DNA of 64,000 bases from Xanthomarina arctica (GTDB lineage: Bacteria > Bacteroidota > Bacteroidia > Flavobacteriales > Flavobacteriaceae): positions 943,142 to 1,007,141 of the forward strand of contig NZ_BMFQ01000001.1 in NCBI RefSeq assembly GCF_014638915.1, given 5' to 3'. This document shows, piece by piece, positions 1 to 64,000 of the stretch; the stretch's first letter is position 1; each line of letters opens with the position of its first letter. A model generated the notes under the pieces. The model searched no databases, had not been told where the DNA came from, and saw only the letters and a program-made list of their open reading frames with translations. The translations under genes were made by a program, and so were the position numbers.

Positions 1-562
1 TCATGCCTTCATTTGCGGCCATATATCCTTGGATTGGCGTTTTTAAAGCTTCATTTAATGCTAATTTTATTTCGGAAGAATAAAGCTCTTTACTTTCTGC
101 ACTAAAAAGATTGATAAACGACATTCTAACCAAATTCTCAAAATTAGTTTTTGCCATATTATTGGCTCTAGTTCTTAATATTTTTCGTTCTTCGTTATCT
201 GCCAAAAATGTTGAGTTCATTAAGCAAATACCATTTAAAGCTTCTGGATTTTTTTCAGCGTAAGCTAAAGCTACATAACCTCCCATGGAATGTCCGATGC
301 ATGTAAATTTTTCAATTTTCAAATAAAGCAATATAGCTTCTATAGCTTCGGCCATAAGTTCCATGCTATGAAGGTAGCCAAGACAGCCAGTTTGCCCATG
401 GCCTAAAAGATCTATAGCAATGGCTCTATGGTTTTTTGAAATTTCTGGTATCAAATCTTGCCACATACTACTATTTTCAAGAAACCCATGCAATAAAACT
501 ATAGGCTCTCCAATCCCTTGATCTGTATAAAAAACAGGGATTCCTTTGTGTTCTAAAATCAT
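1..562 (-). CDS. Alpha/beta hydrolase, C-terminus cut off by the window edge
   Basis: The frame starts at an ATG at 562 and is still open at base 1, giving 187 residues. The alpha/beta hydrolase fold is seen from the oxyanion-loop motif LLHGF (about residues 23-27), DLLGHG (51-56) and the nucleophile elbow GHSMGG with Ser92. The catalytic acid and histidine would normally lie further on; the His lies outside the window. The family includes small carboxyl-esterases and MhpC/MenH-like enzymes, and the substrate cannot be told. It is transcribed divergently from brnQ. The hydrolase assignment is firm, the precise function unknown. Confidence 0.85.
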   Translation of the reverse strand, partial: MILEHKGIPVFYTDQGIGEPIVLLHGFLENSSMWQDLIPEISKNHRAIAIDLLGHGQTGCLGYLHSMELMAEAIEAILLYLKIEKFTCIGHSMGGYVALAYAEKNPEALNGICLMNSTFLADNEERKILRTRANNMAKTNFENLVRMSFINLFSAESKELYSSEIKLALNEALKTPIQGYMAANEGM

Positions 563-682
563 TTTTAAACTATCTTGTGCAAAGATAAAAAGACTTACTA
601 GCTTGAAGAAATAAGTGCTAATTAATTAAATAAGAATTGTGATTAATAGATTTGTGTTTTTTAAGTTTACACAATTTTAAAT

Positions 683-1966
683 ATGAATAAACCAAAAGAA
701 ATACTTGTAACTGCATTCGCCTTATTTTCGTTATTTTTTGGAGCAGGAAATTTAATACTACCACCTTACTTAGGGTTTAAAGCAGGCCAAGATTGGTTTT
801 TAGTAACTATGGGTTTTGCTCTAACTGCTGTTTTAATTCCTGTACTTGGAATTTTTGCTCATGCAAAATTGCAGGGAACCATATATGATTTTGGTAAAAA
901 AGTATCACCTCTTTTTAGTTCCATATATTGTATTGTAATTTATGTGATAGCTATTTCTTTGCCTGCTCCCAGAACGGCTTCCGTAACACACGAAATGGCA
1001 ATAGCTCCTTTTTTCAATACAAGTACTTTGGTAACAAGTACCATTTATTTCTTATTGGTATTTGTCTTTGTAATGAACAGGAATAAAATATTGGACCTCA
1101 TTGGTAAATTTTTAACGCCTTTAATCGGAATTATTTTATTAAGCATTATTCTTGTTGGAATTATAACATCTCCTTTTGAACTAAGCAAACCGCTATTGGA
1201 AGCTCCTTTTTCTGGAGGAATTCTTGAAGGTTACCAAACTTTTGATGCCATTGGAGCTGTGGTTGTTGGAGCTGTAATTGTTATTTCAATTAATATGCGA
1301 AACAATAAAACCTTTGAAGAAAAGAAAGATCTGATAACAAAATCTGGTCTAATCGCTGGCTTTGGACTTATGGTTATTTATACAGGATTAATTTTGTGTG
1401 GGTCCTTATTTCAGAGTAAATTTTCTTTAGATGCCAGTAGAACAGAAGTGCTTATAGGCTTAAGTAATTTTACTTTAGGCTATACTGGTTCTTTGTTTTT
1501 AAGTGTTTTAGTTGCTTTGGCATGTTTTACTACAGCCGTAGGAATTGTAACTGGTACTTCCGATTATTTTAAAGGATTGTTCAATGGGTCTCAAATGGCT
1601 TATGTAGTCACTGCTATTTTGGGTTGCCTTATAGGTGTCTTGGTAGGTAGTTATAATGTAGGATTTATTATAGACGTTGCCTTGCCAGCACTTATGTTTA
1701 TTTATCCAATAACAATTATACTAATTGTTTTAAATGTATTACCAGATAAATACGCCACTAAAATAGTGTTTAGGGCAGTTGTATTAATAACCTTTCTATT
1801 TAGTATTCCTGACTTTTTAAAATATATGATGCCCCTAGAAGACATTCAATATTTTCTAGGTTTTATTCCATTATCCGAATATAGTCTCGCTTGGGTTTTT
1901 CCATCAATAATTTCTTTCTTGTTGATGAATTTGTATGTCAATAAATTTAGAAAGGAAAAATTATAA
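683..1966 (+). CDS. brnQ: Branched-chain amino acid:cation symporter BrnQ
   Basis: This 427-residue inner-membrane protein has about 12 hydrophobic segments and the conserved LIVCS-family N-terminus FALFSLFFGAGNLILPP (residues 13-29). The family imports leucine, isoleucine and valine with Na+ or H+. Length is normal for BrnQ. The ATG at 683 directly precedes the family N-terminus. A TAGATTTG sequence at 647-654 resembles a Bacteroidota -7 box but has no TTG at the right distance. The gene stands alone, and the convergent DUF481 gene ends 13 bases beyond its stop. Confidence 0.93.
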   Translation: MNKPKEILVTAFALFSLFFGAGNLILPPYLGFKAGQDWFLVTMGFALTAVLIPVLGIFAHAKLQGTIYDFGKKVSPLFSSIYCIVIYVIAISLPAPRTASVTHEMAIAPFFNTSTLVTSTIYFLLVFVFVMNRNKILDLIGKFLTPLIGIILLSIILVGIITSPFELSKPLLEAPFSGGILEGYQTFDAIGAVVVGAVIVISINMRNNKTFEEKKDLITKSGLIAGFGLMVIYTGLILCGSLFQSKFSLDASRTEVLIGLSNFTLGYTGSLFLSVLVALACFTTAVGIVTGTSDYFKGLFNGSQMAYVVTAILGCLIGVLVGSYNVGFIIDVALPALMFIYPITIILIVLNVLPDKYATKIVFRAVVLITFLFSIPDFLKYMMPLEDIQYFLGFIPLSEYSLAWVFPSIISFLLMNLYVNKFRKEKL

Positions 1967-1978
1967 TAAGATTATAGC

Positions 1979-3073
1979 TTAATGAAGGCTGTATGTCAAT
2001 TGGAAATTAATACCGTAATCATTTTTTGAAACGGCATCTGCAGGAGGTTTACTGTCGTAGGTGTAATAAAATTTTAAACCAACTTTAAAATTATCGTTCA
2101 AGAGATTTATTTTAGGGTTTAAATTAAAAACGGCTCTATATCTTCCGGAGTCTGTAAAATAAGGCAAGAAACTAACATCTGCATCTACCCATATTTTTGG
2201 AGCTTTGTATTTATACACGCGCCACACAAGTTGCATAACTCCTGCAACATCATCCTGCTCAGGTACGTCGCCATAAGGAATCTCATGGGTTAAATTAAGA
2301 CCTGCACCAGCATAAAATCTATTCCAGTCATTATAAGAAATGTCTTTTAAACCTAAGACATCGATTCCCCATCTTTCTTTAATACCTAATTCGGAATTCT
2401 GGCTTACGGATACAGATAATTGAGAGGACCATCCTTTTTTAAGTAGCCTTTGCCAAGCTAAGGAGACATCTGTTTTTCTAGAGCCTAAGGTGTCTTTTTG
2501 GTAGGTGTTATTACCATCCCAAGCTAATTCTAAATATACTTTCTTTCTTCTATAGCTTAAATCTCCAGATAGAGCTAAGTTCCCAATGTCACTACCTTTA
2601 GAATAATTAAAACCAAGACTAAAATTACCACTAATTTTAGTCCAGAAGCTATTTTTTATGGGATATATCTCAACAATATCATATATTTTTACTAATATTT
2701 TTTTTTCTGGCGTAACAATATAAACAGATCTTTTTTCTTCTGAAGCTTCAAAAGAACCAAAGTAAATTTTATCATCTTTCATTTTAATTTCAAATTGTTT
2801 TTTTGAAATTATAGTATTTACCATGATCTCTTCTAGACTAATGGTGCCCATGCCTTCCATTTTCCATGTAACAATCCCATAAGCCATATTCTTAAAATCG
2901 CCCGTTAAAATGTTTTTGTTAACATGATAAATGGTGTCCGTTTTTTGAGCCATTCCTTTTTTAATAGGTAAGAAGAAGGCCAAAATTAAAATAAGGATAT
3001 AGTAAGTTGTTCTATTCAAATCAGGGTGGTTTTCAGAAAAAGTAAAAATAATCTTTTCTATGAATAAGAACAT
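1979..3073 (-). CDS. DUF481-type outer-membrane beta-barrel protein
   Basis: After a hydrophobic leader ending in an Ala-Gln-like cleavage site (GMAQ), the protein has a short N-terminal domain and then repeated amphipathic strands with aromatic ends, closing in a C-terminal strand typical of outer-membrane barrels. This matches the DUF481/YdiY family, whose function is poorly known. The start is uncertain: a longer frame opens with TTG at 3094 inside the aminopeptidase terminator hairpin, so I use the first ATG at 3073. A TTG near 3019 just before the hydrophobic stretch would give a more standard signal peptide. Confidence 0.75.
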   Translation of the reverse strand: MFLFIEKIIFTFSENHPDLNRTTYYILILILAFFLPIKKGMAQKTDTIYHVNKNILTGDFKNMAYGIVTWKMEGMGTISLEEIMVNTIISKKQFEIKMKDDKIYFGSFEASEEKRSVYIVTPEKKILVKIYDIVEIYPIKNSFWTKISGNFSLGFNYSKGSDIGNLALSGDLSYRRKKVYLELAWDGNNTYQKDTLGSRKTDVSLAWQRLLKKGWSSQLSVSVSQNSELGIKERWGIDVLGLKDISYNDWNRFYAGAGLNLTHEIPYGDVPEQDDVAGVMQLVWRVYKYKAPKIWVDADVSFLPYFTDSGRYRAVFNLNPKINLLNDNFKVGLKFYYTYDSKPPADAVSKNDYGINFQLTYSLH

Positions 3074-3080
3074 ATAAAAA

Positions 3081-3119
3081 TAAAAAAACCTCAAAAGCTT
3101 TAAATCTTTTGAGGTTTTT
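3081..3119 (-). terminator. Rho-independent terminator of the aminopeptidase gene
   Basis: Inverted repeat CCTCAAAAG (3089-3097) and CTTTTGAGG (3106-3114) with an 8-base loop. On the minus strand it is followed by a run of T. It lies just beyond the stop of the Xaa-Pro aminopeptidase gene. Confidence 0.85.
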
Positions 3120-3140
3120 AAGTAATTCTAGGAATTGAAA

Positions 3141-4433
3141 TTACGAATTCATTAAGTCTTCAATTTCTTCTACTTCAATAGGAATATTTCTCATTAAATT
3201 AAAAGGCTCTCCTTTCTTTTGGACAACAACATCGTCTTCTAATCTAATTCCAAATCCTTCAGCAGGAATATATATTCCTGGCTCTACGGTAAATACCATA
3301 TTTTCTTGGAAAGGTTCAGTCAAAATCCCGTAATCGTGCGTGTCTAATCCCATATGGTGAGATGTTCCATGCATGAAATATTTTTTATATGCTGGCCAAT
3401 CTGGATTTTCATTTTTAACATCGTTTTTATCAAGTAATTTTAATCCCAATAATTCTGAAGTCATTAATTTTCCTACTTCCACATGGTAATCTGTCCAATT
3501 GTTACCTGGAACTAATAATTTTGTAGCATCATTTTTAACACGATTTACCGCATTGTAAACTTCCTTTTGTCTTTCAGTAAATTTTCCTGAAACGGGAATG
3601 GTACGTGTCATGTCACTAGAATAGTTAGCGTATTCTGCACCTGCATCAATAAGAATTAAATCGCCAGCTTTACATTGTTGGTTGTTTTCAATATAATGAA
3701 GCACATTGGCATTGTTTCCAGATGCAACAATAGGTGTATAGGCGAATTTTTTTGAACGATTTCTTAAAAATTCATGCATAAATTCCGCTTCAATTTCATA
3801 TTCCCAAACGTTTGGTTTTACAAAGTTTAAAACCCGTCTAAAACCCTTATCTGTTATATTACAAGCTTCTTGAATTAAATCTAATTCTATGGCGTCTTTT
3901 ACAGAGCGTAAACGTTGCAAAATGGGATTGCTTTTGGCAACATTATGTGCTGGATATTTATCTTTTAGCCATTTGTTAAAACGGTCTTCTCTGGTTTCTG
4001 TTTCAACACTAGCTCTATAATGTTCATTTTTATTAATATAAACAGTATCTGCCTGAGACATTAACTCGTGCATAATTTTCTCAAAATCCTGCAACCAATA
4101 AACAGTTTTAATACCTGCGGTTTTAAAAGCGGCTTCTTTGGTAAGTTTTTCACCTTCCCAAACAGCGATATGGTCGTTTGTTTCTTTTAAAAATAAAATT
4201 TCTCGATGATTCTCTTTCGGACAATCAGGGAATAATACCAAAATACTTTCCTCTTGATCGACACCACTTAAATAAAATATGTCCCGATTTTGCTCGAAAG
4301 GCATAGTGCTATCTGCACCAATAGGATAAATATCGTTCGAATTAAAAACAGCTAAACTATGAGGCTTCATTTTAGCTGTAAAGTTTTTACGATTTTTTAT
4401 AAAGAGTTTGTTGTTGATTAAATGGTATTTCAT
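3141..4433 (-). CDS. pepP: Xaa-Pro aminopeptidase (aminopeptidase P, M24B)
   Basis: A cytosolic dinuclear-metal peptidase that removes the first residue from peptides with proline in second position. An aminopeptidase-P N-terminal domain (first ~170 residues) precedes a pita-bread catalytic domain. The metal ligands are visible: first Asp in LIDAGAEY, second Asp in SSDMTRT, His in HGTSHHMGLDTHD, Glu in FTVEPG and Glu in RLEDD. I chose the ATG at 4433 because the family begins close to MKYH; an in-frame ATG at 4451 would add six residues. It is followed by its own terminator, so it is probably monocistronic. Confidence 0.92.
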   Translation of the reverse strand: MKYHLINNKLFIKNRKNFTAKMKPHSLAVFNSNDIYPIGADSTMPFEQNRDIFYLSGVDQEESILVLFPDCPKENHREILFLKETNDHIAVWEGEKLTKEAAFKTAGIKTVYWLQDFEKIMHELMSQADTVYINKNEHYRASVETETREDRFNKWLKDKYPAHNVAKSNPILQRLRSVKDAIELDLIQEACNITDKGFRRVLNFVKPNVWEYEIEAEFMHEFLRNRSKKFAYTPIVASGNNANVLHYIENNQQCKAGDLILIDAGAEYANYSSDMTRTIPVSGKFTERQKEVYNAVNRVKNDATKLLVPGNNWTDYHVEVGKLMTSELLGLKLLDKNDVKNENPDWPAYKKYFMHGTSHHMGLDTHDYGILTEPFQENMVFTVEPGIYIPAEGFGIRLEDDVVVQKKGEPFNLMRNIPIEVEEIEDLMNS

Positions 4434-4668
4434 GAAAAGTGAATTTTTCATTTCTGCAACTATTTGTAGAGAGGAACAGAAATCTCATTAATTATTATTT
4501 TCTCAAAAATACGGATTTCCTTTTGGCAAATAAAAAAGGCGGTACACTTTATAAAATATTTAACGAAGACGAAATAGGAGCTTTTTAAAAATAGTTACCA
4601 ACTATGAGTTGATAATTCAGGATTCTGTTTAAAATCATTCTAAATACCTATATTAATCCCGCTCTACG

Positions 4669-4699
4669 TTGTCTAAAACTGATTGGAAGCGTATATTTG
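4669..4699 (+). promoter_or_regulatory. Bacteroidota-type promoter of the sdh operon
   Basis: TTG (4669-4671) is separated by 20 bases from TATATTTG (4692-4699), which matches the Flavobacterium consensus TTG-N17-23-TAnnTTTG. It lies 25 bases before the sdhC ATG. Upstream of it (4452-4668) I see nothing else recognisable. Confidence 0.7.
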
Positions 4700-4723
4700 T
4701 TAGATATAAATTAAACTTCAACA

Positions 4724-5395
4724 ATGAGCGGAATTTTGGATTCTTCGATTGGAAGAAAATTTGCCATGGCACTCTCGGCATTCTTCCTAATGATTTTTTT
4801 ACTACAACATTTTGTAATTAACTTAACCTCAGTTTTTAGCGCTGATACATTTAATGAGATTTCTCATTTTATGGGTACTTTTTGGTTAATTCAATATGTG
4901 ATACAGCCAATTTTGATTTTTGGTGTGCTATTTCATTTTATTATGGGATTTGTACTAGAAATTAAAAATAGAAAAGCAAGAAACATCAGTTATGCTAAAA
5001 ATAATGGCGCTGCCAATTCAACTTGGATGAGCAGAAACATGATTTATAGTGGGATGTTTATCTTAATCTTTTTAATCATTCACTTTATAGATTTCTGGAT
5101 TCCAGAAATTAACACCAAATATATTGTAGGTGATATGTCTGGAATGCACGATGGAGAATTTAGATATTTTCATGAATTACAAGAGAAATTCGTTCCTATT
5201 TGGCGCGTGGCTTTATACTGTGTAGGTTTTGTCTTTTTAGCCTTGCATTTAATGCATGGGTTTAATTCTGCTTTCCAATCTGTTGGAGCAAATAACAAAT
5301 ACACAAAAGGATTAAAAGGTTTTGGAATGGCTTACGCTATTATATTACCATTAGGATTTATCGTTATTGCGTTATTTCATCATTTTAATCACTAA
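4724..5395 (+). CDS. sdhC: Succinate dehydrogenase cytochrome b subunit
   Basis: The 223-residue membrane anchor has five hydrophobic segments and belongs to the b558-type SdhC found in Bacteroidota, where one polypeptide replaces the SdhC/SdhD pair. Conserved histidines that may bind haem lie in the helices, for example LLQHFVIN, GVLFHFIMGF and LALHLMHGFNSAFQ. It anchors SdhA and SdhB to the inner membrane and passes electrons to menaquinone. It opens the sdhCAB operon, with 15 bases to sdhA. Confidence 0.93.
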   Translation: MSGILDSSIGRKFAMALSAFFLMIFLLQHFVINLTSVFSADTFNEISHFMGTFWLIQYVIQPILIFGVLFHFIMGFVLEIKNRKARNISYAKNNGAANSTWMSRNMIYSGMFILIFLIIHFIDFWIPEINTKYIVGDMSGMHDGEFRYFHELQEKFVPIWRVALYCVGFVFLALHLMHGFNSAFQSVGANNKYTKGLKGFGMAYAIILPLGFIVIALFHHFNH

Positions 5396-5410
5396 AAAAC
5401 ACATCTAAAT

Positions 5411-7423
5411 ATGGCTTTAGATTCTAAAATACCAGAAGGTCCAATTGCAGACAAATGGACTAATTATAAAAATCATATCAACCTAGTGAATCCTGCAAAC
5501 AAACGTAACATAGATGTTATTGTTGTTGGAACAGGATTAGCAGGAGGTTCTGCGGCTGCTACTTTAGCAGAACTTGGTTATAATGTAAAAGCTTTTTGTT
5601 TTCAAGATTCACCAAGACGTGCGCACTCTATTGCAGCACAAGGGGGAATTAATGCAGCAAAAAATTATCAAGGTGATGGCGATTCTACTTACAGATTATT
5701 TTACGATACTGTGAAAGGTGGTGATTACCGTTCTCGTGAGGCTAACGTTTATCGTTTAGCTGAAGTTTCAGGAAATATTATCGACCAATGTGTGGCTCAA
5801 GGGGTTCCTTTTGCACGTGAATATGGTGGATTATTAGATAACCGTTCGTTTGGTGGAGTTCTTGTATCAAGAACATTTTATGCTGCTGGACAAACTGGAC
5901 AACAATTATTATTAGGAGCTTATTCTGCTATGAACCGTCAAATTGGTCGTGGTAAAATTAAAATGTACAACCGTCACGAAATGTTAGACGTGGTTGTTGT
6001 AGATGGAAAAGCTCGTGGAATTATAACACGTAACTTAATTACTGGAGAAATTGAAAGACATTCAGCTCATGCTGTAGTTCTTGGAACTGGTGGTTATGGA
6101 AACGTATTTTTCCTTTCAACAAATGCTATGGGATCGAATGTAACAGCTGCTTGGAAAGCTCACAAACGTGGCGCTTACTTTGCAAACCCTTGTTACACAC
6201 AAATTCACCCAACATGTATTCCTGTTTCTGGAGATCATCAGTCTAAATTAACATTGATGTCTGAATCTTTAAGAAATGATGGACGTATTTGGGTTCCTAA
6301 ACATATGAAAGATGTTGAGGCTATTAGATCTGGAACTTTAAAACCAAAAGAGTTAAAAGAAGAAGATAGAGATTATTACTTAGAGCGTCGTTATCCTGCA
6401 TTTGGTAACTTAGTTCCTCGTGATGTTGCTTCTCGTGCAGCAAAAGAACGTTGCGATGCTGGTTTTGGTGTTAATGCAACTGGAGAAGCTGTATTTTTAG
6501 ATTTCGCTTCGGCCATTCAACGTTACGGAAAAGAGCAAGCTGTTATTCATCATCTAGATGTTAATGATGCGGCATTAATTAAAAAATTAGGACAAGAAGT
6601 AGTAAAGAATAAATACGGAAACTTATTCCAGATGTACGAGAAAATCGTAGATCAAGATCCTTATAATACGCCAATGATGATTTATCCAGCGGTGCATTAC
6701 ACTATGGGAGGAATTTGGGTAGATTATAATTTAATGACTACGGTTCCTGGATTATATTGTATTGGAGAAGCAAACTTTTCAGATCATGGTGCAAACAGAC
6801 TTGGAGCTTCGGCTTTAATGCAAGGTTTAGCAGATGGTTATTTTGTATTACCTTATACCATTGGAGATTATTTGTCTCATGATATTAGAACTGGAGAAAT
6901 TCCAACTAATTCAAAAGCATTTGATGAAGCTGAAAAAAGTGTTAGAGATAGCATCAATCATTTCATAAATAATAAAGGAACTCATTCTGTTGATTATTTC
7001 CATAAGAAACTTGGAAAAATTATGTGGAATAAAGTTGGAATGGCTCGTAATGTAAAAGGTTTAACTGAAGCAATTCAAGAGATAAAAGAACTTCGAGCAG
7101 AATTCTGGAAAGATGTTAAAGTTCCTGGAATTAACGAAGAATTTAACGACGAACTTGCAAAAGCTGGTCGCGTAGCAGATTTCTTAGAATTAGGAGAGTT
7201 ATTCGCTAAAGATGCTTTACAAAGAGAAGAATCTTGTGGAGGACACTTTAGAGAAGACGCGGTTGAGTTAGATGGAGAACAAAAAGGGGAAGCAAAACGT
7301 GACGATGAAAATTTTGCTTACGTAGCAGCTTGGGAATACAAAGGAGAACCAAGTGATGCCGTACTTCATAAAGAAGAGTTAGAGTTTAAAGATATTGAGT
7401 TGAAGCAAAGGTCTTATAAATAG
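5411..7423 (+). CDS. sdhA: Succinate dehydrogenase flavoprotein subunit
   Basis: This is the catalytic FAD subunit of complex II, oxidising succinate to fumarate. The dinucleotide fold [12 protein letters not shown] lies at residues 38-49. The AHSIAAQGG motif carries His72, the likely covalent FAD attachment residue. RDVASRA contains the active-site arginine, and HPTCI and the substrate-loop HYTMGG are present. At 670 residues it has the usual length for the Bacteroidota form, longer than the E. coli protein. It is followed not by sdhB but by an inserted four-helix-bundle gene. Confidence 0.96.
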
Positions 7424-7467
7424 ATTAAAAAGAGAAAAGAGAAGAGACAAAAGAGAAGAGACTTAAA
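7424..7467 (+). repeat. Purine-rich left flank of the IVS-type insertion
   Basis: The 44 bases between sdhA and the inserted gene are almost all A and G. They contain a perfect tandem 14-mer AAAAGAGAAGAGAC at 7435-7448 and 7449-7462. AGAAAAGAGAA (7433-7443) is the exact inverted partner of TTCTCTTTTCT at 7850-7860, so the two flanks of the inserted gene can pair in RNA. Confidence 0.8.
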
Positions 7468-7827
7468 ATGGGCTTAAGAAGAAGACATAATTATAAGAAT
7501 TTAAAAATTTGGCAATTAGGTCTCGAAATAGCAAATAATATTTCAGATGTTTTAGAAAATTTCCCAAAACATGAAAAATATGATTTGAGTTCACAATTAA
7601 GTAGATGCTCTGTCTCGATGCCAAGTAATATAGCAGAAGGTTCCGCTAGAACTGATAAATCTTTTTCTCATTTTATTGATATTTCATTAGGATCATCTTT
7701 TGAATTGGGAACGCAACTTTTAGTTGCTCACCACAGAAAATATATAGATGCTGAGACATTAAAAAAAATAGAAGAAAAAAATGAAGAGTTTCAAAGAATG
7801 ACAATGGGTTTTCAAAACGGATTATAA
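7468..7827 (+). CDS. Four-helix-bundle protein of the 23S-rRNA intervening-sequence (S23/IVP) family
   Basis: A 119-residue basic, all-helical protein with the family hallmarks: an N-terminal NYKNLKIWQLGLEIA helix, a middle motif LSSQLSRCSVSMPSNIAEGS (about residues 41-60), and a C-terminal helical pair. Family members were first found inside intervening sequences of bacterial 23S rRNA; related bundles act as accessory proteins (Avd) of diversity-generating retroelements. No molecular function is established for free-standing copies. Its position inside sdhCAB, with pairing flanks, points to an insertion, presumably co-transcribed. No reverse transcriptase or rRNA is near. Confidence 0.88.
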   Translation: MGLRRRHNYKNLKIWQLGLEIANNISDVLENFPKHEKYDLSSQLSRCSVSMPSNIAEGSARTDKSFSHFIDISLGSSFELGTQLLVAHHRKYIDAETLKKIEEKNEEFQRMTMGFQNGL

Positions 7828-7866
7828 AATCTGTTTTCTTTTCTCTTTATTCTCTTTTCTAAAAAA
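7828..7866 (+). repeat. Pyrimidine-rich right flank of the IVS-type insertion
   Basis: A T/C-rich block follows the stop. TTCTCTTTTCT (7850-7860) is the perfect reverse complement of 7433-7443 and neighbouring bases pair imperfectly with the left flank. The hairpin would enclose the whole inserted gene and bring the sdhA and sdhB messages close together. Confidence 0.75.
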
Positions 7867-7890
7867 ATAGTTACCTAAAATCAAAACATT

Positions 7891-8637
7891 ATGAATCTTA
7901 CACTAAAGATTTGGAGACAAAAAAATAAAAACGATAAAGGTGGTCTAGTTGATTATAAAGTCACTGATGTCTCTCCAGATATGTCTTTCCTTGAAATGTT
8001 AGACGTATTAAACGAAGACTTAATTAATAAAGATGAAGAACCCGTAGCTTTCGATCACGATTGTCGTGAAGGAATCTGTGGTATGTGTTCTCTTTATATT
8101 AATGGGGAAGCTCATGGTCCTGATAGAGGTGTTACTACTTGTCAGTTACACATGCGTATGTTTAAAGATGGAGATACTATTTATATCGAACCATTTAGAG
8201 CCGCTGCTTTTCCAGTAATAAAAGATTTAATAGTTGATAGAACATCATTCGATAGAATTCAACATGCTGGTGGATTTATTTCTGTAAATACATCTGGAAA
8301 TACGATTGATGCAAACACAATTCCCGTTAATAAACATGATGCAGATACAGCTTTCGATTCTGCTACCTGTATTGGTTGTGGCGCTTGTGTAGCGAGTTGT
8401 AAAAACTCGTCTGCTATGTTATTTGTTTCTGCTAAAGTATCTCAATTTGCTTTATTACCACAAGGTCAAATTGAAGCGACAGATCGTGTACTAAACATGG
8501 TGAAACAAATGGACGAAGAAGGTTTTGGTAACTGTACCAACACTGGAGCTTGCGAAGTAGAATGTCCAAAAGGAATTTCACTAGAAAATATTGCTCGTAT
8601 GAATAGAGAATATTTAAAAGCTAGTTTAAAAGGTTAA
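7891..8637 (+). CDS. sdhB: Succinate dehydrogenase iron-sulfur subunit
   Basis: The 248-residue electron-transfer subunit of complex II. The [2Fe-2S] ligands are Cys58, Cys63, Cys66 and Cys84. The second domain has [11 protein letters not shown] (Cys160, 163, 166, 170) and Cys215, Cys221 and Cys225 for the [4Fe-4S] and [3Fe-4S] clusters. It carries electrons from SdhA to quinone at SdhC. It ends the operon and is followed by repeat DNA and a terminator. Confidence 0.96.
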
Positions 8638-8651
8638 TATCATGTAGAGCG

Positions 8652-8690
8652 TGGTCACTGAGCGTAGTCGAAGTGAAAGCGAAGAATCTC
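8652..8690. repeat. Dispersed GAGCGTAGTCGAAGTG repeat, copy 1
   Basis: The core ACTGAGCGTAGTCGAAGTG (about 8656-8674) followed by GAAGAATCTC occurs here, and in related form at 22483-22520, 31434-31462, 45011-45070 and 55289-55335. It is intergenic and lies just after sdhB. Confidence 0.75.
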
Positions 8691-8699
8691 AAATAAGTT

Positions 8700-8733
8700 A
8701 AAATCCCAAGCTAAGTCTTGGGATTTTTGTTTC
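8700..8733 (+). terminator. Terminator of the sdh operon
   Basis: AAATCCCAAG (8701-8710) pairs with CTTGGGATTT (8717-8726) across a 6-base loop and is followed by a T-rich run. Confidence 0.85.
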
Positions 8734-8754
8734 TTTACATTTCAATTTTTTGTT

Positions 8755-10524
8755 ATGAATCATCCAGATACATTTTATAAAATACAGCTTGAAAAGCATC
8801 AGCAGGATTTAAAGAGTTTTAATAAAAAACTACTAGGAATGAGTAGTTTAAGACTACTCTTGTTTTTAGTAACTGTTGCAGGAATTTACTTTACTTTCAA
8901 TATGTGGCAAGTAGCTCTAGGTATTGGAATCGTTGGTGTAATCATCTTTATAGTTTTATTGTCAAAATATACAAATGTCAAGCGACTAAGAGATGTTAGC
9001 AAAGCTTTGGTAGCAATAAATGAAGAAGAAATTGCTATTGCTTCAGGAAATTTTCATCATCGAAATTCTGGAGAACAGTTTCTAGATCCACATCATTTTT
9101 ATAGTTTGGATATTGATTTATTTGGAAGAGGTTCTTTCTTTCAATTTATAAATAGAACAAATATAAATGAAGGTACAGAAACCTTAGCAAAAGCATTAAC
9201 TTCAAACACAATTGAAGATATTATCTTAAAGCAAAATGCTATTAAGGAACTAGCTGATAAACCTGAATGGCGACAACAATTTTCGGCATTTGCTACGCTA
9301 ATTGAAGCCGAAACTCCTGCAGTTAAAATTATTGAGTGGTTAAACAGTCATGAGTTGTTTTTACCAAAAATAATGAAATGGTTTCCAAGAGTTTTTACTT
9401 TAGCCTCCATTGCAGTAGTGGCTCTTGGCATATTTAAAATAATAGATTTAGGCTTTGTTGGTTATTGGTTGTTAGTAGGTTTAATTATTACTGGTTTTTA
9501 TTTGAAAAAAATTAATGTTTTAGCTAGCAATACAGACAAAGTAAGAGATACGTTTAGACAATATGCTTTACTTCTTAATCACATTGAAAATGAAACGTTT
9601 TCTTCGGAATTATTAAAAAATAAGCAAGCTTATATTCAACAAGAACATAAGAAGGCTTCCGAAATATTTTCTCAATTTTCGAAGTATTTAGACGCCTTGG
9701 ATAACAGGAATAATATGATTTCTGCCATCTTTGGAAATGGTTTTTTTCTATCGGATTTAAAGAATACCTATAATATTGAACAATGGATTTTTAAATATAA
9801 AACTACGGTTTCACATTGGTTTGAAGTGGTTTCTTTCTTCGATGCTTATAATAGCTTAGGAAATTATGCTTTTAATCATCCAGAGTATGTGTTTTCGGAA
9901 ATTGTAACTAACAAAACAGTCATTGAAGCTGAAGGTTTAGGACATCCGTTATTAAAGAAAAATAAGCGTGTAGATAGTGATTTAGAAATCCATAGTCAGG
10001 AATTTTTTATTGTTACCGGAGCTAATATGGCTGGAAAAAGTACGTTTTTAAGAACCGTTTCTTTGCACATCGTTATGGCAAATGCTGGATTGCCAGTTTG
10101 TGCTGAATCTAGTAAATACAGTCCTGTGAAACTTATTACAAGCATGCGAACTAACGATTCTTTAACGGATGATAGTAGTTACTTCTTTTCAGAGTTAACC
10201 AGATTAAAGTTTATAGTTGATGAAATTGCTAAAGAACCTTATTTCATCATTTTAGACGAAATTTTAAAAGGCACAAACAGTACAGACAAAGCTATTGGCT
10301 CACGTAAGTTTGTTGAAAAATTAGTTGCCGGAAATGCGACAGGAATTATAGCTACTCACGATTTAAGTTTGTGTGAAATCTCTAAGGAATTACCTGAAGT
10401 TAAAAACCACTTTTTTGATGCTCAAATTGTGGACGACGAACTCTTTTTCGACTATAAATTTAAAGATGGGATTTGCCAGAATATGAATGCCAGTTTCTTG
10501 TTAAAAAAGATGGAGATTATTTAG
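8755..10524 (+). CDS. Membrane-anchored MutS-family ATPase
   Basis: The C-terminal third is a MutS-type ABC ATPase. Walker A is TGANMAGKST (about residue 421), Walker B is FIILDEILKGTNSTD (about 496), and a signature-like ATHD follows. The N-terminal mismatch-recognition domain is missing. In its place are hydrophobic pairs at about residues 30-72 and 210-250, predicting membrane anchoring with the ATPase in the cytoplasm. Bacteroidota commonly carry such proteins annotated as DNA mismatch repair protein MutS, but a role in mismatch repair is not supported by the architecture. It stands alone, and its 3' end overlaps the convergent thioredoxin gene by 8 bases. Confidence 0.85.
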   Translation: MNHPDTFYKIQLEKHQQDLKSFNKKLLGMSSLRLLLFLVTVAGIYFTFNMWQVALGIGIVGVIIFIVLLSKYTNVKRLRDVSKALVAINEEEIAIASGNFHHRNSGEQFLDPHHFYSLDIDLFGRGSFFQFINRTNINEGTETLAKALTSNTIEDIILKQNAIKELADKPEWRQQFSAFATLIEAETPAVKIIEWLNSHELFLPKIMKWFPRVFTLASIAVVALGIFKIIDLGFVGYWLLVGLIITGFYLKKINVLASNTDKVRDTFRQYALLLNHIENETFSSELLKNKQAYIQQEHKKASEIFSQFSKYLDALDNRNNMISAIFGNGFFLSDLKNTYNIEQWIFKYKTTVSHWFEVVSFFDAYNSLGNYAFNHPEYVFSEIVTNKTVIEAEGLGHPLLKKNKRVDSDLEIHSQEFFIVTGANMAGKSTFLRTVSLHIVMANAGLPVCAESSKYSPVKLITSMRTNDSLTDDSSYFFSELTRLKFIVDEIAKEPYFIILDEILKGTNSTDKAIGSRKFVEKLVAGNATGIIATHDLSLCEISKELPEVKNHFFDAQIVDDELFFDYKFKDGICQNMNASFLLKKMEII

Positions 10525-11407
10525 GGTTGTTTATTTTTTCAATCATTTCAACAGCATTTTTATCATCTGGTTTTAAACTCAATACTTTGTAATAATTTTT
10601 TAAAGCTTCAGTGTTATTTTTAGAAATAAAATAGGCTTCACCAAGGCTATCATATACATTGTATTTGTAGGGAAATATCTTTGTGTTCAAATCAAAAACA
10701 TATAATGCTTTATCAAGTTGGTTAGAACGCAATAAAGAGTATCCAAAGGTGTTTAGTTCGCGACTCCCTTTTACAAATTCTGCCAAACGTGGCACAAGTA
10801 TGGATTCCTCTAGCTTTAAACTATCCAAAGTTTTTTCTTGTAACAAATAGTTTAAATAATTAGCTGCCATATAATTAGGTGAATATTTATTATCTGTTAC
10901 AATTTTTAGCATATCGCGTTCTAAAGTTTCATTAGGATGCTCTACAATTCTGTTGTATTCCTTGCCATTTTTATAAAATATAAAGGTTGGAACTCTATGA
11001 ATGTTTAAGCCTTTTTCTTCGTGATTTGGGGCTTGTTTATAGGCTTCATTGGTATTATCTACGGCTATAATTTCTAATTGACTCTCTGGAAAGTTAGCTG
11101 TTTCCAAAATCTTATAAAAATGTGGTACTTCAAGTTTGCTGTCTCCACACCAAGTTCCTAAAAACACTTTAATCGTATATTGATTTAAGGAGTCTTTTAA
11201 TTTTTCTACAATTTTATCGTTTACTAAATAATCATTGTAATTTGTGTCAAACCAAGCATTAAAGGGAGCACTCTCCAAGCCTTTTTTGTTAATGATACCT
11301 AGTAGCTTTTCAACACCTTCATCATCTTTATAAACGGTATTTATAGATTGTGTAAACCCTGTTTGAATGCATAAAAAAATAGTTATAAATAGAATGTAGT
11401 GTTTCAT
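10517..11407 (-). CDS. Periplasmic thioredoxin-fold protein with TPR tail
   Basis: A signal peptide (residues 1-19, cleavage after GFTQ) leads into a thioredoxin-like domain with FLGTWCGDS, in which Cys87 is kept but the second cysteine of CxxC is Ser90. A linker and a C-terminal tetratricopeptide region (about 215-296) follow. With a single cysteine it is unlikely to be a classical disulfide oxidoreductase; a peptide-binding or reductase-partner role is possible. No operon partner is seen. Confidence 0.75.
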   Translation of the reverse strand: MKHYILFITIFLCIQTGFTQSINTVYKDDEGVEKLLGIINKKGLESAPFNAWFDTNYNDYLVNDKIVEKLKDSLNQYTIKVFLGTWCGDSKLEVPHFYKILETANFPESQLEIIAVDNTNEAYKQAPNHEEKGLNIHRVPTFIFYKNGKEYNRIVEHPNETLERDMLKIVTDNKYSPNYMAANYLNYLLQEKTLDSLKLEESILVPRLAEFVKGSRELNTFGYSLLRSNQLDKALYVFDLNTKIFPYKYNVYDSLGEAYFISKNNTEALKNYYKVLSLKPDDKNAVEMIEKINNPK

Positions 11408-11601
11408 GGGTATTGGTTTTTATCCAAAAGTATCATGATAATATATTGAGAACTAATAATCTGTATTTTCAACATCTTTAGATATACCAACGGATGATTT
11501 TGAAGTATAAATGGTTGTTTGCAACACTATTTGTGGTTTTTATACATAATTTTTGATGGAATAAAGAATTCTAATTACTTTCATCAAAACATATCATTCG
11601 T
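11408..11601. other. Divergent intergenic region, nothing recognised
   Basis: These 194 A+T-rich bases separate the divergent thioredoxin/TPR and lytS-type genes. I find no full TTG-N19-TAnnTTTG promoter, repeat or RNA element. Confidence 0.5.
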
Positions 11602-12573
11602 TTGAGACCCTTAAAAAAATTGACTTCACAAATATTAGTTCACATCCTGTTTTGGATGTTGTTTGTATTTGTGTCTTTATTTATGTTTTCGGAATATTAT
11701 TGGCGAGAAAATCCCTTTTTACAATATGTGGCCATTCTGGTAACCATTGTTTATGTCAACAACTTGTTGCTATTGCCATTTTTTATAAAAAAACGACTTT
11801 ACATTTTGTATGTTTTTGTGTTCGCTGCCATTTCCTTTTTTGCAACACAATTGTATTGCAACGTCTTTGCACAATGCGGTTGTTCAATCATGAAATGCCT
11901 CAGCGATTATCTTTGGCAAACTTTAGTGCCACTAATTTTTTTCTCTTTTATTTGGATGTTGAATCGGTTTTTAGACAAACAAGATGAAGTAGAACAAGTA
12001 AAGAAAGAACACTTGGAGATGGAGTTGAAATTCTTGAAATCTCAAATTAATCCGCATGTACTTTTCAATAATTTAAATACCATTTATTCTTATGCATTAG
12101 AAAAACCAAATGAAGCGCCAGAGCTTATTTTAATGCTTTCAGATAATTTAAAACACGTGTTATATGAAAGTAATGCTGAAACCATTTCATTAGAAAGGGA
12201 AATACAATTTATTGATAATTACATGACCTTTCAAAGTATTAGAACCGAAGGAGTGAAAAACATTCAATACAGTAAATCTATTGAATCGAATAATTTATTA
12301 ATCGCTCCTTTGTTGTTAATTACCATTATAGAAAATGCTTTTAAACACAGTACATTGAATAGTGATATTTTTGTTGAAATTAAAGAAGCAAATGGTATTT
12401 TGGAATGTATTTGTTCAAACAATTTTGATAAGGATAAAACGACCAATGAAGATTTTAAAATAGGATTACAAAATCTTGAAAAACGATTGAAACTTATTTA
12501 TATGGATACCTACAGTTTGGATTTTTCGAAAAATGACAAGTTTAAGGTATATTTAAAATTGAAGCTCCAATGA
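11602..12573 (+). CDS. LytS/YehU-type sensor histidine kinase
   Basis: Four N-terminal membrane segments (about residues 10-120) lack a large extracytoplasmic domain. A short coiled coil leads to the His_kinase box SQINPHVLFNNLNT with phosphoacceptor His152, then an HATPase domain with its N-box IIENAFKHS. The start codon appears to be TTG at 11602: no ATG lies in frame before the first membrane helix. It overlaps the downstream response regulator by four bases, so the pair should be translationally coupled. The signal is unknown. Confidence 0.9.
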   Translation: MRPLKKLTSQILVHILFWMLFVFVSLFMFSEYYWRENPFLQYVAILVTIVYVNNLLLLPFFIKKRLYILYVFVFAAISFFATQLYCNVFAQCGCSIMKCLSDYLWQTLVPLIFFSFIWMLNRFLDKQDEVEQVKKEHLEMELKFLKSQINPHVLFNNLNTIYSYALEKPNEAPELILMLSDNLKHVLYESNAETISLEREIQFIDNYMTFQSIRTEGVKNIQYSKSIESNNLLIAPLLLITIIENAFKHSTLNSDIFVEIKEANGILECICSNNFDKDKTTNEDFKIGLQNLEKRLKLIYMDTYSLDFSKNDKFKVYLKLKLQ

Positions 12574-13268
12574 TGACTTGTATTATTATAGAAGATGAAA
12601 TTCCTGCTCAAAAAATTCTTAAGAATTACTTAGGAAAACTTCCTAATATGGAACTGCAAGGTGTTTTTAAAGCCGCAATTGAAGCCAATAGTTTTTTAAA
12701 TAATCATACAGTTGATTTGGTTTTTTTGGATATTAATTTACCAGATATTTCTGGAATAGATTTTATAAAAACGATTAAAAATCCGCCAGCAATTATCATG
12801 ACTACTGCTTATCCAGATTATGCAGTTAGTAGTTTTGAGTTGGAGACTATTGTTGATTATTTGGTTAAACCTTTTTCTTTCGATAGGTTTCTTAAATCCA
12901 TTAACAAGGCAAAAGAACGAATTGAAAAAACAGAGAAAATATCTGAGAATGGCCTTGAAGAAATTCTATTTCTAAATGTAGATAAAACACTTCATAAAAT
13001 TGAAACTAATAGTATCGTTTACATTGAATCTAATAGGAATTATATCACCGTTATTACAGACAATAAAAAATTATCATATATAGATTCTTTAAAAAACTGG
13101 ATTCAAAAATTACCAAATAATCAATTTATTCAAGTCCATAAATCTTTCATAATAAATAGGAAATATGTTGAAAAAATTTCTGGAAATGAAATTTATGTTC
13201 AAGGCAATAGAATTCCAATTGGTAGAACCTATAAGCAAGAATTATTAAAACAGTTGAAGATTATTTAA
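12570..13268 (+). CDS. LytTR-family response regulator
   Basis: An N-terminal receiver domain has acidic residues E8-D9-E10, phosphoacceptor Asp54 (VFLDINLPD) and the conserved Lys in YLVKPFS. A C-terminal LytTR DNA-binding domain spans about 130-232, with FIQVHKSFIINRKYV. It is the partner of the preceding kinase, with an ATGA overlap. No adjacent target gene is obvious; the next gene is convergent. Confidence 0.93.
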   Translation: MMTCIIIEDEIPAQKILKNYLGKLPNMELQGVFKAAIEANSFLNNHTVDLVFLDINLPDISGIDFIKTIKNPPAIIMTTAYPDYAVSSFELETIVDYLVKPFSFDRFLKSINKAKERIEKTEKISENGLEEILFLNVDKTLHKIETNSIVYIESNRNYITVITDNKKLSYIDSLKNWIQKLPNNQFIQVHKSFIINRKYVEKISGNEIYVQGNRIPIGRTYKQELLKQLKII

Positions 13269-13275
13269 AATAAAA

Positions 13276-13308
13276 AGACCTGCCAGGTTTTAAAAACCTC
13301 GCAGGTCT
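13276..13308. repeat. Palindromic element with 15-base arms, possible terminator
   Basis: AGACCTGCCAGGTTT (13276-13290) pairs with AAACCTCGCAGGTCT (13294-13308) with one mismatch and a 3-base loop. It sits between convergent genes and could end both transcripts, but lacks a clear T-tract. Such CCTG/CAGG palindromes are common dispersed elements in flavobacteria. Confidence 0.7.
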
Positions 13309-13334
13309 GATAGAATTATCAATTTTTGTCTAAA

Positions 13335-15458
13335 CTATTTCTTTTTCTTTCCTTTAGCTTTTGATTGCTCCTTTTTCTTTGGGTGAACCAAGGTCATTTC
13401 ATCAATCAAATGTTTTGCGCCAGCATAGTTATCTACTATAAATAACACGTAACGTAAATCGACCATGATGTTTCTGCAAATTTCTGGATCGTAATACATG
13501 TCACTCATGGTTCCTTCCCAAACTCTGTCGAAATTTAGACCTACTAAATTTCCATAGGCATCGATAGCAGGACTTCCTGAGTTTCCTCCAGTAGTATGGT
13601 TAGTTCCTAAAAAGCAAACCGGTACTTTTCCGTTAGCATCTGCATAAGGGCCATAATTTTTTGATTCGTATAATTCAATCAATTTTTGTGGTACATCAAA
13701 CTCATAATCTCCTGGAATGTATTTTTCAATAACACCATCCAGATAACTTACCGGAGAATAATAAACGGCATCTCTTGGCGAGTACCCTCTTACTTGACCA
13801 TAAGTAACACGAAGTGTGCTGTTGGCATCTGGATAGTATCTAGCGTTTGGCAACACCTCCATAAGCGCTGTCATATACTCTGTTTGTAAGGCAGTAATTG
13901 GTTCGTTCTTAGCTTGGAATTCTGGGTTAATGGTGTTGTAGAATTCCTCAATCATAGGTTTTGCATAAACGTATGCTGGATCGTTGTTAAGGTTTTTAAT
14001 GACTTCTTCTGGAGTACCTTGAAACAATTCTAAAGCTGTAACGATGTTTGTTAATGCCGTTTGGTCATAAATGGAGGCATCGATGTTTTTAGAATAAAAA
14101 GGCATCACATTTTCAAACACACCTTTATCAACATTAACATCATAATCTTTATGGATTCCTGTTAATGTTCCTTCCATTGAAGCTTTTGCTTTATCGAAAC
14201 TTTCTGGATTTTGAGCCACAGCTTGTTCAAATTGATAAGCTCTAAAAGTCATGTTCATCAATTCGTTTGTAACCAAAAAGACTTCAATAAAGTTTCTACG
14301 TTTGATGTTTACTTCTTCGAAGTTTTCATATAACACATCAAATTCTGGAAGGATGTTTCCGTATTTATCTTCAAGACCTTGTTCTTTTAATGCTTTTGTG
14401 AAAGTGGCTTCAAATTCACGACGTTCTTGAATGGCATTACTTTTTTCAATGCCTAAGTTTTCACCAATCCATTTTTTCCAAGCATTTGCAATTCTAGCTT
14501 GTTTGGAAGCATATTTAATTCTAATCTCGTCACTAGATTTCATATTGGCGTCGATCACTTTTAAGGCCGCTTCACGAATAGCAATATTGCTCGGGTTGTA
14601 TTCTGTAGTAATTTGTTCTATAGCAACAGCAGGTAAATACTCGTCTGTTGTTCCAGGGAAACCGAAAATCATGGTAAAATCACCTTCTTCAACACCATCT
14701 AAAGAAATTGGTAAAAAGTGTTTTGGAGTGTAAGGCACATTGTCTTTACTGTATTCTGCAGGACGATTATCTTTATTTGCATAAATTCTAAACATCGAAA
14801 AATCTCCTGTATGTCTAGGGAATACCCAGTTGTCTGTATCAGAACCAAATTTACCAATACTTGTAGGTGGAGCTCCAACCAAACGAATATCGTTAAAACG
14901 TTCTGTTACAAACAGAAAGTACTGATTGCCTTTATAAAATGATTTTATTTTAGTGTCTTCCCAAGCTTCTTTTTTAACTGTAGCCTCAAAAGTATTAGAG
15001 TTTTTAGAAATTAGAGATTGTTTTTCCTTTTCAGTCATATCTTCTGTAACTCCATTTAAAACTTGAGTTGTTACATCTTCAATTCTAACAATAAATTCTA
15101 TATATAAACCTGGATTTGGAAGCTCTTCTTCTAAATTCATAGCCCAGAAACCATCTTTTAAATAATCGTTTTCTAAGGAAGAATGCGATTGAATCTGGCC
15201 AAAACCACAATGATGATTGGTAAGCACCAAACCTTTTGGGGAAATAATTTCACTGGTACAACCACCATTAAAATGTCCAATGGCATCTTTTAAACTAGAG
15301 TTGTTTACATCATAAATATCCTTGGCTGTTAGTTTACTTCCAAGATCTGTCATTTCTTGCTCGTTCATGCCTTCTAAAAGCGAAGGAATCCACATGCCAC
15401 CTTGTTGTGCCGACACTTGAAGCGTGATAAAAAGTAATAGAATTTTTAAAAATTTCAT
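13335..15458 (-). CDS. dpp11: S46-family dipeptidyl-peptidase, DPP11-like
   Basis: A signal peptide (residues 1-17, VSAQ) precedes a 707-residue S46 serine peptidase, a family that removes dipeptides from peptide N-termini in the Bacteroidota periplasm. The catalytic His lies in LTNHHCGFGQ (His82/83), the Asp in HTGDFSMFR, and the nucleophile Ser627 in GGNSGSP. Eighteen residues later comes Arg645 (NFDRVWEG). Arg at this position marks Asp/Glu-specific DPP11, whereas DPP7 has Gly. The C-terminus carries a Lys-rich tail. It is a single gene. Confidence 0.88.
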   Translation of the reverse strand: MKFLKILLLFITLQVSAQQGGMWIPSLLEGMNEQEMTDLGSKLTAKDIYDVNNSSLKDAIGHFNGGCTSEIISPKGLVLTNHHCGFGQIQSHSSLENDYLKDGFWAMNLEEELPNPGLYIEFIVRIEDVTTQVLNGVTEDMTEKEKQSLISKNSNTFEATVKKEAWEDTKIKSFYKGNQYFLFVTERFNDIRLVGAPPTSIGKFGSDTDNWVFPRHTGDFSMFRIYANKDNRPAEYSKDNVPYTPKHFLPISLDGVEEGDFTMIFGFPGTTDEYLPAVAIEQITTEYNPSNIAIREAALKVIDANMKSSDEIRIKYASKQARIANAWKKWIGENLGIEKSNAIQERREFEATFTKALKEQGLEDKYGNILPEFDVLYENFEEVNIKRRNFIEVFLVTNELMNMTFRAYQFEQAVAQNPESFDKAKASMEGTLTGIHKDYDVNVDKGVFENVMPFYSKNIDASIYDQTALTNIVTALELFQGTPEEVIKNLNNDPAYVYAKPMIEEFYNTINPEFQAKNEPITALQTEYMTALMEVLPNARYYPDANSTLRVTYGQVRGYSPRDAVYYSPVSYLDGVIEKYIPGDYEFDVPQKLIELYESKNYGPYADANGKVPVCFLGTNHTTGGNSGSPAIDAYGNLVGLNFDRVWEGTMSDMYYDPEICRNIMVDLRYVLFIVDNYAGAKHLIDEMTLVHPKKKEQSKAKGKKKK

Positions 15459-15554
15459 AATCAGTTAATTTAGTATTCCCCAAAGATAAAAAACCAAGAT
15501 ATAAAAGATGTTAAAATGACTTAAATTTATCGGTCTATCAAGTATCTTTATGGT

Positions 15555-16697
15555 ATGAAGCACCTTTCTAAACTGCCAAATATTGAAACCACTATTTTCA
15601 CGGTTATGAGTGGCTTGGCTAATAAACATCAAGCCATTAATTTATCGCAAGGGTTTCCAAATTTTAAAAGCGACCAAAAACTAATAGATCTAGTTTCTAA
15701 AGCTATGAATTCGGGTTTTAATCAATACGCTTTAATGCCTGGGAATATGGAGTTGCGAGAAGCTATTTCTAAAAAGTTTGATTTGCTTTATGGAAATTCT
15801 TACCATCCAGAAACTGAAATAACCATTACTGCTGGAGCAACTCAGGCTATTTATGATGTTATTACTGCTTTTATTAGAGCTGAAGATGAAGTCATTATTT
15901 TTAAACCAGCTTACGATTGTTATGAACCTTCAGTCTTAATTAATGGAGGAAAACCCGTTTCTATACAATTAGAATCTCCAAATTATCAAGTGAATTGGGA
16001 AGAGATGAAGCAGAAAATCACCTCTAAAACGAAGATGATTATCGTCAACACACCACATAATCCAAGCGGGACTATTTTGAGTAAAACAGATATGTTGCAA
16101 CTTCAAGAAATAACTAAAAACACCAATATTATCGTGTTAAGTGATGAGGTTTATGAGCACATGGTTTTTGATGATGAAAAACATCAAAGCGCCTGTTTGT
16201 TTCCAGATTTAAAATCACGAAGTTTTATTGTGGCTTCTTTTGGAAAAACCTTTCATAATACAGGTTGGAAAACCGGGTATTGTTGTGCGCCAAAGGAGTT
16301 GATGGAAGAGTTTCGGAAAATCCATCAGTTTAATGTTTTTAGTGTGAATCACCCAGTTCAAAAAGGCTTGGCAGATTATATGCAAGATCCAAATACCTAT
16401 CTAGAATTATCAGGGTTTTTTCAGGAAAAAAGAGACTTGTTTTTAAGTCTGATTAAAGATTCCAAATTTAAATTCAAGCCCTCTCAAGGCACCTATTTTC
16501 AGGTGTTGGATTATTCAGGAATTACTCAGGAAAACGATGTGGATTTTGCCAAACGTTTAACTATTGAAAATGGTTTGGCATCCATTCCTCTTTCGGTGTT
16601 TAACGAGAATAAATTAGATAATAAAGTCTTGAGATTCTGTTTTGCAAAAACAGATGAGACTTTAAAGAAAGCAGCAGATATTTTAAACAAAATTTAG
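15555..16697 (+). CDS. PLP-dependent methionine/aromatic aminotransferase (YbdL-like)
   Basis: A fold-type I aminotransferase of 380 residues. NTPHNPSG holds the carboxylate/PLP Asn (about 169), SDEVYEH the PLP-ring Asp197, and SFGKTFHNTGWK the Schiff-base Lys231. The sequence resembles the methionine aminotransferase/kynurenine aminotransferase group. The next gene, nine bases on, is an omega-amidase of the YafV type. The pairing fits the glutamine transaminase-omega-amidase route, in which 2-oxo-4-methylthiobutanoate is converted to methionine using glutamine and the resulting oxo-glutaramate is hydrolysed. Confidence 0.9.
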   Translation: MKHLSKLPNIETTIFTVMSGLANKHQAINLSQGFPNFKSDQKLIDLVSKAMNSGFNQYALMPGNMELREAISKKFDLLYGNSYHPETEITITAGATQAIYDVITAFIRAEDEVIIFKPAYDCYEPSVLINGGKPVSIQLESPNYQVNWEEMKQKITSKTKMIIVNTPHNPSGTILSKTDMLQLQEITKNTNIIVLSDEVYEHMVFDDEKHQSACLFPDLKSRSFIVASFGKTFHNTGWKTGYCCAPKELMEEFRKIHQFNVFSVNHPVQKGLADYMQDPNTYLELSGFFQEKRDLFLSLIKDSKFKFKPSQGTYFQVLDYSGITQENDVDFAKRLTIENGLASIPLSVFNENKLDNKVLRFCFAKTDETLKKAADILNKI

Positions 16698-16706
16698 TTT
16701 TTTAAA

Positions 16707-17486
16707 ATGCAAGATCAATTAAAAATAGCGCTTATTCAAACCGAATTGTTTTGGGAAAATCCAAAGCAAAATAGAATTCATTTTACTAATAAAATAGAAT
16801 CCATTTCAGAATCTGTGGAACTTATTGTGCTTCCTGAAATGTTTACTTCTGGATTTACTATGAATCCTAAAAAAGTTGCTGAAACGATGTTTGGTGAAAC
16901 CGTTGTTTGGATGCAGGAAATGGCTATGCTAAAAGAAACGGCCATCATGGGAAGTATGGTTATTTCTGAACATGGCAATTTTTATAATAGGTTATTGTTT
17001 GTTCATCCAAATGGTATTATTGAAGCATACGATAAAAAACACACTTTTACACTCGCTGGTGAAGACAAGGTTTATACTGCTGGTAAAACAAAATTGTTGG
17101 TTACTTACAAAGGTTGGAGAATTTGTCCGTTGGTTTGTTACGATTTACGCTTTCCTGTTTGGGCAAGAAACGTGGAAGATTATGACCTCTTGATTTATGT
17201 TGCGAATTGGCCAAAAGTTAGAATTACAGCTTGGAAATCACTCTTAAAAGCTAGAGCTATTGAGAATATGGCTTATTGTGTTGGCGTTAATCGCATTGGA
17301 TTAGATGGCAATAACCATGAATATTCTGGGCATTCGGCTGTTTTTGATGTTTTAGGAGAAAAAATAGACCATATTCCAGACAACAAGGAAGCTATTGAAA
17401 TAATAACCTTAAGTAAATCCCACATTAAAACATACAGAGAAAAACTCAATTTTTTAAACGATAAAGACGCCTTTAAATTAGAGTAA
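16707..17486 (+). CDS. Omega-amidase of the nitrilase family (YafV/Nit2-like)
   Basis: The nitrilase-fold catalytic triad is visible: Glu44 in VLPEMFTSGF, Lys110 in YDKKHTF and Cys144 in CPLVCYDLRFP. At 259 residues it matches the single-domain amidases that hydrolyse 2-oxoglutaramate or 2-oxosuccinamate. Position directly after the aminotransferase supports that role. Its last 9 bases overlap the convergent Ig-like lipoprotein gene. Confidence 0.9.
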   Translation: MQDQLKIALIQTELFWENPKQNRIHFTNKIESISESVELIVLPEMFTSGFTMNPKKVAETMFGETVVWMQEMAMLKETAIMGSMVISEHGNFYNRLLFVHPNGIIEAYDKKHTFTLAGEDKVYTAGKTKLLVTYKGWRICPLVCYDLRFPVWARNVEDYDLLIYVANWPKVRITAWKSLLKARAIENMAYCVGVNRIGLDGNNHEYSGHSAVFDVLGEKIDHIPDNKEAIEIITLSKSHIKTYREKLNFLNDKDAFKLE

Positions 17487-19085
17487 GGTAAAATCGATAA
17501 TTGGATCCCAGTTGGCTCTTACTTCTACCTGTTCAGGAAAATAACTAATTTTTTCAGGTTGTTCCTTTTTAAGGAAATTACCAGAGTCAAATAGTTTGTT
17601 TTTATTAGTATCGTGTACCACTCGTAAATAATATTTATCAGGCTTCACGTATTTAAAGTCTATAGGTTCTGGTTTGTCACTATATTTTTCTACTACAACG
17701 ATACCTTTTGCATCTGTTAATTGAACAATTACAGGATAATTTACATTTTTTAAGTTCACCCTAACATTTCCGAAATCTGCAAATGTTCTCGTGCTTACGT
17801 TATAATTTAATGTGTCATTTTTATTTTCAAAAAAATCTGTAAAGGCATCTGGCAATACTTCAATCTTATATTTGTTGCTTTCAGTTTTATCAAAAATCAG
17901 GGAGAGAGCGTTGTTTAAAGTATCTAGTTTGGTATTAAATTTTACCTCTGTTGAATCTTTATCTCTAATAGAAATTCTTTTGGTTTCTATTTTGTCAAAT
18001 GGAATATTCCCCGAAATTTTAAAATCTTCTTCAAAACCTATGGTGCTACTTGGAGAGGCTTTAATAATTAAAGTATCCCGTTTTTGCTCGCTAATTTTAA
18101 CTGTAAAATCTTGAGAATAATTAATATTAGTAACATTAAAAAGTAAAGAATCTGTTTCAGTAAACCGTGGTTTGTACCAATAATTCAGAGAATCTGTTTT
18201 TGCATCTTTAGTAACGCGATGTCTAAATTCCATTATAGTGTCGGATAGAATCCGGATTTTCATTTTTTCATAATCACCTTCAAATCCAAAAGCAATTTTT
18301 TCACCTGAAATTAAACGCGGACTAACAATTTTTGGGTCTGCTGCTTCTTTGAATAATTTAATAGTATAAAGCGTGTCCTTAGGAACGGAAATAGGAGTCT
18401 TCAAAAATCCAATCTTATCACTTCGTTGTTGGTATTTGCTATCTTGATTTTCGTCTTTTAAGGCAACCAACATGTATTTTCCAGCTTTAATGTTATCTAT
18501 AGAAAAAGTGGTTGTGCTATCTAACGTGTTGGTTAAGTATTTTGGTTGCTTTTTGTAAATGGTCGAGTCTGTATAGGTTGAATCCATTTCGTAAAGCATC
18601 ACAGATACATATTCGTCAGGTTTTTGCAAGGTGGCATCCATAATATGACCTTTTACAGAAAGTGAATCTATGTAGCTTCCTGTTGAAAATACATATCTGT
18701 AATACGGATATGGATTGCCTTCACTATTATCTACAATGCTGTTTCCAAAATTAAAAGCATAAGTTGTATTCGCTTCAAGTGTGTCCTTAATTTTAATGGT
18801 TATGTATTTGCTAGCCGAACTTTGAGGCATTATTTCTGGCGCAGGATCCATTGGAGGCGAGACAATTAACTGTTTTTGAAGATTTTTAATCTTAATATAT
18901 TCGTTAAACGTAATCCTTATTTCGGTTTCTTTAAAGTTTGTTGAAAAATTCTCAGGCACTGATTTTACAATTACAGGCGGTGCTATATCTTTATCTCCTC
19001 CATTTGGTCTTCCTTTATTGGCGCAATTGGCTAAAAGGAAGCAAAATAAAATAAGAAATAAAGATTTATAAAAAGCGTGATTCAT
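17478..19085 (-). CDS. Lipoprotein with N-terminal Ig-like (SbsA-type) domain
   Basis: A lipoprotein signal peptide ends at the lipobox LANC (Cys about 21). Residues ~35-135 form an Ig-like domain of the Big_5/SbsA type (VPENFSTNF, ITFNEYIKIKN). The remainder is beta-rich with repeats resembling carboxypeptidase-regulatory-like strands and ends in NWDPIIDFTLL. Such proteins are found in most Flavobacteriia, probably facing the periplasm or surface; the function is not known. It is upstream-adjacent to comF on the opposite-strand cluster but separated by a spacer of 58 bases. Confidence 0.75.
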   Translation of the reverse strand: MNHAFYKSLFLILFCFLLANCANKGRPNGGDKDIAPPVIVKSVPENFSTNFKETEIRITFNEYIKIKNLQKQLIVSPPMDPAPEIMPQSSASKYITIKIKDTLEANTTYAFNFGNSIVDNSEGNPYPYYRYVFSTGSYIDSLSVKGHIMDATLQKPDEYVSVMLYEMDSTYTDSTIYKKQPKYLTNTLDSTTTFSIDNIKAGKYMLVALKDENQDSKYQQRSDKIGFLKTPISVPKDTLYTIKLFKEAADPKIVSPRLISGEKIAFGFEGDYEKMKIRILSDTIMEFRHRVTKDAKTDSLNYWYKPRFTETDSLLFNVTNINYSQDFTVKISEQKRDTLIIKASPSSTIGFEEDFKISGNIPFDKIETKRISIRDKDSTEVKFNTKLDTLNNALSLIFDKTESNKYKIEVLPDAFTDFFENKNDTLNYNVSTRTFADFGNVRVNLKNVNYPVIVQLTDAKGIVVVEKYSDKPEPIDFKYVKPDKYYLRVVHDTNKNKLFDSGNFLKKEQPEKISYFPEQVEVRANWDPIIDFTLL

Positions 19086-19143
19086 TTTTCATTATTAAAT
19101 TAGACACAAAGAAACAATATAATTCCCATTCATAAAACTATCC

Positions 19144-19827
19144 TTAAGCGATTGCCATGGCAACGATACTAATTTTAACATTAGGTGCTTGGTTTAAAAC
19201 AGAAATACAAGCTTCCATAGTTGCTCCAGAAGTAATAATGTCGTCCACCAGAAGAATGTGTTTATTGGAGATTTTTTCTTTATTTTGAATTGTAAAAAGT
19301 TCGTCGTTGTTAATCCACCTGCTAAATCTGCTTTTATTAACTTGAGATGCCGTGTTGGTGACCTTTATAAGGACATCGTCATAATAGTTGGTATTAAGTT
19401 GTTTTGCAATCTCTTGTCCAAATTTTGCTACTTGGTTGTAACCTCTTTTTCGTAGTTTCTTTTTATGAAGCGGGACAGGGATTACGGCATCAATAGTTTG
19501 ATAGGCTTCTATCTCCTTCAATTCTTCCCCAAGCCAAGTTCCTAAAAACATACCAATGTCTTCATAACCTTTATATTTTAAATTGTGGATAAGCGTTTGA
19601 GTAATCCCTTTTTTTTCAAAACGGAGTAAAGCAGTAGCGTGTTCTATTTTTGCACGACCGTAAAAAGTTTTTAATACGAAATCGTCGTTATCGAGATGAT
19701 AATTGGTTATAGGTAAATTGTGCCTGCAATCTGTGCAAATATATTCTTCGTTGTCGCTTAACTGAAATTGACAAGCATAACATACTTTTGGGAAAAACAA
19801 GTCTAAAACCGATTGAAACATCTTCAT
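19144..19827 (-). CDS. ComF-family phosphoribosyltransferase-like protein
   Basis: An N-terminal zinc-finger (CYACQFQL...CTDC) precedes a PRTase fold with the PRPP-binding loop ILLVDDIITSGAT. The family contributes to DNA uptake (ComF/GntX); its enzymatic activity is unknown. I use the ATG at 19827 because the family starts a few residues before FQ..LDLFFPK. An upstream in-frame ATG at 19860 would add a hydrophobic 11-residue extension. Confidence 0.88.
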   Translation of the reverse strand: MKMFQSVLDLFFPKVCYACQFQLSDNEEYICTDCRHNLPITNYHLDNDDFVLKTFYGRAKIEHATALLRFEKKGITQTLIHNLKYKGYEDIGMFLGTWLGEELKEIEAYQTIDAVIPVPLHKKKLRKRGYNQVAKFGQEIAKQLNTNYYDDVLIKVTNTASQVNKSRFSRWINNDELFTIQNKEKISNKHILLVDDIITSGATMEACISVLNQAPNVKISIVAMAIA

Positions 19828-19986
19828 TAAAATTAAACATCCTAAAGATATTAATAACATTTTAACCTTTAATCGTATTTTTTGTAAACAATTTAGAACT
19901 TTAACAAATTTTTTATCACTTTATCGATTAAAATAAAATAACACAATCATAATGTATAGTTTCGCAGAGTAAAATTATATATTAAG

Positions 19987-20871
19987 ATGATAGTTAACCC
20001 TCAATTATTTAACTACAGATTAATTATAGGTACATTGGTAATAGCAATTGTTGTTTTAGGGTCTTATAGCTTCTCAAATTATCAAACTCTTAAAAATCAT
20101 GAAGAATTCCTTAAAATGGAATCTTTACTTGTTCAAAATGAATTGAATGAAATGATAAAGAGTTATGACGCTGTAAAAGTGAATAGCAATACCATTGAAT
20201 TAGAATTAGCAGATATTAAAACAGAACTTTCAACTGTTTTAGACTCTTTGTCGATTTTTAATACGGATGTATCCATAATTTCTAAGTACAAAAAACAAGT
20301 AGCAGGTCTTTTATTCGAGAAAAAACGACTTTACGCTAAAGTAAATTTATTTGAAAAACAGCATGAAACACTTCAAGAAGAGTTTCTGTCTATGTCTCAA
20401 AGATTTAGTGAGCAGCAGACTTATTTTGATATTCTAGAAAATGAAAATCTAAAACTTTCACACGAAATCAAAAAAATTACATCAGTTTCGGCTAAAAACG
20501 TTAATGCGGTAGCTTTAAGTACTATTAGTCCCATTAGTGATGTAAAGACCAATAAAATAAAAAAATTGGATCATATTGAAGTTTGTTTAACGCTTTTAAG
20601 CAATGAATTTACCTCAAAAGGCAATAAAAATATTTTTGTTCAACTTATAGGTCCAGACAATCAATTGGTAGTCGAAAGAGGGCATGTAAAATTCAAGGAT
20701 ATTGCTTTCGATTATAGCGGTATGACCGTTGTTAACAATACTTACGACAATATTGATGTCTGTACAAAAATTAATGTTGAATCCAAATCAAAATTAACAG
20801 AAGGCACCTATAATGTGATTGTTTATAACGATGAGCTAGAAATAGGAAAAACACAAATAGAACTTAATTAA
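19987..20871 (+). CDS. Membrane-anchored coiled-coil protein of unknown function
   Basis: One N-terminal membrane segment (about residues 12-30) is followed by a long coiled coil (about 35-165) and a compact beta-rich C-terminal domain (about 190-294, containing IFVQLIGPDNQLV and YNVIVYNDELEIGK). The shape suggests a periplasmic protein tethered to the inner membrane. I do not recognise the family. It is followed by its own terminator. Confidence 0.7.
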   Translation: MIVNPQLFNYRLIIGTLVIAIVVLGSYSFSNYQTLKNHEEFLKMESLLVQNELNEMIKSYDAVKVNSNTIELELADIKTELSTVLDSLSIFNTDVSIISKYKKQVAGLLFEKKRLYAKVNLFEKQHETLQEEFLSMSQRFSEQQTYFDILENENLKLSHEIKKITSVSAKNVNAVALSTISPISDVKTNKIKKLDHIEVCLTLLSNEFTSKGNKNIFVQLIGPDNQLVVERGHVKFKDIAFDYSGMTVVNNTYDNIDVCTKINVESKSKLTEGTYNVIVYNDELEIGKTQIELN

Positions 20872-20892
20872 CTAACCAATTATATTTTTTGC

Positions 20893-20929
20893 AAAACCGT
20901 TCCATTAGTTGGAACGGTTTTTTATTTTT
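20893..20929 (+). terminator. Terminator between the coiled-coil gene and glyS
   Basis: AAAACCGTTCC (20893-20903) pairs with GGAACGGTTTT (20911-20921) and is followed by a T-rich tract. The T-tract runs to within five bases of the glyS start codon. Confidence 0.85.
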
Positions 20930-20934
20930 GCAGT

Positions 20935-22473
20935 ATGGCAAACGAAGATCAATTTAAAAAAGTAATCTCTCATGCAAAGGAGTATGGTTACGTATTCCAG
21001 AGTAGTGAAATCTATGATGGACTAAGCGCAGTTTACGATTATGCTCAAAATGGAGCAGAATTAAAGAAAAACATTCGTGACTATTGGTGGAAAGCAATGG
21101 TCCAGATGAATGAAAATATTGTAGGTATCGATTCTGCAATTTTCATGCATCCAACTATCTGGAAAGCTTCAGGTCATGTCGATGCGTTTAACGACCCTTT
21201 AATAGACAATAAAGATTCTAAAAAACGCTATAGAGCCGATGTTTTAATTGAAGACTATTGCGCGAAAATAGAAGGTAAAATAGATAAAGAAGTAGCCAAA
21301 GCTGAAAAACGTTTTGGAGAGGCTTTCAATAAGGAAGAATTTGTTTCTACAAATCCTCGTGTTGTAGGATATCAGGAAAAAATAACTGAGATTCTTGCCA
21401 GAATGGGAAAATCTTTGGAAGCTGAAGATTTAGTAGATGTGAAAGCTCTTATTGAAGAATTAGAAATTGCAGACCCTTTAACTGGTTCTAGAAACTGGAC
21501 AGAAGTGAAGCAGTTTAACTTGATGTTTGGAACCAAACTTGGTGCTAGTGCAGAGCATGCAATGGATTTATACTTACGTCCAGAAACAGCACAAGGTATT
21601 TTTGTAAACTTTTTAAATGTTCAGAAATCGGGACGTATGAAAATTCCTTTTGGAATTGCACAAACCGGAAAAGCGTTTAGAAACGAAATTGTTGCGAGAC
21701 AGTTTATTTTTAGAATGCGTGAGTTTGAACAAATGGAAATGCAATTTTTTATTAAACCAGGAACACAAAAAGAATGGTTTGAGTATTGGAAAGAAACCCG
21801 AATGAAATGGCATTTATCTCTTGGTATGAACGCAGATAATTACCGTTTTCACGACCATGATAAATTAGCTCATTATGCTGATGCCGCAACAGATATCGAG
21901 TTTAAATTCCCTTTCGGATTTAAAGAATTAGAAGGAATTCACTCGAGAACCGATTTCGATTTAAAACAACACGAAGAATTTTCAGGTAAAAAACTGCAGT
22001 ATTTCGATCATGAAGATAATGCGAGTTACACACCTTATGTGTTAGAAACATCTATCGGTTTAGACAGAATGTTTTTAGCTGTTTTTTCAAATTCTTTAGT
22101 TGAAGAGGAATTAGAAAATAACACCACAAGAACCGTTTTAAAATTACCTGCAGTTTTAGCTCCTGTAAAAGCGGCTATTTTACCATTGGTTAAAAAAGAT
22201 GGTTTACCAGAAATTGCAAGGCAAATTTTTGAAGATTTGAAATGGGATTTCAATGTGGATTATGATGAAAAGGATGCTGTTGGAAGACGTTATAGACGTC
22301 AAGATGCCAACGGGACACCATTTTGTATTACTGTAGATCACGATACTCTGGAAGATAATACTGTTACCATTCGTCATAGAGATACTATGGAACAAAAACG
22401 TGTGAAGATTGCAGATTTAAAAGATATTATAAAAGCTGAAGTTGATGTAAAGCATTGGCTTCAAAAAATGTAA
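20935..22473 (+). CDS. glyS: Glycyl-tRNA synthetase, dimeric class II type
   Basis: A 512-residue class II synthetase that charges tRNA-Gly. It is the alpha2 form of archaea, eukaryotes and some bacteria, not the bacterial alpha2beta2 enzyme. Motif 2 is visible around FGIAQTGKAFRNEI..RQFIFRMREFEQME, motif 3 in TSIGLDRMFLAVF, and the C-terminal anticodon-binding domain begins near LPAVLAPVKAAILPL. A TATTTTTG sequence (20923-20930) immediately before the ATG resembles a -7 box. Confidence 0.95.
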   Translation: MANEDQFKKVISHAKEYGYVFQSSEIYDGLSAVYDYAQNGAELKKNIRDYWWKAMVQMNENIVGIDSAIFMHPTIWKASGHVDAFNDPLIDNKDSKKRYRADVLIEDYCAKIEGKIDKEVAKAEKRFGEAFNKEEFVSTNPRVVGYQEKITEILARMGKSLEAEDLVDVKALIEELEIADPLTGSRNWTEVKQFNLMFGTKLGASAEHAMDLYLRPETAQGIFVNFLNVQKSGRMKIPFGIAQTGKAFRNEIVARQFIFRMREFEQMEMQFFIKPGTQKEWFEYWKETRMKWHLSLGMNADNYRFHDHDKLAHYADAATDIEFKFPFGFKELEGIHSRTDFDLKQHEEFSGKKLQYFDHEDNASYTPYVLETSIGLDRMFLAVFSNSLVEEELENNTTRTVLKLPAVLAPVKAAILPLVKKDGLPEIARQIFEDLKWDFNVDYDEKDAVGRRYRRQDANGTPFCITVDHDTLEDNTVTIRHRDTMEQKRVKIADLKDIIKAEVDVKHWLQKM

Positions 22474-22482
22474 AATTCCAAA

Positions 22483-22520
22483 TGTCACACTGAGCTTGTC
22501 GAAGTGCGACTTGAAGAATC
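22483..22520. repeat. Dispersed GTCGAAGTG repeat, copy 2
   Basis: TGTCACACTGAGCTTGTCGA continues into AGTGCGACTTGAAGAATC. It is a diverged member of the same intergenic family as 8652-8690. Confidence 0.7.
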
Positions 22521-22529
22521 TAAAAAATA

Positions 22530-22565
22530 AAACTCCCAAACTAATTTAGTTTGGGAGTTTTTTTG
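22530..22565. terminator. Bidirectional terminator for glyS and the TonB receptor
   Basis: AAACTCCCAAACTA (22530-22543) pairs with TAGTTTGGGAGTTT (22547-22560), followed by T on the plus strand and flanked by A on the other side. It lies between convergent genes. Confidence 0.9.
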
Positions 22566-22592
22566 TTTGTTAAAATGAAACTTTGCGAACTA

Positions 22593-24812
22593 TTAAAACT
22601 TCAAAGTTACCCCTAATAAAAAGTTTGTAGTTGCTTGAGGATAATATCCTGTACCTTCAATAGTTGTTATTTGATTTGGATCTGACCAATCATCATCATA
22701 GGTATAGTAAAATCCATTAGAACTGTATTTTTCTCCAAAAATATTATTTACCAAGGCCGAAATAACAATGGCTTTAAAAATGGATTTTGTTTCAATTTGA
22801 TACATCACATTAAAATCGTTTACAAAATAACTGTCTAATTTTGACGTTTCAGAATCTGTGTTTCCCATATACTGTTCGCCTACAAACTTACTTAACAAAG
22901 CCATTTGGAAGCCTTTAAAAGGTGTGAAAATAAATGCATTTCCCGCAACAATGTTTGGGGAAAATGAAATGTTGGTCGTTCCTAGGTCAACAAGTTCTCC
23001 ATCAAGAGACACAACGGTTTCTTCGTTTTTATTAGTGCTTAAAGCCAAATTCGGTTGTATGCTAAACTTATTAGATACTTTAATATTGGCTTCCATTTCT
23101 AATCCCAACCTGTAACTTTTTCCAGAATTGTTTCGAATTGGGTTTCCAACATCATTAATTGCTCCTGTTAAAACCAATTGTTCATTATACAACATATAGT
23201 ATAAGTTGGTTTTAAAGGTGAAAACTTCAGCTTGATGTCTCCAGCCTAACTCGAAATCGTTTAATTGTTCTGGTTGGATGTCTGGATTGTTTTCAAAATC
23301 ATCTCTATTGGGCTCTCTATTGGCTCTTGCATACGAAAAATACATGTTGTTATTTTCGTTCATGTTATAGGTGATTCCTGCTTTCGGATTGAAGAAATTG
23401 TAATGTTTATCAACTACAAATGGTGCCACATCCGAATTTGTTCCAGTTGTTTTATAACTTACATAGCGTTCTTGTAAATCCAAATACAAACTTACATGTT
23501 CATTCATTTTATAAGACGCCTTTGCAAAGCCACTTAAATCTAACTTCTTTCCATTTCCATTGTAATATCTGTCTCTTATCATCATGTTACTGGCATATTG
23601 AGCCCAGATTATTTCACCAAAATGATCTCCGGAATAAGTGCTTAAAGAAGTTCCAAAAATAAGATCTAAGGCCTCGTTTTTATAATTAGCATTGGCATTT
23701 AAAACATAAAAATTATTGTCTAACCATCTGCGTCTAACTAAGTCTGTTTCAGAAATGGTTTCAGTTCCAATTTCAATATTTGGCAATCCATAATCTGCAA
23801 ATTCCTGATCCTCCTTGTACTGCTCAAAATAACCTTTTCCTTTGGTGTAATTAAGTGCTAGGTTGGTAGACCATGAATTGTTTATACGCTCATTCCAATG
23901 GAATTGATAATGATCTTGTTGGTAATCGTCAACTTCGTTATCGTAAAATTGAACATTTCCATTGGCATCGGTATATATTCCTGCAGAATTAAAAGTTCTA
24001 TCATGCTCTAAAACATATGGGTCTTCAATTCCGTTCCACGATTGGTAAGTCACTTCTTTTCCACTAAAAGTAATGGCTTTTAGCATGGTATTTCCATCTA
24101 TAAAAGTAGCCTGTAGAAAATAAGATTTTAAGTTTGAAGAGGCTCGATCTACATAACCATCGGAGGTTATTTGTGATAAACGTCCAGCAATTTCAATTTG
24201 ATCGTTTAGTAAACCAGTACTAAATTTTAGGGTATGTTTCCAGGTGTTATAGCTTCCATAACTATTTGCCAATTCCCCAAATGGGTTTTCTGAAACAGCA
24301 TCTGTTAGCACGTTAATACTTGCTCCAAATGCTCCAGCCCCATTGGTTGAAGTTCCAACACCACGTTGTAGTTGAATGCTTTCAACAGACGAAGCAAAAT
24401 CGCCTAAATTCACCCAATAAGATCCTAAAGATTCAGAATCGTTATAAGGAATTCCATTAATGGTTACGTTAGTGGATTGCGAGTTAACACCACGTACCCG
24501 AATGCCTGTATAGCCAATTCCTGCTCCAGCATCTGAAGTTGTTACCACCGACGGTAAAAAATTTAAAAGAATAGGCACATCCTGTCCTAAGTTCCTTTTT
24601 TGTAATTCTTCTTTACTAATGTTTGAATGGGTAATTGGCGATGTAGCATTAACACGAACCGCTTTAACTAAAACTTCGTCTAAAGCCTCGAGTTTTGTAG
24701 AATCTTGTACTTTTTCTTGCGAATATGCCGAAAAACTTAACAGTAAAAAAAGTAAAATTGCTTGAGAGCTCTGCCTACTTCTAAATGACAGATTGTTGAA
24801 TAAAATTTTCAT
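22593..24812 (-). CDS. TonB-dependent outer-membrane receptor under TPP-riboswitch control, probable thiamine-compound receptor
   Basis: A 739-residue receptor: signal peptide (about residues 15-31), a TonB-box-like segment EALDEVLVKAVRV, a plug domain (about 60-165, with GIRVRGVNSQSTNVTINGIP), and a 22-strand barrel ending in NFLLGVTLKF. The mRNA leader contains a TPP riboswitch, so the gene should be repressed when thiamine pyrophosphate is plentiful. This matches the OMR1 group of thiamine-regulated receptors known in Bacteroidota. It is transcribed alone and shares a bidirectional terminator with glyS. The transported compound could be thiamine, a phosphate ester or the pyrimidine precursor. 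Confidence 0.9.
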   Translation of the reverse strand: MKILFNNLSFRSRQSSQAILLFLLLSFSAYSQEKVQDSTKLEALDEVLVKAVRVNATSPITHSNISKEELQKRNLGQDVPILLNFLPSVVTTSDAGAGIGYTGIRVRGVNSQSTNVTINGIPYNDSESLGSYWVNLGDFASSVESIQLQRGVGTSTNGAGAFGASINVLTDAVSENPFGELANSYGSYNTWKHTLKFSTGLLNDQIEIAGRLSQITSDGYVDRASSNLKSYFLQATFIDGNTMLKAITFSGKEVTYQSWNGIEDPYVLEHDRTFNSAGIYTDANGNVQFYDNEVDDYQQDHYQFHWNERINNSWSTNLALNYTKGKGYFEQYKEDQEFADYGLPNIEIGTETISETDLVRRRWLDNNFYVLNANANYKNEALDLIFGTSLSTYSGDHFGEIIWAQYASNMMIRDRYYNGNGKKLDLSGFAKASYKMNEHVSLYLDLQERYVSYKTTGTNSDVAPFVVDKHYNFFNPKAGITYNMNENNNMYFSYARANREPNRDDFENNPDIQPEQLNDFELGWRHQAEVFTFKTNLYYMLYNEQLVLTGAINDVGNPIRNNSGKSYRLGLEMEANIKVSNKFSIQPNLALSTNKNEETVVSLDGELVDLGTTNISFSPNIVAGNAFIFTPFKGFQMALLSKFVGEQYMGNTDSETSKLDSYFVNDFNVMYQIETKSIFKAIVISALVNNIFGEKYSSNGFYYTYDDDWSDPNQITTIEGTGYYPQATTNFLLGVTLKF

Positions 24813-24957
24813 CCGATAAATAAATTTATACGAATAAAAAGAGGTTATTATTCTTTGTTAGTAATTAATTGTGTTTGAAATCATGAAATTATTAGGTCGC
24901 TGAATAAAATCGGTCTATCCGATAAATAAGCTCGCAATGATATCATCATTTCGGTTT

Positions 24958-25031
24958 AAAAATCCCTAAACAGCATTACCTGTTCTAGGTTCATTGGGTA
25001 TGATCTCAGCCGATAATAGGCACCCCTTTTT
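24958..25031 (-). ncRNA. TPP (THI-box) riboswitch
   Basis: Read on the minus strand, the segment has the THI-box hallmarks in order: GGGGTGCC, GGCTGAGATCATACCC, then TGAACCTAGAACAGGTAATG and AGGGA. The ends AAAAA and TTTTT can form the P1 stem. It lies about 145 bases upstream of the TonB receptor ATG. Confidence 0.95.
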
Positions 25032-25041
25032 GAGAACGGGG

Positions 25042-25049
25042 CAAAGGTA
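25042..25049 (-). promoter_or_regulatory. Possible -7 box of the riboswitch-receptor transcript
   Basis: TACCTTTG on the minus strand matches TAnnTTTG and would start RNA a few bases before the riboswitch. No TTG is found at the expected -33 distance, so this is tentative. Confidence 0.4.
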
Positions 25050-25148
25050 GATTAGATTTCCGATTTAAAAAATAGGAAGGCTACTTTTTTTTGTTTTTCG
25101 CAACAAATTTCAATAAGATATTGGTTTACCGAGTATTGCGATTGAATA

Positions 25149-25553
25149 CTAAAACTCGGGAGATTTTCTATTAGCTTTCTTGTCAGCTTGTTGCTTCTTT
25201 TTTGATAAGCGCTTTAATTTAGCAGATCTAGGAACCTTGGTCGGTCTTCTCCTTTTCGGTTTTTTTAAACCTTCTTTTATAAGTTCTAAAAAGCGTTTTA
25301 TTACTAATTCTTTATTCTTATGCTGACTTCTACTTTCGTCGGAGTTTAGAATTAGAACACCATCTTTCGTTAATCTACTTGCTAAATTTTTTGATAAGAG
25401 GGTTTTTCGGTCTTCAGATAAAACTAGAGAATTTGTTAAGTCGAAATTTAAAACCACTTTAGAAGAAACCTTGTTTACATGTTGTCCGCCAGCTCCAGAG
25501 CTTCTAATAGCTTTGAAAGTTAATTCGGCAATAAGAGCATTTTCATCTACCAT
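25149..25553 (-). CDS. arfB: Alternative ribosome-rescue peptidyl-tRNA hydrolase ArfB
   Basis: A 134-residue RF1-like domain with the GGQ motif at residues 22-24 (SSGAGGQHVNKVSSKV), followed by a very basic, Lys/Arg-rich C-terminal tail that in ArfB/YaeJ enters the empty mRNA channel of stalled ribosomes. It hydrolyses peptidyl-tRNA on non-stop complexes. It starts one base after the DUF4301 stop and ends the gene run before the riboswitch. Confidence 0.92.
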   Translation of the reverse strand: MVDENALIAELTFKAIRSSGAGGQHVNKVSSKVVLNFDLTNSLVLSEDRKTLLSKNLASRLTKDGVLILNSDESRSQHKNKELVIKRFLELIKEGLKKPKRRRPTKVPRSAKLKRLSKKKQQADKKANRKSPEF

Positions 25554-25554
25554 G

Positions 25555-27105
25555 TTAATGTGTTTGATGAGTAGGTTTCAACAAGTCTGTTACCGTTTTA
25601 ACAGGATTGAATGTAATTAAAGGAACTTCAACAAATACAGTATTCCAGTTTGCCATACTTCCATTCCAAAGACCTGGTAACTCTAATGCTTTTAAGTCTT
25701 TACCATTCTTAGTTTTCATGGTTATAAAGGCTGTTTTATGGTCTACAAATTTTTGTAAATCAAACTTATTCCCTTTATAATCCTTGATGCCACAAACTAA
25801 ATCTACAGGATTAAAATGCGTTGCGTTTTCTAAGATATCTTTCTGTGATTTGTCCTTTTTATTAATTTGAGCAGACTCTACTATTTGAAGAGATACTTGA
25901 CCATTTTCAGTTTTCACCCAAAAAGGCCCACCTCCTGGTTCGTCTTCGTTTTTAACCATCCCACAAATACGTATAGGTCTATTTAATTTATCTTTTAAAT
26001 AAGCTATTTGATATTCTTTAGCATATTTTTCGAACTCTGAGGAAATAACCACGTACATTTTATTAGATAAAAAGTTGCCGATTTCTACAATTTCACTTTC
26101 CGTGATATCAGAATTTTCTAACTTTTCAAGATACTGGAATGCTGTTGTTTGGATGTTGATTAAAATTCCGGCTAACATTTTTTTGTATTCACTCACCTCT
26201 TTTTCATATTTAAAAACTACTACATTATCGATGTTTTTAATGAAGATAATGTCGGCATTTAAATCGTTTAAATTAGAGAGTAAGGCGCCATGACCCGATG
26301 GTCTAAAAAGTAAACTATCATCTTCTAATCTAAAAGGTTTGTTGTCTTCGGTAACAGCAATGGTATCTGTGGATTCATTTTGGTAGGAGAATGAAATTTT
26401 GAATTGGATATTGGTTTTACGTTCAACAATAGGTTGTATCTTTTTAAACTCGTTGTCAAAAACATCCTTGTATTTTTCTGAAATTGTATAGTGTAAATTG
26501 GCTTTGTTATTAGCTGAAGCATAAAGTGCGGCTTCAAATAAATGCTCTTCGAAAGCCGTGGCAATATGTTTCTTGTATTTATGAAAAGGTAACAAACCTT
26601 TTGGGTAAAAACCATAGTTAAGCTTGTCTGAATCTAGCATGGTTTTTATAAAAATATAAAACTGTTTGTCTGCTGAAGCTTGATAATATTCTGGGTGTGA
26701 TTTTAAAATTTCATCTAAAACTATTTGATAAAAAGGTAGTTTTTCTAAACCAACAAAAAATACAGCCAATACAGCATCTTTTGTTCTATTTATATAAGCA
26801 TTCAGAGTTTCGCGCTTGGGATTATAATCTTCGAGAAAACTAAAAAACGATTTAAACATTCTAGTTGCAGCGCCAGAAGCGGGAACAAACTTTATAATAG
26901 AATACTGGTTTCTTTTAGCATCAAACAATAGGATAAACTCCTTTGTTTCTTCATCCGAAAGTTGCAGGATACCATGTTTTAAAGTTGCAGCAGATTGCAG
27001 GTTAACAAAAGGTAATTCAGTTTTAAATAACTCGATTTGCGTCGTTATTTTTTTAACGGTTATGCCCTTGGCTTCAATTTGTTTTATGTCTTTTTCTGAA
27101 AACAT
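25555..27105 (-). CDS. DUF4301 family protein
   Basis: A 516-residue cytosolic protein typical of Bacteroidota. Near residue 76 it has FVPASGAATRMFKSF, a glycine-rich loop reminiscent of nucleotidyltransferases. A second conserved part is RICGMVKNEDEPGGGPFWV and the end is MANWNTVFVEVPLITFNPVKTV. The function is unknown. Its ATG follows the kinase stop directly (TGAATG), and arfB starts one base after its stop, which argues for a single transcript. Confidence 0.85.
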   Translation of the reverse strand: MFSEKDIKQIEAKGITVKKITTQIELFKTELPFVNLQSAATLKHGILQLSDEETKEFILLFDAKRNQYSIIKFVPASGAATRMFKSFFSFLEDYNPKRETLNAYINRTKDAVLAVFFVGLEKLPFYQIVLDEILKSHPEYYQASADKQFYIFIKTMLDSDKLNYGFYPKGLLPFHKYKKHIATAFEEHLFEAALYASANNKANLHYTISEKYKDVFDNEFKKIQPIVERKTNIQFKISFSYQNESTDTIAVTEDNKPFRLEDDSLLFRPSGHGALLSNLNDLNADIIFIKNIDNVVVFKYEKEVSEYKKMLAGILINIQTTAFQYLEKLENSDITESEIVEIGNFLSNKMYVVISSEFEKYAKEYQIAYLKDKLNRPIRICGMVKNEDEPGGGPFWVKTENGQVSLQIVESAQINKKDKSQKDILENATHFNPVDLVCGIKDYKGNKFDLQKFVDHKTAFITMKTKNGKDLKALELPGLWNGSMANWNTVFVEVPLITFNPVKTVTDLLKPTHQTH

Positions 27106-27669
27106 TCAGTGATTTTTTATTAATTGATCTATGTGTTTTATGGCAGTTTCTAATCTTTTTTCAAAACTTCCATTTAGAATCACATAAGGAATTTTGTTTT
27201 TAATTAACACGTCTTGAAATGCCTTAAACATGGCTTCTCTTTCATGGGGTTTGTCGCGAATGCCATCTGGTTCCCATGGAATATCAATATTAGTTAAAAA
27301 ATAGAGATTATAGTAATTTTCAATAGCATATTTGTTTAACGCTTCGTGAGAATAGCCTTGATAATAGGCTTCGCTATAGACCTTGGTTTCTAATAAATTG
27401 GTATCACAAATTAACAAGTTATCAACATTGGTAGTAAGAGAATTCTCTAAAGCTATTTGTCCTTTGGCAATTGGCAAAACATCTTCTTTTGTCAAGATTT
27501 CGTTATTTTCTGCTTTTTGTTCAGCGTAGATTCTAGAAAATTCTGGAACCCAAAGAGTTTTATAATGTGTGGCTAATTGCTTTGATAAAACGGATTTTCC
27601 AGTGGATTCAGGACCAAAAAGAACCACTTTTAAGCAATTGCTTTCTCGTTGTTTAAGTGTTTCTTCCAT
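27106..27669 (-). CDS. NadR-like P-loop kinase (ribosylnicotinamide kinase type)
   Basis: A 187-residue P-loop kinase with Walker A GPESTGKS at residues 19-26 and the NadR-kinase motif VPEFSRIYAEQ. It resembles the C-terminal kinase domain of NadR without the adenylyltransferase or repressor domains. NadR kinases phosphorylate nicotinamide riboside. Overlap of 40 bases with the PnuC-type transporter gene suggests uptake-coupled phosphorylation of the same substrate. Because a thiamine-binding-type gene lies upstream, thiamine or another vitamin as substrate is a serious alternative. Confidence 0.8.
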   Translation of the reverse strand: MEETLKQRESNCLKVVLFGPESTGKSVLSKQLATHYKTLWVPEFSRIYAEQKAENNEILTKEDVLPIAKGQIALENSLTTNVDNLLICDTNLLETKVYSEAYYQGYSHEALNKYAIENYYNLYFLTNIDIPWEPDGIRDKPHEREAMFKAFQDVLIKNKIPYVILNGSFEKRLETAIKHIDQLIKNH

Positions 27670-28262
27670 GCGGCATATCCATAAAATGCGATTATTGTAA
27701 AACCTAAATATTGTAAACTAGTAAATGTAAATCCTTTATAAAAATATAGCGGAATTGAAATTAAATCACCTATTATCCAAAAAATCCAGTTTTCAACTTT
27801 TCGTCTGGCCATTAGCCACATCCCAACAAAAAAGATGGCTGTGGTAAGTGTATCTAAATAAGCAACCCAACTGGTCCACATATTGAAAGTGTTATAAACA
27901 ATACCTACAAATAATAGCGTTGCAAAAAAGATCCAGATGCTCGTAATTTTTTCCTTTTTAGTTGTAAATGAAATAGGAGTGACGTGAGTAGCATCTACTT
28001 TTCTTGTCCAAATATACCAACCATAAACACTCATGATAAAATAATAGGCATTAATCATCATATCGCCCAATAATTCCCATTTTAAAAGTAGGTACACAAA
28101 AATACTGGTGCTTATAATTCCTGTTGGAAAGACCAAAATGTTGTTTTGTTTGGAAAACCAGACAGATAAAAACCCAAAAATTACGGCAATAATTTCTAGA
28201 GAAATATCTAAAGTTTGATAACCCGCATATTGCTCAAAAAAGAAGTTAAAAATTTGGTTCAT
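27630..28262 (-). CDS. PnuC/PnuT-family vitamin transporter
   Basis: A membrane protein of about 210 residues with seven hydrophobic segments and the PnuC family features: MSVYGWYIW in the middle, and NWIFWIIGDLISIPLYFYKG followed by a closing helix with YGYAAWKK. PnuC members import nicotinamide riboside; PnuT relatives import thiamine. The sequence alone does not separate the two for me. I use the ATG at 28262; another in frame lies at 28268. It overlaps the genes on both sides. Confidence 0.85.
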   Translation of the reverse strand: MNQIFNFFFEQYAGYQTLDISLEIIAVIFGFLSVWFSKQNNILVFPTGIISTSIFVYLLLKWELLGDMMINAYYFIMSVYGWYIWTRKVDATHVTPISFTTKKEKITSIWIFFATLLFVGIVYNTFNMWTSWVAYLDTLTTAIFFVGMWLMARRKVENWIFWIIGDLISIPLYFYKGFTFTSLQYLGFTIIAFYGYAAWKKHLNNEKAIA

Positions 28263-28506
28263 AGTCACTTCTATCAGTTTTTACAACCTTCATGGTTAAA
28301 ACACATATTTTTTGCTCTTCAAAAGATTTATGTATCTGCCCTGTTAAAAATGGCATCAATTCATGATATTCACCAAATATCTGCGTGCTCAAGGGGTTTT
28401 CTAAAACCGTGAATTTGGAATCCCTTAAGGATTTTATAAAGTTAATAACATGAATTTCGTAATCGTCTTGTAAAGGCGATAAGGTTAAGTCTACTGATAT
28501 TTTCAT
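28246..28506 (-). CDS. MTH1187/YkoF-type thiamine-binding domain protein
   Basis: A small 86-residue alpha-beta protein with the pattern of the MTH1187 family: a first strand SVDLTLSPL, a helix, then NPLSTQIFGEYHELM and a last strand ICVLTMKVVKTDR. Members of this fold (YkoF, MTH1187) bind thiamine or its HMP moiety in the cytoplasm. It overlaps the PnuC-type transporter gene by about 20 bases and may escort its substrate. The family call is by remembered motif and moderately sure. Confidence 0.65.
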   Translation of the reverse strand: MKISVDLTLSPLQDDYEIHVINFIKSLRDSKFTVLENPLSTQIFGEYHELMPFLTGQIHKSFEEQKICVLTMKVVKTDRSDYEPNF

Positions 28507-28521
28507 TGTGTATATTTTTAT

Positions 28522-28546
28522 TCATTCCCACAAAGATGGGAATCTC
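28522..28546. repeat. Small ATTCCCA hairpin of the dispersed GGAATCTC type
   Basis: ATTCCCA (28524-28530) pairs with TGGGAAT (28537-28543) and is followed by CTCC. The pattern resembles the frequent flavobacterial intergenic repeat ending in GGAATCTC. It lies between the GGGP synthase and thiamine-binding genes. Confidence 0.55.
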
Positions 28547-28565
28547 CTACTTAATTTGAGCACTC

Positions 28566-29294
28566 TTATAATTTTTTTAATTCTTTGAAAAAAGTTTCGT
28601 CATCTTCAAAAGCAGTTCCAATAACTACTAAATCTGCACCAGATTCATAAACTTCCCTTAATTGTTTTTTAGTTTTTATGCCACCTCCAACAATTAAAGG
28701 AATCCTTATTTCGTTTTTAACTTTATTAATTATATCTGAAGGAATGGGTTGCAAAGCACCACTTCCCGCTTCTAGATAAATTAATTTCATACCTAATAAT
28801 TCTCCAGCTTTTGAAGTATCTATTATTTCTTGAAAATGTTCTATTAATAAAGGCTCAGTGTTTGTTACTCTTTGAACCGCAGTTTCTTTACCGTTTTCAA
28901 TCAACAAGTAGCCTGTTGGAATAATTTCCAAATCAGTATCTCTTAATTTTGAAACAGAAGCTACTTGTTTTCCTATTAAATAGTCTGGATTTCTTCCGGA
29001 AATCAAAGATAAAAACAGCAAGCCATCAGCCTGATCTGTAATTTGAGACACATCGCCAGGAAATATAATGATTGGTAATTTCGTGTGTATTTTTAATTCG
29101 GAAACTAGTTTTTCTGTGGCAAATTCTTCAACGGTACTTCCTCCAACAAAAATATGAGTAGCTATGGATTTATTAACCTTAACGATAAAATTAGACAACC
29201 CTTCTAGCTTCATTTTATCAGGATCGATTAAAACGGCTAAAAGTCTTTCACCTTTAGAAATGGATTGTAATATGTTATTATATATGTTTTTCAT
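28566..29294 (-). CDS. Geranylgeranylglyceryl/heptaprenylglyceryl phosphate synthase family
   Basis: A TIM-barrel enzyme of 242 residues. LAVLIDPDKM at the N-terminus carries the Mg/substrate Asp. GDVSQITDQADGLLFLSLIS, YLEAGSGA and the phosphate-binding VGGGIKTKKQL and DLVVIGTAFE are all typical. The family joins a polyprenyl diphosphate to glycerol-1-phosphate. Bacteroidota carry it widely, although the ether-lipid product in bacteria is unsettled. It lies 61 bases behind the phosphopantetheinyl transferase gene. Confidence 0.92.
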   Translation of the reverse strand: MKNIYNNILQSISKGERLLAVLIDPDKMKLEGLSNFIVKVNKSIATHIFVGGSTVEEFATEKLVSELKIHTKLPIIIFPGDVSQITDQADGLLFLSLISGRNPDYLIGKQVASVSKLRDTDLEIIPTGYLLIENGKETAVQRVTNTEPLLIEHFQEIIDTSKAGELLGMKLIYLEAGSGALQPIPSDIINKVKNEIRIPLIVGGGIKTKKQLREVYESGADLVVIGTAFEDDETFFKELKKL

Positions 29295-29355
29295 TTGAAA
29301 TAACCTGTTTGTAGACTGGTAGGTTTACAAATGTTTTTATATCTATTTTCTTTTT

Positions 29356-29985
29356 TTAGGCTGGCAGGGCATAAGCGCAGGTAAAGCCTTCAAATTCGAA
29401 AAACTGAGTTTGAAACCTGTGTTTTTTGTTTTCGTAATCTATCCAAGCAACGGTAGAGCCTTCTTTAATTGTAAACGGAATAACTAAAGTGTTTTGTAAA
29501 AAACTCAACCCTGGCGTTGCAAAAAGCTTGTATAAAGATTCTTTGATACACCAAATAACCGTTAATCTATTGATGTAATCAGGTTCATTTTCTTTTAGAT
29601 ATTGAAATTCATATTCCATGAATTTATGTGCTATTACGCCTATTTTTTCACGTTGTTTTTCAATATCTATACCTACTTTAAAATCACTAACTACAACCGC
29701 AGAAAATGTAAAAGAATGTGTAATAGAAATATGTTTTCCGTCCTTTAAATGGGGCTTTCCATTGTCATCATAAAACAAATCGGTATCTGTATAACCAAAT
29801 GTTGAAAGCAAGTGTCTTACACTTAAAAAACCTCGTTGGTGCAGTTCACTTTTCATTCCTAAAACCCGTTTTAAATTTTCAGGTTTTAAGCTAACTGCTT
29901 GAAATAAATCGTTATAAGACTCTGTAATCTTCCAGATTTTAACAGTAGTTTGTGAGTTAGGCTGAAGTGTTTTATAAAGAGGCAT
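29356..29985 (-). CDS. 4'-phosphopantetheinyl transferase superfamily protein
   Basis: A 209-residue Sfp-type transferase that would load carrier proteins with the phosphopantetheine arm of CoA. Magnesium-binding VGIDIE supplies Asp107 and Glu109, and WCIKES supplies Lys148 and Glu149. The N-terminal pseudo-repeat contains the family ISITHSF segment. No carrier protein or PKS/NRPS gene lies in the window, so the partner is unknown; AcpS may be encoded elsewhere. It is divergent from ahcY. Confidence 0.88.
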   Translation of the reverse strand: MPLYKTLQPNSQTTVKIWKITESYNDLFQAVSLKPENLKRVLGMKSELHQRGFLSVRHLLSTFGYTDTDLFYDDNGKPHLKDGKHISITHSFTFSAVVVSDFKVGIDIEKQREKIGVIAHKFMEYEFQYLKENEPDYINRLTVIWCIKESLYKLFATPGLSFLQNTLVIPFTIKEGSTVAWIDYENKKHRFQTQFFEFEGFTCAYALPA

Positions 29986-30008
29986 TTAATTTTCTAAAAG
30001 TTATTAGT

Positions 30009-30016
30009 TATCTTTG
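30009..30016 (+). promoter_or_regulatory. Possible -7 box upstream of ahcY
   Basis: TATCTTTG matches TAnnTTTG, about 100 bases before the chosen ahcY ATG. A TTG at -33 is missing, so it is tentative. Confidence 0.35.
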
Positions 30017-30115
30017 CATGGCGTTAGGCAAATTTGCAAATATTGTTAAGCGAATTTAACTATTTAAGTTTTAATGCCAAAGAGACTGCATTTAATAATA
30101 AAAGAAAGTAGATAT

Positions 30116-31432
30116 ATGAGTACGAAAACCATTCCATTTGTAGCTAATAAAGTGAAAGATATTACACTTGCGGCTTGGGGACGAAAAGAAATAGAATTAG
30201 CCGAAGCAGAGATGCCAGGCTTAATGAGTCTTCGTGAAGAATACAAAAACTCACAACCATTAAAAGGAGCAAGAATTGCAGGATGTTTGCATATGACTAT
30301 TCAAACGGCTGTTTTAATTGAAACACTTCAAGCTTTAGGAGCTGAAGTTACTTGGAGTTCTTGTAATATTTTCTCAACTCAAGATCAGGCAGCGGCTGCA
30401 ATTGCCGATGCTGGAACTGCTGTTTATGCATGGAAAGACATGACAGAAGAAGAGTTTGATTGGTGTATTGAGCAAACTTTATTTTTTGGAGAAGATAGAA
30501 AACCATTAAATATGATTCTTGACGATGGTGGTGATTTAACCAATATGGTTTTAGATAAATACCCAGAGCTTGCTGCTGGAATAAATGGTTTATCTGAAGA
30601 AACTACTACAGGAGTTCACAGACTTTACGAACGTGTAAAAGCAGGTACATTACCAATGCCAGCAATTAACGTAAACGATAGTGTTACAAAATCTAAATTC
30701 GATAACAAATATGGTTGTAGAGAAAGTGCAGTAGATGCTGTGCGTCGTGCAACAGATATTATGATGGCTGGGAAACGAGTTGTTGTTTGTGGTTATGGAG
30801 ATGTAGGTAAAGGAACAGCGGCTTCTTTTAAAGGTGCTGGAAGCATTGTTACAGTAACAGAAATCGATCCAATTTGTGCTTTACAAGCGGCTATGGATGG
30901 GTTTGAAGTTAAAAAATTAGAAACGGTTGTTGCTAATGCTGATATAGTTATTACAACAACTGGAAATAAAGATATCGTTCAAGGGCGTCATTTTGAAGCT
31001 ATGAAAGATAAAACGATTGTTTGTAATATTGGACATTTCGATAATGAAATTGACATGGCTTGGTTAAACAAAAACCATGGTCATACTAAAAACACCATTA
31101 AACCTCAAGTGGATAAATATACCATTGATGGGAAAGATGTGATTTTATTAGCTCAAGGTCGTTTAGTGAATTTAGGTTGTGCAACAGGACATCCTAGTTT
31201 TGTAATGTCTAACTCGTTTACAAACCAAACTTTGGCTCAAATTGAACTTTGGACTAACAAGGATGCTTACGAAAATGACGTTTACATGTTACCTAAACAC
31301 TTAGATGAGAAAGTAGCTCAATTGCACTTAGCTAAAATAGGTGTAGAGTTAACAGAACTTCGTGAAGATCAAGCTAAATATATTGGAGTAGAAGTAGAAG
31401 GGCCTTATAAACCTGAATATTATAGATATTAA
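30116..31432 (+). CDS. ahcY: Adenosylhomocysteinase
   Basis: It hydrolyses S-adenosylhomocysteine reversibly to adenosine and homocysteine, clearing the product of methyltransferases. The 438-residue protein has [24 protein letters not shown], and the NAD+ loop [10 protein letters not shown]. The C-terminal conserved [13 protein letters not shown] and the end PDYYRY-like KPEYYRY are present. I start at 30116 (MSTKTIPF) because the family begins close to this point; an ATG at 30074 would add 14 atypical residues. Confidence 0.95.
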
Positions 31433-31433
31433 T

Positions 31434-31462
31434 TGTCATTCTGGGCGAAAGCGAAGAATCTC
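31434..31462. repeat. Dispersed GAAGAATCTC repeat, copy 3
   Basis: TGTCATTCTGGGCGAAAGCG followed by AAGAATCTC lies just beyond the ahcY stop. It is a shortened relative of the other copies. Confidence 0.6.
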
Positions 31463-31474
31463 AAAATAAATACG

Positions 31475-31508
31475 AAATCCCAAGCAGTCATGTTTGGGAT
31501 TTTTTTTT
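31475..31508 (+). terminator. Terminator of ahcY
   Basis: AAATCCCAA (31475-31483) pairs with TTGGGATTT (31494-31502), followed by a T-run. The remainder of the spacer to 31712 holds a CTGCC/GGCAG palindrome (about 31512-31525) and an AACCCT/AGGGGTT hairpin (about 31618-31634), but no gene. Confidence 0.85.
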
Positions 31509-31712
31509 GGCGCCTGCCTGTCGGCAGATAGGTTAACACAAAGGTCAGGCTTTACGCAGTCGCTTTTTTGTGTTGTATACCTGCAACAACACTAAAAGAG
31601 GTTCAATAAATGCTTCAAACCCTAAGGGGTTTTAATTAGCATTAGATGTTTTTTAAACACAAGTTCATTTTGTATAGGAATAGTTTATCTTCCAACTTTA
31701 AAATATTTAATT

Positions 31713-32174
31713 ATGAATTCGGAAAAATTAGACCTTTTAATTGATTCTTTAGAAAAGCAGATAGGGTATCAAGAAATTTCAAATCCAAATATTTCTAAAG
31801 CAAATATTGGCTGGCATATAGATCATAGTTTTAAGGTTCTCAATCAGGTTATTCTAACACTTCAAGCTTCAGATCCTGCCTTATATAAAAATAATTTCAG
31901 CTTTTTAGGAAAAATATTCTTTACACTTGGCTTCTTTCCTCGCGGTAAAGCAAAAGCGCCTAAATATGTAAGACCTCCTGAAACGATTTCAAAAGAAGAC
32001 CTTCTAAATCAAATGAAAGAAGTAAGAGAAGGGATTATTACCATACCAAATTTAGATAAGAATGCTTTTTTTAAACACCCTATGTTTGGTAATATTAATA
32101 CAACAAGAGTTTATCGTTTTCTAGAACTACATACCAGTCATCATTTAAAGATTATTAAAGAGATTAAGGCATAA
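31713..32174 (+). CDS. DinB-like DUF1569 protein
   Basis: A 153-residue four-helix protein of the DinB/YfiT superfamily, DUF1569 branch. Potential metal-binding histidines are in IGWHIDHSF (His35, His38) and ELHTSHHLKI (His140, His143/144). KAPKYVRPPETI in the middle is typical of DUF1569. The superfamily includes metal-dependent thiol transferases and hydrolases; the reaction here is unknown. It is a single gene ending in a bidirectional terminator. Confidence 0.82.
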   Translation: MNSEKLDLLIDSLEKQIGYQEISNPNISKANIGWHIDHSFKVLNQVILTLQASDPALYKNNFSFLGKIFFTLGFFPRGKAKAPKYVRPPETISKEDLLNQMKEVREGIITIPNLDKNAFFKHPMFGNINTTRVYRFLELHTSHHLKIIKEIKA

Positions 32175-32208
32175 AAAAATCCCTTTCAATTTCTTGAAAG
32201 GGATTTTT
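32175..32208. terminator. Bidirectional terminator
   Basis: AAAAATCCCTTTCAA (32175-32189) pairs with TTGAAAGGGATTTTT (32194-32208) across a four-base loop, between convergent genes. Confidence 0.92.
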
Positions 32209-32218
32209 AACCGTTCTT

Positions 32219-32557
32219 TTATTTCTGTTTTCTAAATAAATAACTTAACCAGATTGGGTTGTTACCTTCAATCATGGCTTTTCTATCAACAAATTCCCAA
32301 TTATTTTCATTCATATAATTAAGTAATTCTGAAGTGCTATCTAGATTTTCAATGGCTTTAATAGTAATCGTTTTTCCGTCGAGTGATTTCTGATTATTGA
32401 CCTCAATGCGCTTAACTTTTCCACTGTTATCCATCTTCTGAAAAACAATGACTTCTAAATAATCATATTTGGTTATCTCTTGTGCATTAGCTGTATTAAT
32501 TGAAAACAGGAGGATAGCAACTAGTAAAAATGCTGTTTTTATTTTTTTCATATTCAT
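32219..32557 (-). CDS. Small secreted protein of unknown function
   Basis: A 112-residue protein with a clear signal peptide ending NTANA-Q at about residue 25, followed by an 87-residue alpha/beta domain (YDYLEVIVFQK, RIEVNNQKS, NNWEFVDR, WLSYLFRK). It is probably periplasmic. I do not recognise a family; similar small proteins with the ELLNYMNENNWEFV-type motif occur in flavobacteria. Confidence 0.7.
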   Translation of the reverse strand: MNMKKIKTAFLLVAILLFSINTANAQEITKYDYLEVIVFQKMDNSGKVKRIEVNNQKSLDGKTITIKAIENLDSTSELLNYMNENNWEFVDRKAMIEGNNPIWLSYLFRKQK

Positions 32558-32596
32558 TATATTATTGAATAATAAATTTACAATTTAATTTTAAAT

Positions 32597-32631
32597 AAAA
32601 AAACCTTTCTGTTTCCAGAAAGGTTTTTTTT
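32597..32631 (-). terminator. Terminator of the rplU-rpmA operon
   Basis: AAACCTTTCTG (32601-32611) pairs with CAGAAAGGTTT (32616-32626). A-tract and T-tract flank it. It follows the rpmA stop on the minus strand. Confidence 0.88.
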
Positions 32632-32652
32632 ATAGATTTAAAAATCTGTTTA

Positions 32653-32913
32653 TTAAGCCTCAAAAGGCTCAATAGAAACATAAGATTTATTATCTTTTTT
32701 CTTAGTGAATTTTACTAATCCATCTACCCTTGCGTGTAACGTATGATCTTTTGAAGAATATACATTTTCACCTGGATGATGAGTATTCCCTCTTTGTCTA
32801 ACGATAATGTTACCAGCTATTGCAGCTTGACCACCAAATATCTTTACACCTAAACGTTTCGATTCTGATTCTCTACCGTTTTTAGAACTACCGACTCCTT
32901 TTTTGTGTGCCAT
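32653..32913 (-). CDS. rpmA: 50S ribosomal protein L27
   Basis: An 86-residue L27, beginning [16 protein letters not shown] and containing [16 protein letters not shown] and HTLHARVDG. Its N-terminal tail reaches towards the peptidyl-transferase centre. It starts with Ala after Met without a cleavable leader as in Firmicutes. Co-transcribed with rplU 42 bases upstream. Confidence 0.96.
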
Positions 32914-32955
32914 TGTCTTAAGGTTTTATATTATTAATATTAAATGAAACGAAAA

Positions 32956-33627
32956 TTACTTTTCAATTCCACCGTCTAATTTGTCTTGTAAATCTTTTAA
33001 TTCATCCCATTTGCCTTCAGCAGCTAATTTAGCTTGTTTTGGCCAAGTATCAGTAACTATATGAGCTAGTCTTGAACTTGCATCAGTTAGAATAGTACTT
33101 AATTCTTCAGGATTTGCTTTTGCTATTTTAGCAAAAGTATCGAAACCTGCACTTACTAAAGCCTCAGCAGCTTTAGGTCCAGCACCTTCAATTTTCTTTA
33201 AATCATCTGCTTTTGCAGTTGATTTCTTAGCAGTTTCCTTTTTTGGAGCAGCCGCTTTAGGTTCTGCTTTTTTAGCAGGAGTAGCTTTTTCAGCTTTAGC
33301 AGCTGGTTTTGCTCCTGAAGCAACGATGCTTTCAATTAAGATTTCTGTTAAAGATTGTCTGTGTCCGTTTTTTACACGGTAACCTTTACGTCTTTTCTTT
33401 TTGAAAACGATTACTTTATCACCTTTAAGGTGCTTTAAAACTTTGGCTCCTACTTGAGCTCCGTTTATAGCTGGGGCGCCTAAAGTTACTTTGTCTCCAT
33501 CAGCTAAAAGAAGTACATTGTCAAATGACACTTGCTTACCTTCTTCTATTGCTAAACGATTAACAAAGACTTTTTGGTCTTTTTCAACTTTGAATTGATG
33601 CCCTGCTATCTCTACAATTGCGTACAT
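32956..33627 (-). CDS. rplU: 50S ribosomal protein L21 with C-terminal helix-hairpin-helix extension
   Basis: Residues 1-~102 are a normal L21 (MYAIVEIAGHQFKVEKDQ, VIVFKKKRRKGYRVKNGHRQ). Then follows an Ala/Lys/Pro-rich linker (about 105-145) and a helical domain of ~75 residues containing LKKIEGAGPKAAEALVSAGF, a helix-hairpin-helix-like motif. Total length is 223 residues, twice the standard L21. Long forms are known in Bacteroidota; the role of the tail is unknown. It begins the rplU-rpmA operon behind a consensus promoter. Confidence 0.93.
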   Translation of the reverse strand: MYAIVEIAGHQFKVEKDQKVFVNRLAIEEGKQVSFDNVLLLADGDKVTLGAPAINGAQVGAKVLKHLKGDKVIVFKKKRRKGYRVKNGHRQSLTEILIESIVASGAKPAAKAEKATPAKKAEPKAAAPKKETAKKSTAKADDLKKIEGAGPKAAEALVSAGFDTFAKIAKANPEELSTILTDASSRLAHIVTDTWPKQAKLAAEGKWDELKDLQDKLDGGIEK

Positions 33628-33667
33628 AGCGTAACGTTTATTTATTAATATGATTAAAATATATCTG

Positions 33668-33687
33668 CTTGCCTATAGGAAAGCGGG
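33668..33687 (-). other. Hairpin in the rplU leader
   Basis: In the predicted leader, GCTTTCCTATAGGCAAGC forms a stem (GCTT/AAGC and CCTA/TAGG) interrupted by one mismatch. It starts directly after the promoter and could stabilise or regulate the ribosomal-protein message. Confidence 0.45.
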
Positions 33688-33689
33688 TG

Positions 33690-33719
33690 CAAATATACTG
33701 CTAATTAATTAAATTACAA
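33690..33719 (-). promoter_or_regulatory. Consensus promoter of rplU-rpmA
   Basis: On the minus strand, TTG (33719-33717), a 19-base spacer and TATATTTG (33697-33690) match the Bacteroidota consensus exactly. The leader to the rplU start is about 60 bases long. Confidence 0.8.
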
Positions 33720-33724
33720 ACGTT

Positions 33725-34180
33725 TTAATTGTTTTGAGGCACATTTTTACTGTTTTTAAAAATTTGCATGAAAGTTAAGGTGAGAATAGTCGTTGAGGAT
33801 AGTCCTTCTATTAAAATAATGAAAATTAATATGCCTCCGCCATGATTGTAATCGTAAAACCATTCTTTTAGCAAAGTGTTCATAAATTCTACATCCAAAT
33901 GGAAAAAATAGATGGCCATAAATATGGCAAATACAAAAGTAGCAAGAAAGCCAGTTAGTAAACCCGTTTTAAACCCATTAATATAAGTAAAAGTCGTCCC
34001 AGATATTAGTTTATATTGTTTTAGGACAGAGTAAATTCCAAAAGCCATAATGACTCCATTAAATAATCTTAAAAAGGGATTGGTATGCCATCCTAAAATT
34101 TTTAATATTACAAAATATATTATTAATGATATGGCTGTTAGTAACCCATATTTTATGGAAATTTTTGCTGAAGCATTCAT
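33725..34180 (-). CDS. DUF4199 membrane protein
   Basis: A 151-residue protein with four hydrophobic helices and the DUF4199 layout: SIKYGLLTAI at the start, GTTFTYINGFKTGLLTGFLATF in the centre (residues ~62-83), and a hydrophobic last helix with IILIEGLSSTTIL. The function is unknown. Its 3' end lies only six bases from the rplU -33 element. Confidence 0.82.
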   Translation of the reverse strand: MNASAKISIKYGLLTAISLIIYFVILKILGWHTNPFLRLFNGVIMAFGIYSVLKQYKLISGTTFTYINGFKTGLLTGFLATFVFAIFMAIYFFHLDVEFMNTLLKEWFYDYNHGGGILIFIILIEGLSSTTILTLTFMQIFKNSKNVPQNN

Positions 34181-34293
34181 ATTTAAATAATTAGGCTTTT
34201 AAATTTCGTGAATATTTTGCAAAAAGCATAATTTTTTGGGATTTAATTGGACGGATTAATTTTAGGATGTTACCTAAAATTAATAAAGCGACC

Positions 34294-35196
34294 TTATTGT
34301 TTCCCTAATATAATTGTATTACTCGATTTTTGGTGTGAAAGATAAACACCTATTAAAATAATAATTGTTGCAAAACCTTGTAAGGGTGTAAATGTCTCAC
34401 CATCTAAAACACCCCAAATTAAAGCTACTATTGGCATGATATAAGTAACGGATGAAGCAAAAACAGGGGTTGACATCTGAATTAATTTATTGAACAATAC
34501 TTTTGCTAAAGCCGTTCCGAAAAAAGACAAAATTGTTACATAAACCAATGACATTTTAAAATGGGGGTTTTGAAAAGTTTCTGTATTAAAAAAATCGGAT
34601 AGGAATAGAATTATAAGGGCTGGAATGACTATAATTATATAATTTCCTGAAGCTATAGCTAAAGGTTTAACATCTTGTAAATGCCTTTTTATAATGTTTA
34701 CATTTAAGCCATACATGACGGTAGAAAGAATTACAAACCCTGCGTATAAATAGTTTTGTTCTGGATTTAATTCAGAGCCTTTAAGAATTAGAATAGCTGT
34801 TCCAATAAAACCTACAATAACTCCCAAAACCTGGCGTCTGGTAGATGAAATTCTAAAAACTGCAAATCCTAATAATATGGTGTTTAATGGCACCAAAGAA
34901 TTTAAAATAGAAGTTACAGAACTATCTATTTCGGTTTCTGCAATGGCAAATAAGTAGGCAGGAATAAACGAGCCTATAAACCCGGAAAGTGCAATCCATT
35001 TCCATTGTTTTTTATTAATTTGTTTTAGTTTTTTATAACCAACTAATAATAAAAAGATAGCAGTTATAACGGTTCTTAAAGATCCTAACTGATAAGGTGT
35101 TAGTCCTAGAAGTGATTTTTTAATTAATATAAAAGAGCTTCCCCAAATTATCGATAGGATAAAGAGATATAACCATTTCACTTGAATATGTTTCAT
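34294..35196 (-). CDS. EamA/DMT-family transporter
   Basis: A 300-residue permease with ten membrane segments in two EamA repeats. The first repeat has FILSIIWGSSFILIKKSL and the second VTYIMPIVALIWGVLDGE. Family members export or import metabolites such as amino acids; the substrate cannot be inferred. Divergent from the HMA lipoprotein gene. Confidence 0.88.
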   Translation of the reverse strand: MKHIQVKWLYLFILSIIWGSSFILIKKSLLGLTPYQLGSLRTVITAIFLLLVGYKKLKQINKKQWKWIALSGFIGSFIPAYLFAIAETEIDSSVTSILNSLVPLNTILLGFAVFRISSTRRQVLGVIVGFIGTAILILKGSELNPEQNYLYAGFVILSTVMYGLNVNIIKRHLQDVKPLAIASGNYIIIVIPALIILFLSDFFNTETFQNPHFKMSLVYVTILSFFGTALAKVLFNKLIQMSTPVFASSVTYIMPIVALIWGVLDGETFTPLQGFATIIILIGVYLSHQKSSNTIILGKQ

Positions 35197-35285
35197 AGAT
35201 TTATTTCAAAGCACAAAATTGGGATTTTAGATACAATAAACAGTAATAATTACTAATTTTGTAACTAAATAAATTTATAATACAA

Positions 35286-35678
35286 ATGAAATCATTAAAA
35301 AATATTATCGGGTTAATACTATTAACTGTTTTTGTAACAGCTTGTAAGAACGAAACAGCTCCAGAAGTTGTGACGGTTGAGGTTGAAACAGCTACAGAGG
35401 AAGTAGTTACTTTAGATCCAAATGCCACTTATGCTAAGGCAGAATTTACTATTGAGGGTATGACTTGTGCAATGGGTTGTGCAAAAACCATTGAAAAGAA
35501 AATGGCTAAAATGGAAGGTGTAAAATCTGCGACTGTAGATTTTGACAAAAAATTAGCTATGGTTGAATATGATGAAGCCAAAGTAACTCCTACTTCTTTA
35601 GAGGAAGTTGTTAAGAAAACAGGAGATATGTATTCTGTAACAGACATGCATAGCGTTGATGCTTTTGGTGAAAATTAA
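35286..35678 (+). CDS. Lipoprotein with heavy-metal-associated (HMA) domain
   Basis: A lipoprotein signal ends at Cys20 (VFVTAC). After an acidic linker the HMA fold begins near residue 51, with FTIEGMTCAMGCAKTIEKK providing Cys61 and Cys65. Its motif is CAMGC, longer than the usual CxxC. The domain ends at about 120. It is probably a periplasmic copper- or other soft-metal-binding protein. Beyond the TAA the same strand encodes a broken Cys-rich tail, so the present protein looks truncated. A TAATTTTG -7-like box lies at 35254-35261 without a -33 TTG. Confidence 0.85.
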   Translation: MKSLKNIIGLILLTVFVTACKNETAPEVVTVEVETATEEVVTLDPNATYAKAEFTIEGMTCAMGCAKTIEKKMAKMEGVKSATVDFDKKLAMVEYDEAKVTPTSLEEVVKKTGDMYSVTDMHSVDAFGEN

Positions 35679-35815
35679 ATCTGTGATAAAGACTATAATA
35701 AGGCTTGTTGTGTAGACAAAAAAAAGCTGAGTCATCTGAAACTTCAACAGACAAAACAATGGCTTGCAAAGCAGATTGTAAAATGGCATGTTGTGCAGAT
35801 AAAGCTAAAGCGTAG
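35679..35815 (+). pseudogene. Decayed Cys-rich C-terminal tail of the HMA protein
   Basis: Directly after the TAA at 35676-35678 the frame reads ICDKDYNKACCVDKKK up to a run of eight A (35718-35725). Adding one A shifts into AESSETSTDKTMACKADCKM followed by ACCADKAKA and a TAG at 35813. The repeated AC(C)-type metal-binding residues show one former tail, now split by a stop and by a one-base slip. Confidence 0.75.
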
Positions 35816-35837
35816 TTTTAAAAACCTTTATTAAAAC

Positions 35838-35872
35838 AAAAAAAGACTGTCTTATAAGACAGTCTTTTTTTT
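35838..35872. terminator. Bidirectional terminator
   Basis: AAAGACTGTCTTA and TAAGACAGTCTTT form a palindrome centred at about 35854, with A-run before and T-run after, between convergent genes. Confidence 0.9.
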
Positions 35873-35893
35873 GTTTGTTTTAGTAATCGATAC

Positions 35894-36865
35894 TTAATTT
35901 ATCACTAATTTTTTAGTGTCTATTTGATTGTCTGAGCTAAATCTAGCTAAATAAAGACCTGAAGCCAATTCAGAAACATCAATTAAGTTATCAGTATCAG
36001 TTAAGTTTTTTGTTAAGATAACTTTGCCTGTTATACTGTAAATGCTAACTACCGCATGAGGTAACTTAGTTGTTATATGCAATAGTCCATTTGCAGGGTT
36101 TGGGTACATGTTAAAAGCGGTCTCGATTGTATCATTTATTGATAGAGTCTGAAGGCATGAGCTACATTGTGCTTCATTGTCCACCATACAAAGAGTTAAA
36201 TCATCAAAAAACCAAACAATATGTTCATCTATATCAATAACAGAAGAATCATCGAAAAAAATGCATGGTAAATTATGGTTGTCGTCTGAATCAAAATAGA
36301 TCATATTATCTTGATTTCCATTTCTTAAATCTAAATAAGTTAAGCCATTATCCTTTAAGTGAACAGTAGTTATAATATGGTTTTGAGATAAATCTAAACT
36401 GGTTACATTATTATATCTGATATTTAAGAATGTAAGGCCCGAGTTTGTTGTAACATCCAGACTAGCTAAACTTGCACCTGCAAAAAGCATTTCAGATAAA
36501 TTAGTAAGTCCTGTGACATTTAATGAGGTTAGAAGAGAACAACCAGTTGCATTAACGCTAGTTAATAAAGTGTTGTTTGTTAAATCTAAGTTAGTAATAT
36601 TGTTCCAATCAACATTTAGTGCCGTTATATTAGTAAAGGCTTCAATTCCAGTTAAATCGGATATACCACGATTGCTCAAGGATAAAAGGCCGGTGAAAGA
36701 ATTTGCATCCGCAGTCAACATTTGGCCATTTACAGCTCCATCTGTGTCAATGCCAGCATTAACCAATCGCGTCTCAAAAATAGCATCTGGAATTAATGTG
36801 ATTTGACCATACGTTAGAGAAAAAAAGGCAAAAAATAATGCCATTAAATATGTATTTTTTTTCAT
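35894..36865 (-). CDS. Leucine-rich-repeat protein secreted by the type IX system
   Basis: A signal peptide (MKKNTYLMALFFAFFSLTYG) precedes about six SDS22/internalin-like leucine-rich units (for example ITALNVDWNNITNLDLTNNT, TFLNIRYNNVTSLDLSQN) at about residues 50-190. A Cys-containing linker follows. The last ~75 residues are a type A T9SS sorting domain: FNMYPNPANGLLHI, VSIYSITGKVI, DVSELASGLYLARF, KKLVIN. The protein should be exported across the outer membrane and attached to or released from the surface. The ligand is unknown. Confidence 0.9.
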   Translation of the reverse strand: MKKNTYLMALFFAFFSLTYGQITLIPDAIFETRLVNAGIDTDGAVNGQMLTADANSFTGLLSLSNRGISDLTGIEAFTNITALNVDWNNITNLDLTNNTLLTSVNATGCSLLTSLNVTGLTNLSEMLFAGASLASLDVTTNSGLTFLNIRYNNVTSLDLSQNHIITTVHLKDNGLTYLDLRNGNQDNMIYFDSDDNHNLPCIFFDDSSVIDIDEHIVWFFDDLTLCMVDNEAQCSSCLQTLSINDTIETAFNMYPNPANGLLHITTKLPHAVVSIYSITGKVILTKNLTDTDNLIDVSELASGLYLARFSSDNQIDTKKLVIN

Positions 36866-36920
36866 AATGTTTGAATTGTAATTAACAGTATAAAATTAAA
36901 TGTTTATGAAATGGTAACCA

Positions 36921-36952
36921 AAAAAAAAGTCAGCTATATAGCTGACTTTTAG
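36921..36952 (-). terminator. Terminator of pckA
   Basis: AAAAGTCAGCTAT and ATAGCTGACTTTT are inverted repeats (36925-36950), followed by a T-run on the minus strand. Confidence 0.85.
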
Positions 36953-36967
36953 GTTCTTTTAACTAAT

Positions 36968-38578
36968 TTATTTTACATTTGGAGCTCCTGCAAGGATCTC
37001 ATCGTTAGCAAACTCTTCGAATTTTTTAAAATTTTCTCTAAAAGATTCAGAAAGTTTATAAGCGGTTTTGTAATATTTTTCGTCATCATTCCATGTTAAC
37101 CTAGAGCTTAAAACTTCGGTTGGAACCCCTGGACAAGATCTAGGTTGTTTTAGACCAAACACTGAATGCGTTCTATAAGTTTCTGGAGTTATTTCGTCTA
37201 AATCACCATTAAGAGCTGCGGTAATCATAGCTCTTGTATATTTTAATTTAATTCGACTTCCTACGCCATAAGGTCCACCAGTCCAACCAGTATTAATTAG
37301 CCAAACGTTCACTCCAGTTTCTTTCATTTTGGCACTTAACATTTCAGCATACTTCGTTGGATGCAAAGGCATAAAAGGTGCGCCAAAACAAGCCGAGAAG
37401 CTTGGTAATGGTTCATCAATTCCTGCTTCTGTTCCAGCTACTTTTGCAGTATAACCTGAAATAAAATGATAAGCTGCTTGACCTGGAGTTAATCGTGAAA
37501 TTGGAGGTAACACACCAAAAGCATCTGCAGTTAAAAAGAAAATGTTTTTAGGGTTTTTTCCAATAGATGGAACTTGAATGTTTTTTATATGTTCAATAGG
37601 GTAACTTACACGTGTATTTTGAGTAATGGATGTGTCTTCAAATTGAACCTCTCCTTTGTCATTCATAATAACATTCTCAAGAATAGCTCCTGGCTTAATG
37701 GCATTAAAAATATCTGGTTCGTTCTCCTCTGATAGGTTGATAACTTTAGCATAACAACCTCCTTCAAAATTAAAGACTGTGTTTTCTTTTGTCCAACCGT
37801 GTTCGTCGTCTCCAATTAATTTACGAGATGGATCTGCAGAAAGTGTTGTTTTTCCTGTTCCAGAAAGACCAAAGAAAATGGCTGTATCATCATTTTCTCC
37901 TACATTGGCACTACAGTGCATTGGTAAGGTATTTTTAAATACAGGAAGTATAAAGTTTAAAGCAGAAAAAATACCTTTTTTAATTTCTCCAGTGTAACCT
38001 GTTCCACCAATTAAAGCTATTTTTCTAGTAAAATCTAAAATGGCAAAGTTGTGTTGACGTGTTCCATCAACTTCTGGGTCTGCCATAAATCCTGGAGCAT
38101 TTACTATGGTCCATTCTGGTGTAAAGTTTTTCAACTCTTCTTCGGTAGGGCGTAAAAACATATTGTAAGCAAACATGTTGCTCCAAGGTGTTTCGGTAAT
38201 AACTCGAATGTTTAATTTGTATTTTTCGTCTGCGCAAGCGTAGCTATCTCTCACAAAGACTTCTTTGTCAGATAAGTAATTAGTTACTTTGTCGTATAAT
38301 TTTTGAAATGTATCAGATTCAAAAGGGATGTTTATATTTCCCCACCAAATTTTATCTTCAGTAATACTGTCTTTAACAATAAATCTGTCTTGAGGAGATC
38401 TTCCTGTAAATTCTCCAGTATTTACTGCTAATGCTCCAGAGGATGCTTCCACACCTTGTCCTTTAGCTATCGTTAAATCGTGAAGTTGTTTTGGTGATAA
38501 TTGATATTGCACTTTGGCATTTTTGATTCCGTATTGTTCTAACGAAATCGATTTCGCACTTTGGGTATGATCAACCAT
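36968..38578 (-). CDS. pckA: Phosphoenolpyruvate carboxykinase (ATP)
   Basis: It catalyses oxaloacetate + ATP to phosphoenolpyruvate + CO2 in gluconeogenesis. The chosen ATG at 38578 gives 536 residues, the usual length; an ATG at 38605 would add nine. The kinase loop FFGLSGTGKTTLSADPSR and the metal-binding GDDEHGW are clear. ATP-type features include the adenine-binding end region with GGPYGVGSRI. A TAATTTTG box on the minus strand (38611-38604) may be a -7 element. Confidence 0.96.
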   Translation of the reverse strand: MVDHTQSAKSISLEQYGIKNAKVQYQLSPKQLHDLTIAKGQGVEASSGALAVNTGEFTGRSPQDRFIVKDSITEDKIWWGNINIPFESDTFQKLYDKVTNYLSDKEVFVRDSYACADEKYKLNIRVITETPWSNMFAYNMFLRPTEEELKNFTPEWTIVNAPGFMADPEVDGTRQHNFAILDFTRKIALIGGTGYTGEIKKGIFSALNFILPVFKNTLPMHCSANVGENDDTAIFFGLSGTGKTTLSADPSRKLIGDDEHGWTKENTVFNFEGGCYAKVINLSEENEPDIFNAIKPGAILENVIMNDKGEVQFEDTSITQNTRVSYPIEHIKNIQVPSIGKNPKNIFFLTADAFGVLPPISRLTPGQAAYHFISGYTAKVAGTEAGIDEPLPSFSACFGAPFMPLHPTKYAEMLSAKMKETGVNVWLINTGWTGGPYGVGSRIKLKYTRAMITAALNGDLDEITPETYRTHSVFGLKQPRSCPGVPTEVLSSRLTWNDDEKYYKTAYKLSESFRENFKKFEEFANDEILAGAPNVK

Positions 38579-38638
38579 AATTATTTTGTGTTGTTTAAAG
38601 TGCAAAATTATAATTTTAATTTAAACTAAGCACCTATT

Positions 38639-39034
38639 TTACAAATTATCAGTCTTGATTCTTAAAAAGTTTATTAACAATATTATCCATGAAATAATTA
38701 ATAACAGACCACCAATTGGTGTTATAAATCCAATACTTTTAAAATTAAAGCTAGTTAATTCGTTTGTAGCTAATCCATAAATGGAGCCTGAAAAACAGAT
38801 CAATCCTACTAATACTAAATAAAAGATAGCTTTTTTAGAGCTCAAACTCACATAAGTAGAGCTTCCAACAAACAAGAGTAAGAGTGCATGATACATTTGG
38901 TATTTAACTCCAGTTTCGAAAGTTCCTAAGGCCTGTTCCGAAATTGATTCTTTTAAGCCATGAGCGGCAAAGGCACCCAAAATAACACTTAAAACACCTA
39001 AAATACTTGCAGCAATTAATATTTTTTTGTTCAT
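38639..39034 (-). CDS. DUF423 membrane protein
   Basis: A 131-residue protein with four hydrophobic helices and the DUF423 signature: GVLSVILGAFAAHGLK near the N-terminus and TGVKYQMYHALLLL. This matches the YgdD family of small inner-membrane proteins of unknown function. It precedes pckA on the same strand by about 60 bases. Confidence 0.9.
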   Translation of the reverse strand: MNKKILIAASILGVLSVILGAFAAHGLKESISEQALGTFETGVKYQMYHALLLLFVGSSTYVSLSSKKAIFYLVLVGLICFSGSIYGLATNELTSFNFKSIGFITPIGGLLLIISWIILLINFLRIKTDNL

Positions 39035-39113
39035 ATAAATTAAGTTATAGAGTTTTTAAAACCCTTTGTATTTATTACTTTCGTGATTACAAAAATACTC
39101 AACAAATCTCATT

Positions 39114-40478
39114 ATGCGAAAGATTTTGATTATTGGTGCAGGAAAATCTGCATCATACCTTATAAAATACTTGTTAGACAAGTCTGAACAAGAAAATTTG
39201 CTCATCATTGTTGGTGATGTTAATTTTACAAATGCCAAAAAGCTAATAGGAGACCATGAAAATGCACAAGCTATTATGCTTGATGTTTTCGATAAAAAAT
39301 CAAGAGAACAGGCGATACAAGGTTCTGATATTGTGATTTCCATGTTGCCAGCACGTTATCATATAGAAGTTGCTAAAGATTGTATTACTTTTAATAAAAA
39401 CATGGTAACAGCTTCCTATGTAAGTGAAGAAATGCACAAGCTGGACAAAGCAGCAACCGATAAAGGCCTCATTTTTATGAATGAAATTGGTGTTGACCCA
39501 GGGCTAGATCATATGAGCGCCATGCATGTTATTGATAAAATTAGAGACAAAGGAGGCGAAATTATTTTGTTTGAATCTTTTACAGGTGGTTTAGTTGCCC
39601 CAGAAAGTGATAACAATTTATGGAATTATAAATTTACTTGGAACCCTAGAAATGTAGTAGTTGCTGGACAAGGTGGTGCAGCAAAGTTTTTGCAAGAAGG
39701 CACTTATAAGTATATTCCATACAATAGATTATTTAGACGTACCGAGTTTTTAGATGTAGAAGGTTATGGACGTTTTGAAGGTTATGCTAATAGAGATTCT
39801 TTAAAATATCAGTCGGCTTATGGTTTAGACCATGTAAAAACTCTCTATCGTGGTACTATGCGACGTGTTGGGTTTTCAAGAGCCTGGAATATGTTTGTTC
39901 AATTAGGAATGACAGATGATGAATATACAATAGACGATAGCGAAAACATGAGCTATCGCGATTTTGTGAATGCATTTCTACCTTATAGTCCAACAGATTC
40001 AGTTGAACTAAAATTTAGACACGCTTTAAAAATAGACCAGGATGATATTGTTTGGGATAAACTTTTAGAATTAGACCTTTTTAGCAATAAAAAAATGGTT
40101 GAACTCAAAAAGGGAACTCCAGCACAAATTCTTCAAAGAATATTAGAAGATAGTTGGACCTTAAATGATAACGACAAGGATATGATAGTGATGTATCATA
40201 AATTTGGGTACAAATTGGAAGGAAAAATGCATCAAATAGATGCAACTATGGTAACACTTGGAGAAGATAGAGTTTATACAGCAATGTCTAAAACCGTTGG
40301 TTTGCCAGTTGCTATTGCGGCCTTAGCTATTTTAAATAAAAAAATTGTTACTCCTGGAGTTCAAATTCCTATTACTAAAGAAGTTTACGAACCTATTTTA
40401 AAGGAATTAGAAGCTTATGGAATTACTTTTAAGGAAACTGAAGTGCCATATTTGGGATACAACCCTTTAAACTTATAA
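39114..40478 (+). CDS. Saccharopine dehydrogenase family protein
   Basis: A 454-residue NAD(P)-dependent oxidoreductase with a Rossmann loop ILIIGAGKSASYLI at residues 4-17 and the saccharopine-reductase core FMNEIGVDPGLDHMSAMHVI. The family reversibly links lysine or 2-aminoadipate semialdehyde with glutamate. In bacteria a role in lysine catabolism is usual. An Lrp/AsnC regulator follows after ten bases and probably senses the pathway amino acid. Confidence 0.9.
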   Translation: MRKILIIGAGKSASYLIKYLLDKSEQENLLIIVGDVNFTNAKKLIGDHENAQAIMLDVFDKKSREQAIQGSDIVISMLPARYHIEVAKDCITFNKNMVTASYVSEEMHKLDKAATDKGLIFMNEIGVDPGLDHMSAMHVIDKIRDKGGEIILFESFTGGLVAPESDNNLWNYKFTWNPRNVVVAGQGGAAKFLQEGTYKYIPYNRLFRRTEFLDVEGYGRFEGYANRDSLKYQSAYGLDHVKTLYRGTMRRVGFSRAWNMFVQLGMTDDEYTIDDSENMSYRDFVNAFLPYSPTDSVELKFRHALKIDQDDIVWDKLLELDLFSNKKMVELKKGTPAQILQRILEDSWTLNDNDKDMIVMYHKFGYKLEGKMHQIDATMVTLGEDRVYTAMSKTVGLPVAIAALAILNKKIVTPGVQIPITKEVYEPILKELEAYGITFKETEVPYLGYNPLNL

Positions 40479-40488
40479 ACTCCATTAT

Positions 40489-40959
40489 TTGAAAGTTGTT
40501 AATCAAAATATTGAAATAGACGGAATCGATAAAGCCATACTTCGCGCTTTAATGGGCGATGCCAGAACACCGATTTTGGAAATTGCCAGACTGGTAGGTA
40601 TTTCTGGAGCTGCTATTCATCAGCGCTTGCGTAAACTAGAAAAATCAGGTATTATTTCTGGTTCTAAATTTGTAATTAACCCAAAAGTTTTAGGGTATAC
40701 AACCATGGCTTTTGTTGGTATTTATTTAGATAAAGCCATGAGTAATCCGGAAGCTGTTAAGCAACTTCAGAAAATTCCTGAAGTATTGGAATGTCATTAC
40801 ACTACTGGAAATTGGAGTGTTTTTATTAAAATACTTTGTAAAGACAATGAGCATTTAATGCACTTATTAAACAAGGACATTCAATCTATTGAAGGAGTTT
40901 CCAGAACTGAAACCTTCATTTCTTTGAATCAGCAAATAGATAGACAGATTAAATTATAA
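40489..40959 (+). CDS. Lrp/AsnC-family transcriptional regulator
   Basis: A winged helix-turn-helix at about residues 10-65 (ILEIARLVGISGAAIHQRLRKLEKSGII) followed by a RAM/AsnC ligand-binding domain (65-156). The start codon is TTG at 40489; the DNA-binding domain begins only ~10 residues later and no ATG is suitably placed. Co-directional with the saccharopine dehydrogenase and probably its regulator. It is followed by a terminator. Confidence 0.9.
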   Translation: MKVVNQNIEIDGIDKAILRALMGDARTPILEIARLVGISGAAIHQRLRKLEKSGIISGSKFVINPKVLGYTTMAFVGIYLDKAMSNPEAVKQLQKIPEVLECHYTTGNWSVFIKILCKDNEHLMHLLNKDIQSIEGVSRTETFISLNQQIDRQIKL

Positions 40960-40966
40960 TAAAAGG

Positions 40967-40992
40967 CTCCTGAGAAATCAGGAGTTTTTTTT
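40967..40992 (+). terminator. Terminator of the saccharopine dehydrogenase-lrp unit
   Basis: CTCCTGA (40967-40973), loop GAAA, TCAGGAG (40978-40984), then a run of eight T. Confidence 0.93.
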
Positions 40993-41120
40993 AACTTTCT
41001 CGGTATAATTAGAATAGGAGTAATATTTCCTTTTAGAATGTAACTCCAATTATATATTTAAATTTGAAAAAGTTACGAGGAATAACTTTTTTTGAAATTA
41101 ATGAGTTGATATTCATCCAT

Positions 41121-41157
41121 AAAAAAACCTTCAACATATAGTATGCTGAAGGTTTTA
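41121..41157 (-). terminator. Terminator of the BI-1 gene
   Basis: AAAACCTTCA (41124-41133) pairs with TGAAGGTTTT (41147-41156), with a T-run on the minus strand. Confidence 0.85.
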
Positions 41158-41176
41158 TGTTTTTTATACGGTTATA

Positions 41177-41902
41177 TTAATCTTTAGACATAAAAATACT
41201 CAACACATACCAGAATAATAACATTAAGGATGCAAACAGTCCTAAGGCTGCAGGAATATAATCGTCGGTACTGTATTTATTAACCAAATTAGATGTTTGA
41301 TATAAGATAGAACCTCCGGCCAATAAACACATACCTGCAGAAAACCAAAGACCCATGTTAAAACCAAAGATGGTTCCGGCTATAATTAATCCAATAGCAA
41401 TAAAGAAACCGATGGTTAATCCTGTTTTTAAAAATGAAAAGTCTTTTTTAGTTAGAAAAACCACAGCAGATAAGCCAGTAAATAAAGCTAATGTAACAAT
41501 GGCAGCTTGATTTAACATTTCTGGACCAGAATCCATGTAGTAAGCAGCAATATATATTAGAGGCACAAAAATAAAAGCTTCAGCTAGAATGTATAAACCA
41601 AAAGCTAAGTATTGCTTGTTTTTATCAGGTGATTTCATGGTCATTTTTTCCGCATAGTTGGTTATAAACATAAAACCTCCTAACATGATAAGCCATTTAA
41701 AACCTTCCGTCATTGAAAGTGCAAATTGAACTATCATATCACTTTGAAGCAATAAGTATTCAAATAAAATAAAGACTAAAACACCACCCGCAACGTGCGC
41801 ATAGGTTTTTTTGTAAAATTCAACTCTGTCTGTTGCAGAAAGTGTGGCTAGTAAAACCTTAGGTTTATTGTTCTCAAAAGGGTTGGGCGTTTGATTTTCC
41901 AT
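41177..41902 (-). CDS. Bax inhibitor-1/YccA family membrane protein
   Basis: A 241-residue protein with about seven membrane helices. RVEFYKKTYAHVAGGVLVFI at the N-terminus and the internal ALFTGLSAVVFLTKKDFSFL and FNMGLWFSAGMCLLAGGSIL are characteristic of the BI-1 family. Bacterial members include YccA, a modulator of the FtsH protease, and pH-sensitive calcium-leak channels; which role applies here is unknown. Single gene. Confidence 0.92.
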   Translation of the reverse strand: MENQTPNPFENNKPKVLLATLSATDRVEFYKKTYAHVAGGVLVFILFEYLLLQSDMIVQFALSMTEGFKWLIMLGGFMFITNYAEKMTMKSPDKNKQYLAFGLYILAEAFIFVPLIYIAAYYMDSGPEMLNQAAIVTLALFTGLSAVVFLTKKDFSFLKTGLTIGFFIAIGLIIAGTIFGFNMGLWFSAGMCLLAGGSILYQTSNLVNKYSTDDYIPAALGLFASLMLLFWYVLSIFMSKD

Positions 41903-41942
41903 AAGTAGTTTTTTTAGTTTGTTAAATGTAATAAAAAAATAG

Positions 41943-41972
41943 AACCGAACACTTTTTAAAAAGTGTTCGGTT
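41943..41972 (-). terminator. Terminator of the zinc-protease gene
   Basis: AACCGAACACTTTTT directly joins its perfect inverted copy AAAAAGTGTTCGGTT (15-base arms, no loop), with a T-rich run beyond on the minus strand. Confidence 0.85.
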
Positions 41973-41992
41973 TAAAATATGTCTTTTAATTT

Positions 41993-42691
41993 TTAGTTTC
42001 TATTACCGCCAAAAACCTGCATCGCCCAATATAATAAGGATGCTAAAGCGCCAATTGCAGCTACCAAATAGGTTCTTGCAGCCCATTTAAGCGCATCTTC
42101 AGAGCCTTTGTATTCTTCTGGTGTCACCATGTTTTTCGCTTTTAACCAAGCCAAAGCTCTGTTACTCGCGTCGTATTCTACAGGAAGTGTGATAAAACTA
42201 AAGATGGTTGCTAGTCCCATAAAAATAACACCAGCAACTGCTACGTACCAACCTAATCCAATTCCTGCCGCTCCACCTAAAATTAAGCCACCAATAATTA
42301 ACCATTGAGACATTCCAGAAGTAACACTAACCATGGGTACCAAAGTTGAACGCATTGTTAACCAGCTATAAGCTTGTGCGTGTTGTACAGCATGACCACA
42401 TTCGTGAGCTGCAACAGCAGCAGAAGCAGCATTTCTTTGATTATAAACGGATTCACTTAAGTTTACCGTTTTGTTTTTAGGATTGTAATGGTCTGTAAGT
42501 TGTCCTGGAGTAGAAATAACCTCTACATCTGTAATCCCATTATCTGCCAGCATTTTTTTGGCAATTTCTTTACCACTCATGCCGTTTTGTAACTGCACTT
42601 TAGAATAGAAAGCAAATTTCTTTTTAAGCTTATTACTTACCAACCAACTTACAAGCCCAATGGCTCCTATTAATATATAATATCCAATCAT
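41993..42691 (-). CDS. YugP-type neutral zinc metallopeptidase
   Basis: A 232-residue integral membrane protein. The zinc site AAHECGHAVQHAQAY gives His96, Glu97 and His100. It has one N-terminal and three or four further hydrophobic segments, and the family sequence LPVEYDASNRAL supplies the distal Glu. The cellular substrate is not known. It ends in GNRN and is followed by a terminator. Confidence 0.92.
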   Translation of the reverse strand: MIGYYILIGAIGLVSWLVSNKLKKKFAFYSKVQLQNGMSGKEIAKKMLADNGITDVEVISTPGQLTDHYNPKNKTVNLSESVYNQRNAASAAVAAHECGHAVQHAQAYSWLTMRSTLVPMVSVTSGMSQWLIIGGLILGGAAGIGLGWYVAVAGVIFMGLATIFSFITLPVEYDASNRALAWLKAKNMVTPEEYKGSEDALKWAARTYLVAAIGALASLLYWAMQVFGGNRN

Positions 42692-42851
42692 TTTATTTTG
42701 TTTTAAAAGATAAAGTTACATGAAATATATCAAATTCTAAGCCAAATATTTGTTAGGAAATTTTGTCATATTTATATGACGCCTCGAACTCAAAGATATT
42801 TGTAATGACCTCTCTTCAGATTCTGACTTCTAATTTTTTATGATGAGATTC

Positions 42852-42891
42852 CTGCCTTTTCAGCGACACTAAAGTTTCGTTGAAAAGGCAG
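42852..42891. repeat. 40-base hairpin downstream of leuS
   Basis: CTGCCTTTTCAGCGACACT (42852-42870) pairs with AGTTTCGTTGAAAAGGCAG (42873-42891) over 19 bases with one mismatch and one G-T, with a two-base loop. GGAATCTC-like sequence adjoins it. It may end leuS transcription but has only a weak T-tract. Confidence 0.75.
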
Positions 42892-42897
42892 AAGTTT

Positions 42898-45800
42898 TTA
42901 ACCTACAATGTTCACAATCTTGCCAGGAACAATAATGACTTTTTTAGGCGTTCTACCTTGTAATTGTTCTTGAGTTTTCTCGTGAGCCATAACGGTTGCT
43001 TCAATATCTTCTTTGCTCATATCCATTGGTAATTCTAAAGTAAAACGCATTTTACCATTGAAAGAAATTGGATAATTTTTAGAACTTTCTACCAAATGAC
43101 TTGCATCAAATATTGGAAACTCTGCAGTTGAAATGGATTCGTTATGTCCTAATTTATTATATAATTCTTCAGCAATATGTGGCGCATAAGGTGATAACAA
43201 AACTAATAAAGGTTCTAAAACTTGTTTGCTAGTACATTTTTGAGCCGTTAGCTCGTTTACTGCAATCATAAAGGTTGAAACAGAGGTGTTGAAAGAGAAA
43301 TTCTCAATATCTTCTTCTACTTTTTTAATAGTTTTATGAAGTGTTTTTAGATTGTCTTTTGTTGGTTCGGTATCATTAACATTAAGTCCGTTTTCCCCAA
43401 CATACAATTTCCATAATTTCTTAAGAAAACCATGTACACCTGTAATACCTGCTGTATTCCATGGTTTGTATTGTTCTAATGGTCCAAGAAACATTTCATA
43501 AAGTCTTAAACTATCTGCTCCATATTGTTCACAAATACTGTCAGGATTCACGACATTATATTTGGATTTAGACATTTTTTCAACTTCGCGACCTACTTTA
43601 TAAACATCATTGTCACCTTCAATAATTTCACCTTTTTCTCCTATAAAAATAGCACTTTTGTAGTCTTCTCCAAATTCACCATCTTTCTTTAATCCTTCTA
43701 TATCTAATTCGTCTGAAGCATTAACGTATTGTACTTTTACATGAATAGGTAATGGAACAATCATTAAGTTTTCTAATGCATCAGCATCCTGCAAACCAGC
43801 TATTTTTGCAAGCTTAACTTTAAGCTCTTTTAAATACAGTTTATTAGATTTCAAATCCCCTTTACTACTAAATTCGGAATGAGAGATATAAATATTTTCT
43901 AATTTTTTTAATAATTTGGCATTAGTTTTTTCTTCTTCTTTAGGATTAGCAAACATATAGCTAAGTCTGTAAGCAAAAGCACTTGTTCCCAAAATCATTC
44001 CTTGGTTTATCAGCTTTTTAAAAGGTTCTTCGATACCAACGAAACCTCTGTCTTTCATGAATTTTACCCAAAAGCGAGAATAGAGTAGGTGTCCTGTTGC
44101 ATGTTCGCTACCACCAATATATAAATCGACATTTTCCCAGTATTTAAGAGCCTCTTCACTTGCGAAATCTAAGTTGTTTTGCGCGTCCATATATCTAAAG
44201 AAATACCAAGAACTTCCTGCCCAACCTGGCATGGTGTTTAATTCAAGAGGAAATACAGTTTCATTATCAATTAACTGATTACTGACCACTGAACACTGTT
44301 TAGTGTCCCAAGCCCAAACATCTGCACGACCTAAAGGTGGCTCGCCAGTTTCGGTTGGTAAATATTTTTCTACTCCTGGCAAACGAATTGGTAAATGTGC
44401 TTTATCAATCATTTGTGGCATGCCATTAACGTAATAAACAGGGAAGGGTTCTCCCCAATATCGTTGTCTAGAAAATACGGCATCACGTAATCTGTAATTG
44501 GTTTTGCCTTCGCCTTGACCTAGTTTTTCTAACTCGTAAATAGCCAGCTTAGACGCTTTTTTATAGTTCAAGCCACTAAGGAAATCACTATTTGCAATCA
44601 CGACATTATCTTTTGAGGCGTAAGCTTCTTCAGTGATATCTACCCCTTCAAAAATGTTAGGAATAGGAATACTAAAATGTTTTGCAAAATCGTAATCACG
44701 TTGGTCTCCACAAGGTACAGACATAACCGCTCCTGTTCCATACCCAGCTAATACGTAATCACCTATCCAAATTGGAATAGGCTCTTTGCTAAAAGGATGT
44801 TCTGCATAGGCACCAGTAAATGCGCCAGAAATGGTTTTTACATCTGCCATTCTATCGCGTTCGCTACGTTTTGAAGTCGCTAAGATGTAAGCTTCCACTT
44901 CAGCTTTCTGTTCATCAGTAACAATTTGTGATACAAGTTCGTGTTCTGGAGCTAATGTCATAAAGGAAACCCCGAAAATGGTATCAGGTCTTGTTGTGAA
45001 AACTTCGATCTGGTGATTGAGCGTAGTCGAAATCACATCATGCTCACTTCGACTACGCTCAGCGACCACATTAGGAAGAACATTAAAAGTTACAGAAGCT
45101 CCAACCGATTTTCCAATCCAGTTTTTCTGACTTTCTTTTAAGGAATCGTTCCAATCTATCGAATCTAAGCCTTGAAGCAATCTTTCAGCATAAGCCGAAA
45201 TTCGCATAGACCATTGGGTCATTTTTTTTCTTATTACTGAATGACCTCCACGTTCTGAAACGCCGTTAATTATTTCGTCGTTCGCCAAAACGGTTCCTAA
45301 AGCAGGACACCAGTTTACTTCGGTTTCAGCTAAATAGGTTAATCTATATTGTAAAAGAATTTCTTGTTGTTTTTTAGAGGAAAAATTATTCCAATCTTCA
45401 GCTGTAAAAGGATCGATGTTATCATCGCAAACAGCATTCACGTTGGCATTTCCTTCTAAAGTAAATATGTTTATTAAAGTTGAAATCTCTTCGGCTTTAT
45501 TACTATCATTATTATACCAAGATTCAAATAACTGGATAAATATCCATTGGGTCCATTTATAATAACTTGGATCAGACGTTCTAACTTCGCGCGACCAATC
45601 GAAAGAAAATCCAATTTGATCTAACTGACGTCTGTACGTTTTAATATTTTCTTCAGTTGTCAACGCAGGATGTTGTCCAGTTTGAATCGCATACTGTTCT
45701 GCAGGCAATCCAAAACTATCATAACCTTGAGGATGCAAGACATTAAAACCTTTATGACGTTTGTACCGAGAATAAATATCACTAGCAATATAACCTAGCG

Positions 45801-45954
45801 GATGCCCAACATGTAATCCTGCTCCACTTGGGTAAGGAAACATATCGAGAACATAATATTTAGGTTTTTCGCTATGATTTATGGCTTGAAACGTTTTATT
45901 CTCAGCCCAATATTTTTGCCATTTGGCTTCTATCTCGTTAAATTGGTATTGCAT
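42898..45954 (-). CDS. leuS: Leucyl-tRNA synthetase with in-frame repeat DNA
   Basis: A class I synthetase of 1018 residues. The HIGH motif occurs as SGAGLHVGHPLGY (about 43-55), WNCP-type NWCPALGTVLANDE, the editing-domain VFTTRPDTIFG (about 317-327), and KMSKSKYNVVNP (about 791). A Bacteroidota-specific insertion is seen near residues 150-200. Residues ~295-315 (VVAERSRSEHDVISTTL) are encoded by a palindromic intergenic-type repeat just before the editing domain. Residues near 555 (KQCSVVSNQLIDN) lie in CAGT-heptamer DNA. Reading frame and all catalytic motifs are intact, so the enzyme should work. A TAAATTTG box (minus 45988-45981) may be the -7 element. Confidence 0.96.
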   Translation of the reverse strand: MQYQFNEIEAKWQKYWAENKTFQAINHSEKPKYYVLDMFPYPSGAGLHVGHPLGYIASDIYSRYKRHKGFNVLHPQGYDSFGLPAEQYAIQTGQHPALTTEENIKTYRRQLDQIGFSFDWSREVRTSDPSYYKWTQWIFIQLFESWYNNDSNKAEEISTLINIFTLEGNANVNAVCDDNIDPFTAEDWNNFSSKKQQEILLQYRLTYLAETEVNWCPALGTVLANDEIINGVSERGGHSVIRKKMTQWSMRISAYAERLLQGLDSIDWNDSLKESQKNWIGKSVGASVTFNVLPNVVAERSRSEHDVISTTLNHQIEVFTTRPDTIFGVSFMTLAPEHELVSQIVTDEQKAEVEAYILATSKRSERDRMADVKTISGAFTGAYAEHPFSKEPIPIWIGDYVLAGYGTGAVMSVPCGDQRDYDFAKHFSIPIPNIFEGVDITEEAYASKDNVVIANSDFLSGLNYKKASKLAIYELEKLGQGEGKTNYRLRDAVFSRQRYWGEPFPVYYVNGMPQMIDKAHLPIRLPGVEKYLPTETGEPPLGRADVWAWDTKQCSVVSNQLIDNETVFPLELNTMPGWAGSSWYFFRYMDAQNNLDFASEEALKYWENVDLYIGGSEHATGHLLYSRFWVKFMKDRGFVGIEEPFKKLINQGMILGTSAFAYRLSYMFANPKEEEKTNAKLLKKLENIYISHSEFSSKGDLKSNKLYLKELKVKLAKIAGLQDADALENLMIVPLPIHVKVQYVNASDELDIEGLKKDGEFGEDYKSAIFIGEKGEIIEGDNDVYKVGREVEKMSKSKYNVVNPDSICEQYGADSLRLYEMFLGPLEQYKPWNTAGITGVHGFLKKLWKLYVGENGLNVNDTEPTKDNLKTLHKTIKKVEEDIENFSFNTSVSTFMIAVNELTAQKCTSKQVLEPLLVLLSPYAPHIAEELYNKLGHNESISTAEFPIFDASHLVESSKNYPISFNGKMRFTLELPMDMSKEDIEATVMAHEKTQEQLQGRTPKKVIIVPGKIVNIVG
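44271..44299 (-). repeat. CAGT-heptamer tract inside leuS
   Basis: On the coding strand four successive heptamers start CAGT (CAGTGTT, CAGTGGT, CAGTAAT, CAGTTAA). The 7-base period does not match the codon period and resembles dispersed CAGT-type repeats. Confidence 0.65.
45011..45070. repeat. Dispersed GAGCGTAGTCGAA palindrome inside leuS, copy 4
   Basis: TGAGCGTAGTCGAA (45018-45031) and TTCGACTACGCTCA (45048-45061) are perfect 14-base inverted arms. Similarity to the intergenic copies continues outward to TGGT on both sides. The 60 bases equal 20 codons and keep the frame. Confidence 0.9.
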
Positions 45955-46078
45955 TGTCTTGGTTTTCGCTTGTAAAAGGGCAAATTTAAACTTATTATAA
46001 TAATATTGAAAGTTTAAACGTTGTAAACCACAACAGAATAGAATTCTTTTATATTTTTACATCATTAACAAAACATCT

Positions 46079-46957
46079 ATGAGTTCTTCTTTTGAAAATT
46101 ATCAAAAACGCAGATTAATTTCTTCTTATTTTTCAGTGGTATTAAGTATTGCTTTAGTCCTATTTTTATTAGGCTTGCTTGGTTTATTGATCCTAAATGC
46201 GAAGAAAGTTTCCGATCATTTTAAGGAGCAAGTTGTTGTAACTATCTACCTTAAGGAGGTTGCCAAAGATGTGGAAATTAAACAGCTTGAAAAAAGCTTG
46301 GCCATGTCTGAGTATGTAAAGTCTACAGAATTTGTTTCTAAGGAACAAGCTGCAGAATCTATGAAAGCCGAAAATGGTGAGGATTTTATGGAGTTTCTTG
46401 GTTATAATCCGTTGCAAAATTCCATTGATGTGCATTTAAAAGCAGACTTTGTTACTTCAGAACATTTAGAAACTATAAAAGAAGAAGCTATTTCCAAAAA
46501 TTTTGTGGATGAGGTACGTTATGACGACGACTTAGTAACTTTAATGAACAATAACGTAAAGAAAATTAGCTTTTGGGTTTTGGTTTTAAGTGGCGTGTTT
46601 ACTTTAATTGCCGTTCTATTAATTAATAGTTCTATAAGATTATCTGTTTATTCTAAGCGTTTTACCATAAAAACCATGCAAATGGTTGGTGCTACGAAAC
46701 AATTTATTAGAAGACCTTTTGTATGGAAAAGTGTGCGTTTAGGAATTGTGGGAGCACTTGTAGCCTTAGTTGGGGTTGCCGTTGTGCTTTATTATTTAAA
46801 TGAAACATTTCCAGAATTAAATCTCTTACAAAGCCCTATTTTAATTGGAGGCTTGTTTGCAGGTATCTTTTTATTAGGGATTATAATTACTTGGATAAGC
46901 ACGTTTATTGCCACACAACGATTCTTAAATTTAAAAACAGACCAACTGTATTACTAA
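46079..46957 (+). CDS. ftsX: Cell-division protein FtsX
   Basis: A 292-residue ABC-transporter-like permease with one N-terminal membrane helix (about 15-40), a periplasmic domain (45-165; VVVTIYLKEV), and three C-terminal helices with TMQMVGATKQFIRRPFVWKS, the FtsX signature. With FtsE it activates septal peptidoglycan hydrolysis. FtsE is not next to it, which is common in Bacteroidota. It starts a co-directional run with DUF3098, uppP and truB. Confidence 0.93.
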   Translation: MSSSFENYQKRRLISSYFSVVLSIALVLFLLGLLGLLILNAKKVSDHFKEQVVVTIYLKEVAKDVEIKQLEKSLAMSEYVKSTEFVSKEQAAESMKAENGEDFMEFLGYNPLQNSIDVHLKADFVTSEHLETIKEEAISKNFVDEVRYDDDLVTLMNNNVKKISFWVLVLSGVFTLIAVLLINSSIRLSVYSKRFTIKTMQMVGATKQFIRRPFVWKSVRLGIVGALVALVGVAVVLYYLNETFPELNLLQSPILIGGLFAGIFLLGIIITWISTFIATQRFLNLKTDQLYY

Positions 46958-47038
46958 TTTTAGAATCTGTTAACGTTTAAGTTTAAATAAAACTGTTAAT
47001 TTGCACTTTCTAAGAATTAGAAGATTAAAAAACTTATC

Positions 47039-47305
47039 ATGGGAGAACAAAAACGTAAAGAACATTTAAACGATGACTTTATCTTCGGAAAGAAAAATTA
47101 CAAATTCATGCTTATTGGGTTAGCTTGTATTGCTGTTGGATTTGTTTTAATGTCTGGAGGCGGAAGCGACGACCCAAATGTTTTTAGTCCAGATATCTTT
47201 AGTTTTAGACGTATTAGGTTGGCTCCAACTTTAGTGTTAATTGGTTTTGGTTTTCAGGTGTATGCCATTCTTTTAAATCCAAATAAAGGTAAAAAAACCA
47301 ATTAA
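47039..47305 (+). CDS. DUF3098 small membrane protein
   Basis: An 88-residue protein with two membrane helices (about 26-42 and 58-80). The conserved FIFGKKNYKFMLIGLACIAVG and SGGGSDDPNVFSPDIFSFRR are typical of DUF3098. The gene is regularly found between ftsX and uppP in Bacteroidota and may assist envelope assembly, but no function is established. Confidence 0.92.
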   Translation: MGEQKRKEHLNDDFIFGKKNYKFMLIGLACIAVGFVLMSGGGSDDPNVFSPDIFSFRRIRLAPTLVLIGFGFQVYAILLNPNKGKKTN

Positions 47306-47381
47306 TAGCTTTCAAATTCCATTAACATTTTTAGCCCTATTCTTTGGAATTTGGTTTTTTAAATATTGATTATTTCACTTC

Positions 47382-48179
47382 ATGAATATTATTGATTCAG
47401 TTATTTTAGGAATTATTCAAGGTCTTACCGAGTTTCTTCCAGTTTCTTCTAGTGGTCATTTAGAGATTGGAAAAGCCATTTTGGGCGACCATTCTATCCC
47501 ACAAGAAAGCTTAATGTTTACTGTGGTACTTCATTTTGCTACGGCTTTAAGTACAATGGTTATTTTTAGAAAAGATATTTTTTCTATTTTAAAAGGGGTA
47601 TTTTCTTTTCAATGGAATGAAGACACAAAACTTGCATCTAAAATAGTTCTTTCCATGATTCCTGCCGTTATTATTGGCTTTAATTATGAGTCTCAATTAG
47701 CGGAACTTTTTGGAGGAAGCCTACAATTAGTAGGTTTCATGTTGTTAATTACAGCTTTTCTACTTTTTCTAGCAGACAAAGCCAAAGACACAGACAAAAA
47801 TGTCACTTTTAAAAACGCCTTTATAATAGGAATTGCCCAAGCCATTGCCATGCTTCCAGGAATTTCAAGATCTGGAGCTACTATCTCGGCATCGGTATTA
47901 TTAGGTACAGATAAAACTAAAGCTGCTAGATTTTCATTTTTAATGGTTGTTCCATTAATTTTCGGAAAGATAGCCAAAGACATTCTTACAGGAGATTTAA
48001 CTTATAATAGTGAAAGTTTTATGTCTTTAAGTGCTGGATTTATTGCAGCTTTTGTTTCAGGACTATTTGCATGTACTTGGATGATTAGTTTGGTTAAGAA
48101 AAGCAAGCTTAGTTATTTTGCTATTTATTGTGTAGTTGTAGGTATGATAGCTATCGTTTATTCATCTTTAAATTCATAA
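47382..48179 (+). CDS. uppP: Undecaprenyl-diphosphatase
   Basis: A 265-residue inner-membrane phosphatase that recycles undecaprenyl diphosphate to the lipid carrier of peptidoglycan and confers bacitracin tolerance. The two BacA signatures are present: GLTEFLPVSSSGHLEIGK (residues ~15-32) and LPGISRSGATISASVLLG (about 158-175). Eight membrane segments are expected. The truB ATG lies one base beyond its stop. Confidence 0.95.
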   Translation: MNIIDSVILGIIQGLTEFLPVSSSGHLEIGKAILGDHSIPQESLMFTVVLHFATALSTMVIFRKDIFSILKGVFSFQWNEDTKLASKIVLSMIPAVIIGFNYESQLAELFGGSLQLVGFMLLITAFLLFLADKAKDTDKNVTFKNAFIIGIAQAIAMLPGISRSGATISASVLLGTDKTKAARFSFLMVVPLIFGKIAKDILTGDLTYNSESFMSLSAGFIAAFVSGLFACTWMISLVKKSKLSYFAIYCVVVGMIAIVYSSLNS

Positions 48180-48180
48180 A

Positions 48181-48873
48181 ATGGATGCTGACTATTTTCT
48201 TTCCGGACAGGTTTTATTAATCGACAAACCTCTTAATTGGACGTCGTTTCAAGTAGTGAATAAACTTCGCTGGGAAATTCGTCACGCGTTCAACATTAAA
48301 AAAATTAAGGTTGGTCATGCCGGAACTTTAGATCCGCTAGCTACAGGCTTACTAATTATTTGCACTGGAAAAATGACCAAGCAAATAGATACGTTTCAAG
48401 GACAAATAAAAGAATACACAGGAACACTTGTTTTAGGAGGCACAACACCTTCCTTCGATTTAGAAACCGAGATAAACGAAACTTTTCCTACAGATCATAT
48501 TACCGAAAAAGCCATCCATGATGCCACCAAACAATTTATTGGAGAGATAGAACAATATCCCCCAGTTTTTTCGGCCTTAAAAAAAGACGGAAAGCGCTTG
48601 TATGAGTTTGCTAGAGCAGGAGAAGAAGTAGAAATTAGCTCAAGAAAAATTACCATTTCTGAATTTGAAATTACTGGTATTGAAAATAACAACATTCATT
48701 TTAGAGTGGTTTGTAGCAAAGGAACTTACATACGTTCTTTGGCAAACGATTTTGGGAAAGCTTTAAAATCTGGATCTCATTTATCTGCTTTAAGACGTAC
48801 TAAAATTGGCGATTTTCATGTTGAAAATGCTCTCACTCCAGAGGCTTTTATAGAAAGCTTAACAACTAAATAG
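48181..48873 (+). CDS. truB: tRNA pseudouridine-55 synthase
   Basis: A 230-residue enzyme that converts U55 to pseudouridine in the tRNA T-loop. LLIDKPLNWTSFQVVNKLR (about 12-30) and KVGHAGTLDPLATGLL hold the catalytic Asp51. KGTYIRSLANDFG is the third family motif. The C-terminal PUA domain is absent or very short, as usual in Bacteroidota. It follows uppP immediately. Confidence 0.95.
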   Translation: MDADYFLSGQVLLIDKPLNWTSFQVVNKLRWEIRHAFNIKKIKVGHAGTLDPLATGLLIICTGKMTKQIDTFQGQIKEYTGTLVLGGTTPSFDLETEINETFPTDHITEKAIHDATKQFIGEIEQYPPVFSALKKDGKRLYEFARAGEEVEISSRKITISEFEITGIENNNIHFRVVCSKGTYIRSLANDFGKALKSGSHLSALRRTKIGDFHVENALTPEAFIESLTTK

Positions 48874-48932
48874 CGCTATTTTCCGTATATTAGAATAACG
48901 CTTTACATGCTTTTATACCCAATAATTGACTT

Positions 48933-49658
48933 TTGAATTTATCTAACAAACTTAAATCGCTTTTAATTACCTTGTTTCTTGCAGGAACTGTTGTGCTTTC
49001 TTTATTCAGTTTTCATTTAAAAAAGCAAAGCGAATTAATGGCCGAAAGTTATTATTTATTAGAGCCAGAAGTACCTAAAACACCTGAAGAACTTGAAGTT
49101 GAAAAATTAGCTGAAGCGGCAGAAAAACAAGCTTCTGAAACCAATAAAGCTTTTAACGAAACTCAAGATTATAAAAAGTTTGCGCAAGCATATCAGCCTA
49201 TTGCGCCACCAAAAGATTATGTACCAAAACCTTCAGAAAGCATGTCGGAAGATGATGCTTCAGAATCTGGTTCAACTACAGCCACTTCAGAAATAGACGA
49301 CGATGTTCTCTCGTCTTACAGCAGTATGAACGACGTTTTAAACAAACGAAAACCAAGTAGTAGCGCTCAATCTGTTAATAAAAAGAGTAGTATGCGTTAT
49401 TCGTTAGTTAATAGAACCCACAAATTTTTACCTACGCCTATTTACTTATGTGAAGATGGCGGAAAAATAATAGTCAATATAACCGTTAATGCTTCCGGAC
49501 TGGTTACAAATGCTAGTATAAATGCATCTTCTGCATCTAATAATGAATGTTTAAAAGAGCATGCGTTGAACTATGCCAACGATGCTAGATTTAGCAAAGA
49601 TGCTTCAAAACCTTCTCAAATTGGGACGGTTACCTTTTATTTTGAAGGGAAAAATTAA
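48933..49658 (+). CDS. TonB-like membrane-anchored protein
   Basis: A 241-residue protein starting with TTG at 48933. One N-terminal membrane helix (8-27) is followed by an acidic/Pro-rich helical linker (about 40-110, EVPKTPEELEVEKLAEAA) and a Ser-rich stretch. The last ~90 residues resemble a TonB C-terminal domain (GGKIIVNITVNASGLVTNA, GTVTFYFEGKN). It could span the periplasm as an energy transducer, but no ExbBD is near. Its 3' end overlaps the next gene by four bases. Confidence 0.7.
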   Translation: MNLSNKLKSLLITLFLAGTVVLSLFSFHLKKQSELMAESYYLLEPEVPKTPEELEVEKLAEAAEKQASETNKAFNETQDYKKFAQAYQPIAPPKDYVPKPSESMSEDDASESGSTTATSEIDDDVLSSYSSMNDVLNKRKPSSSAQSVNKKSSMRYSLVNRTHKFLPTPIYLCEDGGKIIVNITVNASGLVTNASINASSASNNECLKEHALNYANDARFSKDASKPSQIGTVTFYFEGKN

Positions 49659-50257
49659 ACGCTAACTGTTAGCAAATTCATTAAATCGCTCATCACATTT
49701 TGTCCTTTATCCTTATTGTACCATTGTTGTAGTTCTTCTTTAAACTCTGGAGTAATCTCACCATGTTTCGTCTTGTAATCTAATACCAATTGCGTTGCAC
49801 CCGTTGGTCTTGGACCATAAGAATTTATCACGCTATTAGATGCATCGTCTATAAGAATCAATTTTGGAATGGATTTTCCACCATTAGTTAAAAATTGGTT
49901 CATTAATAGTTCATTTTCATCACGAAGTACCACTTTAAAGTTGATGTTTTCGTTTAATTCAGCTAATTTATTAAATACAGGAACTACATGGGCAGCATCG
50001 CCACACCAGCTTTCAGTAAGAACCAACCAAGTTTGTTTGGTGTCAATACTAGCAAGTTCTTCTTTTATGCTATCTGAAACCTTTAAAGTTTTATCCCAAC
50101 GTTTCATGCGTTGTTCGTTTAACTTGGTATAATTTACCATGTCTTCGCCTTGATCATCTCCAGTGGTTGAATTGTTTTCCACTAGATCGGCCACTAATTC
50201 TCTATATGCTTGATAAGACATGCTCTTATTCAAACTATCTTTTATTATTTGTTCCAT
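49655..50257 (-). CDS. Cytosolic thioredoxin-fold protein with CGDA site
   Basis: A 200-residue protein lacking a signal peptide. The thioredoxin-like core reads LVLTESWCGDAAHVVPVFNK, with Cys85 but Ala in place of the second Cys. SIPKLILIDD supplies the cis-proline. Family members are common in Bacteroidota as thioredoxin family protein. It is probably not a CxxC oxidoreductase. Confidence 0.82.
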   Translation of the reverse strand: MEQIIKDSLNKSMSYQAYRELVADLVENNSTTGDDQGEDMVNYTKLNEQRMKRWDKTLKVSDSIKEELASIDTKQTWLVLTESWCGDAAHVVPVFNKLAELNENINFKVVLRDENELLMNQFLTNGGKSIPKLILIDDASNSVINSYGPRPTGATQLVLDYKTKHGEITPEFKEELQQWYNKDKGQNVMSDLMNLLTVSV

Positions 50258-50357
50258 AGGTGTGATATATATTCTAGCAAAAATAAGGGGTTAATCTTAT
50301 TTGTTTTATGATTTATGTCATATCTATGTCTATCTTTAAGGAAGAAACTTACAATAG

Positions 50358-50588
50358 ATGAGATTTTTAAATAAGTTGAAATGGATATCTGTTTTATCCT
50401 TTGTAGTGATTAGAGTTTTTGAGAAATTAAGTTATTTTGAAGGTTTTCCCACAACTGAATCTCAATTATTTAAAAATATAAGTTATCTAATAGCTTTAAT
50501 ATTCTTAATTGTTTTGATATCTGAGTTTCAATTAAAAAGTAGAAAACGAAATAGAACTAGAAAAACTAGATTAAATGACAAAAATTAA
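50358..50588 (+). CDS. Small two-helix membrane protein, unknown
   Basis: A 76-residue protein with two hydrophobic segments (about 10-22 and 41-60) and a strongly basic C-terminus (KSRKRNRTRKTRLNDK). It overlaps tag by 14 bases, which suggests coupled translation. No family recognised; it is possible but not certain that it is translated. Confidence 0.5.
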   Translation: MRFLNKLKWISVLSFVVIRVFEKLSYFEGFPTTESQLFKNISYLIALIFLIVLISEFQLKSRKRNRTRKTRLNDKN

Positions 50589-51138
50589 ATGTGGTTGGTG
50601 TGTAGGAGATGATTTATATGAAGCGTATCATGATGAAGAATGGGGAGTTCCTGTAAAAGATGATGCTATTTTTTTTGAATTTCTAATCCTAGAAACCTTT
50701 CAAGCTGGTTTAAGTTGGATTACCATTTTGCGAAAACGTGAAAATTTCAGAAAAGCTTTTGATAATTTCGATTATAAAAAAATTGCTAATTATAAGCAAG
50801 ATAAAGTTGATAGTCTCCTTCTAAACGCGGGCATTATAAGGAATAAATTGAAAGTAAATGCGGCCATTTCCAATGCCAAATTATTTATGGAACTTCAGGA
50901 AGAATTTGGGAGTTTCAGTAAATATGTTTGGAAGTTTGTGGATGACAAACCTATTAAAAGCAACTTTGAAAATTATAAAGATGCGCCTCCAACTACCGCC
51001 ATTTCTGATGCCTTGAGTAAGGATTTGAAAAAGCGTGGTTTTAAGTTTGTTGGCTCAACCGTTATGTATGCATTTATGCAGGCTACAGGTTTGGTGAACG
51101 ACCATGAGGTTGGGTGTTTTAGATATGAGAGCAAATAA
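50575..51138 (+). CDS. tag: DNA-3-methyladenine glycosylase I
   Basis: A 187-residue base-excision enzyme that removes 3-methyladenine. The zinc ligands align with E. coli Tag: Cys6 (KCGWC), His19 (YHDEEWG), His177 and Cys181 (HEVGCFRY). FQAGLSWITILRKRENFRKA contains the family base-recognition residues. Length is normal. Confidence 0.95.
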   Translation: MTKIKCGWCVGDDLYEAYHDEEWGVPVKDDAIFFEFLILETFQAGLSWITILRKRENFRKAFDNFDYKKIANYKQDKVDSLLLNAGIIRNKLKVNAAISNAKLFMELQEEFGSFSKYVWKFVDDKPIKSNFENYKDAPPTTAISDALSKDLKKRGFKFVGSTVMYAFMQATGLVNDHEVGCFRYESK

Positions 51139-51181
51139 CTTAAAGATTTGTACTGGAAACATTCGAAGATTGCTCCAATAT

Positions 51182-51811
51182 TTATTTCAAATACTCCAGA
51201 AATACCTCTCTAGAAATATCTTCAGCTCCCAAACTCGCTAAGTGGTTGGTGTAAACTTGGCAATCTATAAGCTTATAATCTGTGTTTTGTATGAAGGTAA
51301 TGAAGGCTACTTTACTCGCATTGCTAACGGTTGTAAACATACTTTCTCCACAAAAAACACCATTTTGTAAATCGACGCCATAAAAACCTGCAACTATTTT
51401 GTTGTCTTGCCAAACTTCGACAGATGTTGCCAAACCTTGCTCATGGAGGTTTACATACCCATCTATCATGCTATTTGTAATCCAAGTTCCGGGTTGTCCC
51501 TCTCTTTTCGCATTAGAACATTCCGTAATTACTCTTTTAAAATCTTGGTTTACCGTTACCAGAAAGTCACTATTTTTTAATACCTGTTTCATGCTTTTCG
51601 AGACTTTTAATTTTTCAGGATAAAGTACAAATCTAGGATCTGGAGACCACCACAAAATGGGTTGGTCTTTTTCAAACCAAGGAAATATGCCACTTTTATA
51701 TGCAAGAACCAAACGTTCCACAGATAAATCGCCTCCAAGTGCCAACAAGCCATCAGGATCTGCTTGCTCGACATTTGGAAAAATAATTTCTTGTGTTAAA
51801 TAGGATATCAT
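51182..51811 (-). CDS. aat: Leucyl/phenylalanyl-tRNA-protein transferase
   Basis: A 209-residue aminoacyl-tRNA transferase of the N-degron pathway that adds Leu or Phe to proteins with N-terminal Arg or Lys. Conserved stretches are DGLLALGGDLS, GIFPWFE, ILWWSPDPRFVLYP and GVFCGESMFT. No clpS or clpA lies in the window. Confidence 0.95.
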   Translation of the reverse strand: MISYLTQEIIFPNVEQADPDGLLALGGDLSVERLVLAYKSGIFPWFEKDQPILWWSPDPRFVLYPEKLKVSKSMKQVLKNSDFLVTVNQDFKRVITECSNAKREGQPGTWITNSMIDGYVNLHEQGLATSVEVWQDNKIVAGFYGVDLQNGVFCGESMFTTVSNASKVAFITFIQNTDYKLIDCQVYTNHLASLGAEDISREVFLEYLK

Positions 51812-51823
51812 ATTTGAATGGTA

Positions 51824-51856
51824 TAAAAAAACCTCAACGTTTTCACATTGAGGTTA
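51824..51856 (-). terminator. Terminator of the DUF3127 gene
   Basis: AACCTCAA (51831-51838) pairs with TTGAGGTT (51849-51856), followed by a T-run on the minus strand. It ends the DUF3127 message before aat. Confidence 0.82.
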
Positions 51857-51897
51857 AATATATAAGATTTTTCATTCTAATGAATGACAACTTTCAC

Positions 51898-52275
51898 CTA
51901 AAAAGGTAAATCGTCGTGATCGTCTTCATTTAAATCTTTAGCTGGTTCAAAAGCATCAGCTGGAGGCATTGGAGGCATGTTGCCACCTGAAGCATCTTGT
52001 TGAGCAACTTCAATTCTCCAACCTTGAATTGTATTAAAATATTTAATTTCGCCTTGAGGATTTGCCCATTCTCTTCCACGTAAATTAATACTAATTTTCA
52101 CATTTTGACCCGCTTGAAAACTGTTCAATAAATCGGTTTTATCTTGAACAAATTCCACCATTATATGTTGTGGATATTGCTCTTCTGTTGTCACAACCAC
52201 TTCACGTTTTCTAAACCCATTATTTCCAAAGGTTTGTGTTTCTCCAATAAATTTAATTTTTCCTTGTACTTCCAT
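51898..52275 (-). CDS. DUF3127 OB-fold-like protein
   Basis: A 125-residue protein with the DUF3127 core: KIKFIGETQTFGNNGFRKRE, FVQDKTDLL and INLRGREWANPQGEIKYFNT, and an acidic, disordered tail ending DDLPF. The layout resembles single-strand-binding proteins, whose acidic tip DDLPF-type end binds partner proteins. Function is not proven. Follows the flavin reductase gene by 47 bases. Confidence 0.88.
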   Translation of the reverse strand: MEVQGKIKFIGETQTFGNNGFRKREVVVTTEEQYPQHIMVEFVQDKTDLLNSFQAGQNVKISINLRGREWANPQGEIKYFNTIQGWRIEVAQQDASGGNMPPMPPADAFEPAKDLNEDDHDDLPF

Positions 52276-52322
52276 TTCTACATTTAATTTAAATATTCCT
52301 TTTTAGGAATTTGATATTCTAC

Positions 52323-53192
52323 TTATGATAATAATATTTTCCAGGCGCTATTTATGTCACCAAAACTCAGATAATTATGAGCTAATTTATGCTTTTCTCT
52401 ATGCGAAGCTGCTCTAATATCAGGATAACGTTCGCTAACCGTTTCGATAAATGTACTAACTTCTTCTGCACTTGGTAATGCATTTACATTTGCCAACATG
52501 CCTAAATCGTTTCCTGTTAAAATCATGCTATTCTTAACATCTTCTGGGAAACTATCGACACCAATTCCTAAACTTGTTAGAGGTTTTGGTAATTCGAAAA
52601 AGCCATTTCTGGCACGACTGTAAAAATTACCACCGGCTCTTGCAACTAAATCTAGTTTTTCTTGATCTATAACGCCTTCTTCATCCAAAACGTCTTCGTC
52701 GATATGAAGTTTGACAACTTCACATATTACCAAGTTTCCAGCACCACCTTCGTCACCTAAAGCAATAATTTCAATTACTTTGCATTCAAGTTGAATAGGA
52801 GACTCGGCTACTCTAAAAGGTTTTACTAAATCTGATTTTAGCATGGTTAACCCTGCTTTTTCAAATTCGTTTACACCTTCGGGATATTCTGTACTACTAA
52901 GCGATGCCTGGTGTACCATATCGTAATTAACCACATTAATCACCACTTCTTTAGTAAGTTTTACGTTTTCTAAAGTATGCTTGGTGGTATTATTTCTAAC
53001 CCGACGTGCAGGTGAGAAAATTAAAATGGGCGGATTGGCACTAAACACGTTAAAAAAGCTAAATGGAGATAGATTTGGGTTTCCATTTTCATCCATGGTA
53101 CTTGCAAAAGCTATAGGTCTAGGTGCTACAGCACTTAACAGATAACCATGTAACTTTCCTACTGATAAATCTTTTGGATTGAATGATGTCAT
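52323..53192 (-). CDS. Flavin reductase family protein
   Basis: A 289-residue FMN-binding split-barrel protein. AVAPRPIAFASTMDENGNPN and FSFFNVFSANPPILIFSPARR (about residues 19-68) match the flavin reductase/DIM6 family. The C-terminal ~90 residues are a helical extension common in Bacteroidota. It may supply reduced FMN or act as a flavin-dependent oxidoreductase. No monooxygenase lies near. Confidence 0.88.
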   Translation of the reverse strand: MTSFNPKDLSVGKLHGYLLSAVAPRPIAFASTMDENGNPNLSPFSFFNVFSANPPILIFSPARRVRNNTTKHTLENVKLTKEVVINVVNYDMVHQASLSSTEYPEGVNEFEKAGLTMLKSDLVKPFRVAESPIQLECKVIEIIALGDEGGAGNLVICEVVKLHIDEDVLDEEGVIDQEKLDLVARAGGNFYSRARNGFFELPKPLTSLGIGVDSFPEDVKNSMILTGNDLGMLANVNALPSAEEVSTFIETVSERYPDIRAASHREKHKLAHNYLSFGDINSAWKILLS

Positions 53193-53312
53193 TTATCTTT
53201 TTTGATTTGCACAAATGTAATAAATCTGTCATGGAACTAAAAATGATTTGTTTGCTAGTAACACAATATTATTAACAGATTTTACATTATATTTCAAAAT
53301 AAAATTTGTTTT

Positions 53313-54479
53313 ATGCTTTTTTCCAAACATAGAAATCTTACCAGATGGATTATTGTAGTGGCTTCCTTTGGTATTATTTCGCTTATTCTATGGAACACGT
53401 ACGTGTTTTTTCAAAAATTTAAAATAGAAGAACAGTCTAAATTAGATATTTGGGCGGCTGCTTATCAAGAAATAAATTCCAATGCTTTAGACGAAAATGT
53501 CAACCCTTTAGTTGATAAAGTTTTTACGTCTGAAATTACAAATCCCATGTTTGTTTATAATGATGGAAGTGTTTTGATATCAAATAATATAGATGAAAAG
53601 AAATTTGACAAAGAGACTTCCATTAAAAATTTAATTATTCAATTTTCTGAGGAAAACAAACCCATTGTTATTTCTTATGAAGATAACATCAATAAGGAAA
53701 CAATTATTTATGGTACTTTGTATTATGGGAATTCGGAGGTTTTAAACAAATTAAAATACTATCCTTTAGCCTTACTATTAATCATATTTTTATTTGGTGC
53801 TGTGGCTTATTTCTTCTACCGAAGTTCAAAAATTGCGGCTCAAAACAAATTATGGTCTGGAATGGCTAAAGAAACGGCACATCAAATTGGAACACCATTA
53901 TCTTCTTTAATTGGATGGACTGAAATATTAAAATCTGAACATGTCAATCCAGAATACATAGTAGAAATTGAAAAAGACGTTTCGAGACTTCAAACTATTA
54001 CAGAGCGTTTTAGTAAGATAGGTTCACTTCCTACCCTTGAAAAAGCAGACATTGTTAAAGAGACTCTAGAATCTTACGATTATTTAAAAACCAGAAGTTC
54101 CAAACTAATAGAATTTGAAATTCTTGTTCCTTCTGAAGAAATTTATGTAAATTTAAACAAGCAACTATACAGTTGGACCATTGAAAACTTAGTTAAGAAT
54201 GCCATTGATGCCATGAAAGGTAGGGGTAAATTAAGGATAGAAATTACACAATTGGAAAATACGGTAAAAATAAATGTAAGTGATACAGGAAAAGGGCTTT
54301 CTAAGAGCCAATTTAATGCTATTTTTGAACCCGGTTACACAACAAAGAAAAGAGGTTGGGGTTTAGGACTTTCACTTGCAAAACGAATAATTGAAGAGTT
54401 TCATCAAGGTAAGATTAAAGTTTTAAATTCGGAAATTGGAAAAGGGACAACCATGCAAATTTCAATGAAATCGATTTAA
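53313..54479 (+). CDS. Orphan sensor histidine kinase
   Basis: Two membrane helices (about 12-33 and 151-168) enclose a periplasmic sensor domain of ~115 residues. The phosphoacceptor box is ETAHQIGTPLSSL with His190. The ATPase domain has NLVKNAIDAM, DTGKGL and RGWGLGLSLAKRI. No response regulator is adjacent. A small zinc-ribbon membrane protein follows three bases after the stop and is likely co-transcribed. Confidence 0.92.
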   Translation: MLFSKHRNLTRWIIVVASFGIISLILWNTYVFFQKFKIEEQSKLDIWAAAYQEINSNALDENVNPLVDKVFTSEITNPMFVYNDGSVLISNNIDEKKFDKETSIKNLIIQFSEENKPIVISYEDNINKETIIYGTLYYGNSEVLNKLKYYPLALLLIIFLFGAVAYFFYRSSKIAAQNKLWSGMAKETAHQIGTPLSSLIGWTEILKSEHVNPEYIVEIEKDVSRLQTITERFSKIGSLPTLEKADIVKETLESYDYLKTRSSKLIEFEILVPSEEIYVNLNKQLYSWTIENLVKNAIDAMKGRGKLRIEITQLENTVKINVSDTGKGLSKSQFNAIFEPGYTTKKRGWGLGLSLAKRIIEEFHQGKIKVLNSEIGKGTTMQISMKSI

Positions 54480-54482
54480 ATT

Positions 54483-54836
54483 ATGGGAGAGAAATTTATT
54501 ACAATAAAAGAGGTTGCCTTAAACAATAACTGTCCGGAGTGTTATAATACCAGCGGGCTTGAATTAACGTTTAAACAAAAGTTTGTAGAGACTAAATTTT
54601 ATAGATCCATTACTAGCGAAACGGCACATCAATTAGAATGTCGTACTTGCAATACCAGTATTTATCCAATACAATGGACTGAAGATATTGAGCGTGTTTT
54701 TAATTATCATCAAAAGGCATTTACTCCAAAGAAACCTTCAAAGAAACTAAAAAGAGCGGCATGGTCATTAATAATCGGTCTTTTAATATTTAGTGTAGTA
54801 TTAATTATTGGAGTCGCTTTACTCTCAAACTTATAA
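54483..54836 (+). CDS. Zinc-ribbon protein with C-terminal membrane helix
   Basis: A 117-residue protein whose N-terminal part has Cys17-x2-Cys20 and Cys53-x2-Cys56, enough for a structural zinc ribbon. A basic linker and one C-terminal membrane helix (about 92-115) follow. It is probably tail-anchored with the ribbon in the cytoplasm. No family recognised; the operon position suggests a partner of the kinase. Confidence 0.7.
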   Translation: MGEKFITIKEVALNNNCPECYNTSGLELTFKQKFVETKFYRSITSETAHQLECRTCNTSIYPIQWTEDIERVFNYHQKAFTPKKPSKKLKRAAWSLIIGLLIFSVVLIIGVALLSNL

Positions 54837-55220
54837 ATGACTTTTAATAGCTTTTGCTGTATTTAGGAACTCTGAAAGAGTTAAAGCTGTTTTATTAAGA
54901 AACCTAATATCTTCCATAGAATTCAAAGGAATTAAATGCACATGTACATGTGGTACTTCGAGGCCAACAACAGTCATTCCAACACGTTTGCAAGGAATGG
55001 CTTTTTCTATAGCAATGGCTATTTTTCTCGAAAATGCCATAAGCTCTAAATATGTTTTTTCATCTAGGTCGAAAATTTTATTGACTTCTTTTTTAGGAAT
55101 ACACAGCGTGTGACCCTTTGCATTGGGATTAATGTCCAAAAAAGCAAGGAAATCGTCTGTTTCTGCAATTTTATACGAAGGTATTTCACCAGAAATTATT
55201 TTAGAGAATATAGATGCCAT
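54831..55220 (-). CDS. HIT family hydrolase
   Basis: A 129-residue histidine-triad protein starting MASIFSKIISGEIPSYKI. The triad is HVHVHLIPL near the C-terminus. Members hydrolyse nucleoside phosphoramidates or dinucleoside polyphosphates. I start at the ATG at 55220; a longer open frame to 55337 would be translated terminator and repeat DNA. It follows greA after a terminator. Confidence 0.93.
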   Translation of the reverse strand: MASIFSKIISGEIPSYKIAETDDFLAFLDINPNAKGHTLCIPKKEVNKIFDLDEKTYLELMAFSRKIAIAIEKAIPCKRVGMTVVGLEVPHVHVHLIPLNSMEDIRFLNKTALTLSEFLNTAKAIKSHL

Positions 55221-55246
55221 AGAATATGATGTATTTACGTAAATAT

Positions 55247-55277
55247 AAAAAGATTCCTGTTTTGCAGGAATCTTTTT
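55247..55277. terminator. Terminator of greA
   Basis: GATTCCTG (55252-55259) pairs with CAGGAATC (55265-55272) with A5 and T5 flanks. It sits between greA and the HIT gene on the minus strand. Confidence 0.85.
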
Positions 55278-55288
55278 AGTAATAATTT

Positions 55289-55335
55289 CACTTCGACTCA
55301 CTTCGACTTCGCTCAGTGGCCGACGCTCAGTGACC
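55289..55335. repeat. Dispersed TTCGACT/GCTCAGTG repeat, copy 5
   Basis: CACTTCGACT occurs twice, followed by CGCTCAGTG and GACGCTCAGTGACC. It is an inverted-orientation, partly duplicated member of the family at 8652-8690, between greA and HIT. Confidence 0.75.
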
Positions 55336-55350
55336 AAATTAAGGAATTTG

Positions 55351-55824
55351 TTATCTTGAGATTTCTAGAACATCAAATTTTAAAACACCATTCGGCACTT
55401 GTATTTCGGCTACTTCCCCAACAGATTTACCTAGCAAACCTTTTCCAATTGGAGAATTTACTGAAATTTTCCCTGTGGCTAAATCGGCTTCACCATCTGC
55501 AACCAAAGTATAAACAACTTCCATACCATTGGTTTGATTTTTGATTTTCACTTTAGATAAAACTAGTGCTTTGGAGTTGTCTAATTGAGATTCATCAATA
55601 AGACGAGCGCCAGCAAGTTGCCCTTCTAATTTTGAGATGCGCATTTCTAACATGCCTTGAGCTTCTTTTGCAGCATCGTATTCGGCATTTTCACTTAAAT
55701 CACCTTTATCTCTAGCCTCTGCAATTGCTTGAGACGCTTTTGAGCGCTCTATATCTTTTAATACTCTTAATTCTTCTCTTAATTTTTTTAAACCTTCTTC
55801 CGTGTAATAAGATACTTTACTCAT
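55351..55824 (-). CDS. greA: Transcription elongation factor GreA
   Basis: A 157-residue factor that rescues backtracked RNA polymerase by stimulating transcript cleavage. An N-terminal coiled coil carries the acidic tip in ARDKGDLSENAEYDAAKEAQ. The C-terminal FKBP-like domain contains NSPIGKGLLGKSVGE. The 5' leader holds a hairpin followed by T residues at 55900-55923. Confidence 0.95.
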   Translation of the reverse strand: MSKVSYYTEEGLKKLREELRVLKDIERSKASQAIAEARDKGDLSENAEYDAAKEAQGMLEMRISKLEGQLAGARLIDESQLDNSKALVLSKVKIKNQTNGMEVVYTLVADGEADLATGKISVNSPIGKGLLGKSVGEVAEIQVPNGVLKFDVLEISR

Positions 55825-55899
55825 AACTTCATCGTTTATATATTATAAATTTCCCAAAACCATTCCTATATAATTAGAGAAATAGTTTGGGAATAACGC

Positions 55900-55923
55900 A
55901 AAAAATCTCGTTCACACGAGATT
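55900..55923 (-). promoter_or_regulatory. Hairpin with U-tract in the greA leader
   Basis: On the minus strand AATCTCGT (55923-55916), loop GTGA and ACGAGATT (55911-55904) are followed by TTTT. It lies 76 bases before the greA ATG and could end or pause transcription, or protect the mRNA 5' end. Confidence 0.6.
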
Positions 55924-55929
55924 GATTTA

Positions 55930-55937
55930 CAAATATA
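55930..55937 (-). promoter_or_regulatory. Possible -7 box of greA
   Basis: TATATTTG on the minus strand matches TAnnTTTG. No TTG at the usual -33 distance is seen. Confidence 0.45.
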
Positions 55938-55997
55938 CAAAATATTTAACTCTGTTTACTTTTTGTTGTAAATTGTAACCGAAAAATTAATTAAAAA

Positions 55998-56426
55998 ATG
56001 AATCGTATTTATTATATTATTTTAATCGCATTTATGGTTGTTTCATGTAACAAAAGTGATGACAACGATAATGAGAATTGTAAATTTCTACTTGACGTAC
56101 AAGTTAATAGGACTGTTAGCTTAAATTTGAATCCCAATCTTGAAATCCCAGGAAACTCCCTTTATATTCCTAATATTGGTAATGCAGGAGTTATAGTTAT
56201 CAATTCTGGATTTGAATTTCTTGCATGGGATGCTGCAGACCCAAACCATGTACAAAATGGTTGCCGGTTAGTTTCAGATTCTGGATTTGAAGCGACTTGT
56301 AATTGTGAAGACAAAAATAAATACAGTCTTATAACAGGGCAACCTTTGGGAAACTCAGCGTTACAGTGTGGTTTAAGAAACTATCGTGTTGAAAGAATTG
56401 AAAATACACTTGTCATTTCTAACTAA
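55998..56426 (+). CDS. Degenerate Rieske-like lipoprotein
   Basis: A lipobox ends at Cys17 (FMVVSC). The remaining 125 residues follow a Rieske-type outline found in small flavobacterial lipoproteins: GNSLYIPNIGNAGVIVIN, then DPNHVQNGC, then ATCNCEDKNKYSLITGQPL, then RNYRVERIENTLVI. Cys89, Cys101 and Cys103 remain, but the canonical CxH...CxxH ligands of a [2Fe-2S] Rieske cluster are not all present (Asp81-x-x-His84; Glu104 where His is expected). It may have lost the cluster or bind another metal. Confidence 0.65.
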   Translation: MNRIYYIILIAFMVVSCNKSDDNDNENCKFLLDVQVNRTVSLNLNPNLEIPGNSLYIPNIGNAGVIVINSGFEFLAWDAADPNHVQNGCRLVSDSGFEATCNCEDKNKYSLITGQPLGNSALQCGLRNYRVERIENTLVISN

Positions 56427-56432
56427 AGCATG

Positions 56433-56491
56433 CTTTAAAACGTTATTATGTGGAAGTAAATGGAAATATTATTCGTGTTTTTAATAATTAA
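56433..56491 (+). pseudogene. Fossil C-terminus of a second Rieske-like lipoprotein
   Basis: Seven bases after the stop the DNA reads ALKRYYVEV and, after a one-base deletion, NGNIIRVFNN followed by TAA at 56489. This matches the C-terminal pattern of the upstream protein (LRNYRVE..ENTLVISN). Confidence 0.6.
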
Positions 56492-56506
56492 AAGAAATAG
56501 GAATTA

Positions 56507-56538
56507 CCTTTCAATCTCAATGCTTAGGGATTGAAAGG
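56507..56538. terminator. Hairpin between convergent genes
   Basis: CCTTTCAATC (56507-56516) and GATTGAAAGG (56529-56538) form a 10-base stem with a 12-base loop. It likely terminates one or both neighbouring transcripts. Confidence 0.7.
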
Positions 56539-56547
56539 TCTCCAAAT

Positions 56548-58521
56548 TTAATCCATTTTAAAACGTAATAGGCGTAAGGCATTTAATACGACAACAATGG
56601 TCGAACCTTCATGAAAAATTACAGCCATTCCAATATTTGTTAACCCTAAGATTGTTACAGGAACTAACAAAGCAACAACCCCTAAACTGATAAAAATATT
56701 TTGTTTGATAATCCGTTTGGATTCTCTGCTTAAGCCTATTACAAAAGGAAGCATTTCAATCTTATCGGACATTAAGGCTACATCTGCAGTTTCTAAAGCA
56801 ACATCACTTCCTGCAGCTCCCATAGCAACACTAACAGTGCTTAAAGCCATAGCAGGAGCATCGTTAACACCATCTCCAACCATGGCTATTCTTTTGTCTT
56901 CTTGTAACAGTTTTTTTATGGCTTCGACCTTATCTTCTGGCAGCAAATTACCTTTGGCTTCAGTCAAACCTATTTGTTTTGCTATGGTATCTCCAACATT
57001 TTGATGATCTCCAGTAAGCATAATCATTCGTTTGATGCCAATTTCTTTTAATCGTTTTAAAGTGCTAATAGCTGTCTTTCTTGGAACATCCATGACGCTT
57101 ATTAATCCTGCAATTTCATTCTTAAATGCGACTAACATAACTGTGTGTCCATGTTTCAATAAATCAGTCATTTGAGAATGCACTGAATCTTCGATTGAAA
57201 TCCCTTCATCTTCCATGAGTTTGGTATTACCTATAAATACCTTTTCATTTTTATAAATGGCTTCAATACCTTTCCCTTGAATGGCATTTATTTCGGAAGC
57301 TTTGTCTAAAAAGTCAATGTTGTAAGTTGTTTTTAGATCTTTTGAAATAGCCTTTGCCAAAGGATGATTGCTTAAACTTTCTACCTCTAAAACCATTTGA
57401 ACAAAGTCTGTTTCATTAAAAGCATTAAAAGGAATAACGTTTGTTAACTTGGGTTTTCCTTCGGTTAAAGTTCCTGTTTTATCGAATGCAATGGTTGTAA
57501 TAACACCCAAATCTTCCAGGGCTTTGCCTCCTTTTATTAAAACGCCTTTTTGGGCAGCTCTTGCAATACCGCTCAAAACTGCACTTGGAGTAGAAATTGC
57601 CAACGCACATGGACTAGCCGCTACCAAAACCGTAATGGCTCGATACAGACTTTCTGAGAAAGTTTCGTCTACAACCAAATAAGCAAAACATAATGTTACA
57701 ACCAATATGATAACTATTGGGACATAAATTTTTTCGAATTTCTTAGTAAGGCGTTGGGTTGGCGATTTTTGTGTCTCTACCTCACTTACCATCTTAACCA
57801 ATCTGGCAACCGTGGAGTCTTCACTAAGTTTTAAAACTAAAACCTCAATGTTTCCATCTCCATTAATGGTTCCGGTAAAAACAATATGGCTTTTGTCTAT
57901 ATCCTTAAAGTCTGGTAAATTATTGGTATTAGGAATAGCTGTTTTATCTACAGGCATACTTTCTCCAGTAATTGGAGCTTGATTGATACTACTGTTTCCT
58001 ACAATAATAACACCATCTGCTGCGATTTTTGTATGAGGTTTTACTACAATAATGTCGTTTATTTTTAATTGCTCGATGGGTGTTTCTATCAATTTTCCAT
58101 CTTTTTTAACTAAGGCAGTGTTTGGCGATAAATCTCCTAAAGCCTCGATAGACTTAGTTGCTTTATTCATGGCATAGCTCTCTAAAGCATGACCTAAACT
58201 AAATAGAAATAGAAGTAAAGCACCTTCGGCCCAACTGCCAATATAAGCAGCTCCAAGAGCGGCAACTATCATTAGAAAATCGATTTCGAAACCACCTTTA
58301 AGAATTTTATTGGTAGCCTCAATGGTTATAAAATATCCTCCAAAAAAATAGGCTATAATGTAACTACTTAAGGATATCCAACTTGGTGAAACTTCCGTTT
58401 TTTCTAAAATAAAACCAATTAGTAGAAAGAATCCGCAAAGTATCGAAAAATATAGTTCCGTTTTCTTTCCGAAAATTCCTCCGTGTTCATGGTTATGCGT
58501 TTCTTCTTTATGTTTATTCAT
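56548..58521 (-). CDS. Heavy-metal P1B-type ATPase with SPC motif
   Basis: A 657-residue metal exporter in the inner membrane. The phosphorylation site is AFDKTGTLTEGKP, the hinge MVGDGVNDAPA. The transmembrane metal motif is SPC (VLVAASPCALAIS) and the last helix pair has HEGST, which together fit the P1B-4 group (cobalt, zinc, iron and related divalent ions), not the CPC-type copper pumps. The N-terminus has a His-rich stretch (HKEETHNHEHGG) and no HMA domain. I start at 58521; an ATG at 58560 would overlap the adaptor gene. It closes the efflux operon. Confidence 0.9.
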   Translation of the reverse strand: MNKHKEETHNHEHGGIFGKKTELYFSILCGFFLLIGFILEKTEVSPSWISLSSYIIAYFFGGYFITIEATNKILKGGFEIDFLMIVAALGAAYIGSWAEGALLLFLFSLGHALESYAMNKATKSIEALGDLSPNTALVKKDGKLIETPIEQLKINDIIVVKPHTKIAADGVIIVGNSSINQAPITGESMPVDKTAIPNTNNLPDFKDIDKSHIVFTGTINGDGNIEVLVLKLSEDSTVARLVKMVSEVETQKSPTQRLTKKFEKIYVPIVIILVVTLCFAYLVVDETFSESLYRAITVLVAASPCALAISTPSAVLSGIARAAQKGVLIKGGKALEDLGVITTIAFDKTGTLTEGKPKLTNVIPFNAFNETDFVQMVLEVESLSNHPLAKAISKDLKTTYNIDFLDKASEINAIQGKGIEAIYKNEKVFIGNTKLMEDEGISIEDSVHSQMTDLLKHGHTVMLVAFKNEIAGLISVMDVPRKTAISTLKRLKEIGIKRMIMLTGDHQNVGDTIAKQIGLTEAKGNLLPEDKVEAIKKLLQEDKRIAMVGDGVNDAPAMALSTVSVAMGAAGSDVALETADVALMSDKIEMLPFVIGLSRESKRIIKQNIFISLGVVALLVPVTILGLTNIGMAVIFHEGSTIVVVLNALRLLRFKMD

Positions 58522-58531
58522 ATCATTCGTA

Positions 58532-59677
58532 TTAATGGTCGTGACCTCCGCCACCTGCATTGAGTAACATGTACGTTCCTTTTATTAAAATTTTCTTGTC
58601 TATTAAAGAGTCTGGGTTTAGAATTTCAACATAAGACTCCGTTTCAACTCCTTTTTCAATTTTTACTTTTTCTAGTTGATATTCTGTCTCTGTCTCATTC
58701 TTTAAAATTAACACAAAAGAATGATCTTCAACCTCAAGAATGGCTTCTTTTGGTAATGCCATTCGTTTTGTATTACTAACAATAATATCGGCTTCTGTAA
58801 ACATGCCAACAACAAATTGCGTTTGTCCTTCTTCTATATGTCCATGAATTTTTACACGTCTATTATTTTCATCTATAGTTGTCCCAACCAAATGCACTTC
58901 AGCATTAAAAATACTGTCCGAGGCTTCAGGAATTTTAAATTGAATTTTCTGTCCCTTTTTAATTTTTAAAATGTCTTTTTCGAAAACCGATAATTCTAAG
59001 TGAATATGGTCTGTATCTACAATTTCTAAAACAATATCTGAAGGTGATACGTAGCTTCCATTACTCACGTTTACCTTAGTCACATAACCGGCAATGGGCG
59101 CATATAAATTGATAGTAGATGTTATTTGTCCTTGTTCCACGGATTTCGGGTTAATATTCATCATTTGTAACTTTTTACCTAAGCCATTATAATGAGCTAA
59201 ATTACTTTTATAAGTGCTTTCTGCTTTTAGAAAGTTCTTTTGAGAGGTGATGTTTTCATCATACAAAGTTTTTTGTCTCGTAAACTCAGACTTTAAATAG
59301 GTTAATTGCTCAGCAACTTCTAAATAATTTTGCTGAATTTCTACAAATTCTGGGTTTTCAAGGGTCACCAACATTTGTCCTTTATTTACCTTATCACCTA
59401 TTAGTAAAGGTGTTTTTGTAACGTAACCACCAATAAAAGAAGTCACACTCGATTTGTTATGAGGTGGCACATCTATCATACCATTTACTTGTACGGTTTG
59501 GTTAAATTCTTGTTGGGAAATAGTACCAAAAGCCATGTTTTCACCTTCAAATTGTTGTTTTGTAATGTCTATTTCATTGGAGTCTTCATGAATTTCTTCA
59601 ACAGTTTCCATGTTTTTTTCTGAATTTCCACAGGCTACTAAAACCAATGAAAAAATAAGGATATATAGGTTTTTCAT
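58532..59677 (-). CDS. RND efflux periplasmic adaptor subunit (CusB/CzcB-type)
   Basis: A 381-residue membrane-fusion lipoprotein with lipobox VACG (Cys16). The barrel-sandwich halves (GGYVTKTPLLIGDKVNKGQM and LYAPIAGYVTKVNVSNG) flank a helical hairpin (about 105-165). It ends in GGGGHDH, a His tail that may bind metal. It links the RND pump to its outer-membrane channel in the periplasm. Two bases separate it from the pump gene stop. Confidence 0.93.
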   Translation of the reverse strand: MKNLYILIFSLVLVACGNSEKNMETVEEIHEDSNEIDITKQQFEGENMAFGTISQQEFNQTVQVNGMIDVPPHNKSSVTSFIGGYVTKTPLLIGDKVNKGQMLVTLENPEFVEIQQNYLEVAEQLTYLKSEFTRQKTLYDENITSQKNFLKAESTYKSNLAHYNGLGKKLQMMNINPKSVEQGQITSTINLYAPIAGYVTKVNVSNGSYVSPSDIVLEIVDTDHIHLELSVFEKDILKIKKGQKIQFKIPEASDSIFNAEVHLVGTTIDENNRRVKIHGHIEEGQTQFVVGMFTEADIIVSNTKRMALPKEAILEVEDHSFVLILKNETETEYQLEKVKIEKGVETESYVEILNPDSLIDKKILIKGTYMLLNAGGGGHDH

Positions 59678-59679
59678 TT

Positions 59680-62600
59680 TTATAAAATTAAAAAATTGAT
59701 TGCAATAATTGTTTGATTGTAGGTGTTTAAATTATCCAAATAAGTAAGTTCGATGTCTTTTGCCGTTTCGATACTTTGTATGTATTGAAAGAAATCTATT
59801 TCACCTTCTTTGAAAGTGCGTTCAGCCGTTTTTATTATTTCTTCGGATAGGTTTTTGCCTTGGGTTTCATAATAAGTGATGGCTTCTTCGTACTGATGCA
59901 GTTTAGCCAATAACGATTGATATTCTGTATCTAACTTTACTTGATAATCTTGTAGTTGCTCTTCTACAACTTCCTGAGCAATTTTTGAAGCTCTGATTTT
60001 AGAGGCATTTCCACTAAAAAATAAGGGGATTTTGACACCAAAGGTGTAGCCAATAAAATTTTTGTCTATCTCACTGTTTGTACCTTGAAAATATTCCACA
60101 TTTAAATCGGGTAACAGACTTTGTTTTTCTCTATTATTTAAAGCTTTATAGTAAATTTTAGAATATTCGAAAGCTTCCAAACCTACATTATCTTTTAAGG
60201 ATAGGTTGTCTAACTCCAACTTTTTCAAAGGATTGTTAGCCATGTTTAAACTATCCACTTGTACCACTTTTTTTAATTGTTCAGTGGCTAAAACAATCTC
60301 TTGCAAGGCTTGTTTGTATAGTGTTTCCAGTTGTTTTTGTTTGGATTGTGCTGTAATCATTTCGAGATAATTGGTTTCGCCTAACTCAAAACGTCGTTTA
60401 GCGGAAACAGCAAAATTTTGGTATAAACTATCTAAAAACTGATAGGCTTCTGCCTTATTATTAGCATAACTTAATTGATAATATTTTGAAGTTACATCGC
60501 GCTTTAAACTTTGAAACCTAATATTATAATTAGATTCCTGTAATTGGTATTGAGCTTGATTCACTTTTTTATCGGCGAAATAAACGGTCGGAAATTTAAA
60601 ATCCTGAGAAATACCAAAGATGTTTAATGGCTTATTATTCCCTGCCAGATTGCTTTCATCATAATTATAATATAAAGATGTTTTGTCGAAGCTAAAAGCG
60701 CTTTCTATTAATGCATCGGCTTCATCTATTTTTAAAGATGAAGCTTTTAAGCCTGAATTATTTTCAATGGCTAAAGAGACAGTTTCTTCAATAGTTAAAG
60801 GGTTTTGCTGCGCCTTCATTTGAAATGAAAACAGCAAAATCACGATAGCGGTTAATCCTTTTTTATTCATTTTAAGTTCTTTTTTTTGTTCCATCCAAGC
60901 ATATAAAACGGGTAGTACCACAAGGGTTAATATGGTGGCACTTACTAAACCTCCAATAACAACGGTAGCTAAAGGACGTTGGACTTCGGCTCCTGCATTG
61001 GTGGAAATAGCCATAGGTAAAAAACCTAATGCCGCTGCCAAGGCTGTTAATAATACGGGACGTAAACGCTCGCTTGTGCCACGTTTTATGCGTTCTTCAA
61101 TATTACTGATGCCTTGAGATTTTAGTTCTTTAAAATGCTCAATAAGTACGATGCCATTTAAAACAGCAATCCCGAATAAAGCAATAAAACCTACTCCTGC
61201 CGAAATACTAAAAGGTAAGTCTCTAATCCATAATAACAAAATGCCACCAACTGCGGAAAGTGGAATAGCAGAATAAATAATCAACGCATCTTTTACAGAG
61301 TTAAAGGCAAAATAGAGCAATATAAAGATGAGCACTAATGCTATTGGCACTGCAACCATTAATCGGGCCTTGGCACTTTGTAGATTTTCAAACTGTCCGC
61401 CATAAGTGATACTATATCCTGCAGGAAGTTTTAAGTTACTATCTATAATTTTTTGGATATCGTCCACAACAGATTGTAAATCTCGGTTTCTTACATTGAC
61501 ACCAACCACAATACGACGTTTGGTATCGTCTCTAGAGATTTTTGCGGGTCCTGTTGTATAGGTGATTTCAGCCAATTCACTTAAAGGAATTTTAGAGCCA
61601 TTAGGAGTGTCGACATACAAATTTTTAAGACTTTCTAGATCTTTTCTTTGACTCTCGTCTAGACGAATAACTAAATCAAAACGTTTTTCGCCTTCAAAAA
61701 CAGAGCCAACGGTTCCGCCAGCGAATCCCATAGAAATGAGTTGGTTTAAATCTGAAATATTAAGTCCATAACGTGCAATTTTACTTCTGTTGAATTTTAC
61801 ACTCATCTGTGGTAAGCCAGCGACTTTTTCAACAATAATATCTGACGCTCCCTCGACTTTTTCAATAAGGCTCTTAATCTCATTGGCTTTATTTGATAAA
61901 ATGTCTAAGTCCTCACCAAAAATTTTAATAGCCACATCTGCTCTTACTCCCGTTACCAATTCATTAAAACGCATTTCTATTGGTTGGGTAAATTCCACAT
62001 CCATTTCCGGAATTACAGAGAGTGCTTCTTTAAACTTATCGGCCAATTCGTCCTTACTAGAGGCAGAAACCCATTGGTTTTTAGGTTTTAATTTAATTAT
62101 AACATCACTTTCTTCCATAGACATAGGGTCTGTTGGTACTTCGGCAGCCCCAATTCTACTAACAGCTTGCTCAACTTCGGGGAAATTATCGAGTAATATT
62201 TGTTCTATTCTAGTAGTAATTTCTATGGTTTTACTTAATGAGGTTCCCGTTTTTAAAACGGGTTGAATAACAAAATCACCTTCATCTAAAGTTGGCACAA
62301 ATTCACCTCCCATTTTATTGAAAATCCAGCCACTTGAGATTAACAAGATTACTGAAAGAGAAATAACCAAACGTTTATTTTGTAGAGCCCAGTTTATTAC
62401 TGGTTTATAGCCTTTATTTAATACCTTCATTAAGCGAACTGAAATATTTTTGTCGCTTTGAACATGAGGTTTTAAAACTAAGGAAGAAATTACTGGAACA
62501 TATGTTAAACAAAAAATCATGGCTCCAACTAAAGCAAAACTGAAGGTCATTGCCATAGGTTTAAACATTTTTCCTTCAATACCGCTAAGAGATAAAATGG

Positions 62601-63993
62601 GGATAAAAACAATTAAAATGATAAGTTGTCCAAAGATGGCCGAGTTCATCATTTTAGATGAGCTTTTTAGGGTAATGATATCAATGTCTGCTTGTTGGTC
62701 TTGTTTTGATAGCGAGGTGATTTTGGCACTTTGCGTAGTAATTTGAAAGGCTATAAATTCGACAATAATAACAGCTCCATCGATAATAATTCCAAAATCA
62801 ATAGCTCCTAAACTCATTAAATTGGCATCGACACCAAAAATGTTCATTAATGAAATTGCAAATAGTAAGCTTAAAGGAATTACGGATGCCACAACCAATC
62901 CTGAGCGCCAATTTCCTAATAATAAAACCACTACAAAAATCACGATTAAGGAACCTAAAATTAGGTTTTCGGCTACTGTAAATGTTGTTTTATCTATCAA
63001 TTCTGTTCTTTCCAGAAAACCATTAATATAAACACCTTCCGGTAACGTATTTTGAATAGATGCCACGCGTTCTTTAACGGCCTTTATAATTTCATTGGAA
63101 TTTCCATCCTTTAGCATCATAATTTGCCCTAATACTTTTTCGCCTTCTCCATTCCCGGTTATGGCGCCAAAACGAGTAGCGCTTCCAAAACCTACTTTAG
63201 CAATGTCTTTAATGTATATAGGAACACCATCGTTTTTAACGACTATGTTCCCAATATCTTCGAGAGATGTTACTAGTCCTTCGCCTCTAATAAAAAACGC
63301 TTGATTGGTTTTTTCAATATAACCACCACCTGCAACGCTATTATTTTTTTCTAAAGCGTCGTAAATTTCGGAAACCGAAATATGCATGGCATTTAACTTT
63401 TGCGGATTGATAGCAACTTCATATTGTTTTAAAAAGCCGCCCCAAGTATTGACTTCAACAACTCCGGGAATACCAGATAATTGGCGTTTTACCATCCAAT
63501 CTTGGATGGTTCGTAAATCGGTTGTGGAATATTGATCTTTGAATTCTGGCTTGACATCTAGAATGTATTGATAAATTTCTCCCAAACCTGTGGTAATAGG
63601 TCCCATTTCTGGAGAGCCAAAACCTTCTGGGATTTTTTCGGAAGCCGATTTAATTTTTTCGGCTATCAGTTGTCTAGGTAAATAGGTGCCTAAACCGTCT
63701 TCAAAAACAATGGTAACTACTGATAATCCGAATTTAGAAACGGATCTAATCTCAATGACTCCAGGTAAATTAGCCATTTCTAATTCGACTGGATAGGTAA
63801 TAAATTGTTCCACATCTTGAGTAGATAAATTTCTAGAAGTGGTAATAACTTGCACTTGGTTGTTGGTAATATCTGGAACAGCTCCAATAGGTATTTGAGT
63901 TAAGGAGAAAATTCCAAAACCAGCAACAAACGCTATAAATAGTAGAATAATAAGCTTATTCCTTAAACTAAATTTAATGATGTTTTCTAACAT
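59680..63993 (-). CDS. CusA/CzcA heavy-metal RND pump fused to a TolC-like outer-membrane factor
   Basis: Residues 1-~1038 are a complete HME-RND proton antiporter (TQIPIGAVPDITNNQVQVIT, 12 membrane helices, GAIDFGIIIDGAVIIVE in helix 4). There is no stop codon: after WMEQKKELK comes MNKKGLTAIVILLFSFQMKA (about 1042-1061), a typical signal peptide, and then a TolC-family protein of ~375 residues with two repeats of long helices (LTIEETVSLAIENNS, RRFELGETNYLEM, ERTFKEGEIDFFQYIQ). The channel half probably reaches the outer membrane after cleavage. Metal specificity is uncertain. The ATG at 63993 is seven bases from the window end. Confidence 0.93.
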   Translation of the reverse strand: MLENIIKFSLRNKLIILLFIAFVAGFGIFSLTQIPIGAVPDITNNQVQVITTSRNLSTQDVEQFITYPVELEMANLPGVIEIRSVSKFGLSVVTIVFEDGLGTYLPRQLIAEKIKSASEKIPEGFGSPEMGPITTGLGEIYQYILDVKPEFKDQYSTTDLRTIQDWMVKRQLSGIPGVVEVNTWGGFLKQYEVAINPQKLNAMHISVSEIYDALEKNNSVAGGGYIEKTNQAFFIRGEGLVTSLEDIGNIVVKNDGVPIYIKDIAKVGFGSATRFGAITGNGEGEKVLGQIMMLKDGNSNEIIKAVKERVASIQNTLPEGVYINGFLERTELIDKTTFTVAENLILGSLIVIFVVVLLLGNWRSGLVVASVIPLSLLFAISLMNIFGVDANLMSLGAIDFGIIIDGAVIIVEFIAFQITTQSAKITSLSKQDQQADIDIITLKSSSKMMNSAIFGQLIILIVFIPILSLSGIEGKMFKPMAMTFSFALVGAMIFCLTYVPVISSLVLKPHVQSDKNISVRLMKVLNKGYKPVINWALQNKRLVISLSVILLISSGWIFNKMGGEFVPTLDEGDFVIQPVLKTGTSLSKTIEITTRIEQILLDNFPEVEQAVSRIGAAEVPTDPMSMEESDVIIKLKPKNQWVSASSKDELADKFKEALSVIPEMDVEFTQPIEMRFNELVTGVRADVAIKIFGEDLDILSNKANEIKSLIEKVEGASDIIVEKVAGLPQMSVKFNRSKIARYGLNISDLNQLISMGFAGGTVGSVFEGEKRFDLVIRLDESQRKDLESLKNLYVDTPNGSKIPLSELAEITYTTGPAKISRDDTKRRIVVGVNVRNRDLQSVVDDIQKIIDSNLKLPAGYSITYGGQFENLQSAKARLMVAVPIALVLIFILLYFAFNSVKDALIIYSAIPLSAVGGILLLWIRDLPFSISAGVGFIALFGIAVLNGIVLIEHFKELKSQGISNIEERIKRGTSERLRPVLLTALAAALGFLPMAISTNAGAEVQRPLATVVIGGLVSATILTLVVLPVLYAWMEQKKELKMNKKGLTAIVILLFSFQMKAQQNPLTIEETVSLAIENNSGLKASSLKIDEADALIESAFSFDKTSLYYNYDESNLAGNNKPLNIFGISQDFKFPTVYFADKKVNQAQYQLQESNYNIRFQSLKRDVTSKYYQLSYANNKAEAYQFLDSLYQNFAVSAKRRFELGETNYLEMITAQSKQKQLETLYKQALQEIVLATEQLKKVVQVDSLNMANNPLKKLELDNLSLKDNVGLEAFEYSKIYYKALNNREKQSLLPDLNVEYFQGTNSEIDKNFIGYTFGVKIPLFFSGNASKIRASKIAQEVVEEQLQDYQVKLDTEYQSLLAKLHQYEEAITYYETQGKNLSEEIIKTAERTFKEGEIDFFQYIQSIETAKDIELTYLDNLNTYNQTIIAINFLIL

Positions 63994-64000
63994 AATTCGT

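Follow-up and report, generated by a model that had tools for sequence, protein, structure and literature searches.

How does a short palindromic repeat come to lie within the reading frame of an aminoacyl-tRNA synthetase, and what becomes of it there? This question is raised by leuS of Xanthomarina arctica, which lies in the 64 000-nucleotide stretch of DNA analyzed here as a whole (the window). A first-pass annotation had described part of this gene as a dispersed palindrome that had been inserted once and exapted into the enzyme. In our view, it is likely that a head-to-head doublet of REP-like repeats is merely tolerated in a loop of LeuRS, and that this slot has been refilled repeatedly by palindromic mobile DNA in Bacteroidota.

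An in-frame hairpin doublet in leuS

The 14-base perfect inverted arms given in the annotation were located within leuS (Table 1), and the segment containing them does match a repeat elsewhere in the window, since positions 45044-45069 and 8651-8676 are 96% identical in inverted orientation. Both units of the doublet are among the 45 copies that were used to build the covariance model. The segment translates as VVAERSRSEHDVISTTL and, as had been noted, is read through in frame without a stop; two of the six frames of the doublet are stop-free.

Table 1. Features of leuS and copies of the hairpin repeat, in positions of the window
Feature	Position	Strand	Basis or remark
leuS, leucyl-tRNA synthetase, 1018 aa	42898-45954	-	Pfam LeuRS editing, class I synthetase and anticodon-binding domains
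Site 1: LPNVVAERSRSEHDVISTTL codons, beta-hairpin loop of LeuRS editing domain	45019-45078	-	Alignments and model
Site 2: second recurrent loop, around VVSNQLIDNETVF, no insert in window	44251-44289	-	Coordinates from residue numbers
Hairpin repeat unit B, variable stem around GAGCGNAGTCGA core	45011-45037	+	Covariance model, 32.2 bits, E = 4.2e-7
Hairpin repeat unit A, head to head with B and in inverted orientation	45042-45068	-	Covariance model, 28.5 bits
Perfect inverted arms, 14 bases (45018-45031 and 45048-45061), 16-base spacer	45018-45061
Repeat copy outside long open frames	8652-8678	+	Covariance model, 31.2 bits
Repeat copy ahead of first ATG, 177-codon open stretch	55296-55322	-	Covariance model, 29.3 bits

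An insertion of 20 codons had been proposed; the insertion was confirmed, but its size was not. The interval from NWIGxSxG to VFTTRPDT comprises 32 residues in the window LeuRS and 15 in the short form, a net gain of 17 residues. The insert lies a few residues ahead of VFTTRPDT, as had been stated, but it is not a linker before the CP1 editing domain, since residues ~292-311 fall inside the editing domain itself (PF13603, residues 277-472). As the AlphaFold model of full-length LeuRS was too poor (mean pLDDT 50), we modelled the editing-domain fragment instead (62 sequences, mean pLDDT 81); its best fold matches were LeuRS structures, with 1OBH at the top. Strands end before the insert and start after it, and pLDDT is below 50 over most of the insert, so that the model predicts a flexible beta-hairpin loop at this position.

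Dispersal and structure of the repeat

Four matches to the core with at most two mismatches were found in the window, compared with 0.18 expected, and none of 100 shuffled sequences reached this number. In the 3.9-Mb genome, the core TGAGCGWAGTCGAA occurs in 20 exact copies and in 35 with at most one mismatch, whereas the reversed pattern occurs in none. Weaker matches to the hairpin model are also present in the window at 22484-22509 (+, 22.1 bits) and 31435-31461 (+, 16.6 bits).

Ten of the 30 core copies examined (out of the 35) lie well inside open frames of at least 250 codons: four in an alpha-2-macroglobulin-like frame of 1945 codons, two in leuS, one each in ValRS-like, GlnRS and diphosphomevalonate decarboxylase frames, and one in a frame that may have its true start at a more downstream position. 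The GlnRS was identified by its match to a solved GlnRS and the decarboxylase by Pfam, and the remaining host names were assigned by reading. The copy in GlnRS lies just past the portion that can be aligned to E. coli GlnRS, and a MetRS-like frame has an additional core copy close to its C-terminal end. At both the ValRS and the MetRS positions, the core was absent from all six congeners compared (G003 left out), and the MetRS copy amounts to a clean insertion of 24 nt. Three of the six congeners (L143, L144 and L148) also have a long insert, around EQSDVVISSNKEIAT, elsewhere in MetRS, and the four cores of the alpha-2-macroglobulin-like frame (L156) represent a hairpin repeat at three places.

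We analyzed covariation using a search pattern in which most stem positions on either side were unconstrained, which gave 126 matches in seven of eight genomes. Among the 82 distinct copies, 96.3% of cells were paired, and double changes in the stem numbered 145, compared with 45.6 in shuffles (0 of 500 as high). The covariation score was 0.599, compared with 0.204 (sd 0.015) in shuffles, and pairing fell to 28-45% when partners were slid by one to three bases. The evidence comes from four free pairs, the outermost pair being fixed by the pattern (at most one mismatch) and two inner pairs being near-invariant. In the window subfamily, a 5-bp outer stem, beginning with T in most copies, encloses the inner GAGCGNAGTCGA, which can be read from its letters as G.A steps plus a GNA triloop. 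GNA loops give unusually stable DNA hairpins. Under standard folding, single units were no better than shuffles. Model matches at E ≤ 0.1 number at least 17-56 in each of the eight genus genomes; scoring was confined to 150 of the 211-354 candidates per genome, so that these are minimum counts. No Rfam family exceeded its gathering score, and the sole match up to E = 1 was mir-237 (17.5 bits, gathering score 80).

Site 1 across Flavobacteriaceae

Of the eight genus genomes compared at site 1, two show the plain short form, and a third is also short but differs in sequence. The filled forms are the ERSRS doublet of the window, CHAELVEAS (two genomes), ASGTKQS plus HSEQSEES (one) and VTLSADEGS (one). 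Two congeners thus have the plain short form, and others have different repeats at the same place, which bears out the insertion of a dispersed repeat; the single event implied by the first-pass annotation gives way to a recurrent place of insertion. Among 88 LeuRS (the eight genus genomes and 80 named Flavobacteriaceae loci, the best 80 of 587 relatives), 51 are short (44 plain and 7 with NSEF), 29 carry hairpin-repeat types and 8 carry other sequences. The nine hairpin types (R1-R9) were labelled by eye, and 27 of these 29 were also matches to the covariance model (L072 and L110 were not). A different kind of replacement was seen in L033, L085, L095, L100, L108, L121 and L127, where site 1 reads QNSEF, its DNA consisting of AGAATTC-like short repeats, with the length unchanged.

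On the LeuRS tree (837 columns with variable regions excluded; 80 rows counted, the 8 'other' sequences left out), at least 21 changes between filled and short and at least 33 changes of type were required; such counts refer to allele states switching along the gene tree and are no proof of separate insertions. The sister sequences L101 and L113 of Cellulophaga illustrate one such change: 28 nt with a hairpin in the filled L101 stand against 16 nt in the short L113, the replacement is bounded by identical AATGT and CAAATAGA, and the 90-base flanks are 95% and 90% identical.

We also scanned the 88 leuS loci (753 kb) with the covariance model and obtained 60 matches at E ≤ 1 (≥15 bits), of which 32 were at site 1 (27 loci, 5.2 kb), 11 at site 2 (11 loci; 7.0 kb over the 81 loci measured), 3 in the rest of leuS and 14 in the flanks (494 kb). 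In the 64 loci whose genomes contributed no rows to the model, the corresponding numbers were 9 (3.5 kb), 7 (5.0 kb), 1 and 5 (380 kb). Raising the threshold to ≥25 bits left 23, 6, 3 and 4 matches over the full set of loci and 4, 4, 1 and 2 in the subset of 64.

On the reading that we prefer, a pair of short REP-like hairpin repeats would have entered the editing-domain loop in frame and would persist as a flexible segment that the enzyme tolerates, without having been recruited for a function. Selection would presumably remove damaging insertions and leave those in loops, and movement may involve a hairpin of single-stranded DNA or the replacement of a short patch. In flavobacteria, filled and clean short alleles occur side by side in close relatives, so that the question of a hot spot can be tested there.

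A second loop and the age of the fillings

A different history is possible, although we would not call it probable: the slots may have been filled in the distant past, on one or a few occasions, with filled and empty alleles subsequently spread between species by short-tract recombination and their type altered by conversion or compensatory change. The junctions at site 1 are very uniform between species, including the right-hand one, as such a history would predict, and the same-site swaps of RPE-4, RPE-6 and RPE-7 in Rickettsia are mainly read in this manner, as exchange of alleles or conversion of a resident repeat, in the available text of the report on them (PMC3767692). Site 2 points in the same direction. 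It was judged by reading to be filled in 14 of the 88 LeuRS (L034, L035, L065, L066, L071, L073, L089, L096, L105, L112, L125, L129, L132 and L141), 11 of which were model matches. The motif G[IV][YF] stands beside the repeat in 14/14 filled alleles and in 0/74 others, the latter including two (L076 and L092) with another kind of insert, and filling and motif went together in 6/6 independent pairs on well-supported branches (P = 0.03). Several other Bacteroidia have GY at this position, so that filled alleles there may represent an older class. The linkage points to old allele classes or exchange at this site. Filling of site 1 and filling of site 2 showed no significant association over 13 independent pairs.

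At site 1, however, the short forms are canonical and are interspersed on the gene tree, which argues against a few old fillings. Flank identity in 48 same-type pairs showed no excess and no sign of imported tracts, although very short tracts could escape such a comparison, and the flanks of L101 are nearer to those of its empty sister L113 than to those of the four other carriers of the TTGC-stem type compared. Against the reading that we prefer, leuS is the only location of this type, at up to one mismatch, in four of the six genomes searched that have it in leuS; for those four, a recent transfer from another place in the genome is therefore unsupported.

DUF559 domains in the same loops

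Outside Flavobacteriaceae, the two loops hold larger inserts. The LeuRS fragment was matched in 75 of 80 genomes of the class, and at least 10 of these 75 LeuRS contain an in-frame DUF559 domain (PF04480); with three from a second search, 13 such LeuRS were found in other Bacteroidia. According to Pfam, the domain is at site 1 in L268, L321, L322, L323, L324, L378 and L397, and at site 2 in L287, L288, L377, L379, L391 and L405. The two loops would accordingly serve as slots for small hairpins in Flavobacteriaceae and for DUF559 cassettes in other families, and since they are filled by differing repeats and by endonuclease-like domains, they look like parking places for mobile DNA. In L380 (778-1098, G080), a DUF559 match directly precedes the LeuRS editing domain in a separate frame of 235 codons, and thus this gene may be split or the assembly faulty.

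DUF559 was also found by Pfam in other enzymes, namely in MetH at the same place in L326, from the genus of the window, and L352, from another family, and at a second place in L392 and L395 (L394, L396 and L416 by reading alone); in RecG at one place in L338, L342 and L399 and at another in L404; in acetyl-CoA synthetase (Acs) at one place in L401, L402 and L411; and in RecJ (L403 and L406), SpoIIE-type proteins (L400 and L412), MutS (L408), a CoA transferase (L417) and type I restriction enzymes (L393 and L410). Across families, the inserts in a given housekeeping enzyme often share a position. At E ≤ 1e-15, DUF559 occurs in 59 of 119 genomes of the class.

We constructed a tree of 75 DUF559 domains (hosts from 26 genomes plus long-frame matches in genomes of the class), in which the 31 labelled housekeeping inserts, from LeuRS, MetH, RecG, Acs, RecJ, MutS and SpoIIE-type proteins, together with L417, L420 and L421 formed one clade (support 98/90). 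When 22 of the best-scoring short-frame domains were added (97 domains), the same 34 rows again formed one clade (99/93), and 0 of 53 stand-alone rows fell inside it, although with few columns (119). The domains of restriction enzymes are placed elsewhere in the tree; in L407, L409, L413, L414, L415, L393, L410 and L418, DUF559 lies in long frames of restriction-modification-like appearance outside this clade. Within the clade, the RecJ inserts group by host and the RecG inserts mostly so, whereas the three Acs inserts, all at one site, require three changes forced by starred branches, and hence some sites were reached more than once. In a literature search by title and abstract that covered few subscription journals, we found no report of recurrent insertion in LeuRS or of embedded DUF559, and, to the extent of that search, the embedded class and the loops that it shares in LeuRS appear to be new.

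The presence of DUF559 in the same two loops of 13 LeuRS, and its single embedded clade, would also fit a homing-like process, in which the endonuclease of this clade cuts empty alleles and so drives the filling of the slots, the small palindromes being non-autonomous relatives of it or scars that it left. The solved chain nearest to the cassette is 3HRL, an endonuclease-like protein, and inverted palindromes were found at the ends of some cassettes (23/25 bases in L323 and 20/22 in L352, values that carry no shuffle control), with little found at the ends of the others in an ungapped search. Moreover, site 1 of the flavobacterial L106 resembles an internally deleted cassette. We nevertheless consider this process unlikely. 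The hairpin family of the window gave 7 matches in 23 DUF559 loci and never flanked the domain on both sides; we accordingly rejected DUF559 as its mover. The palindromes at the cassette ends differ from it in sequence type, and cutting is putative.

A broader proposal, which we put forward tentatively and with some doubt, is that the embedded clade represents a class of mobile elements of Bacteroidota inside the frames of essential enzymes, bounded by inverted palindromes and homing without splicing, with small palindromes, the window pair among them, occupying these loops as non-autonomous passengers. No intein or Hint (splicing) family was detected by Pfam (E ≤ 1e-3 or 1e-5) in 33 DUF559-bearing proteins, some of them partial (four sets of 7, 7, 10 and 9), and the occurrence of DUF559 in the same loops suggests a nuclease-bearing class that survives in essential proteins without splicing. 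If this were true, fixed loops of LeuRS, MetH, RecG, Acs, RecJ, MutS and others would be homes of DUF559 elements and would act as safe harbours at the level of the protein, the gene being one that its host cannot do without. It would bear on how enzymes acquire domains and on which parts of LeuRS can accommodate large insertions.

Relation to known elements

Repeated filling of a tolerant loop by palindromic DNA, the reading favored here, has partial precedents, and in-frame REP or RPE elements are a known kind. In the available text of PMC3767692, palindromic elements of Rickettsia are described in frame at solvent-exposed places of conserved genes, including tRNA synthetases, and a hot spot is weighed against one old insertion, the former being left open. 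The window repeat resembles them, as far as that text goes, in that short palindromes lie in frame in conserved genes and that orthologues can differ in the repeat type found at a given site; in LeuRS, MetRS and ValRS the in-frame repeat is absent in orthologues. The sequences and hosts differ, and all the Rickettsia orthologues described there are filled (PMC3767692), whereas 51 of the 88 LeuRS analyzed here are short.

The CGTC/TGTC-tagged REPs of Bacteroidetes are, according to the available text of PMC3733652, short hairpins that often form head-to-head dimers and lie in some cases within genes, including those of tRNA synthetases, with no dedicated transposase; a recurrent slot in LeuRS is not mentioned in that text. 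The window repeat likewise has a paired stem and dispersed copies, and most leuS types, which begin with TGTCA or CGTCA, resemble these tagged REPs (PMC3733652). The window units, however, begin with TGGTG and TGGTC, without the CGTC/TGTC (or CCTC) tag, and have the 5-bp outer stem in place of a stem of 8-9 bp beginning with AT; we therefore did not file this subfamily among the tagged REPs.

In-frame REPs inside a protein gene are also described for RAYT subclass 2.4, which is abundant in Bacteroidetes and Cyanobacteria; in the text available (PMC6006769), the host is the transposase itself, the REPs are GT[AG]G-tagged and they sit between motifs where harm may be small. An inverted pair of hairpins is shared with the REPIN/BIME arrangement, but a cognate RAYT flanked by the same repeat was not found in this genome. 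Its sole Y1 transposase match is a RAYT-like protein of 188 aa (L061, 1453-2180) flanked by a different palindrome, GGACAGCTCGCGAGCTGTCC, copies of which lie around the gene, with a related piece inside it. RAYT was accordingly rejected as the mover of the window hairpins, and neither this gene nor the DUF559 loci examined tied a transposase to them.

With respect to the cassettes, the ShiLan domain, as far as the available text of PMC11855218 goes, is a homing insertion with an endonuclease in a phage methylase that lacks splicing domains. The DUF559 cassettes are similarly endonuclease-bearing inserts in host genes without splicing domains, but the ShiLan nuclease is read out of frame (PMC11855218), whereas DUF559 is in frame and in several conserved bacterial enzymes.

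Function of the insert

The exaptation proposed by the first-pass annotation, in which the insert would act in editing, in stability or as an mRNA hairpin, is very improbable in our judgment. The insert is close to the conserved VFTTRPDT, and the coding strand can form a strong hairpin under DNA parameters (-17.7 kcal/mol for the doublet, z = -4.88), both of which could be taken as signs of function. Insert sequences nevertheless differ between species, more than half of the compared LeuRS have the short loop, and the insert is mostly disordered in the model; given this variation and modelled disorder, exaptation is not supported. Chance likeness of residues ancestral to LeuRS can be dismissed almost with certainty, since the window shuffles, the genome-wide copies against a control of zero and the short forms of congeners refute it, and the insert residues, which the annotation would have expected in LeuRS of distant families if the likeness were accidental, are absent from most congeners and from the distant LeuRS examined (a comparison excluding 15 of 65 class-level loci).

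Elsewhere in the same protein (P0001), residues ~660-790 occur in several quite different versions across the eight genus genomes, as if they had been swapped as a block.
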